From the IMG/VR virus record IMGVR_UViG_3300037341_000246, positions 1 through 26,510 of that record: a DNA stretch of 26,510 nucleotides; one strand, written 5' to 3'. This DNA comes from a virus. The translations under genes were made by a program, and so were the position numbers. The notes under the pieces are model-generated. The model saw only the letters and a program-made list of their open reading frames with translations. It ran no database searches and was not told where the DNA came from. Within the stretch, counting starts at the first letter, position 1, and the number at the start of each line of letters is the position of its first letter. Below are positions 1 through 26,510 of this stretch, piece after piece.

Positions 1-603
1 TACATCGATCCTGCCAACCGTCCCAATCAAGCGACCTTTCAATGCGTTAAGTGCGGACATACCGACCACGCCGATACTAACGCCTCTAAAAATATTTTGC
101 TGCGTGCCACAGACGCTTCAGGGCGCAACAGTTTGCCCTTCGCAAGAAGCTACCGCCCTTGGGGGTGGGAAGTCAAGCCTGTTTCCGGTGGAGACGCGCC
201 ATCGGGTGAGATTTGCATTAGCGAATCGAAGACACAGGAAGCCGCGCCTTCTACTGTTCTCCTAGACGGCGATCGCAACGGCACCAAAGCCCGAGACATG
301 GCATCCAATCTGGAGAACACCTCTCAAAACCATTTCAATCGACCCGAGAAACGCGCGACACAGGAGGTGTTTGGGGTTTGGGAGATTGCAAGTGGCGGAA
401 CGCCTTCAAACAAAGCATCTCAAACCCTTGCCCCGCTTGGGATAGACCCACCTGCAACCTCAGACGAGATCCGCGCAATCCCTGAAACTCCCTTCCAGCA
501 ACCGATCCAGCCCGATTGTAAGAAGCGATCGTCCTCGTCGCGACCGCCGAACTCCGGATCGGCGGCTGGAATCCAGTTAGAGCTTCCGCTTGACTGGGGG
601 TAG
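1..603 (+). CDS. tnpB: TnpB (IS200/IS605-family RNA-guided nuclease), C-terminal part
   Basis: The reading frame is open from the first base, so the gene starts outside the window. Seen: the first 35 residues hold a zinc-ribbon half, CVKCGH, followed by DHADTNASKNI, the usual end of TnpB, which includes the third RuvC acidic residue. Family knowledge: TnpB is a transposon-encoded nuclease guided by an omega-RNA that overlaps the 3' end of its gene. After about residue 80 the translation stops looking like TnpB. It runs on through a degenerate CRISPR-like repeat, read as VFGVWEIAS, and stops with TAG at 601-603, where the first intact CRISPR repeat begins. I infer that the native stop was lost or that the end was rearranged. 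Without the N-terminal part I cannot say whether the nuclease is intact. Confidence 0.8.
   Translation, partial: YIDPANRPNQATFQCVKCGHTDHADTNASKNILLRATDASGRNSLPFARSYRPWGWEVKPVSGGDAPSGEICISESKTQEAAPSTVLLDGDRNGTKARDMASNLENTSQNHFNRPEKRATQEVFGVWEIASGGTPSNKASQTLAPLGIDPPATSDEIRAIPETPFQQPIQPDCKKRSSSSRPPNSGSAAGIQLELPLDWG
311..332 (+). repeat. Left copy of a 22-bp degenerate repeat bracketing the CRISPR array
   Basis: This stretch begins TGGAGAACAC and ends CAAAACCA. It matches 885-906 at 20 of 22 positions. Its second half resembles the reverse complement of the 5' half of the CRISPR repeat (AAAACCATTTC). The two copies lie on either side of the array. Confidence 0.6.
373..392 (+). repeat. Isolated 3' half of the CRISPR repeat
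   Basis: These 20 bases are identical to the last 20 bases of the 37-bp CRISPR repeat, ending GATTGCAAG. They lie inside the tnpB reading frame, 210 bp before the first intact repeat. The 210-bp gap is not a whole number of repeat-spacer units, and I see no further repeats in it, so this is a displaced or eroded copy. Confidence 0.7.
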
Positions 604-858
604 TCGAAATGGTTTTGGAGGGGTTTGGGAGATTGCAAGAATGCTGGCGAGTGCTAACGGCGAGAAAACGACCAGTCGAAATGGTTTTGGAGGGGTTTGG
701 GAGATTGCAAGAATCCTCCAAATATAATGCCCCCAGATTATAGAAATGTCGAAATGGTTTTGGAGGGGTTTGGGAGATTGCAAGAAGGTTTCGCTGCTGG
801 CGTCGCCAGGTGTCGGGAGCGGTCGAAATGGTTTTGGAGGGGTTTGGGAGATTGCAAG
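603..858. CRISPR. Short CRISPR array: four identical 37-bp repeats, three spacers
   Basis: Intact repeats lie at 603-639, 675-711, 748-784 and 822-858. Each begins GTCGAAATGG and ends GATTGCAAG on the plus strand, with no mismatch among them. The spacers (640-674, 712-747, 785-821) are 35, 36 and 37 bp long and differ from each other, which is typical CRISPR geometry. The repeat has little internal dyad symmetry. Orientation is uncertain; read on the minus strand it starts CTTGCAAT, which resembles the 5' end of several cyanobacterial repeats. No cas1 or cas2 lies in the window. The only Cas6-like gene here is at 7915-8541 and may process this array. Confidence 0.9.
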
Positions 859-884
859 CGCCTGTCCTGCGTGCCTCCGCAAAA

Positions 885-922
885 TGGAGAACACTTTTCA
901 AAACCAAGTAAAGAGATTGCAA
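885..922 (+). repeat. Right degenerate repeat flanking the CRISPR array
   Basis: Positions 885-906 match the left bracket at 311-332. They are followed directly by AAGAGATTGCAAG, which keeps the last bases of the CRISPR repeat. This may be a decayed terminal repeat or the scar of a rearrangement. Confidence 0.55.
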
Positions 923-931
923 GAGACTAAT

Positions 932-1360
932 ATGCCGTTTGTAAATCCCGATGGGGTCGAAATTGCGCCGCGAACGCGAATAATCGATCCAGACAACCGC
1001 CGATATTTAAAGGCGACCGATTTCTTGCATTGGATAGAATCAGCCAAGAAGCCATATCAAAAGCGGGCGATTGCTAGCCTAAAAAAAGGACTCGACAAAG
1101 CCGACGACGGCAACTATCTAGGGGCGATCGCAACCTTAAAACGAACGATCCATATTTGCAATAATGACCCTAGATTTAAGTGCATCCAAAACCTGGCTGA
1201 GATTTATCGCGATGCTGCAACGGTTGCAGATACGACGATCGCACTTAACGCAGACAGCCTTGAGGATCGCCAACTGATTCAAGTCTCCGTCGAAGCCTTT
1301 CAGGATCGGCTCTGGTTTGGGTCACTATATCTAATCCCGTTCGAATGCACAATAGGTTAA
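932..1360 (+). CDS. Small protein upstream of the baseplate spike, function unknown
   Basis: This is a 142-aa protein that I do not recognise. The ATG at 932 is preferred because the frame upstream of it only translates CRISPR repeats. The middle (about residues 40-95) is helical, with a stretch GLDKADDGNYLGAIATLKRT that resembles a single TPR-like helical hairpin. It contains no signal peptide or membrane segment. Its stop is three bases before the ATG of the spike gene at 1364, so the two are probably co-translated. A tail or baseplate accessory role is inferred from that linkage only. Confidence 0.65.
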   Translation: MPFVNPDGVEIAPRTRIIDPDNRRYLKATDFLHWIESAKKPYQKRAIASLKKGLDKADDGNYLGAIATLKRTIHICNNDPRFKCIQNLAEIYRDAATVADTTIALNADSLEDRQLIQVSVEAFQDRLWFGSLYLIPFECTIG

Positions 1361-1363
1361 TCT

Positions 1364-2260
1364 ATGCTGAGCGAAAACGATTCGGATATCTTAAGAATTT
1401 TGGCAACTGCTAACGAGCTATTGCCCGCGATCGCCGACTTGGAAGGTCGCCAGAACCACGCTCAAATCGGCATCGTTTCAGACAATCAAGACCCTACGGG
1501 GTTGCGTCGATTTTCATCCGCCTCAGAGGACAAAGGCGGGCGGTTCCGTGGCGATTTTGAGATGCGAGCGCTCCCGTTTCCATTTTTCGATCCGCCTGTT
1601 GCTCGACCTGGGATGTCATCGGTTGCTCAAGCCTTTGGAGGCAACCCCCACGATCGCTTTACGGGCGGTGTTTTGGTGAACGACCAAAATCCGCCGTTTG
1701 AAAAAGACGACCCATTAAACGATTGTTGGTGGCTCATTCCAGGAAACAACACGCACCAGATACAAGGGGATAATCTAGTCCAAATCGATGAAAATTGTAT
1801 CGTCGAAATTGGCGAAAATCGAGACACTGAGATCGGCGGCGAGGAGAACAGACGAGTAGAGGAAGATTACTCGTTGTCGGACGGAAAAAATCTAACAATT
1901 GAAAATGACGCAGGTGTTATCTTTAAGCAATTCGAGGATGGGTCGTTTTTTGTTAAAAATAACACCGGAGCAGGTGTTTTCTTTTCAAAAGAAGGTGTTG
2001 CCCTTTTAAGGGATGCCTTCAATAATCAAATTACGCTAGGGGGGACGGGTACAGTGTCCCCAGAAGGTAAACTGCAAGCCGATACCGTCAATCCCGACCT
2101 AGCCTGCTGCGATTTAAGGTCGGACTTAGTTTTGAAGATGAACGGGAACGATATCATTGTTCAAAATGCCGGGGACGTGTCCCTTAATGGGAAAACAGCC
2201 ACCACGGTTGGCGCGATTGATGATGATGGCGATCGCACGATAGGGTCGGGGTGGAATTAG
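1364..2260 (+). CDS. Phage baseplate assembly protein V / tail spike-like
   Basis: The 298-aa protein probably forms the central spike beneath the tail hub. Seen: near residues 35-50 the sequence IGIVSDNQDPTGLRRFSS fits the OB-fold entry of gpV/VgrG-type spikes, where a Gly-x-Val, Asp-Pro and Arg pattern precedes the first strands. From about residue 130 the sequence becomes short-period and strand-rich (NTHQIQGDNLVQIDENCIVE, then EIGENRDTEIGG), as expected of a trimeric beta-helix stalk. The last 70 residues are also beta-rich. Family knowledge: such spikes bind the gpD-like hub, which here is at 3861-6896 on the other strand. The gene is coupled to the one at 932. The assignment rests on fold-level similarity and position. 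Confidence 0.7.
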   Translation: MLSENDSDILRILATANELLPAIADLEGRQNHAQIGIVSDNQDPTGLRRFSSASEDKGGRFRGDFEMRALPFPFFDPPVARPGMSSVAQAFGGNPHDRFTGGVLVNDQNPPFEKDDPLNDCWWLIPGNNTHQIQGDNLVQIDENCIVEIGENRDTEIGGEENRRVEEDYSLSDGKNLTIENDAGVIFKQFEDGSFFVKNNTGAGVFFSKEGVALLRDAFNNQITLGGTGTVSPEGKLQADTVNPDLACCDLRSDLVLKMNGNDIIVQNAGDVSLNGKTATTVGAIDDDGDRTIGSGWN

Positions 2261-2304
2261 TATTTCTATATAGCTTAGTAGTTTGAACTTTAGGAGAATC
2301 AAGA

Positions 2305-2712
2305 ATGGAAGAGGAATTGATAGCAGCAATAGAGGAGTCCTTAGCAACATTAAAACGTGTGTTAGACCGGGTTAAATTAAAGAAGGAACTAGGGCAAGGT
2401 CAAGTTCAAAGCACCAACCCCAAAGGGGCAAAACTTAGGTTCGTCAACCTTTCTAATCTGGACTTAACGGGGATAAACTTTGATTATGCCGATCTGACTG
2501 GCTCAGATCTTAGGGACTCAAATCTCAGTAATGCGAGTTTCCAGTACGCTATTTTACGAGATGTTCATCTAGGAGGTACTCAATGTAAGAATACAAATTT
2601 TCACTACGCCAATTTAACGGGCGTATGTTATTCAGAAACTACCAACTTTGAGGGTGCAGATTTTTCATGCGTAACACCAACTGGCACTGACCTACGGTAC
2701 GTTAGAACTTAA
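2305..2712 (+). CDS. Pentapeptide-repeat protein
   Basis: The 135-aa protein has a helical N-terminus (residues 1-35) followed by about 15 A(D/N)LxX-type repeats, for example LSNLDLTGINFDYADLTGSD and later ANLTG and ADFSC units. These build a right-handed quadrilateral beta-helix. Known family roles vary from DNA-gyrase mimicry to scaffolding, and none can be chosen here. A clear ribosome-binding site (TTTAGGAGAATCAAG) precedes the ATG. The gene follows the spike gene after 44 bp and precedes the DUF5131 gene by 18 bp, so it may be read with them. It looks like cargo rather than a tail part. Confidence 0.85.
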   Translation: MEEELIAAIEESLATLKRVLDRVKLKKELGQGQVQSTNPKGAKLRFVNLSNLDLTGINFDYADLTGSDLRDSNLSNASFQYAILRDVHLGGTQCKNTNFHYANLTGVCYSETTNFEGADFSCVTPTGTDLRYVRT

Positions 2713-2730
2713 CTGATTGTATTATAGCTT

Positions 2731-3462
2731 ATGTCTAGCACGCAAACAGGAATAGAGTGGACCGACCGAACGTGGAACCCAACCACTGGCTGCACCAAAG
2801 TCAGCCCGGGTTGCACCCACTGTTATGCAGAAGCCATCACCAAGCGCTTCCATACAGGATTCCCGAACGGATTTCAGCTTACTCTGCACGAAAAACGCCT
2901 ACAAGAACCCAAACGCTGGCGCAAACCCAGTCGCATCTTTGTCAATTCCATGAGCGACTTATTTCATGAAGAAGTTCCCCTCGATTTCATTCGCAATGTG
3001 TTTGATGTCATTCGCGAGACGCCTTGGCATATTTACCAAATTCTAACTAAACGCCACGAACGCCTTCTAGAGCTTTCCGATCGCTTAGAATGGCATGACA
3101 ATATTTGGATGGGGGTATCGGTTGAAAATCAAAATTACGTTCGCCGCGTCGATTATTTGCGCCAAATTCCTGCCAAGGTGCGTTTTTTGTCGTGCGAGCC
3201 ATTATTGGGGAATTTGCAACTCGATTTAACCGACATCCATTGGGTGATTGTTGGTGGCGAATCCGGAAATAAATACCGTCCAGTAGATGTAAATTGGATT
3301 CGCAACATTCGAGATCGCTGCCAATCCGACAATGTGCCTTTCTTCTTTAAACAATGGGGAGGTAGAACCCCTAAATCTAACGGTCGAGTCCTAGATGGGC
3401 AAATTTGGGACGAAATGCCAGAAGCGGGGAGCGATTTACTGCAAGCTTTGTCTAGTCGATAG
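2731..3462 (+). CDS. DUF5131 / phage Gp37-Gp68 family radical-SAM-like protein
   Basis: The 243-aa protein starts with TGIEWTDRTWNPTTGCTKVS and has Cys21, Cys28 and Cys31 in CTKVSPGCTHCYAE. This is the hallmark of the Gp37/Gp68 (DUF5131, PF07505) family. The cysteine arrangement resembles an iron-sulfur binding radical-SAM-type site. Further family blocks are IFVNSMSDLFHE, QILTKRHERL, GVSVENQ, FLSCEPLLG, WVIVGGESG and PFFFKQWGG, so the protein is full length and intact. It is common in phages, plasmids and defence-rich regions, but its biochemical activity is not settled. It lies between the pentapeptide and winged-helix genes on the plus strand. Confidence 0.9.
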   Translation: MSSTQTGIEWTDRTWNPTTGCTKVSPGCTHCYAEAITKRFHTGFPNGFQLTLHEKRLQEPKRWRKPSRIFVNSMSDLFHEEVPLDFIRNVFDVIRETPWHIYQILTKRHERLLELSDRLEWHDNIWMGVSVENQNYVRRVDYLRQIPAKVRFLSCEPLLGNLQLDLTDIHWVIVGGESGNKYRPVDVNWIRNIRDRCQSDNVPFFFKQWGGRTPKSNGRVLDGQIWDEMPEAGSDLLQALSSR

Positions 3463-3498
3463 AAGCTTTATCTAATTTGATGAGTTCTAAATCATTCA

Positions 3499-3864
3499 AT
3501 GAATTCCAACTCTGAATATCAATTAAGTGCCGGAGCAATCGCCTACGCAGAAGAACTTCGCCAACGTTACGGCAAAGGTGTCGCCGAACGGTACATCAGA
3601 ATTATGAAAACACCACAACCTTCTCTGGTTGGATACCAAGATCGGTCTAAGTCGGAAGCCGAGAATCAAACCATCCTAAATATTCTTTCCCGTGGTGGAG
3701 CAATGACGAAAACCGATCTCGTCCGACTATCCCACTATAGCGGCAGGAGGGTTGAAAATATCCTTCGTCGCCTGGCTTTAAGCGGGCAAATCCTCTGCCG
3801 TTCCGCCCCACACAATCGTCGGAGCCGAGTATATGAAATAGTGCAAGAGCCGGACGGGGCTTAG
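3499..3864 (+). CDS. Winged-helix DNA-binding protein
   Basis: The 121-aa protein has an N-terminal helical part (residues 8-35, AIAYAEELRQRYGKGVAERY). From about residue 50 it has a winged-helix pattern: ILNILSRGGAMTKTDLVRLS, then a recognition-helix-like stretch YSGRRVENILRRLALSGQI and a basic wing around CRSAPHNRRSRVYEI. It may be a local transcription regulator and is one candidate binder of the TCTAA-NN-TTAGA palindromes, but nothing in the sequence proves this. Its stop overlaps the end of the convergent hub gene by four bases. Confidence 0.7.
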   Translation: MNSNSEYQLSAGAIAYAEELRQRYGKGVAERYIRIMKTPQPSLVGYQDRSKSEAENQTILNILSRGGAMTKTDLVRLSHYSGRRVENILRRLALSGQILCRSAPHNRRSRVYEIVQEPDGA

Positions 3865-6800
3865 GTTGGAGGAAATATGGTGTGGGCATCGCCGTCGGTG
3901 TAAGCAATCGTGGCAAGGTCGCTTAGCGAATACTTGACGGTGTTTCCATTGTGATCCGAATAATCCGTGTTCCAGTCACCCCAAGGGTCATGAAACACTA
4001 GGGATTTTTCGCCACAATAGCCAATAATGGTGCAGATATGGTCGCCGCTGGTATAGTAGGCACCCATCACCATCGGTTTGCCCGCATCTATCGTATCTCG
4101 AACCTTCTGGATAGTAGGGGCTGTTTCAAAGCTGAAATTAGCGTCGTACGCTGAATTTGCGTAAGTCGTTAAGTTGGAAAGCGATGTAATCGACAGCCCC
4201 TGCGCCAACATTCCTTGCCTGATGTCGTCGGGAGAATCATCGGATATTCCCAGCGCTTTCAGCATCATTGAAAGCGAGGTCACATTGCAGGTTCGATGCG
4301 AATCGACGGGGTTATCTCTTTGGCTTAAATAGGGGACGTCTAAAACCTTGCAACCATCAATATTTTTTGACGATACCCCATCACTGCTTTCTCCACCTTC
4401 AGAACTATCCGAGGAAGCCCCTTTTGACTTTTGAGCCTGCGGCGTATAGAAATCGACGTTGCACGAACTGCCACCAGGCGATATTTCAAATTTAATATTT
4501 TGCAATCGCCACTCGCGTCCGAATGCATCGCGAGCATTTTGAGAATTAAAGCACAGTTTTGATACGGCGATTAAGTTTCCCGGAACAAGAGTCAAAGCCG
4601 AGGAAACTAAAGGGAATTTGGCGCTCGAAACATAGCCGCGAACAATCCGAGATTCGTCCCGAATTGATTGGGCGGTTGCCTCGCCATCCGCTAAATCAAC
4701 CGACCCGAGTTGTTGGTGCGGGAGTCCTGTTCTTGAGTCTGCGTTTGATGGCGTTTCCTCCTCCTCATTTTCTTCCTCGGGGGCGCTTTCGTCGTCGCTC
4801 ACATCCTGTTCGTTGGCTTGTTCGATCGCTTCTTCGACTAAATCCTGGGAAGATTCGGACTCAGACTCTAGCAGGTCGGGATCGTTTTCAGCCCGCTGAC
4901 CGCCGAACAACCCCTCGTAAAGTCTCGAACCAAATCCGTCCGATCGCTCTCCGGTTTGGTTTGATTCTGTTGCCTCGTTTTGCCGTTGGCGCGTCCCGTG
5001 CAACGCAGGCGACCCCGATCCCGTTGTCGATCCCTGCGTCCCCTCAACCCCTAACGCCGCCGCGTCCTCTGTAGAGTTGTCGGTCTCTGTTGGCTCCCCC
5101 GACCCGCGATCGATTTGAGTGTTAGGTTCTCCGGTCGTGCTTGCCGATTCCGAGGCGGTATCGTAAACCCCCGGCGCGGTCAATTGCTCGCGCTGCGCCT
5201 GGTCTCCAAATTGTAGCTCTGCCTGCAACCACTCGTTAATTACAAATCCCGTAAAACCAGGGCGGGTAGGTTTAACAATTAGCGTGCGTCCAGTATCGGA
5301 TATACGGTAGCCGATTGCTCTAGCCTCTCGGATTAGTAGCCTCATGTCAGTAATTCCCGATTGGTCTAAACTTTGATACGCAACGGTCTCCCCACCTTCC
5401 ATTTCTAAATCGAGTCCATTATTGGCGGCGATCTGTTCGCAAAGTTCCCGAAATGTTATGTTTTCAAATGTCTTGTTTCTCTTGCGGCGGGTAAGTGTCC
5501 AACGAACGCATTTTCCTTCAAATGAAACGGTGTCTGGGTATCGACCTTTAGCATAGGTGGCGACATGAATAAAGTGATACGAAACCACTTGATAGGGATT
5601 TTCACCCAATTCGATTACGATCTCTGTTCCCTTGTTGGAAACCTCCGAAGTTTCTTGAGGGGCGTCCGCCTCATTTTCACCGTTTTCAGCGCCGTTATTG
5701 CTAGACTCTTCATTAGATGAATCTTCGGTGGTAGATGACTCCGAATCAGCTTCGCCATCTTCAGTCCGCTGACCGCCAAACACGTCTTTGTAAACTCTCG
5801 ATCCAAGTCCCTCCGAGCTATCCGGTTCGGGTTCCTCCTCCCCGGATGATTTGTTTTCTCCCTCTGAAGGATCGTCATTGGATGCTTCAATCGATCCCGA
5901 TCCGGATTGATAGCTTTCAAGGACGGACGCGAGATCGCCGCTAGTCAATCGCTCCTCATATTCGCGAGCATATCCAGCAATCAATGCCGCGCGATCGGTC
6001 CCATTAACCGTCCGTCTTGCCCCGACATAATCTACGTTTCCCGAACTGTCTGTAAACTCGTCTAAGAGAAGCCCGGTAAATTTTTCTTTAGTCATCCCCG
6101 CAACCAGAATATATGCCGCGATTCCGGCATCCTGATTTACAAGGTCGGGGTCGGATGCAATGTCGATTCCAATTAATTCCGAGTATTTCTCGTAATTTGT
6201 TCGCCCGGTTAGTTGCACATATCCTCGCCCTTTATATCGAGCGCCATCGCCGGGCTGATTATTTCCTAAATCGCTTTGGTTTTCATAATGTTTGGTGAAA
6301 TATGCTTCGTCCCCCTGTTCGACGTTAAACGCAAAATCGCCGCTTTCGTGTTTTGCCGTGGCTAGGATATATGCAATTTGCTGTACGTTATCGATTCCTT
6401 GTCGAACGCATTCTCGGATAATAATTTCTTCGTTTCTAGCCGCATCTCCGAGTGGGTATTCTCCTACCCGAACGCCGTCCCCATCAATCGCCCCGCCGCT
6501 CGATCCCGTTCCGGTTGTACCGCCACTCGTTTCTGGGTCATCCAATAATTCATCGGGAACTTGGATGCCGCCCGACTGATAACTTAACAAAAAATATTTA
6601 CCCGCTAGATCGAGGTGGGGGTCGGAGATCTCAAAGCTACAATTACTGGCTTTCTCATTTTCACCAAGCTCGACATAAACATAAGTAAGCCTGCCGTCTC
6701 CCGTGTAAAAGACATCATCCCCGATCGTTACTTTCGCAAACTGTACAAGGCGATATCCATTTCGCAAGCCGAGAGTTACACTTGAATTAGCCCCCGCCGC

Positions 6801-6896
6801 TTGCACTGGTTCCGTACTTGTTTCTAAAGTTTCGCTGGGTACGTCTATCGCGGGGTTGGCGGCAATCGCCCTGGAGCGAGCTTCGATATCTGTCAT
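3861..6896 (-). CDS. Multidomain tail hub (gpD-like) with GH19 and C39 enzyme domains
   Basis: This 1011-aa protein joins baseplate-hub parts with two cell-wall or protein-cutting domains. Residues about 38-112 and 430-575, with a last piece near 740-835, resemble pieces of the phage late control D hub (for example TFRELCEQIAANNGL and IREARAIGYRI). Residues about 143-320 are a GH19 lysozyme/chitinase-like domain with AKHESGDF (probable catalytic Glu184) and YKGRGYVQLTGRTNYEKY. Residues about 850-1011 resemble a C39-type peptidase: VPYLSQRDNP, Cys870, His953 in GDHICTIIGY and Asp970 in FHDPWGDW. Acidic linkers separate the parts. A motif G-[LF]-GSR-[VL]-Y-x-x-[VL]-FGGQR occurs twice, at residues 363-377 and 654-668. 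I infer that it cuts peptidoglycan and perhaps peptide cross-links when the tail punctures a cell. An intergenic palindrome lies 18 bp upstream of its ATG. Confidence 0.85.
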   Translation of the reverse strand: MTDIEARSRAIAANPAIDVPSETLETSTEPVQAAGANSSVTLGLRNGYRLVQFAKVTIGDDVFYTGDGRLTYVYVELGENEKASNCSFEISDPHLDLAGKYFLLSYQSGGIQVPDELLDDPETSGGTTGTGSSGGAIDGDGVRVGEYPLGDAARNEEIIIRECVRQGIDNVQQIAYILATAKHESGDFAFNVEQGDEAYFTKHYENQSDLGNNQPGDGARYKGRGYVQLTGRTNYEKYSELIGIDIASDPDLVNQDAGIAAYILVAGMTKEKFTGLLLDEFTDSSGNVDYVGARRTVNGTDRAALIAGYAREYEERLTSGDLASVLESYQSGSGSIEASNDDPSEGENKSSGEEEPEPDSSEGLGSRVYKDVFGGQRTEDGEADSESSTTEDSSNEESSNNGAENGENEADAPQETSEVSNKGTEIVIELGENPYQVVSYHFIHVATYAKGRYPDTVSFEGKCVRWTLTRRKRNKTFENITFRELCEQIAANNGLDLEMEGGETVAYQSLDQSGITDMRLLIREARAIGYRISDTGRTLIVKPTRPGFTGFVINEWLQAELQFGDQAQREQLTAPGVYDTASESASTTGEPNTQIDRGSGEPTETDNSTEDAAALGVEGTQGSTTGSGSPALHGTRQRQNEATESNQTGERSDGFGSRLYEGLFGGQRAENDPDLLESESESSQDLVEEAIEQANEQDVSDDESAPEEENEEEETPSNADSRTGLPHQQLGSVDLADGEATAQSIRDESRIVRGYVSSAKFPLVSSALTLVPGNLIAVSKLCFNSQNARDAFGREWRLQNIKFEISPGGSSCNVDFYTPQAQKSKGASSDSSEGGESSDGVSSKNIDGCKVLDVPYLSQRDNPVDSHRTCNVTSLSMMLKALGISDDSPDDIRQGMLAQGLSITSLSNLTTYANSAYDANFSFETAPTIQKVRDTIDAGKPMVMGAYYTSGDHICTIIGYCGEKSLVFHDPWGDWNTDYSDHNGNTVKYSLSDLATIAYTDGDAHTIFPPT

Positions 6897-6914
6897 TACG
6901 ATTCTCGATCTAAT

Positions 6915-6926
6915 CTAACATTAGAC
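6915..6926. promoter_or_regulatory. Palindrome TCTAACATTAGA (site 1)
   Basis: A perfect TCTAA-NN-TTAGA palindrome in the 42-bp gap between the divergent hub gene and the plus-strand gene at 6939. It could control both. It lies very near both starts, where a bound protein would block transcription or initiation. Confidence 0.6.
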
Positions 6927-6938
6927 TAGCTTTAAAAA

Positions 6939-7403
6939 TTGGCTTTAAACATAACGATAGCACCCTACATACAAGCGACCCTCAATATTTTGACCTCCAT
7001 TAGTTACAATCGTCAGACCACAATCCCGATTCGGATTGCGATTGCCCGCACCGAGTCGGCGTATCGCGCAATTGATTTAGGGGATGTCAGTCTTAGAGTC
7101 GCAATAGGCACGGAGGATAGCAATAGCAGCAATTACCTATTGCCTCTTGCCTATTATGAGAATTCTACGGATTGGACGGGGTTTAAAATTATCGAACTTA
7201 CCGATCGCCAAGTTATTCTTGAGGGTCGGATAGAGCCTGACGTTTTCACAATTCTGTCTAACGATCGCGACTGGGAAATTTACGTTAACGCTAAAGCCTT
7301 TATTCAATCGGGCGATCGTGTCGAAACTGTTGCCAGCGAATCTAGTTTTATGCTGAAAAAGAGTAAAGATTCGATCTCCAACTCCCTTTGGTTAACTCTT
7401 TAA
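6939..7403 (+). CDS. Probable tail-associated beta-rich protein, unknown
   Basis: A 154-aa protein without a recognised family. The only early start is TTG at 6939, because no ATG precedes the conserved-looking part, so the start is provisional. The sequence is strand-rich (TTIPIRIAIARTESAYRAID, VSLRVAIG, DWEIYVNAKAFIQSG) with no catalytic motif, signal peptide or membrane helix, which suggests a structural or carbohydrate-binding fold. It is divergent from the hub gene and is followed after 21 bp by another beta-rich protein. A structural role in a tail is only an inference from this neighbourhood. Confidence 0.6.
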   Translation: MALNITIAPYIQATLNILTSISYNRQTTIPIRIAIARTESAYRAIDLGDVSLRVAIGTEDSNSSNYLLPLAYYENSTDWTGFKIIELTDRQVILEGRIEPDVFTILSNDRDWEIYVNAKAFIQSGDRVETVASESSFMLKKSKDSISNSLWLTL

Positions 7404-7424
7404 CCTCAAGCTCAAATTAATTTT

Positions 7425-7901
7425 ATGCCAGACACAGCTAATCTATCTGTCTTCACCTGCCCCGATCGCCCGCGCGTATCGATTTATCAAATCAGCTTAC
7501 CCACCTTACATATTTTCGATGACATGGCTAATCAAGCACTGAACGGAAGAACCTACACGAGAGATGAAGATATCGGCATCGAATTTGTCGTTACGGCGGC
7601 AAACCCGACGCAAGATATGCGCGATGTCGAAGTCTTTTTAGTAGTCGAGGACGCGACCTCTACCCCCGCAACCTACCTGTTTACCAAGGACAACACGACG
7701 GGCGGCAACGGTGGAATTACGGTGTCAGAAAGTACGTCGCGTCGATCTATTTTTCGGGCAATTATTACACCAGACGAATTATCGACATTAACAGATTCGG
7801 CACAGCTAAAATACTCAGTTTGGCTAAAGGTTGACGGGATTAAGAACTTCTACCAAACGGGGACGATTACGAGCGATCCGGCGAGATCGTCTGCGCCTTA
7901 A
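7425..7901 (+). CDS. Beta-sandwich-like protein, unknown
   Basis: A 158-aa protein starting at the ATG at 7425. It has the look of an immunoglobulin-like or other beta-sandwich domain: DIGIEFVVTAANPTQDMRDV, VEVFLVVEDA, RSIFRAIITPDELSTL and LKYSVWLKVDGI are alternating hydrophobic strands separated by polar turns. I see no catalytic residues. It lies 21 bp after the gene at 6939 and ends 13 bp before the convergent cas6 gene. Phage tails often carry such domains as decorations or adhesion modules, but the sequence does not decide this. Confidence 0.6.
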   Translation: MPDTANLSVFTCPDRPRVSIYQISLPTLHIFDDMANQALNGRTYTRDEDIGIEFVVTAANPTQDMRDVEVFLVVEDATSTPATYLFTKDNTTGGNGGITVSESTSRRSIFRAIITPDELSTLTDSAQLKYSVWLKVDGIKNFYQTGTITSDPARSSAP

Positions 7902-7914
7902 TCTTAAGCGTTTT

Positions 7915-8541
7915 TTAGGGGGGATTACAGGCTTTAAAAACTCCTCCTCCAATTCGCCTGCGTCCGCCAATCCCGTAGGTCTGTAGACTGAGAGATTCTT
8001 TGGGTTCTAAAGTTCTGAATTCAACCGAAAATCCCTTAGTTAGCTCTCCTCGAATGTGGAACGAAACTTTCTTCCCCAAGAATGGCGTGCTTTCAACGTT
8101 CAGTGCTTTCATTTGCTTGCCAAGGGTGACCCCAAATTCAAAAGGAAGGGGTTCTCCCCCACGCTTGCGAGCTTCAACCTGAGCAAAGGTCACGACGCGA
8201 GAGGATAGGGTCGATTGCGGCACGATCGGCTCGCCCTCAACACTCCCTAACTGAATCAGCGAAGTTCCGACACGGATGACCCGATCGCTCATGGCAGCGA
8301 CCAGCTCGGGAACCCGATCGCTTGGCGAGCGAAGGTGCAGGCGACTACCTGGGTGCAAGAAGAGCGATCGCCCGCCATAATCGCCATTAATCCCGCCCAG
8401 TTGCCAGTGCCAATCGCGATCGACTTTGAGGGGCGGGTAAATGGCAACCAACCCAGAATAGAGCCAATATTGATAATCTGCGGGAATCGAATATCCCTGT
8501 ATCTCCCAGTAGAGATCGACTGGGGGTGTGGTAATTTCCAT
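7915..8541 (-). CDS. cas6: Cas6-family CRISPR RNA endonuclease (Cmx6-like)
   Basis: A 208-aa protein, near the usual Cas6 length. Seen: the N-terminal DLYWEIQGYSIPADYQYWLY, SRLHLRSPSDRVPEL and VPQSTLSSRVVTF blocks fit the Cas6/Cmx6 family. The C-terminus carries the glycine-rich RAMP loop GIGGRRRIGGGVF at residues 190-202. Family knowledge: Cas6 cuts CRISPR transcripts within repeats and often stays bound to the crRNA handle. The gene is divergent from the cas11-csf2-csf3 set, with only 68 bp between the starts, so both may share a control region. Type IV-B loci normally lack cas6. The intact array at 603-858 is the only substrate candidate seen here. A catalytic histidine cannot be assigned with confidence. 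Confidence 0.85.
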   Translation of the reverse strand: MEITTPPVDLYWEIQGYSIPADYQYWLYSGLVAIYPPLKVDRDWHWQLGGINGDYGGRSLFLHPGSRLHLRSPSDRVPELVAAMSDRVIRVGTSLIQLGSVEGEPIVPQSTLSSRVVTFAQVEARKRGGEPLPFEFGVTLGKQMKALNVESTPFLGKKVSFHIRGELTKGFSVEFRTLEPKESLSLQTYGIGGRRRIGGGVFKACNPP

Positions 8542-8609
8542 CGCTTTGCAGCTAGTAGAGAAGGACTAGAGGTGTGGTAGAGTGTAGGATAGCAGATTAT
8601 CTCAAATAA
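8542..8609. promoter_or_regulatory. Divergent intergenic region between cas6 and the csf operon
   Basis: These 68 bp must hold the 5' signals of both cas6 and the cas operon unless they are read from further away. I see no strong consensus promoter and no good Shine-Dalgarno sequence before the ATG at 8610. The sequence just before that ATG (ATTATCTCAAATAA) is AT-rich. No TCTAA-NN-TTAGA palindrome is present, so these cas genes are not obviously in that regulon. Confidence 0.4.
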
Positions 8610-9260
8610 ATGCCATCACAAATTCCCCGATTTTATGGAATAACAGGTGCGCCCAACCCTGGATACGGCGCACTTTCGGCAATAATTGCCGCCGCCTATC
8701 TTTGCCGCAATCGCACGCAGTCGCAACTCAACGACCCCCTAAAACGATGGGAGCGCCTACCTGGATTGATTCGGGATGCCGCGAGCAAGGCTGACCCTGA
8801 TGCGCCAATGGAATCGTTTGTGTCAAACCTTTGTCGGCTCGCTAACGCTCCAGGTATTGCCCCCCGCGCTCTGAATTGGATTGTGCGCGGCGACCCAAGC
8901 CGCCCAGTTTTTTCCTGTCACCTTCCCAGTAGCGCGCAAAGCATAGGAGAGGCAATCCCAAAACCCGTGACGGAAGATGACTTGCCTCGTGCTTTTGGAT
9001 ATCAGCGCGATCGTGATGGCATTCAAACTGACGAACTCATCGAGCCGGACGACGCACAATATCTCGCCGTAGGAAACTTCTCGGTTCTTGCACATGATGC
9101 GTGCAATCATATGGGTTGCACGCCATTTGACTTAGTGGAATCCGCTCGCGAGCAATATCACGCGATCGCCACTTTTGTCCGCCTCAAAATTGAGGAGTCC
9201 TCGGCTTTGAAGCAATCCGAACCCGAACTCGAAACTATAGAAGTTGTTCCTAATTCCTGA
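8610..9260 (+). CDS. Candidate type IV small subunit (Cas11-like), first gene of the csf operon
   Basis: A 216-aa, mostly helical protein that I do not recognise by sequence. It begins PSQIPRFYGITGAPNPGYGA and has helical stretches at about residues 18-35, 45-75 and 165-200. Its TGA stop overlaps the ATG of csf2 by one base, so the two are translationally coupled. In type IV-B loci the gene directly before csf2 is usually the small subunit cas11, and length and helicity fit. The call is therefore positional. The N-terminal GITGAPNPGYGALSAIIAAA stretch is unusual for a plain small subunit, so an unrelated ancillary protein is possible. It has no nuclease motif and no zinc-binding cysteines. 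Confidence 0.45.
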   Translation: MPSQIPRFYGITGAPNPGYGALSAIIAAAYLCRNRTQSQLNDPLKRWERLPGLIRDAASKADPDAPMESFVSNLCRLANAPGIAPRALNWIVRGDPSRPVFSCHLPSSAQSIGEAIPKPVTEDDLPRAFGYQRDRDGIQTDELIEPDDAQYLAVGNFSVLAHDACNHMGCTPFDLVESAREQYHAIATFVRLKIEESSALKQSEPELETIEVVPNS

Positions 9261-10504
9261 TGGCTAAAAAGAAGAAAACCCAATCTCTCGATCTCCCCCA
9301 TTTCGACTTCGATCTCGGGCAACGGCGTCGAATTAGCTTCATCATACGATTGAAGCTTACCGCCCCTCTGTCCCATATTATGCCCGTAGTGAATGCTGGG
9401 AATCGCAGTGCATTCAATAAAATAGGCGTGGTTGGTCTTGACGGTCGTCCGACAGAGGTTCCTATCTTATCAAGCGCCTCATTTCGCACGCTTTGTTTGC
9501 GCGAGGCGGGAATCGGTAAAACGCTGGAAGCCCTGCAAATCCAAGTCCCAAAAGACGTCCACAATACTTTGTTTAGCGGTGGGTTTGCTAGTGCGGGGGA
9601 TAGCAATGAAAATAACATGGAGCTTTACGAACAACTAGAACGCTATTTCGCCCCCCTCGCCGTTGTTGGGTGCTGCAAACCCGCTGGCGTGTTTGGTAGC
9701 GGAAAAACTCAATACGTTCATGGGCAAATAGACATTGGGCATTTTTATTTGAAATGCTTTGAATCCGCAACGCTTTTGCCCACGCGATTTTTGGGAGAAG
9801 AAGAAGTCGAAGCAATTGCTGAACTTCGACGAGACAAGGCGGCGCTCGATCGACTCAGAAGCCCGGATGGATTCAGAGATGTTCTGATTGACGGATCTAA
9901 TGATGAAAAAGCCCAGCATCGTATTGCGCGGCGAGAATATCAAGAAAAACTAACGCAATATTCTGCTTTGATTCGCCGCAAGCTCCCCCCTTATGGTCGA
10001 TGGTTGGCTGATTATCATTTCACCCGCAGAGACGCGGGTGAAAACCCAAAAATTAAACACCTTGTTGCCGAGCCTGCTGCTCCTCTTCTTGAGGCTGAGG
10101 CGTCTGCTCCCAGTCCCAAAAAGACTAAAGATACGAGCAAGATGATCGCCTCATCGGAGGTTGCTGTGGCGGGAGCAGAATTTGTGAGTCAATGGCACTC
10201 CGTGCCAATGGGAATCACTGAGGTTGGTCTAGGATTTATTGCCTTTGCTTTTAGCGAGTTCTCAAGTCACCCTGCCGTTGGTGGCCAGGCGGCACGAGGT
10301 GCGGGCGGATATCCTGAAATCGATGTCTGGCACGCGATCGATGGCGAGCCGCAGGGCTTATATTTGAGTGCGAGTAACAATACTCAGCATTTTAGCCCTC
10401 AAGCCGAACAAGACTTGCAGCGATATCTCAATTATCTTGACCGCTATCGCGACTGGCTGGCAGAAGCCGCCGAACCTGCTCGGGCATTCCTGGGGGCGGG
10501 TTGA
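9260..10504 (+). CDS. csf2: Csf2 (Cas7-like backbone subunit, type IV)
   Basis: The 414-aa protein is a RAMP of the Cas7 type. Seen: an N-terminal strand IRLKLTAPLSHIMPVVNAGN followed by EVPILSSASFRTLCLREAGI, the order found in Csf2, where a TPL-His strand precedes a P-x-[LI]-S-x-x-x-[FL]-R helix. Later it has VGCCKPAGVFGSGKTQYVHG and a glycine-rich FSSHPAVGGQAARGAGGYPE loop. Family knowledge: Csf2 polymerises along the guide RNA to form the backbone of the type IV complex. It is longer than typical Csf2, and residues about 272-295 (with APSPKKTKDTSK) look like a disordered insertion. The gene overlaps its neighbours by one base on both sides (TGATG junctions), a tight operon. Confidence 0.75.
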   Translation: MAKKKKTQSLDLPHFDFDLGQRRRISFIIRLKLTAPLSHIMPVVNAGNRSAFNKIGVVGLDGRPTEVPILSSASFRTLCLREAGIGKTLEALQIQVPKDVHNTLFSGGFASAGDSNENNMELYEQLERYFAPLAVVGCCKPAGVFGSGKTQYVHGQIDIGHFYLKCFESATLLPTRFLGEEEVEAIAELRRDKAALDRLRSPDGFRDVLIDGSNDEKAQHRIARREYQEKLTQYSALIRRKLPPYGRWLADYHFTRRDAGENPKIKHLVAEPAAPLLEAEASAPSPKKTKDTSKMIASSEVAVAGAEFVSQWHSVPMGITEVGLGFIAFAFSEFSSHPAVGGQAARGAGGYPEIDVWHAIDGEPQGLYLSASNNTQHFSPQAEQDLQRYLNYLDRYRDWLAEAAEPARAFLGAG

Positions 10505-11286
10505 TGGAGTTTTTGTCCGTATCTTGCGAGCTTCAGTCCCCTCTCGGGGTGACGGACGATTGGAGTCCCGATCTCGGAGCGCTGCTAGAAAGATTGTGGT
10601 GGGATGTTCATGGAATTCCCGGCGACAGCAACCTCGTCTCCGCCCCCACTCTGCGCCATGCGCCGATCCCGCTAGCATGGGGCGTGCTGCGATCGCCGAA
10701 CAAGACCGATCCACAAGGACTCGCAACTGAATGGGACGACCCCCGCCCGCGCGCCGACTTGCCTGCTGATTGGCATTGGTGTTCGAGTAGTCCGATATAC
10801 CGTTACAGTCACCACACCACCCAGCCAATTCGCCGCGCATGGCGACCGCAGCGAACCCGGCACTTGTTGCTCGACGATGGAGCAAAATGGAATAGCTCGT
10901 CGGGAAATTATAAATCCTACGATTTGCAAGCCCCCGGACGCTGCCTCGACTCGCCAATCCGCTGGCATTGCGTTGGCAATCGAGATGGAATTGCCGAGCT
11001 TTTATCTTATTGTTCGGCGATCGGGCGCAATCGCAAAGCGGGACAAGGGCAAATCCGTCCGGGGAGTTGGCGCATCGAACCTGTTGAGCGAGATTTTAGC
11101 TTGCTCAGCCCGCAGGGGGCGATCGTTCGCCCCGTCCCCGTTCGATTGGGAGAGACCTATGGGATAATCCGAACTTGGTGCTGGCGACCGCCAGGAACGC
11201 TTAGGGAATTTGCGGAGCCGTGCTGGATGCCTCAGATCGTTCGCTTCGCCCCGCCGATTTCCCCTGTGTCGGAGGTTTGGCAGTAA
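10504..11286 (+). CDS. csf3: Csf3 (Cas5-like subunit, type IV)
   Basis: A 260-aa Cas5-type RAMP. The ATG at 10504 is chosen over the TTG one codon earlier because it overlaps the csf2 stop in a TGATG junction. Seen: an N-terminal strand FLSVSCELQSPLGV, the block RHAPIPLAWGVL at about residues 58-69, and a C-terminal glycine-rich loop AIGRNRKAGQGQIRPGSW, followed by RDFSLLSPQGAIVRPVPVRL. This matches the Csf3 layout, in which a G-x-x-R-x-x-G-x-G loop precedes a W and a short arginine-proline segment. Family knowledge: Csf3 caps the 5' end of the guide RNA. The stop is followed at once by the IscB element, so transcription into cysH and csf1 may now be interrupted. Confidence 0.75.
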   Translation: MEFLSVSCELQSPLGVTDDWSPDLGALLERLWWDVHGIPGDSNLVSAPTLRHAPIPLAWGVLRSPNKTDPQGLATEWDDPRPRADLPADWHWCSSSPIYRYSHHTTQPIRRAWRPQRTRHLLLDDGAKWNSSSGNYKSYDLQAPGRCLDSPIRWHCVGNRDGIAELLSYCSAIGRNRKAGQGQIRPGSWRIEPVERDFSLLSPQGAIVRPVPVRLGETYGIIRTWCWRPPGTLREFAEPCWMPQIVRFAPPISPVSEVWQ

Positions 11287-11517
11287 ACTACCCGCCACCA
11301 AGCTACAGCTATGGTGGGGGCTTTTAAAGCCCAGAGTTTACCAGGCTAGGTGTTAACTCACTACGTTACGAAAGTCAGGATACCTAAGAATGCGTAGCCA
11401 GTTTTTAGCTCTATCGCTTGCGATTAAACAGGCATATCGGGTCGAAGCCAGTGTCGTAAGCAAGACAAGCTTTCGTAACATTGCCAAGGCTAACATTACC
11501 CGAAAGGAGACTCATTC
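11287..11517 (+). ncRNA. Predicted IscB omega-RNA region
   Basis: The 231 bp before iscB have no gene and have strong local structure. CCACCA at 11295-11300 pairs with TGGTGG at 11312-11317, with AGCT/AGCT continuing the stem, and GGGCTTTTAAAGCCC at 11318-11332 forms a second hairpin. Family knowledge: IscB is guided by an omega-RNA transcribed from directly upstream, with the guide at its 5' end taken from the DNA left of the element. Here the guide would come from the last bases of csf3. The exact RNA ends cannot be read from the sequence. Confidence 0.7.
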
Positions 11518-12804
11518 GTGAGTAAAGTTTTCGTCTTAGATACAAACAAACAGTCTCTTAATCCTGTCCATCCAGGTAGAGCAAGAATGCTGTTATCTCA
11601 AGGGGAAGCCGCTGTATTTCGTCAGTATCCCTTCACGATCATTTTAAAAAAGGAGGTATCGAACTCAAAAATTGAACCACTCAGAATCAAGATTGACCCC
11701 GGTGCAAAAACTACTGGATTGGCAGTTGTTAACGACAGCACTGGGGAAGTCATCTGGGCAGCAGAATTGCAGCATCGTGGTTTTCAGATTAGGGAGGCTT
11801 TAACGTCTCGTCGTCAACTACGACGCTTACGCCGTAACCGCAAAACCCGTTACCGTAAGCCGCGTTTCCTTAACCGCACCCGCCCAAAAGGATGGTTGTC
11901 GCCGTCTCTTAACAGTCGAGTAGCTAACATTCTGACTTGGGTTAAGCGCCTATCATCACTGTGTCAAATCACTGCCATTTCTCAGGAATTGGTGAGGTTT
12001 GACACCCAACAGATGGAAGATGCCGAGATTAGCGGGGTCGGCTATCAGCAGGGAACCTTGGCGGGTTATGAGGTACGCGAGTTTCTCTTAGAGAAGTGGG
12101 ATAGAACCTGTGCCTACTGTGGCGCAAAAGACACCAAGCTTGAAATTGAACATATTCAACCTCGGTCTAAAGGTGGGTCTAATCAAGTCAGCAATCTGTG
12201 TTTAGCTTGTACTTCCTGCAATCAGAAAAAAGGGAATCAAGATATCAAGGATTTCCTGAAAGGTAAGCCCGACTTGTTTAAACGAGTCTTGGCACAAGCC
12301 AAAAGACCTTTGGCTGATACAGCAGCAGTTAACGCAACTCGATGGAATCTGTACGAAAACCTCAAGAAAACAAGCTTACCTGTTGAGGTTGGCACAGGTG
12401 GACGTACTAAGTACAACCGCACTATCCGAGGCTTGGAGAAGACTCACTATTGGGACGCTGCCTGTGTTGGCGTATCAACCCCAGAGCAGTTAATCACGAC
12501 AGGGATTAAGCCCCTCTTGATTGCTGCCAAAGGTCATGGAACTCGTCAGCAATGTCGCACAGACAGATACGGGTTCCCAGTTCGTTATTGCTCTAGAACC
12601 AAATTCCACAAAGGTTTTCAGACAGGTGACCTCGTCAAAGCGGTTGTCACTTCTGGCAAAAAGATTGGAACTTATGTTGGTCGGGTCGCTACTCGTGCCA
12701 CTGGAAGTTTCAATATCTCAACACCTAATGGGCTGGTTCAAGGCATCAGCCACAAATATTGCACACACATTCACAAAAAGGATGGATATTCCTATGCCAA
12801 CTAA
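11518..12804 (+). CDS. iscB: IscB RNA-guided nuclease (RuvC-HNH)
   Basis: The 428-aa protein is complete and looks active. Seen: an N-terminal PLMP-type segment (SLNPVHPGRARMLLSQGEAA, residues 13-32), RuvC-I with Asp60 in IKIDPGAKTTG, an arginine-rich bridge helix (residues 98-117), RuvC-II with Glu157 in ISQELVRFD, an HNH domain at about 195-245 with Cys198/Cys201, His212 in EIEHIQPRSKGG, Asn226 and Cys231/Cys234, and RuvC-III with His310 and Asp313 in THYWDAACVG. Family knowledge: IscB is the likely ancestor of Cas9 and cuts double-stranded DNA guided by the omega-RNA. The start is GTG at 11518, with AAAGGAGACTC upstream. The gene separates csf3 from cysH. Confidence 0.97.
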   Translation: MSKVFVLDTNKQSLNPVHPGRARMLLSQGEAAVFRQYPFTIILKKEVSNSKIEPLRIKIDPGAKTTGLAVVNDSTGEVIWAAELQHRGFQIREALTSRRQLRRLRRNRKTRYRKPRFLNRTRPKGWLSPSLNSRVANILTWVKRLSSLCQITAISQELVRFDTQQMEDAEISGVGYQQGTLAGYEVREFLLEKWDRTCAYCGAKDTKLEIEHIQPRSKGGSNQVSNLCLACTSCNQKKGNQDIKDFLKGKPDLFKRVLAQAKRPLADTAAVNATRWNLYENLKKTSLPVEVGTGGRTKYNRTIRGLEKTHYWDAACVGVSTPEQLITTGIKPLLIAAKGHGTRQQCRTDRYGFPVRYCSRTKFHKGFQTGDLVKAVVTSGKKIGTYVGRVATRATGSFNISTPNGLVQGISHKYCTHIHKKDGYSYAN

Positions 12805-12832
12805 GTGCTGTCCTCCGTTTCCTCCTCCACTA

Positions 12833-12847
12833 ACCGCGAATCGCGGT
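12833..12847. repeat. Right-end hairpin of the IscB element
   Basis: ACCGCGAATCGCGGT is a near-perfect hairpin 29 bp after the iscB stop, followed by GGGGGTCTCCACGGGGG. Such hairpins mark the right ends of IS200/IS605-type elements. Confidence 0.6.
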
Positions 12848-12876
12848 ATAGATGGGGGTCTCCACGGGGGAAGAAG

Positions 12877-13596
12877 ATGAACGCAGTCGAGCGACATGGA
12901 TTTCTGACTCATGCTCGAACGAAACGATTTGCACGAAAAATCCGGCAAGCCCACGAAGTTATCGCCGAGGCATTGAAACTTGCTCCGGCTTTCGTTTCCC
13001 TGAGCTGGGGAAAAGATAGTACGGTGCTTTTGCACTTAGCTCAACAAATCAATCCAAATATTTTGGCGGTTCATTTTTCTACACCATGCCAAAACCTTTT
13101 GGAAGACTATTCCGGGATAGAGAAAGCCTATTGCAATCGATTCCCGACCAACCTCAAGACTGTTGATATTGGCATGGAAATCACCTTGCCTGAAGCAGTA
13201 CGGAGGCAATTAATCTGGCAATCTCACCCTGTCGCTTTGACAGGAATGCGGGCAGAAGAAAACCCCGGCACGCGAGGGAAACACCTCAAAAGTCGTGGGT
13301 TAATTGTTCCTTACAAATCCCCTGAATTAAAAGGCGTGACTGCTGCCCATCCTTTGGGATTTTGGTCGTGGCAAGACGTATGGGCTTATATCTGCGATCG
13401 CGATCTTCCTTACTTACCAAGCTATGACGAGACTTTCATCCACAAATCTCGTAGCCGAACGACCAACGTAATGCCGTTTCTTGGCAACAATTCAGCATCT
13501 CAAAGGCTTGGTAGAATAGACCGAATGAAAATGGAGTCACCAGAAGCTTATGCCTTTTTACAGCAATACTATCCCCACGTCGTTGGCAGCTATTGA
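12877..13596 (+). CDS. cysH: CysH-like PP-loop ATPase, type IV-B ancillary protein
   Basis: A 239-aa protein from the ATG at 12877, which has GGGGGAAGAAG just upstream; the longer frame from 12805 translates transposon-end sequence. Seen: the PP-loop SLSWGKDSTVLL at residues 41-52, a later TGMRAEENPGTRGKH block that fits the PAPS-reductase-like fold, and HPLGFWSWQDVWAYI. The Glu-Cys-Gly-x-His motif needed by sulfonucleotide reductases is missing, so ordinary sulfate reduction is unlikely. Family knowledge: a cysH-like gene accompanies most type IV-B CRISPR loci, with unknown function; PP-loop enzymes adenylate or thiolate their substrates. The ribosome-binding site abuts the IscB right end. 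The gene end overlaps the cupin gene by 47 bp if the cupin uses its first ATG. Confidence 0.85.
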   Translation: MNAVERHGFLTHARTKRFARKIRQAHEVIAEALKLAPAFVSLSWGKDSTVLLHLAQQINPNILAVHFSTPCQNLLEDYSGIEKAYCNRFPTNLKTVDIGMEITLPEAVRRQLIWQSHPVALTGMRAEENPGTRGKHLKSRGLIVPYKSPELKGVTAAHPLGFWSWQDVWAYICDRDLPYLPSYDETFIHKSRSRTTNVMPFLGNNSASQRLGRIDRMKMESPEAYAFLQQYYPHVVGSY

Positions 13597-13948
13597 TCCA
13601 AGCCAGTACCGCGATCGCGCGCCATCCTCCGTCCCCGGTGCCCCCGATGCCACCCTGATCGAGATTGGGTTGGATGCTGACGGGAACCAAATCAACTTGG
13701 TACGGGTTTGTCCGTTCGGGATAATCCCAAATCATACCCATACCTGTGCTAGCGGTATGGGTATTACTGCGGGTTCCGCAGTTGCCACGGGTAAGGAGGG
13801 CGGAGATCGGCAGGTTGGGGTGGGGGATTATATCTTTAAACCCCCCGGCCAAGCGCACGGCTTTCGTGCAGGGTCTCAGGGACTAGAGTTCTTGAGTATC
13901 AGCGATGGCGAGGGCATTGTAGGCGATCGTTGGGATATTGAATATTAA
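13550..13948 (+). CDS. Single-domain cupin protein
   Basis: The 132-aa protein has both cupin motifs: PNHTHTCASGMGITAGSAVA (His-x-His in motif 1) and GDYIFKPPGQAHGFRAG (motif 2, with Pro-x-Gly-x-x-His). These residues would bind a metal. The start is uncertain: ATG at 13550 lies inside cysH, and a TTG near 13583 is possible. The stop is one base before the ATG of csf1, so cupin and csf1 are surely co-transcribed. Cupins include dioxygenases, sugar enzymes and small-molecule sensors, so no reaction can be chosen. Its position between cysH and csf1 makes it a possible extra component of this CRISPR module. I know of no standard type IV locus with a cupin. Confidence 0.85.
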   Translation: MPFYSNTIPTSLAAIDPSQYRDRAPSSVPGAPDATLIEIGLDADGNQINLVRVCPFGIIPNHTHTCASGMGITAGSAVATGKEGGDRQVGVGDYIFKPPGQAHGFRAGSQGLEFLSISDGEGIVGDRWDIEY

Positions 13949-13949
13949 T

Positions 13950-14708
13950 ATGGCTTGCCACCTCTGCGCTCATCCCGACGCGCCGCACCCTCTCAGCATC
14001 GGTAAAGACTTTACCGCCCGCGATCAGTGCTTGAGACCGGACAGCAAGATGATGTGCGATCGCTGCTTTGACCTGATTGCGGGGCGCTATCAATACGCCT
14101 GGTATTGGAATGAGGGGAAGCAAAAATGGTCGCGGATCTTCACCCGCAATCCGAAATACTGGCTGCTGCGCGACCCCCGCGACCTTGAGAGCCCCCGCAA
14201 CCGCCCCTACTTTGGCGCGCTGCGAGATGAGGGCAAAGGCGAGTGGCATGAGCTTTGTGCGATGCCCAGCTACAGGGATGCGCGCGAGTGGCTACTGAAC
14301 CCCCCGGAACCGCCATTTTGTCTGGCGATTGGGATAAGTGGGCAAAAGCACGTCTTGCCTTTTGCCCAGGAAGCCCGCAGCCGCGACTATTTCCCCGTTC
14401 AAGTCGAGACTGAAGCGGTTTGGATCGATCGAGATGAGATCGCGCGGCTAATCGAGAAACTAGAGCTTTTGCTGGCAGCGGGCTTTTCTAAGAAAGAAAT
14501 TTCCGCGTGGGAAAGGCAGCCTTATCCTCGATCTGCCAAAGCGAATCTACTCTGGATAAGCTACGATTCGGAAATGCGTGCGTTCAAGGCTTCGGGGCTG
14601 TTCGATTTAGCGTGCCTGGTGTCCGTTCGCCCCGAACTTTTAGAACCCAAGTCCGATCCCGAACCCGAACCTCAATCCTTGCAACCCTCGCAACTCAGTT
14701 TATTCTGA
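13950..14708 (+). CDS. csf1: Csf1 (type IV large-subunit-like, zinc finger)
   Basis: A 252-aa protein from ATG 13950, one base after the cupin stop. An in-frame TTG at 13938 is rejected because it adds only four residues inside the cupin gene. Seen: a zinc-binding pattern with Cys3/Cys6 and Cys36/Cys39 around the FTARD block, then PFCLAIGISGQKHVLPFAQE at about residues 123-142, followed by YFPVQVETEAVWIDRDEIAR and LLAAGFSKKEISAW. Together these fit Csf1, the signature protein of type IV CRISPR-Cas, which has a FT-D zinc finger and a serine-glycine-K-H block. The C-terminal 30 residues are an acidic, proline-rich tail ending QLSLF. In most type IV-B loci csf1 lies near csf2; here an IscB insertion and two genes separate them. 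Confidence 0.75.
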   Translation: MACHLCAHPDAPHPLSIGKDFTARDQCLRPDSKMMCDRCFDLIAGRYQYAWYWNEGKQKWSRIFTRNPKYWLLRDPRDLESPRNRPYFGALRDEGKGEWHELCAMPSYRDAREWLLNPPEPPFCLAIGISGQKHVLPFAQEARSRDYFPVQVETEAVWIDRDEIARLIEKLELLLAAGFSKKEISAWERQPYPRSAKANLLWISYDSEMRAFKASGLFDLACLVSVRPELLEPKSDPEPEPQSLQPSQLSLF

Positions 14709-14710
14709 GC

Positions 14711-14742
14711 CTGAAATCTCCACCCGCCTGTGGAGATTTCAG
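14711..14742. terminator. Stem-loop after csf1
   Basis: CTGAAATCTCCAC at 14711-14723 pairs perfectly with GTGGAGATTTCAG at 14730-14742 around a 6-nt loop, starting two bases after the csf1 stop. No strong T run follows, so it may act as an RNA-stabilising or weak terminator structure. Confidence 0.65.
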
Positions 14743-14746
14743 CACC

Positions 14747-14788
14747 AAGCCTCCGTTACGATCTAACATTAGATTATGACGGAGGCTT
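14747..14788. promoter_or_regulatory. Nested inverted repeat enclosing palindrome site 2
   Basis: AAGCCTCCGT at 14747-14756 and ACGGAGGCTT at 14779-14788 form a perfect 10-bp arm pair. The 22 bp between them contain the TCTAACATTAGA palindrome (14762-14773). The same DNA could be a terminator for csf1 (arms followed by CTTCTT) and an operator for the next gene. Confidence 0.6.
14762..14773. promoter_or_regulatory. Palindrome TCTAACATTAGA (site 2)
   Basis: This TCTAA-NN-TTAGA palindrome lies 65 bp before the gene at 14839 and one base before a weak -35 element. Its distance to the -10 box (25 bp) is close to the 29 bp at site 5, which fits a protein bound at the upstream edge of a promoter. 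Confidence 0.6.
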
Positions 14789-14804
14789 CTTAATATGCTA
14801 TAAT
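14775..14804 (+). promoter_or_regulatory. Promoter of the gene at 14839
   Basis: A perfect -10 box TATAAT at 14799-14804 is preceded by a weak -35 (TATGAC, 14775-14780) with 18 bp between. The weak -35 beside a palindrome suggests activator help. Confidence 0.55.
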
Positions 14805-14838
14805 TTAGGTAGCAAGCATTAGATGGCAAGTAGGAAAA

Positions 14839-15756
14839 ATGAAAATGTCAGACAAGCTTAACCAATTTGAAGGAGAAATCGAAGTCTCTCGGCGTTTGCC
14901 CTTCTGTTGGGTCGTCAACCCGCCCAACATGAAGACGACCGACATCAAAAAAATAAACCCCCCCTATGGGGTATTTGTCCCTGCTGAACAAGCCGAAGCG
15001 GCGCAACTAAATGCAACCTCCGCATTCGAGCCGACGGAAATAACGTTCGGCGAGGAGGAAAACACCAAGGTGGGGTTTCTCGTCAAAAAAATTCGATGCT
15101 GCATCCTGCATCGCTCCCCACTATATGTCCAGGCGCTCTCTCCGAATGGGGGCTGGGCGTATGCGGGGGTTGCATACCAAAAAGGGCAAATCACAGAACT
15201 TGGAATTAAAGCCCGTGATGAGCAGGGATATCGGCTGCGCTCTAACTATCTACTGTGCTTTCTCGATGGAAGTAATAAGTTGCTTAATTCTATCCCCATT
15301 AAGTTGACCCTCGGGAAGGGGCCCGGCGCAGGGATCTCAAACGAGGTGACTTCCTTCCGGAAGGAAATCGAGCGGGTTTTCTTCAAGCTCAAAGGATTGC
15401 CGGAACAGCGGTTGTCGGATCGGGCACACGCATTATGTGTCCTCGATTTGGAGCTGGGCTTTCACAAGAGCGAGGGACACGCACCCTTTGTTTGCCCCAT
15501 TAAGCGGCTCGCGCCTGCTATCGACCAAGTGGGCAAGAAAAAGAAGGTGGCGCGGCGCGAGCGCGAGGTGGAGCTGGAGGGTGTTGACATAAACTCTTTG
15601 ATTGTCGCCAAAGATTCCGAGGAGGGACAAAAAATCCTTCAGCTTTGGGAAGAATATAAAGATTATTTCTCAGGGCTGGCAACCCCTCCTACTCAGGAGC
15701 AACCGCTGCCTGAGTCTGAGTTCGGAGAAGATGACATTGACGATGATTCATTTTAA
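14839..15756 (+). CDS. DUF5895-like protein
   Basis: A 305-aa protein with AGTAGGAAAA before its ATG. It resembles the cyanobacterial DUF5895 family, although I recall the match only in outline: an N-terminal LPFCWVVNPPN, then PYGVFVPAEQAEAAQL, a GFLVKKIRCCILHRSPLYVQ block at about residues 76-95 and a central beta-rich core. The last 60 residues include a lysine-arginine cluster (KKKKVARRERE) and a strongly acidic tail ending DDIDDDSF, as in proteins that contact DNA or partner proteins. The gene follows csf1 but has its own promoter and palindrome, so it is probably a separate transcription unit. It ends three bases before the convergent LysM gene. Function unknown. Confidence 0.7.
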   Translation: MKMSDKLNQFEGEIEVSRRLPFCWVVNPPNMKTTDIKKINPPYGVFVPAEQAEAAQLNATSAFEPTEITFGEEENTKVGFLVKKIRCCILHRSPLYVQALSPNGGWAYAGVAYQKGQITELGIKARDEQGYRLRSNYLLCFLDGSNKLLNSIPIKLTLGKGPGAGISNEVTSFRKEIERVFFKLKGLPEQRLSDRAHALCVLDLELGFHKSEGHAPFVCPIKRLAPAIDQVGKKKKVARREREVELEGVDINSLIVAKDSEEGQKILQLWEEYKDYFSGLATPPTQEQPLPESEFGEDDIDDDSF

Positions 15757-15759
15757 ACC

Positions 15760-16383
15760 TTAAAGGACGGAGTTGATTTGGCTAGAAACTTGAGAAACCC
15801 GATCTTGCAAGCCGCTTAAGGTTTTCCCTAGCGTCTTGATATTTGTGGTTTTCTGTTCGCCGTTTTGCGGTGTGGGTTCCAATAGCCAATCAACTAAGGA
15901 CACGGGGGCATCGTAGTTGCGATCGCCCTCTTTTTGTTTCCCAAAAACATCAAAGATATTATCCAATCCTGACTCTGCTTTCCCCAGAATCCCGTTAGCT
16001 TTCCCGACTAGGTTGTTGGCTGTCTCCGAATATCCCTTAATTTCATCAGGCAAAGGGACTACGCCATCAATAGTTTGAATAACCTTTGTGGCAGTATCGA
16101 CCCCCCCACCAACTTTATCCAGTATTCCGCCTATTTTCCCTAAGTTTTTCTTGGCAGTGGCGGCGATCGGGGTCAAGACTTTTTGGGCTTGCGAGTTTAG
16201 CGCCGATTGCACCTGCGGAATTTCTAATATATCCCCTGGATTTAAATTATCTTCTATTTCTAGGTCATTCACAGTGGCGATATCCCGCCAACGTTCGGGA
16301 TCGCCTAGGTAGCGATCTGCTAGGGACGAAAGGCTATCCCCTGGCAGAATTTCGTAAAGTTCGTTTTCAGGGGCAAATGCCAT
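15760..16383 (-). CDS. LysM-domain tail protein (gpX-like)
   Basis: The 207-aa protein begins with a LysM domain at residues 8-58 (EILPGDSLSSLADRYLGDPE, then LNPGDILEIPQ). Family knowledge: LysM proteins of this kind join the hub, tube and baseplate in contractile phages and injection systems (P2 gpX, Afp7-like). The rest of the protein is a helical, repeated-looking region with AKKNLGKIGGILDKVGGGVD and LVGKANGILGKAESGLDNIF, which may be a coiled structural tail longer than in gpX. A 20-bp perfect inverted repeat lies just upstream of the ATG. It is the only plain tail gene in the 14.8-18.5 kb stretch. Confidence 0.85.
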   Translation of the reverse strand: MAFAPENELYEILPGDSLSSLADRYLGDPERWRDIATVNDLEIEDNLNPGDILEIPQVQSALNSQAQKVLTPIAATAKKNLGKIGGILDKVGGGVDTATKVIQTIDGVVPLPDEIKGYSETANNLVGKANGILGKAESGLDNIFDVFGKQKEGDRNYDAPVSLVDWLLEPTPQNGEQKTTNIKTLGKTLSGLQDRVSQVSSQINSVL

Positions 16384-16397
16384 AATGATTGCACCAC

Positions 16398-16451
16398 AAA
16401 CAAAGTTCTCCCCATCTAGACTACCAGATCCAGATGGGGAGAACTTTGTTT
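16398..16451. promoter_or_regulatory. Perfect 20-bp inverted repeat before the LysM gene
   Basis: The arm at 16398-16417 (starting AAACAAAGTT, ending CCCATCT) is perfectly repeated in reverse at 16432-16451 around 14 bp. On the plus strand GGCTTGCTTTTTT follows. It lies 14 bp upstream of the LysM start and would form a strong RNA hairpin in that gene's leader. It may be a terminator for the upstream gene at 16512, an attenuator or an operator. Confidence 0.7.
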
Positions 16452-16453
16452 GG

Positions 16454-16509
16454 CTTGCTTTTTTACTGTCTTTAAACCATTCAGGCTAATCTTGCGCCCA
16501 TTCAACAGT
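16454..16509 (-). pseudogene. Decayed copy of the C-terminal repeat of the gene at 16512
   Basis: Read on the minus strand in a shifted frame, this stretch gives VEWAQD-stop-PEWFKDSKK. It resembles LEWAQDQPDWLELIQ of the gene at 16512-17054, with TAG replacing the CAG codon. It looks like a partial tandem duplication that has lost function. Confidence 0.55.
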
Positions 16510-16511
16510 AA

Positions 16512-17054
16512 TTAAAGATAAATTTCGGACAAAATTTCGGACTCAGCAAAGCTCACGGCTTCTTGCCAAGCATCCACCTCCGCCTCTTGGATTAGTTCCA
16601 ACCAATCCGGCTGATCTTGCGCCCATTCAAGGGCGACATCCCAATCCTCTTCACCGGAGGCTTTAATGATTTCTTCTCTTAAGGGATGATATTTCCAATC
16701 CACCGAGGGATCGAAGTCATTACCCTGTTGAACGACGAGTTCTTTGACATTGACAATCCGCCAATCGACGGCATCTGGCCAAGGATTCCACAGAGCAGTG
16801 GATTCTTTGAAGAAAACCTTTCCCTCGACGGGATCGGCATAATACACTTGCCCCTGCAACCAACCGGGGTGACTGGTTTTAACAACCGCTTCCGCCACTT
16901 CTCGGCGGAAGCCTTCATCTTCAGATACCCTGAGATGAATAATTCCTCGTTCCATCTCAGAGCGGAGATATTCAACCTCGGCTTCAGATGCACGCTTTAG
17001 CGCGCGAACACGAGACAATTCTTTTTTTATTGGATTTTTTTTCATTGGACTCAT
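16512..17054 (-). CDS. Unknown protein with acidic tryptophan-rich C-terminus
   Basis: A 180-aa protein that I do not recognise. AAAGGAAGAAATC before the ATG at 17054 supports the start. The N-terminal 40 residues are basic and probably a helix (KKNPIKKELSRVRALKRASE). The middle (residues 60-115) is strand-rich, with HPGWLQGQVYYADPVEGKVF and DWRIVNVKELVVQQ. The C-terminus is acidic with regularly spaced tryptophans (EDWDVALEWAQDQPDWLELI). No catalytic motif or membrane segment is seen. It is on the same strand as the LysM gene, with the inverted repeat between them. A degenerate copy of part of its C-terminus follows the stop. Confidence 0.65.
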   Translation of the reverse strand: MSPMKKNPIKKELSRVRALKRASEAEVEYLRSEMERGIIHLRVSEDEGFRREVAEAVVKTSHPGWLQGQVYYADPVEGKVFFKESTALWNPWPDAVDWRIVNVKELVVQQGNDFDPSVDWKYHPLREEIIKASGEEDWDVALEWAQDQPDWLELIQEAEVDAWQEAVSFAESEILSEIYL

Positions 17055-17181
17055 GATTTCTTCCTTTAACTCGAAGACAGTTTTTTTTTGCTACGCGGAT
17101 TTATGGCGACGCGCCCCGCCGAGATTTTATCTAACGTTTTGAGAAGACTCCCATCAAATCAGAGATTATAATGGGAGAGGT

Positions 17182-17649
17182 TCAAACGCGAGACTTAGGT
17201 TGACCCCCGAACGCCTCCAGAACTTCATGATAATCAACTGTTTCCCAATCTAGCTCTCCGCTAGAAAGCTGGAAAACACGAATATATTCACGCTGACCAG
17301 ATTCTTGAAATTGATAATATCCTTCGGAAATATGATATTCCTTTGCAGCCCAACCGCGCTTGCCCCATTCGGCGCGATCGGCTTCCAAGAATCGCCGATC
17401 TAATTTGTATTTGGGATGGGTGCCGACAATCTGAGCCATCCACTGATTTGACTCATGGCGACGATAACGAGATTCCAAAGAAATCGCTATCGGCTCAGGC
17501 TTATCAGGCTTAACAGCACACTTAGAAACGAAGCGAGGGCGCTGATGATAGCCTTTCTCGAAAATCACGAGGAAAACTTTGTGCATTTCTCGGATTTCCT
17601 TGATTGGCGCACCAATCCCGAGAGAGGCTAGATAATTAGTGATTTGCAT
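17182..17649 (-). CDS. Unknown protein, shares a domain with the gene at 18485
   Basis: A 155-aa protein with a strong ribosome-binding site (GGACGGAGGATAAA) before the ATG at 17649. Residues about 65-150 align by eye with residues about 92-169 of the protein at 18485: WMAQIVGTHPKYKLDRRFLE here against WLAKITGQCPTYGYSRKFLN there, followed in both by a tryptophan, a GYYQ/GVYQ segment and a DGKRLDL/SGELDWE segment before the final VG/FG. I do not recognise the shared domain. A consensus promoter and palindrome site 3 lie upstream. The two related genes flank the non-coding region at 17650-18484 and point away from it. Confidence 0.7.
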   Translation of the reverse strand: MQITNYLASLGIGAPIKEIREMHKVFLVIFEKGYHQRPRFVSKCAVKPDKPEPIAISLESRYRRHESNQWMAQIVGTHPKYKLDRRFLEADRAEWGKRGWAAKEYHISEGYYQFQESGQREYIRVFQLSSGELDWETVDYHEVLEAFGGQPKSRV

Positions 17650-17694
17650 TTTATCCTCCGTCCGTTTCGGGCGACGACCCCTTAGCTACTAACT

Positions 17695-17723
17695 AATATA
17701 AACCATATCCCCTAGGATGTCAA
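17695..17723 (-). promoter_or_regulatory. Consensus promoter of the gene at 17182
   Basis: On the minus strand TTGACA (17723-17718), 17 bp and TATATT (17700-17695) form a near-perfect sigma-70 type promoter, about 45 bp upstream of the ATG at 17649. Confidence 0.75.
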
Positions 17724-17751
17724 ATATCAGTTCGGACAGGCAGGATCGCAG

Positions 17752-17763
17752 TCTAACGTTAGA
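17752..17763. promoter_or_regulatory. Palindrome TCTAACGTTAGA (site 3)
   Basis: A perfect 12-bp palindrome 28 bp upstream of the -35 box of the gene at 17182. Its CG centre is identical to site 4. Confidence 0.6.
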
Positions 17764-17798
17764 TTAGCGACTTGCTTCTACCTCCCGCACTCCCTACA

Positions 17799-17856
17799 CC
17801 ATATGGGGGTTTTCCAGGCATGGTGGACCATGTAGGGGTTTTCCAGGTATGGTCCA
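17799..17856 (+). repeat. Two-unit 29-bp tandem repeat (iteron-like)
   Basis: Units 17799-17827 and 17828-17856 agree at 24 of 29 positions. Each contains GGGGTTTTCCAGG and a following ATGGT. TGGACCAT at 17824-17831 and ATGGTCCA at 17849-17856 also form an inverted pair. The units sit beside AT-rich DNA, as origin iterons or operators do. Confidence 0.7.
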
Positions 17857-17954
17857 CCTATATATAGAAGATATAGAAAAGACCAGTTTAATAAAGAAGA
17901 AAGAAAAGACTAAACAAGAAAAATCGTTTTTTTTGTTTTTGAGTTCAAATGCTG

Positions 17955-17979
17955 GAATCGCGCGTCGGACGCGCGATTC
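17955..17979. repeat. Perfect 12-bp inverted repeat with one central base
   Basis: GAATCGCGCGTC and its complement GACGCGCGATTC surround a single G, giving a very GC-rich cruciform in an AT-rich stretch. It could be a protein-binding site or a terminator. Confidence 0.7.
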
Positions 17980-18005
17980 AAAATTCAACTCCCCCGATTT
18001 TCCGG

Positions 18006-18017
18006 TCTAACGTTAGA
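18006..18017. promoter_or_regulatory. Palindrome TCTAACGTTAGA (site 4)
   Basis: A second perfect copy of the site-3 sequence, 254 bp away in the same non-coding region, not close to an obvious promoter. Confidence 0.5.
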
Positions 18018-18408
18018 TTTGGCGCTTGATTGGCTAAAAAATATCTCGCAGTATATTTTGGCGGGCGGGTTCCGCTAGAATCGCCTGTAACGTGCCTTAT
18101 TTTCTGGTTAGGTCTTAGGCTACTGCTTGAGGGGATATCGCGTCTTATAGAGCCTAACAAGCCCCGATGAGCGGACATCTGCCATGATTTGCCGTAGCTT
18201 TCTTTGGGGAGTGGGCGAATGTGACCTCGGCGAGCTGTGCGAGCAGTTAGCTGCCGAAGCGTTGTTGTAGGTGTAGATACTGCACAGGCGGCGGCGCGTG
18301 ACAATTTCCTATTCAGGGAATTGAGGATTTAAACGTAGGTGTGGATATGCACGGTAGGCAAGGTTGGCTTGCAACAGCTAAATAATGGTGCAGCGGCGGT
18401 TGTTGCAG

Positions 18409-18420
18409 TCTAAGGTTAGA
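18409..18420. promoter_or_regulatory. Palindrome TCTAAGGTTAGA (site 5)
   Basis: TCTAA-GG-TTAGA ends 6 bp before the -35 box of the promoter at 18427-18455, a position suited to an activator. Confidence 0.6.
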
Positions 18421-18426
18421 TCGCCC

Positions 18427-18455
18427 TTGCAATATTGCCTAAGATGTTTTATGCT
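18427..18455 (+). promoter_or_regulatory. Promoter of the gene at 18485
   Basis: TTGCAA (18427-18432), 17 bp and TATGCT (18450-18455) form a good sigma-70 type promoter 29 bp before the GTG start at 18485. Confidence 0.7.
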
Positions 18456-18484
18456 ATTAGCTAGATAGATGGAGAAATAGGATC

Positions 18485-19651
18485 GTGGTTATAGTTACTT
18501 GCTCCCGGTCGGGATTGAATTTTGAAGCCCCGAATCGACGGCGAAAAGTCCACCCAGAGATTTCTAAATGGACAAGCCACAAGAATTGGGAGATTCGTCA
18601 AATCGCGGTTGGGGCGATTGCGCAAGGAAAGTCCGAAGGGTGGGACTCCCTCGAAAAATTCGAGGAAGAGATTGACAAAGCCCTGACTCCAGAAGAGCCG
18701 GAAGGTGCTGCGGTTGTAGTGGAGCTGCGCCAAGCTTCCCGCAAGTTTGGCGGTGCAAAACCGTGGCTTGCGAAAATCACTGGGCAGTGTCCGACTTACG
18801 GCTACAGTCGAAAATTCTTGAATCCTTACCACCAAGAGGATTTTGGGTGTTGGAAGTTTGCACCTACAGAGAATGGTGTGTACCAAGGTTGTAACCGTAA
18901 CAGCAAAGGAGACGAGCGTCGCTTCTGGTTGCAGGTTCTGGATGGCAAACGACTTGACTTGACAGAGGAGGAGGCGATCGCCATCGTCGGAGAGCCTGCG
19001 AAAACAACAAGCTCCCCGGCGACGGCAGGCAAAGGGATGGGGGATAACGAAGCATATCTTTACGTTCACTCAGAAGGGTTTCGCGAGTATTGGGACGCAG
19101 GGGAAAAGACCGACTCAACCGATCTACACTCTCCTCTCCCTGAAGGATGGGAAGTTATTCGCGGAGAGGCGCATTCTCCGGGGGAGATTTTTGTCCCGAT
19201 CGTTACGACCGACAAGCGCGATAAAAGTGGGGCGGTACGCCGCGAGACGTACCGAGTGTCAAAGGAGGTTCGGTACTACTCCGAGTACGACGACTTCAGT
19301 GAAGATTTTCGGGATGTCCCTGCAACGGTCGCGGCTCCGCTAAGCGATTCGGAGTGGGAATCCGTTCTGAAGCGACGAGAAAAACACAATCTCCCCAAAA
19401 GGCTCCGAGCCGCAATTTATCATGAGAACAGGATTGATGCGCCTATTCCGGAGCAGTTCCCCGAGCAGAAAAGCATCCGCCGCCGATCGCAGCCTGACTT
19501 TGTAGCGATTGACCGCGATCGCCAGCAAGCGTATTACGGGGCTTGGAACGGAGCCAGTGGTGACGATTGGAGCTGGTCGAACTGGAATGATTTTATTGTC
19601 TGCGTTGCGAAGCTGACACCTGAAATTCAAGAGTTGTTCAATTCGCTGTAG
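18485..19651 (+). CDS. Large unknown protein with a domain shared with the gene at 17182
   Basis: A 388-aa protein, GTG start at 18485 with GGAG about 10 bp upstream. Residues about 10-65 contain a basic patch and an HPEISKWTSHKNWEIRQIAV helix. Residues about 92-169 hold the domain shared with the protein at 17182. After a linker (TTSSPATAGKG), residues 195-290 are strand-rich with PLPEGWEVIRGEAHSPGEI and KSGAVRRETYRVSKEVRYYS. The end contains basic and tryptophan-rich parts (DDWSWSNWNDF). I recognise no catalytic motif. It has its own promoter next to palindrome site 5, so it is probably a regulated gene of the element. Because the two related genes share a domain, a common ligand or partner is likely. 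Confidence 0.75.
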   Translation: MVIVTCSRSGLNFEAPNRRRKVHPEISKWTSHKNWEIRQIAVGAIAQGKSEGWDSLEKFEEEIDKALTPEEPEGAAVVVELRQASRKFGGAKPWLAKITGQCPTYGYSRKFLNPYHQEDFGCWKFAPTENGVYQGCNRNSKGDERRFWLQVLDGKRLDLTEEEAIAIVGEPAKTTSSPATAGKGMGDNEAYLYVHSEGFREYWDAGEKTDSTDLHSPLPEGWEVIRGEAHSPGEIFVPIVTTDKRDKSGAVRRETYRVSKEVRYYSEYDDFSEDFRDVPATVAAPLSDSEWESVLKRREKHNLPKRLRAAIYHENRIDAPIPEQFPEQKSIRRRSQPDFVAIDRDRQQAYYGAWNGASGDDWSWSNWNDFIVCVAKLTPEIQELFNSL

Positions 19652-19687
19652 GCGCATCCCAAAAGCTCTCGACTGTAGGGTTCCAGC

Positions 19688-19733
19688 CATATATGTCCAG
19701 ATATTTGACAACTGGACATATATGAGCTATCCT
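19688..19733 (+). promoter_or_regulatory. Promoter with its -35 box inside the loop of a 13-bp inverted repeat
   Basis: CATATATGTCCAG (19688-19700) and CTGGACATATATG (19712-19724) are perfect arms around 11 bp. The loop contains TTGACA (19705-19710); after 17 bp comes TATCCT (19728-19733), 13 bp before the ATG at 19747. A protein on the arms would directly cover the -35 box. Confidence 0.6.
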
Positions 19734-19746
19734 ACTAGAAGTAGCA

Positions 19747-19998
19747 ATGAAAAAGAAAAAAATGAAACAACCCTTCAAGCCCTACAAAGGGCAAGATGTC
19801 GCTCCAATGTACGTTTATCTCAATCGCCTCGGCCGTTGGGCAACGATTGAGGAGACAACGCCATATTATCGGCGTTGGATCGATAACTCCCCATACCGAG
19901 TGATCCAGCTCGGCTGGGGTCGCCCCGACCCGATTTTCTGGGGCGATCTGACGCCCCAAGAACGCCGGGCGCTATTGGAGGCACGTAGAAGCACGTAA
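19747..19998 (+). CDS. Small unknown protein
   Basis: An 83-aa basic protein starting MKKKKMKQPFKPYKG. It has aromatic residues through the middle (YVYLNRLGRWATIEETTPYY) and a helical end (LTPQERRALLEARR). I recognise no family. The promoter-operator at 19688-19733 just upstream supports it as a real gene. It is followed after 49 bp by another small gene on the same strand. Confidence 0.65.
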   Translation: MKKKKMKQPFKPYKGQDVAPMYVYLNRLGRWATIEETTPYYRRWIDNSPYRVIQLGWGRPDPIFWGDLTPQERRALLEARRST

Positions 19999-20047
19999 AG
20001 ATTTCTAGCCTGAAAGAAAAAACCAGACGATTGACAGAGGCAACAAA

Positions 20048-20293
20048 ATGAGAACCCCAAGTCCAAACCCGAATCCAATGACAGCCGTGGTGAACGCGGC
20101 AGAACAAGCGACGCTTCTTTATCTGAGCCAGTCGAAAGACTGGCAAGGTACCAGTTGGCGTCCAGCCACGAAAGAGGAGTTCCTTCGTGGATACAGCTTT
20201 GACGATCTAGTCGGAGCAGAGGGAGATGCCATCGACGCAGACGACTCTATTTTCTGCGTCGATGGAGTCGTTAAAGGCTCTGAGATTCTTTGA
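20048..20293 (+). CDS. Small acidic unknown protein
   Basis: An 81-aa protein with AGAGGCAACAAA before its ATG. The C-terminal half is strongly acidic (DDLVGAEGDAIDADDSIFCV), giving a low pI, and there is no membrane segment. Small acidic proteins on mobile elements can be DNA mimics or inhibitors, but this is speculation. It lies between the small basic protein and the exonuclease gene. Confidence 0.6.
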   Translation: MRTPSPNPNPMTAVVNAAEQATLLYLSQSKDWQGTSWRPATKEEFLRGYSFDDLVGAEGDAIDADDSIFCVDGVVKGSEIL

Positions 20294-20304
20294 TTTTGCC
20301 GCCA

Positions 20305-20326
20305 CCCCGGAGCGGTTAATCCGGGG
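20305..20326. terminator. GC-rich hairpin between the small gene and the exonuclease
   Basis: CCCCGG (20305-20310) and CCGGGG (20321-20326) form a 6-bp stem around 10 nt, 11 bp after the stop of the gene at 20048. The T content after it is weak, so termination is partial at best. Confidence 0.5.
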
Positions 20327-20355
20327 AGTCTTCTCAGAACGTTGAATAAATAAAA

Positions 20356-21087
20356 ATGAAGACCCTAATTTATGACTGCGAAATTGCTGAGTCTCCCGAG
20401 GTTTGGGGGTGGAAAAATTACGAAAAACTCGGATTGACAGTGATTGGAGCTTGGTGGAATTATCCTTTTCCCCGGTTTGAAGCTTTCCGGTGCGATCGCG
20501 CCGGAGATTTCGAGCGATTCCAGGAGCTTGTTTATCGTGCCGATCGCATTATCGGCTTCAATAGCCTCAGCTTCGACGATCCACTGTGCCGCGCCCACGG
20601 CATCAGCATTAAGACAACCTTCGACGTATTAGCTGAAACTCGGGCGCTATCGGGTCAGCCCCGGCACTACGTTCGAGGAGTTACGCGCCGGGGATATTCT
20701 CTCGATCGTCTTGCCCGCGCCAATTTTGGGAAAGGAAAAACCGGACATGGGGCTGAGGCTCCAAAACTTTGGCAGCAAGGGCGGCGAGGGGAGGTAATTG
20801 CCTATTGCCTAAATGATGTGCGATTAACTCGTGACCTTTACTATTTGCTCCAAAACGATCGCTTGATCGATCCCACCACCCTCGCGGGGTTGGGGAGCTA
20901 CGATTTCGTCGCTCGCAAAATCCCCGCCCCCTTCGACGCGATCGCGTGGGCGTGCGGATTGCGGCAGCGAAACAACGGTGCCTGGTACGGGCATCGCCAC
21001 CAACGGGAGCATTTCGATTTGCTCACCCGCAACAGGCAATATAAGAAACCGAAGAATCCAGTCCCGGACTTCGACATTCCTTTTTGA
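20356..21087 (+). CDS. Stand-alone DEDDy 3'-5' exonuclease-like protein
   Basis: The 243-aa protein has the three Exo motifs of the RNase H-like DEDD superfamily: Asp7 and Glu9 in IYDCEIA (Exo I), GFNSLSFDD around residues 68-75 (Exo II), and Tyr150 with Asp154 in AYCLNDVRLTRD (Exo III, tyrosine type). Family knowledge: such domains remove 3' nucleotides from DNA or RNA, often as part of B-type polymerases; here no polymerase domain follows. The length is mostly the exonuclease plus a basic tail (RHQREHFDLL, then KKPKNPVPD). Possible roles are repair, replication or defence. It ends 7 bp before the convergent gpS gene, and its ATG is preceded only by AT-rich sequence. Confidence 0.8.
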   Translation: MKTLIYDCEIAESPEVWGWKNYEKLGLTVIGAWWNYPFPRFEAFRCDRAGDFERFQELVYRADRIIGFNSLSFDDPLCRAHGISIKTTFDVLAETRALSGQPRHYVRGVTRRGYSLDRLARANFGKGKTGHGAEAPKLWQQGRRGEVIAYCLNDVRLTRDLYYLLQNDRLIDPTTLAGLGSYDFVARKIPAPFDAIAWACGLRQRNNGAWYGHRHQREHFDLLTRNRQYKKPKNPVPDFDIPF

Positions 21088-21094
21088 TGGGGTG

Positions 21095-21553
21095 TTACTG
21101 GTTCCATGCACCGCTAACCCAATCGGTGAGAAGCTCTTCGATTAATTCAGCATCTTGCTCTGCTAGCCCTTGAGACTCGTTTTCAATCAAAGGGCGGGCG
21201 GGCATTTTTTTTGTGCCGAATTGATGATATTCGGCAATCTTAGAGTTGAATCCCCAGGTGGCGCTATTGCGATCGCTGTCAAACGTAGCCTTCGATCTCA
21301 TATCGCCTGTTGCCTGTAAAATTTCCGTTTTGAGGCGAGATGACTGGGCTTTGTATTTCGCGTAAGCGGCGGTTAGCGGCGTCCATTTGTCGTCATAAGG
21401 ATCGGACTCAGACTCAAATTGATCGCCAATCAATCGTCCGTGTCTGGCAATCGCGAACGCCGCCATTGGTTCGCTAAAATCGTTCAAGTTGGCAACTGTC
21501 GCAGCAATCGCCTCGTCAACTTCAATGCTAATAACTTCTAATCTTGCAGGCAT
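21095..21553 (-). CDS. Phage virion morphogenesis / tail completion protein (gpS-like)
   Basis: The 152-aa protein fits the phage tail completion S family (PF05069). Seen: DPYDDKWTPLTAAYAKYK at about residues 51-68, EILQATGDMRSKATF, then YHQFGTKKMPARPLIENE, the order of the family's W-x-P-L, LxxTGxL and HQFG...PARP motifs. These proteins terminate or join the tail. Palindrome site 6 lies 24 bp upstream of the ATG. It is the last tail gene of the minus-strand cluster. Confidence 0.85.
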   Translation of the reverse strand: MPARLEVISIEVDEAIAATVANLNDFSEPMAAFAIARHGRLIGDQFESESDPYDDKWTPLTAAYAKYKAQSSRLKTEILQATGDMRSKATFDSDRNSATWGFNSKIAEYHQFGTKKMPARPLIENESQGLAEQDAELIEELLTDWVSGAWNQ

Positions 21554-21576
21554 ATTTCAAATATATTTTGTTTTAA

Positions 21577-21588
21577 TCTAATCTTAGA
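21577..21588. promoter_or_regulatory. Palindrome TCTAATCTTAGA (site 6)
   Basis: TCTAA-TC-TTAGA between the gpS gene and the upstream gene at 21599, which ends 10 bp away. It marks an internal control point in an otherwise continuous tail gene cluster. Confidence 0.6.
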
Positions 21589-21598
21589 TCGGCATGCT

Positions 21599-22192
21599 TC
21601 ATCTTCTTCTTCTCAGGTAGGGGGCGCATATACGATCGATTTCGGCTTCCCACTGAATTTTGTCGTATCTCTTCACGCTCAAGCGTTTGGCGAGTTCGCT
21701 GACAATTAGTCCAGCGATTCTATCCTCGCTATAACTCATAACCGATTGCAAGTCTCGATCCCAATATCCTAGCGAGAATGGTTCGTCAGGTACCCAATCC
21801 TTCTGGGAAAGATTGTATCTATATCTTACAACCAGTACGGCGATTCGGTGGGTCGGTACCTTGACTCGAATCGTCATGCCCCTTACGATTTTCTCTCTTT
21901 GTCTAACTGGCGGATGGATATCGGGTAGCCCTTCTCCAGGACGTAAATGCCAAGCGACGATCGATAGCGACGTTTTGCGCGTTTCCGATCGCGGCATCAT
22001 TTCGTCACCATACAGTAGCTCTGCTAGCCAGGTCGAAACTTGCCTAGGATTGCTTGTATCGAAGAACCGATAAATCTTGGCATATTCGGACTCGGCAACT
22101 AATTCCGTCTCATCTTCGACCTCCTTTTTTCGCTCAGAAAAAAGGCTGCGAATAAAATCTAGAATCTCTTGGATAATTCGATCTACAAGCAA
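21599..22192 (-). CDS. Unknown protein in the tail cluster
   Basis: A 197-aa protein without a recognised family. The start is TTG at 22192, supported by AAGGGG placed six bases before it. The N-terminus is helical (IIQEILDFIRSLFSERKKEV), the middle has hydrophobic strands (TSLSIVAWHLRPGEGLPDIH, RIAVLVVRYRYNLS) and the end is highly basic (CAPYLRRRR). It follows the gene at 22204 after only 11 bp, so both are probably in one transcript. A tail role is inferred from neighbours on both sides. Confidence 0.7.
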   Translation of the reverse strand: MLVDRIIQEILDFIRSLFSERKKEVEDETELVAESEYAKIYRFFDTSNPRQVSTWLAELLYGDEMMPRSETRKTSLSIVAWHLRPGEGLPDIHPPVRQREKIVRGMTIRVKVPTHRIAVLVVRYRYNLSQKDWVPDEPFSLGYWDRDLQSVMSYSEDRIAGLIVSELAKRLSVKRYDKIQWEAEIDRICAPYLRRRR

Positions 22193-22203
22193 AATACCCC
22201 TTG

Positions 22204-22713
22204 TTAGTAGTAGGTCAGCGCCCTTATTTTAATTCGATTGTGCGTATCTTCAATAATCTTTGCCCACCTTTTATCATATTGAATTAGAGGTTGGATCTCT
22301 TCAACCGAAGTCAGAACCTTGACTAATACAGAGCAGCATCGAAGGGCAATTCGATCCGGATCTATTAGTTTGCTAGGCAGTGCCTTCTGGGTTAAATCCT
22401 CATAGGGAACCAAAGACTTGATAACAGAGAAATCATACGCCATCCTGAAAACAAGATGAGAAACATCTTCTTGTTCCACTCGATAGAACAAAAAAATCTC
22501 GTGAGTTAAATAAGGTCTTGCTTTATAAGGCGAGTATCTCTCTCCAATGATGTTCCTGAGATGCATACAGATGAGGGTGTGCATAATCGCACGGTCGTAT
22601 CTAGTCCCGGCACACGCGGGCAAAACACCGCCCCACTTCCCAATGATTCTCCCATCATCTCCCAGCGGTTTGAGACGCCGGAAGGGATGAGTGGACTTAG
22701 GTTTTGCGGACAT
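22204..22713 (-). CDS. Unknown protein in the tail cluster
   Basis: A 169-aa protein starting at the ATG at 22713. It is rich in basic and aromatic residues, with hydrophobic helices such as ALRCCSVLVKVLTSVEEIQP and an N-terminus with GKWGGVLPACAGTRYDRAIM. I see no known motif. It lies between the small membrane protein and the gene at 21599, all on the minus strand. Some phages keep head-tail joining or lysis genes in this place, but the sequence does not show which applies. Confidence 0.65.
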   Translation of the reverse strand: MSAKPKSTHPFRRLKPLGDDGRIIGKWGGVLPACAGTRYDRAIMHTLICMHLRNIIGERYSPYKARPYLTHEIFLFYRVEQEDVSHLVFRMAYDFSVIKSLVPYEDLTQKALPSKLIDPDRIALRCCSVLVKVLTSVEEIQPLIQYDKRWAKIIEDTHNRIKIRALTYY

Positions 22714-22787
22714 GATAATTTTCTGTTTTTGTCCAAGTAGTATTTATAGAAGTCTTCGTCTTTGTAATTCATCGTATTGTCCCAGGC

Positions 22788-23084
22788 TTACGCCTCATTA
22801 TCTGAATCTTGATCGTTCGGTGAATTTAATTTATTAAAAGGATGAACCTTTTCGATTAGTTCGTAGATCGCAGATTTTTCAACATCAATTCCAAATGCGG
22901 CACCAACTGACAGGAAAATTGCTGCCGCCCACCAAGGGGAAATACGTTCAGGGTTTACCCTAAATTTATATCCTTCTTCTTTCGAGTAACTGAAACTGGT
23001 CGAAAATGCGAGTGTGACAACTAAAAATACTGTTGAAACTAACAAGCTTACGGCTAATTTAGGTTTAGGAGGTGGTTTCGACAT
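22788..23084 (-). CDS. Small two-helix membrane protein, holin candidate
   Basis: A 98-aa protein from the ATG at 23084; the longer frame starting at 23114 adds only a few basic residues. Seen: a proline- and lysine-rich N-terminus (SKPPPKPK), a membrane helix at about residues 10-31 (AVSLLVSTVFLVVTLAFSTS), a short polar loop, a second hydrophobic helix at about residues 51-66 (WWAAAIFLSVGAAFGI) and a charged tail ending DQDSDNEA. Size and topology fit a holin, and the hub carries a lysozyme-like domain, but no family match is claimed. It could also anchor another protein. Confidence 0.65.
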   Translation of the reverse strand: MSKPPPKPKLAVSLLVSTVFLVVTLAFSTSFSYSKEEGYKFRVNPERISPWWAAAIFLSVGAAFGIDVEKSAIYELIEKVHPFNKLNSPNDQDSDNEA

Positions 23085-23172
23085 TTTTATGCGGGGCGGC
23101 ACTCTCAACCCCATCTTAGCCCAAAAGAAACAAAGCCAATAGAGTACCCCAATTTCCTACGCTCTTATACTT

Positions 23173-23586
23173 TTAAACTGGTGGGGCAATGGCGATTGGA
23201 TCGCCATTGGGCGGGTTTGTAAGTCCTCCTGCGGTATAATCAATCAATACAACTAAAACTCCCTCATCTGTCATCCCAGATCGCACCGTAACGCTCTCAA
23301 TGCGGGGAACTTGTGATGTTAATGCAACCCTTAAGTTTTCAGTATATGCGGCAATCGCGCTGTTAGTCCCCGCTTCAAAAAATATGTGACGGACTCCAAA
23401 TTTTGGACGTAAAACGCGCTCGCCTTTGTGCGTCCTGAGTACACTTTCGATATTTTGTTTGATGATGTCGTAGTCGGTTTCGGTCGCCAGGTTTCCGTTT
23501 TCTACGGTCAACGGAAACCTCAATCCCTTGATTGTTGGGCGGCGGCGATCGCGTGACCGAATTCTTTGATTAGTCGAAAATGTCAT
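23173..23586 (-). CDS. Baseplate wedge protein, gp25/gpW family
   Basis: The 137-aa protein matches the gp25-like family. Seen: GLRFPLTVENGNLATETDYD at residues 21-40, DIIKQNIESVLRTHKGERVL, then RPKFGVRHIFFE, the order of the LRTxxGERxxxPxFG core. The C-terminus (ESVTVRSGMTDEGVLVVLID) completes the fold. Family knowledge: gp25 attaches the sheath to the baseplate and starts contraction. It lies 17 bp after the small ORF at 23604. Confidence 0.9.
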   Translation of the reverse strand: MTFSTNQRIRSRDRRRPTIKGLRFPLTVENGNLATETDYDIIKQNIESVLRTHKGERVLRPKFGVRHIFFEAGTNSAIAAYTENLRVALTSQVPRIESVTVRSGMTDEGVLVVLIDYTAGGLTNPPNGDPIAIAPPV

Positions 23587-23603
23587 TGATTTGTATGGGT
23601 AGG

Positions 23604-23801
23604 CTAAGGTTTAGATTTCGAAGACTTTTCTATGCGATCGTTATGCTCCTTGACCGCCTTCTCGTGGATGCCCAGCAGATACCACCACTTACTAAGCGGA
23701 AGCGACTCAAAGTATGCGATATCTGCACCGAAACGGCTGCCGCTCATGTAATAGCAAGCCTCGTAAAAAAAATCATGTGTCGGTATTGTTGTCGTCTGCA
23801 A
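23604..23801 (-). CDS. Small ORF overlapping the tail assembly chaperone end (frameshift product candidate)
   Basis: A 65-aa frame that overlaps the last 29 bp of the gene at 23773 in the +1 (or -2) frame. Its only early start is a TTG, without a clear ribosome-binding site. The sequence FFYEACYYMSGSRFGADIAY and SKWWYLLGIHEKAVKEHNDR resembles short helical proteins (P2 E'-like) found after the tube gene. In P2, lambda and Mu the equivalent product is made by frameshifting at the end of the preceding gene. TTT-AAA-AGC near 23814-23806 would allow a +1 slip. Confidence 0.55.
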   Translation of the reverse strand: MQTTTIPTHDFFYEACYYMSGSRFGADIAYFESLPLSKWWYLLGIHEKAVKEHNDRIEKSSKSKP

Positions 23802-24702
23802 AGATGCTTTTAAAGTGGTTAGCTATGGCTAAAAAATATTTACAGTCAAACCCTTTGATATAATCGAGATCGACTGCATCTCCCTCCCGATCGCCCCACT
23901 TCAGGCACAAGCGATCGCTGATTTTCAATACTGCCGCTGTGCTTTCGATATTTCTAAGTTTTTCGATGTACTCGACGTCGAGAGCGGTCGGTTCTCGGAA
24001 CTGTATGGTTAGCCCGTCGCTAAAGACGATTTTAGTTGAATAGTCCTCTAATTCTTCTGTTTCGTAGTCAACACTTTGATTAACCTGTTTTGCCCAATCC
24101 TGAAATACAGCGCTATGGCGTAGCTCTAGGTGGTCTAAAGATTGGCGGTCGATTTTCTGAGGATCGTTAGTTAGGTTCCATCCTTGCAAACAAGAAAATA
24201 CGAAGTCCAAGGATTGTTCGACCTCTGACTTATTGGAGGCTTCTGCGGCTTCGATATCCCCAATTGTTACAGGTCGAAATGCGAAAGTTAGTCCGTCAAA
24301 CCTTAAGATAGATCCGGAATCGATAAACTCTACATCAATATCCGTAGGGGATTGCGTCAAAGCTTGTAATTCTGCAATTAGCTTTTTCCAGACCTTGTAG
24401 GGCAAAGCTTTGACTTCTAGGGTTGACAGGCGATCGGTTTCTATAGCCCTAGATTCTCCGGTTTGCGTATCTTTGCCCGTCGTCTTCCATTTGACTATTA
24501 TTTTGCTTAGAAGCTCGTTGGCGGCTTCTGTTTCCGTCTTGTCAGCCTTTTTAGATAGTGCTTTAATATCTTTAACAATGGGCGATCTCAATCTCGCTTC
24601 GCCAGATCGTACCTTTACTATACGCTTGTCTAACCGAATAGCCTGTAGCGTTTCAATTGCCTCTCGATTGTCGAGCTGTTTTACGTTGCCCAGAGTAGTC
24701 AT
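23773..24702 (-). CDS. Tail assembly chaperone-like protein with duplicated domain
   Basis: A 309-aa protein downstream of the tail tube gene, in the place where tail assembly chaperones are found. The N-terminal 95 residues are basic and helical (KVKQLDNREA-type, then KALSKKADKTETEAANELL). Two similar blocks follow: GLTFAFRPVTIGDIEAAE near residues 134-151 and GLTIQFREPTALDVEYIE near residues 229-246, each followed by helices. I read this as an internal duplication of the small chaperone-like domain. Its end overlaps the ORF at 23604 by 29 bp in another frame. No tape-measure gene follows, although that is the usual next gene, so it must lie outside the window or be lost. Confidence 0.6.
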   Translation of the reverse strand: MTTLGNVKQLDNREAIETLQAIRLDKRIVKVRSGEARLRSPIVKDIKALSKKADKTETEAANELLSKIIVKWKTTGKDTQTGESRAIETDRLSTLEVKALPYKVWKKLIAELQALTQSPTDIDVEFIDSGSILRFDGLTFAFRPVTIGDIEAAEASNKSEVEQSLDFVFSCLQGWNLTNDPQKIDRQSLDHLELRHSAVFQDWAKQVNQSVDYETEELEDYSTKIVFSDGLTIQFREPTALDVEYIEKLRNIESTAAVLKISDRLCLKWGDREGDAVDLDYIKGFDCKYFLAIANHFKSIFADDNNTDT

Positions 24703-24826
24703 ATCGTATTGTAGGTTAAGTTAGAATTCTGTCTATATAGTATCCTGTCTGATACTATCAAATCGCGCTAAGCCCGCAATCGAATGTCTCAATATTGAAT
24801 CAAGATCGCGGGCTTAAAACTCTAGT

Positions 24827-25270
24827 CTAGCGAAGCACAGCGTTGTCAACGCTAAATGTTAACTCGATGTTGGTGACATCTTGCGATTTTTTATCCAGCT
24901 CAAACCCGTTAAGTCGGACAGGTTTGCAATCTTCTAAAACCAAGGCTTGCCCGAGCGGTTCGGCTTCTGGGCAGTATTTTACGGGCTGTAGGGTGATCAA
25001 AACGCCGACTCCGGTGGTACACCAGGTTTTGTACCAGGTGAAAAGCTGCCAATCTTCATCAGGCACAAAAGGCTTCATCAGGGTGACATCTGCGATTTGG
25101 CGCGCGCCTACGATTTTTTTGAGTGCGTAGGAAACTCCATCTGAGTATTCGGTGGATTGAGCAGTGCTTTCCAACCCCGAAAAAGTCTCCCAATACACGT
25201 CCACAGGGAGATCGGAAATCGTCATCAGCCATTGTTGCTGAGTGAGGGGAATTCTTCGTCTTGGTGGCAT
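24827..25270 (-). CDS. Contractile tail tube protein (gp19-like)
   Basis: The 147-aa protein fits the T4 gp19/tube family by length and pattern: DLPVDVYWETFSGLESTAQS, YSDGVSYALKKIVGARQIAD, VTLMKPF, WQLFTWYKTWC, and VRLNGFELDKKSQDVTNIEL near the end, the strand that locks neighbouring subunits. Family knowledge: stacked hexamers form the inner tube. The gene lies between sheath and chaperone, the canonical order. Its leader holds palindrome site 7 and an imperfect copy (TCTAAAAGTTAG, 25274-25285). Confidence 0.85.
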   Translation of the reverse strand: MPPRRRIPLTQQQWLMTISDLPVDVYWETFSGLESTAQSTEYSDGVSYALKKIVGARQIADVTLMKPFVPDEDWQLFTWYKTWCTTGVGVLITLQPVKYCPEAEPLGQALVLEDCKPVRLNGFELDKKSQDVTNIELTFSVDNAVLR

Positions 25271-25306
25271 TTGTCTAAAAGTTAGGTTGTTTCCTGGGAA
25301 GTCCAG

Positions 25307-25318
25307 TCTAAGGTTAGA
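25307..25318. promoter_or_regulatory. Palindrome TCTAAGGTTAGA (site 7)
   Basis: TCTAA-GG-TTAGA in the 68-bp gap between sheath and tube genes, 36 bp before the tube ATG. It is identical to site 5. Confidence 0.6.
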
Positions 25319-25338
25319 CTGGATTATCGTATGTGCGG

Positions 25339-26510
25339 CTAGCTACTAGCTAGAAGATCGGCGTTATTTGCATCCGATCCGCCATACTCAAACTCGAACG
25401 CCCCGATTGAAGATCGGCGAACTGAAATCAAGATCGCCTCAATTGTCGGCACGATTTTAACAAAAATATCAACTCGAATTTTTCCATCTTCTATGTCGAG
25501 TGCGGGGTTATTAGAGTCGTCGCAAATTACTTGGTAAGCTTGATCTGTGGTTTCTCCGTAGAATGCCCCGGACTGCCAGAATCGATACAAAATGGCGTTA
25601 GCTTGTTCTTTTATTCGAACTTGTAAAGTCCCAAATCCATCCGCTGCGTTAAATAAGTGGGAATGAAACGAATCGTCAAGCGTCTTAATCAAGACGTTTA
25701 CGATTACCCGCCCGTTTAGCCATCGATACAGACCGGGTGTTCGAGTACGCGCCCCCCAAACCACGATCCCGCCGCCTGGGATATTCCGGAGGTTGCGGAT
25801 GCAATTAATCCCCTGCGGATTCAAGACGCTCTGCTCTGCGTTTCGGATTCGGACGGAAACATCAGCCGCGCCGTAAATTGGGTATCGAAATCCGGCAGGC
25901 GGTTCGATAAAGTTTTGCGTCAGGTAGCGACGTAAAGCAACACCAATCACTGCGGTTGAGGGCGGGATATCGTCTCCTTCCAAGTTGATTAAATACGGGG
26001 CATAGTAAGCCAAATGCCCTTTTGACGGATTGTATAATTTGGCTTCTGTCTCAAACTCGTCGGGCGTTGTTAGGTTTTGTCCGCAGTCTACAATTGCCAT
26101 CCAATTGAACTCGCTGTTTTCGCACAGGTTGGTCATCGCAATTCCGACTGCGGCGCGATCGTCTTGCGAGTCCAGCGAATAAAATGCCTCGGGAATAGCG
26201 AGAAACCCTTGCTCGTTTTCATCGGGATCGAAAGCATCCGACAGGGTGTCGAGATAGTCGTAGCGCGCAGGGTGGTTATCTTCGATCTCCGTGAAATCAA
26301 TCAGAATTGACCGAGACAGCGATCCACCCAACACAGTAGAGCTTGCGCCCGTATCGGTCAGTCGAATCTCAAGCGTGCGATCGCCATCTGATTTGTTCTC
26401 GGCGATTGCCTGTGCGGAAAAATCGGAGTCCGCGTTAAGGGCGGCGATCAAATTGTCTAGAAGAACTGAAATCGTGCTGTCTTCTGCCTCCGTGACAACG
26501 TGCTGGTAGC
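25339..26510 (-). CDS. Contractile tail sheath protein (5' end outside the window)
   Basis: The frame is open to the last base of the window, so at least 390 C-terminal residues are present. Seen: SLDSQDDRAAVGIAMTNLCE, NPSKGHLAYYAPYLINLEG, DIPPSTAVIGVALRRYLTQN, NCIRNLRNIPGGGIVVWGAR, PGLYRWLNGRVIVNVLIKTL and the terminal strand block IRVDIFVKIVPTIEAILISV. These are the conserved C-terminal blocks of contractile sheath proteins (P-S-A-x-V-A-G, G-x-x-V-W-G-A-R-T, R-R-L-x-x-x-I). Sheath, tube and chaperone follow each other in canonical order. The N-terminus cannot be seen. Confidence 0.9.
   Translation of the reverse strand, partial: YQHVVTEAEDSTISVLLDNLIAALNADSDFSAQAIAENKSDGDRTLEIRLTDTGASSTVLGGSLSRSILIDFTEIEDNHPARYDYLDTLSDAFDPDENEQGFLAIPEAFYSLDSQDDRAAVGIAMTNLCENSEFNWMAIVDCGQNLTTPDEFETEAKLYNPSKGHLAYYAPYLINLEGDDIPPSTAVIGVALRRYLTQNFIEPPAGFRYPIYGAADVSVRIRNAEQSVLNPQGINCIRNLRNIPGGGIVVWGARTRTPGLYRWLNGRVIVNVLIKTLDDSFHSHLFNAADGFGTLQVRIKEQANAILYRFWQSGAFYGETTDQAYQVICDDSNNPALDIEDGKIRVDIFVKIVPTIEAILISVRRSSIGAFEFEYGGSDANNADLLASS

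What the first reader, a model, noticed from the sequence alone, without database searches (positions are those of the whole stretch)
7915..14708. Type IV-B-like CRISPR-Cas module with a cas6, among phage tail genes
Seen: Cas6-like, Cas7/Csf2-like, Cas5/Csf3-like, a zinc-finger Csf1-like protein and a PP-loop cysH-like gene, with no DinG helicase. Known: the csf1-cas11-csf2-csf3-cysH set defines type IV-B, which normally has neither cas6 nor an array and is mostly plasmid-borne. Here cas6 is present, an array lies about 7 kb away, and the module sits inside a tail gene cluster. It could be an IV variant that keeps guide processing, or a stage between IV-A and IV-B.
Basis: partly seen in the sequence, partly recalled or inferred. 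Interest (0 to 1): 0.88.

Follow-up and report, generated by a model that had tools for sequence, protein, structure and literature searches.

The report
Phage type IV-B-like CRISPR with Cas6
A virus that probably infects cyanobacteria carries the gene set of a puzzling CRISPR system that normally lacks any means of making its guide RNAs, here together with a guide-processing enzyme, and the same combination recurs in other viral sequences and a plasmid, so the question of what guides this system becomes testable.

Summary
Window 7915-14708 encodes Cas6 (divergent), a Cas11-like protein, Csf2, Csf3, a CysH-like protein, a cupin and Csf1, among phage tail genes. A 4-repeat CRISPR array lies at 603-858.

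The combination recurs: cas6 lies beside the csf genes in 14 of 15 records found with this Csf2 family (viral contigs, a Gloeobacter plasmid, a Spirulinaceae MAG); the exception is a contig that begins just before the operon. Their Csf2 proteins form one clade (93/99) next to IV-B, not IV-A. Their Cas6 proteins are not one clade (p-AU 5e-8), so cas6 was exchanged independently. I call it a new cas6-bearing variant related to IV-B, not an IV-A/IV-B intermediate.

Whether the array feeds this complex is unresolved. Five of eight long records carry arrays, but each array sits beside another RNA-guided gene (TnpB-like, IscB or type I-E), and no protospacer was found. Mechanism (inferred): a Cas6-supplied RNA-guided binding complex without nuclease, used in conflict with rival elements or the host.

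The parts
7915..8541 (-). cas6 (Cmx6/I-B lineage), divergent from the csf operon; the His usual in the PADH motif is Tyr
   Evidence: PF09559 E 7.9e-33; alignment; nearest solved relative 8fcj I-B Cas6, profile E 1.6e-56
8610..9260 (+). cas11-like small subunit (weak assignment)
   Evidence: PADLOC typeIV_Cas11 E 0.0064; own family profile finds the gene of 1 of 9 ordinary IV-B loci, Rhodovastum, at 5e-8; profile-profile with six IV-B Cas11 candidates inconclusive
9260..10504 (+). csf2 (Cas7)
   Evidence: PADLOC 5.5e-26; family profile against PDB: 7jhy IV-B Csf2 1.2e-7, then 11fs Cas7c 2.5e-7 and 8rc2 1.6e-4
10501..11286 (+). csf3 (Cas5)
   Evidence: PADLOC 2.8e-28
11283..11499 (+). HEARO/omegaRNA of the IscB element, beginning at the csf3 stop
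   Evidence: Rfam RF02033, 147.7 bits, full model 1-211
11518..12804 (+). iscB, between csf3 and cysH without breaking either
   Evidence: NCBIfam guided_IscB 1.2e-141; junctions read
12877..13596 (+). cysH-like PP-loop gene (open frame from 12805; start by homology)
   Evidence: PAPS_reduct 1.3e-12; 41% identity to the Gloeobacter copy; PP-loop conserved
13550..13948 (+). cupin-like gene, overlapping cysH and csf1
   Evidence: Cupin_2 5.2e-5, under Pfam cut-off; also in L005, L032, L034
13938..14708 (+). csf1 (large-subunit-like, two CxxC pairs)
   Evidence: PADLOC 1.6e-21; cysteines read
603..858 (.). CRISPR array: 4 repeats of 37 nt, 3 spacers of 35-37 nt; transcribed strand not settled
1..603 (+). 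TnpB-like C-terminal reading frame cut by the record's end, ending at the first repeat
   Evidence: PHROGs transposase 4e-6 over residues 6-39

Best explanation
This is a mobile-element-borne class 1 CRISPR effector of type IV-B descent that has been given its own Cas6. Shown: one gene set (csf1, cas11-like, csf2, csf3, a PP-loop cysH-type gene, in four lineages a cupin) plus cas6 is kept together in viral contigs, probably cyanophages in part, and in a Gloeobacter plasmid; no Cas1 in eight records tested; no helicase or nuclease subunit found among the module's own proteins (the inserted IscB apart). Inferred: Cas6 cuts repeat-containing transcripts (from the element's own arrays and/or from the host) into guide RNAs, these load on a Csf2/Cas11 filament with Csf3 and Csf1, and the complex binds matching nucleic acid of rival elements or of the host and blocks it without cutting; the CysH-like and cupin proteins act on the bound target or on the complex in a way that is not known.
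For: cas6 beside csf genes in 14 of 15 records, in several different positions, so it is retained and not just inherited with one layout; exactly one PF09559 gene in 8 of 9 virus records searched whole; no hit with the same Cas6 profile in 9 ordinary IV-B loci, some incomplete. Csf2 clade 93/99 beside IV-B; the Csf3 tree agrees, 85/94, apart from the unlabelled RecD-type row. Arrays in 5 of 8 module records of 26 kb or more. In phage contig G004 two degenerate copies of its array repeat (8 and 11 mismatches of 36; best of 200 shuffles 12) stand 71 nt apart at the start of csf1, and among the 25 of 43 PADLOC families shown for 68 of its frames the effectors are type IV and TnpB-like (Cas12f models), with one further profile labelled Csx1. 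No Cas1 in 8 records.
Against: Every array lies beside another RNA-guided gene: TnpB-like (window, Gloeobacter plasmid, G004), IscB (G391), type I-E cas6e-cas7e-cas5e (G003). Three of eight long records have no array by my criterion (G002, G393, G394). No convincing protospacer (spacers of the Gloeobacter array were not searched). The window repeat shows no stable hairpin on either strand. The degenerate G004 copies overlap reading frames and could be a chance of coding sequence. The His of Cas6's PADH motif is Tyr here and Asn in L036-L038, though the solved I-B Cas6 8fcj also has Asn. A solved IV-B complex bound heterogeneous RNA (PMC8175902, passages).
Confidence: 0.5

Rival explanations
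1. crRNA hijack or sponge: the element's Cas6 is taken from host CRISPR systems so that it processes or holds HOST pre-crRNA; the IV-B-like complex then carries off or disarms host guides. The element's own arrays are incidental.
For: Module Cas6 proteins do not form one clade among cyanobacterial genome-derived Cas6 (p-AU 5.2e-8; starred branches need at least two changes between module and genome rows, direction not shown), which fits repeated matching to hosts; three of eight long records have no array; guide scavenging and guide sponging have both been proposed for IV-B (PMC8175902, passages).
Against: Of 14 stretches around genome-derived Cas6, 11 held an array, and none of four phage repeats resembled those repeats beyond shuffled controls (G004 only equals the shuffle maximum, 7.0); the 29-nt core of the window repeat is in 0 of 386 cyanobacterial genomes at up to 3 mismatches. 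These test the phage repeat, not what the Cas6 binds.
Confidence: 0.27
2. Separate systems: the arrays and perhaps Cas6 serve the neighbouring TnpB-like, IscB or I-E effectors, and the IV-B-like complex works without array guides like other IV-B.
For: Adjacency of each array to such a gene; in G003, G004, G391 and the plasmid the arrays lie tens of kb from the csf genes (positions).
Against: cas6 stays with the csf genes, not with the arrays; degenerate repeats at the start of csf1 in G004; the IscB of the window has its own complete HEARO RNA.
Confidence: 0.2
3. Chance neighbours or decayed remnant: cas6 and csf genes happen to lie together in a dying module.
For: The window Csf2 is divergent (end branch 2.26).
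Against: The frames are open and several overlap as in an operon; the same set is found in a plasmid at 27-41% identity.
Confidence: 0.03

Closest known systems
CRISPR-Cas subtype IV-B (csf1-cas11-csf2-csf3-cysH; e.g. Rhodococcus jostii pRHL3, Thermococcus nautili plasmid, Rhodovastum plasmid; subtype label mine, from the gene set)
   Same: Csf2, Csf3 and the CysH-like protein homologous in all three, Csf1 by profile in two; Csf2 nearest to Rhodovastum
   Different: Has cas6 (14 of 15 records), in four lineages a cupin, and arrays on 5 of 8 long records; mostly on viral contigs
Type IV-B of 'Fuxiviridae' viruses of Bathyarchaeia (PMC10848311; passages read)
   Same: Virus-borne IV-B with a CysH-like gene and a mini-array (two repeats, one spacer)
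   Different: The term cas6 does not occur in that paper's main text; archaeal viruses
Subtype IV-A (Shewanella plasmid L083) and the RecD-type variant (Thermoanaerobacterium plasmid L085); both labels are my reading of the annotation
   Same: Type IV core with cas6 and an array
   Different: A helicase-type or AAA ATPase gene instead of cysH; Csf2 outside the clade
Cyanophage N-1 CRISPR array (PMC4916379; passages read)
   Same: Cyanophage with a 37-bp-repeat array (five repeats, four spacers) and no significant spacer match; its sheath is among the nearest to the window's
Type I-B Cas6 (PDB 8fcj)
   Same: Closest solved Cas6, profile E 1.6e-56
   Different: Works in a different effector complex

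Membership tests
Type IV-B | Csf2 of type IV | tested here: met
   PADLOC 5.5e-26; PDB profile best hit IV-B Csf2 7jhy 1.2e-7
Type IV-B | Csf2 groups with IV-B | tested here: met
   Beside Rhodovastum IV-B 93/96, apart from one IV-A and one RecD-type row; several long branches, only one row of each other kind
Type IV-B | Csf1 and Csf3 present | tested here: met
   1.6e-21 and 2.8e-28 in PADLOC; below NCBIfam cut-offs
Type IV-B | Cas11 small subunit | tested here: inconclusive
   0.0064; hhalign 2.5%; model pLDDT 62 with no fold match at E 0.001
Type IV-B | CysH-like protein with PP-loop and no reductase cysteine | tested here: met
   S-x-G-K-D-S invariant in 13 aligned rows; no invariant C-terminal cysteine (read by eye; criterion from PMC8175902)
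Type IV-B | No cas6 (crRNA processing gene) | tested here: not met
   cas6 present here and beside csf2 in 14 of 15 records, the window included
Type IV-B | No CRISPR array at the locus | tested here: inconclusive
   Array on the same record 7 kb away; ownership unsettled
Type IV-A | DinG helicase | tested here: not met
   No helicase among ten proteins in Pfam or PADLOC; the record is a fragment
Type IV-C | Cas10-like HD large subunit in place of Csf1 | tested here: not met
   Csf1 present; no HD/Cas10 hit among ten proteins
Type IV-D (RecD; label recalled) | RecD-like helicase | tested here: not met
   None among the ten scanned proteins; the record is a fragment
RNA-guided system with own crRNAs | crRNAs made and loaded | not testable with these tools
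   Needs RNA sequencing of the complex

The most novel reading that the evidence does not exclude
A lineage of IV-B-like complexes in cyanophages and plasmids obtains guides by repeatedly capturing Cas6 from host CRISPR systems, so that one nuclease-less Csf complex can be refitted to whatever repeat RNA is at hand (its own, that of neighbouring TnpB/IscB/I-E arrays, or the host's), making it an RNA-guided weapon or a guide thief that follows the host.
Probability: 0.3. Interest if true: 0.87.

Novelty: new variant of a known kind. Interest (0 to 1): 0.72.

Why it matters
What RNA the IV-B complex carries, and what its CysH partner does, are stated as open questions (PMC8175902; PMC11656645). 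A branch that keeps a Cas6 gives a specific, cuttable RNA substrate to look for, and so a direct experiment. It also shows that relatives of type IV-B occur on viral contigs, at least some of them probably of cyanobacteria, and that cas6 can be exchanged independently of the effector, which bears on how mobile elements take over parts of host immunity.

Tried and rejected
Single-sequence Csf2 scan of viral contigs found nothing; two-row and five-row alignments did. Csf1 scan found nothing. No Csf2 relative in the phage collection; with the window protein one in plasmids, with the Gloeobacter protein three records, two of them weak. Only one genome scan was allowed; it gave one locus, and 1 of 386 cyanobacterial genomes matched at full strength, with one more at 6e-4.

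The arrays in G003 first looked like support; rejected as such when I-E genes turned out to lie next to one of them. The repeat in Gloeobacter L109 was at first taken by me for coding repeats; reading it showed seven 36-nt repeats and a degenerate eighth with different spacers, one of them doubled. Host origin of repeats: not supported. The first AU test counted L061 as chromosomal although its protein is nearly identical to the start of the Spirulinaceae module's cas6 in L022; it was redone with L061 as module and only that value is used. The absence of arrays in 12 ordinary IV-B loci is not a fair contrast, as those stretches are 6.6-20.7 kb while arrays in the long records mostly lie tens of kb away. 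The Cas11 model was poor and matched nothing. Loss of the Cas6 His as proof of inactivity: rejected, since a solved I-B Cas6 has Asn there. Moya-Beltran 2021 and Pinilla-Redondo 2020 are not held, so the absence of a cas6-bearing IV-B in print rests on searches only, of which I read passages of some hits and listings of the rest.
Full report
What is there. The window is a 26,510-bp IMG/VR virus record with contractile-tail phage genes (sheath, tube, baseplate wedge, neck, endolysin families) whose sheath is nearest to Nostoc/Anabaena phages such as YongM (37%) and A-1(L) (34%). Among tail genes lies cas6 on the minus strand (7915-8541) and, on the plus strand, a cas11-like gene, csf2, csf3, an IscB element, a cysH-like gene, a cupin-like gene and csf1. 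The assignments of cas6, csf1, csf2, csf3 and the PP-loop gene are firm; cas11 is weak (PADLOC 0.0064; hhalign against six IV-B Cas11 candidates 2.5%; a poor model without fold match), though the family profile finds the Rhodovastum IV-B gene in the same position at 5e-8, and none in the other eight ordinary loci scanned.

The IscB element. Rfam finds a complete HEARO RNA at 11283-11499 (147.7 bits) starting at the csf3 stop codon, followed by IscB (11518-12804; guided_IscB 1.2e-141). The csf3 and cysH frames on either side are intact. By the known layout of IscB omegaRNA (recalled), its guide would be copied from the end of csf3.

The array. Four identical 37-nt repeats at 603-858 with three distinct spacers. 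It begins where a reading frame with a TnpB-like C-terminus ends (PHROGs transposase 4e-6 over residues 6-39). The 29-nt core of the repeat is not found, at up to 3 mismatches, in 386 cyanobacterial genomes; the array stretch has one 27-nt match at E 0.3 in 50,697 phage records and none in plasmids at E 0.1. It folds poorly on both strands.

Relatives. tblastn found one plasmid with the family, Gloeobacter morelensis pGMOR1, with cas11-csf2-cas6-csf3-cysH-cupin-csf1 in one run, 27-41% identical gene by gene, the cupin over 71 residues only. Viral contig scans and one genome scan gave more. With profiles built from the first members (window, L005, L011, L014, L016 and for some genes L022, which match by construction) and applied to all loci, cas6 lies near csf2 in 14 of 15 records: window, L005, L011-L016, L022 (a fragment at the contig edge, divergent as in the window), L032, L034, L036-L038; the exception, L033, begins 263 bases before cas11. 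Several of these are near-copies (L011-L015; L036-L038), so about nine lineages stand behind the count, eight with cas6. PF09559 itself finds one cas6 in 8 of 9 virus records. The position of cas6 differs between lineages: upstream and divergent, after csf2, after csf3, after cysH, or upstream on the same strand. In nine ordinary IV-B loci (L007-L010, L017-L021, some incomplete) the same Cas6 profile finds nothing; other kinds of Cas6 would be missed by it.

Trees. Csf2: the 11 rows of this family form one clade (93/99; 91% of bootstrap trees), next to Rhodovastum IV-B (93/96), apart from one IV-A and one RecD-type row, which are long branches; the window too is a long branch. Csf3: the family is one side of a branch against nine IV-B rows (85/94, 98% of bootstrap trees), with the very long RecD-type row unplaced inside. 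Cas6: the module rows are not one clade (10 module against 19 genome-derived rows: p-AU 5.2e-8; starred branches need at least two changes of label, whose direction the tree does not show). Window, the Spirulinaceae MAG, L011/L014 and L032 group together (100/100), while L034 and L036/L038 fall in a 100/100 group with seven genome-derived rows; L005 and L016 lie among other genome-derived rows on long branches with weaker support. So the effector is inherited as a unit while cas6 is exchanged. This speaks against an IV-A/IV-B intermediate.

Arrays in relatives. I fetched stretches covering most of six further phage contigs and nearly all the rest of the plasmid and applied one criterion to all. 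Arrays ring in 5 of 8 module records of 26 kb or more: window, G003, G004, G391 and pGMOR1 (the last checked by eye); not in G002, G393, G394; none in the seven shorter records. The criterion rings for the IV-A and RecD-type control plasmids and for none of 12 ordinary IV-B loci, which are however much shorter stretches. In G004, a phage contig with portal, capsid and tape-measure genes, two degenerate copies of the array repeat lie 71 nt apart at the start of csf1, the second overlapping its first codons (8 and 11 mismatches; best of 200 shuffles 12); this is the best link between module and array.

Results against that link. Each array has another RNA-guided gene beside it: a TnpB-like frame in the window; in pGMOR1 an annotated transposase that ends where the array starts, 25% identical over 249 residues to a frame about 270 nt from the G004 array (two G004 frames match OrfB_IS605); IscB, 52% identical to the window's, and two HEARO RNAs in G391; cas6e-cas7e-cas5e next to the first of two arrays in G003. 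No spacer has a convincing target: 28 spacers of 26 nt or more had at best 7 to 17 mismatches in loci held here, array stretches of the window, of G003 (one of two) and of G391 (one of several) gave only weak phage matches (E 0.3, 0.3 and 0.01), and 26 nt of one G003 spacer occur in viral contigs only in its own record. The pGMOR1 and G004 spacers were not searched in those collections. Phage repeats are unlike genome repeats near Cas6 (11 of 14 stretches had an array).

Cas6 chemistry. The PADH motif, where the catalytic His of Cas6 proteins is expected (recalled), is Tyr in the window and the Spirulinaceae MAG and Asn in L036-L038; the solved I-B Cas6 8fcj has Asn at the aligned position. 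So activity can neither be claimed nor denied.

Reading. The best-supported account is a type IV-B-descended, nuclease-less effector with its own Cas6, in mobile elements that at least in part belong to cyanobacteria. No Cas1 was found in eight records, so spacers, if new ones are gained, would need host machinery. Function in conflict between elements or against the host is inference from type IV-A work (PMC11656645, passages). By the rule that a failed defining feature bars membership, I do not file it as IV-B, whose description has no cas6 (PMC8175902, passages), but as a cas6-bearing variant related to it. The 2025 classification keeps three type IV subtypes and says that most IV-B and IV-C loci lack arrays (PMC12669027, passages). 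IV-B in viruses with a mini-array is known from Bathyarchaeia viruses (PMC10848311, passages), and a cyanophage array without cas genes from N-1 (PMC4916379, passages). I found no description of IV-B with cas6 in the searches, but two key type IV papers were not held.

Noticed in passing
window 11283-12865: HEARO RNA plus IscB sits exactly between csf3 and cysH, with a small palindrome after IscB, like a homing-type insertion that spares both genes.
   Followed up: partly
L012 5794-6190; also L011, L013, L014, L015: A run of 4 to 11 short hairpins at a period of mostly 36-39 nt (GCCCCAC..GTGGGGG, then about TGAGTC, then 13-15 variable nt) about 3 kb upstream of the csf operon; the stem matches the 36-nt repeats of the arrays in G003. 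Looks like a miniature array; function unknown.
   Followed up: partly
L075 12170-15603 (phage contig G391): CRISPR repeats interleaved with an IscB gene and two HEARO RNAs, some spacers only 9-21 nt long.
   Followed up: partly
L066 2210-4609 (phage contig G003): Phage-like contig with type I-E cas6e, cas7e and cas5e next to an array; no Cas1 in the record.
   Followed up: partly
window 306-332 and 880-906: Two similar 27-nt stretches flank the array and hold parts of the repeat in mixed orientation, perhaps remnants of an insertion.
   Followed up: no
window 14839-15756: DUF5895 gene directly after csf1; the same family also occurs in phage contig G004.
   Followed up: no
window 13550-13948; L005, L032, L034: Cupin-like gene next to csf1 or cysH in four lineages, possibly a new partner of this system.
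   Followed up: partly
L011-L015, L033, L036-L038: cysH is replaced by a more distant PP-loop protein with canonical SGGKDS.
   Followed up: partly

Follow-up and report, generated by a model that had tools for sequence, protein, structure and literature searches.

The window, i.e. the whole stretch analysed, is a 26.5-kb IMG/VR virus record (26,510 nucleotides) in which contractile-tail genes flank a type IV CRISPR operon. The operon order was cas6 (minus strand), a probable cas11, csf2, csf3, an omegaRNA-iscB element, cysH, a cupin gene, csf1 and DUF5895. The Cmx6-like cas6 (7915..8541) was recognized by Pfam Cas6 (8e-33) and TIGR02807. All features described next, from cas11 to csf1, were on the plus strand. 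The probable cas11 (8610..9260) had a weak match to PADLOC type IV Cas11 (0.006) and a match to the protein that occupies the cas11 position in Gloeobacter (1.7e-6). PADLOC identified csf2 (type IV Cas7, 9260..10504, 5.5e-26), csf3 (type IV Cas5, 10501..11286, 2.8e-28) and csf1 (type IV Cas8, 13950..14708, 2e-21), the latter also matching TIGR03114 (4e-11). Between them, cysH (12877..13596) encoded a CasCysH-like PP-loop protein with an SWGKDS motif (Pfam PAPS_reduct, 1e-12), followed by the gene for a Cupin_2-like protein of 132 aa (13550..13948), assigned by Pfam Cupin_2, phmmer and AlphaFold2/Foldseek.

Two further features were found in the window. Between csf3 and cysH, and not belonging to the module discussed below, lay a plus-strand element of 11283-12804, consisting of a HEARO/omegaRNA (11283-11499, Rfam RF02033, 147.7 bits) and iscB (11518-12804, NF040563 guided_IscB, 1e-141). 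Here, an RNA-guided nuclease element is inserted into a virus-borne type IV operon. A CRISPR array located some 7 kb upstream (603..858, no strand assigned) had four 37-nt repeats, GTCGAAATGGTTTTGGAGGGGTTTGGGAGATTGCAAG, with a partial repeat near 373. Among the loci compared, a simple repeat scan gave a convincing array in the window only. The GC content of cysH was 47%, like that of iscB, and that of cupin and csf1 (13598-14705) was about 57%. Because of this difference, cysH and the cupin gene may have arrived separately in the window.

The cupin ORF was intact, with 132 codons from an ATG at 13550 to a TAA at 13946-13948. The first-pass annotation had placed it within the cas operon, overlapping cysH and ending one base from csf1. 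This arrangement was confirmed, with the cysH stop at 13596 giving a 47-nt overlap and the csf1 ATG (13950) one base past the cupin stop, and the gene is a genuine, recurring operon member. The true start may be a TTG at 13583, as the homologous protein of another virus (L041; the compared loci carry L numbers) begins at about that position. Against Pfam Cupin_2, the window protein scored slightly below the cut-off (E=5e-5; 23.3 bits, cut-off 27.2), and phmmer matched it to the same-slot cupin of L041 (5e-12). The mean pLDDT of an AlphaFold2 model built on a seven-row alignment was 69, and its beta-barrel core reached 76-93 in blocks across residues 41-120. The best PDB folds retrieved with this model by Foldseek were the Mn cupin TM1459 and the lyase DddK, both metal-dependent. 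The protein has the double-stranded beta-helix fold and the HxH...H motif of the cupin superfamily.

The metal-binding histidines had been described as kept, and this was true of H62, H64 and H103, which were invariant across all cupins found, but not of the fourth ligand. This position was occupied by Ser68 in the window and by Cys in L041. The remaining six type IV cupins, from L001, L018, L025, L040, L057 and L071, kept the fourth His and represent another subtype. The window and L041 cupins formed their own clade (97/88), for which no closer affinity to these six than to generic cupins was apparent, so that two separate recruitments of a cupin are possible. In sequence, the cupin family was matched most closely by PDB 9ug7 (1.2e-18).

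The window CysH (P0002) lacked the C-terminal catalytic Cys motif of PAPS reductase, the CysH proper, having no Cys after residue 173 (C-terminal 66 residues). Its model had a pLDDT of 86 and was nearest to the PAPS domain of FAD synthase, then to TtuA, and then to PAPS reductases/CysH. The FAD synthase PAPS domain transfers AMP. Together, the missing C-terminal Cys and the predicted fold are consistent with substrate adenylation by CasCysH, as proposed in the literature (PMC8175902).

Related loci were gathered by searching IMG/VR with csf2, csf1, cysH and cupin. Alignment queries were needed for this, as single-sequence queries with the window cupin or cysH gave no matches. A cupin beside cysH within a csf operon was found in eight loci, namely the window, a plasmid of Gloeobacter morelensis (pGMOR1, L001) and six IMG/VR records (L018, L025, L040, L041, L057 and L071), with the csf identity backed by PADLOC. 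The order cysH-cupin-csf1, which the first-pass annotation had proposed to look for in other genomes, recurred in three of them. In L001 it was part of csf2-cas6-csf3-cysH-cupin-csf1, in L018 it formed a separate cassette on the opposite strand, and in L041 the cupin between cysH and csf1 was inverted (opposite strand). The other arrangements were cysH-cupin-csf3-csf1 (L025), csf1-csf2-cysH-cupin-csf3 (L040) and csf3-cupin-cysH (L057, L071). Overlaps between cysH and cupin were also found outside the window, of 22 nt in L001, 1 nt in L025 and 4 nt in L040, as well as in L018. Many IV-B-like loci, with or without a cupin, had a cas6 as well (the window, L001, L005, L016, L018, L022, L024, L025 and L044).

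A reverse search of IMG/VR with the cupin family returned seven matches, five of them in type IV loci and a sixth, in L073, ~1 kb from a PP-loop gene. In a Pfam Cupin_2 census of the tested virus records, only L040, L041, L071, L073 and L074 were above the cut-off, the last two being phages without csf genes. L073 carried, within 3.1 kb (3454-6537), a PAPS-reductase/DUF3440 PP-loop gene, a weak ParB match and the same-family cupin, whose Cys-rich C-terminus is shared with PDB 9ug7.

None of 30 generic actinobacterial cupins had a cysH or csf gene within a locus of ~3 kb, a search of 396 genomes of one phylum yielded generic cupins only, and the IV-B loci brought up by a scan of genome contigs, actinobacterial for the most part, all had operons without a cupin. 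In cultured phages, csf1, csf2 and the cupins were all without a match. Cupins matched in plasmids, for example that of Pseudonocardia (L038), belonged to biosynthetic clusters and were not considered further. In the literature searched, no cupin was reported for a type IV CRISPR system, though an earlier mention may exist. The proposal of the cupin as a new type IV component held in part. It is a recurrent CasCysH accessory, but not a general component, most of the type IV loci examined being without it.

In L005, L044 and L042, the cupin's slot directly 3' of an SWGKDS CysH was occupied by a Coq4-family protein, unrelated to cupins in sequence. The genes were located at 8701-9468, 8720-9496 and 8693-9310, respectively, and scored 24.1, 27.6 and a weak 13.9 bits against PF05019 (cut-off 22.9). 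These proteins carry an HDxxH...E motif, the metal site of Coq4 (PMC9774615), and COQ4 was reported to catalyse an oxidative decarboxylation (PMC12938788). A search of plasmids with the Coq4-like protein gave no match. Coming from a single clade of three loci, it is a candidate equivalent of the cupin, which we regard as a lead and not as proof.

The cupin followed the phylogeny of CysH. Cupin presence was clustered on the CysH tree, and on the Csf2 tree it was clustered no more than shuffled labels. With 47 matched loci on both trees, it required 4 changes for CysH, a number equalled by none of 500 shuffles, and 7 for Csf2, equalled or undercut by 143 of 500; the label shuffles test clustering only and are inflated by relatedness, and it is the contrast between the two trees that is informative. 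One CysH clade of 10 loci (99/98) comprised six with a cupin, three with a Coq4-like protein and one, L029, with neither, and in the L029 CysH the PP-loop lysine was gone (SWGTDS). The L029 record held two adjoining type IV cysH-csf1 sets, with the SWGTDS loop in one CysH, and three csf3 genes (1699-8665). Loci with closely related effectors differed in their modules. The sister Csf2 proteins (100/98) of L025 and L016 were accompanied by an SWGKDS CysH plus cupin and by an SGGKDS CysH without cupin, respectively. Similarly, L018 (cupin), L044 (Coq4-like) and L022/L024 (neither) had close Csf2, and L040 combined a cyanobacterial-clade CysH and its cupin with a distant Csf2. These comparisons point to CysH as the partner of the cupin, the same result as the contrast between the trees. 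As judged from the phylogenies, the cupin is inherited with CysH, and not with Csf1 or the rest of the complex, a pairing that is well supported.

We consider it rather probable that the cupin is a dedicated metal-binding enzyme accessory of the type IV-B CasCysH, in a module swapped as a unit among effector backbones. Observed were that the cupin gene is paired with cysH and co-inherited with it, that the metal-ligand histidines are conserved, and that a Coq4-like metal-motif protein occupies the same slot in related loci; beyond this, we infer the following chemistry. The cupin and CysH would form a two-enzyme module, whose overlapping genes are probably translationally coupled. CysH, as an N-type ATP-pyrophosphatase-like adenylating enzyme, would activate a substrate with ATP. 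The cupin would perform an accompanying metal-dependent step on the substrate or product, by oxidation, decarboxylation or lyase chemistry. The product could then modify nucleic acid (RNA or DNA) bound in the Csf complex, or serve as a small-molecule signal. A small-molecule or RNA-modifying pathway had initially been suggested from gene position; the co-inheritance with CysH and the metal-motif replacement now stand behind this suggestion as well. A broader version is more tentative, and we would sooner doubt than adopt it at present: that an exchangeable module of an adenylating CysH with a cupin or Coq4-like protein makes a modified nucleotide, an RNA mark or a signal, which gives the nuclease-less IV-B-like complex its function.

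The main rival is a non-enzymatic role, in which the cupin would sense a ligand or regulate CysH or the Csf complex allosterically; this is possible but rather unlikely. It would agree with the loss of the fourth metal ligand in the window subtype and with AraC-type ligand-binding cupin models, which ranked second for several relatives. However, the three His are invariant in all cupins found, and the slot's other occupant, the Coq4-like metal-motif protein, has no known sensor role. We prefer an enzyme over a sensor because this replacement belongs to a metal-motif family that includes an oxidative decarboxylase.

It is improbable that the cupin is a chance passenger without connection to the type IV system, such as a phage moron or a cargo gene from the host. 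Cargo genes are plentiful in virus genomes, other genes also occupy the slot after cysH, which could be a permissive site, and most type IV loci do without the cupin. A passenger would not be expected to recur in eight divergent loci, to overlap cysH, or to be associated with the CysH but not the Csf2 phylogeny, and Cupin_2 was otherwise nearly absent from the tested virus records. The first-pass suggestion in its strongest form, with the cupin as a new Cas subunit that has a structural or regulatory part in the Csf ribonucleoprotein, is very improbable. The window gene between cysH and csf1, almost abutting the latter, might suggest it, but cupin presence does not track the Csf2 phylogeny, close complexes lack it, and the gene after the cupin is csf3, not csf1, in L025 and L040.

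The function of IV-B systems, and the reason for their near-constant CysH-like protein, have been recognized as unsolved (PMC8175902, PMC11656645). The pairing of cupin and CysH suggests joint work in one pathway. A recurring metal-binding partner that is inherited with CysH, and whose place a Coq4-like protein can take, focuses the search on two-step enzyme chemistry, and the module offers small soluble proteins suited to expression and assay.

With csf2/Cas7, csf3/Cas5 and csf1, the window operon belongs to type IV. It resembles type IV-B in csf1-3, the probable cas11, its location on a mobile element, and a CasCysH in the operon with a PP-motif and without the catalytic C-terminal Cys. It differs by the additional cas6, short array, cupin and inserted omegaRNA-IscB. 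Type IV-B is normally described without cas6 and CRISPR array (PMC8175902); as the window has both a crRNA-processing enzyme and a four-repeat array, its operon is best called an IV-B-like variant. No DinG helicase, as in IV-A, was found among the operon-adjacent proteins scanned, the ORFs of the window having been scanned in part and the contig being a fragment.

The Gloeobacter plasmid locus shared 42% identity with the window in cysH, 34% in csf1, 32% in csf2 and 29% in the cupin. In contrast to the window, it had no IscB insertion, its cas6 was inside the operon on the same strand, and its cupin was of the four-His subtype. The IV-B system of Fuxivirus (PMC10848311) is likewise virus-borne, with CysH and a CRISPR mini-array, but the virus is archaeal, and a cupin and Cas6 are unmentioned in the text. 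For the cupin itself, the comparison is with TM1459, at about 25% identity. TM1459 binds metal through four His (PMC5031596). Its ligands H52, H54 and H92 correspond to H62, H64 and H103 of the window cupin, whereas the position of its H58 is a Ser, so that the window protein departs from the four-His type of TM1459.
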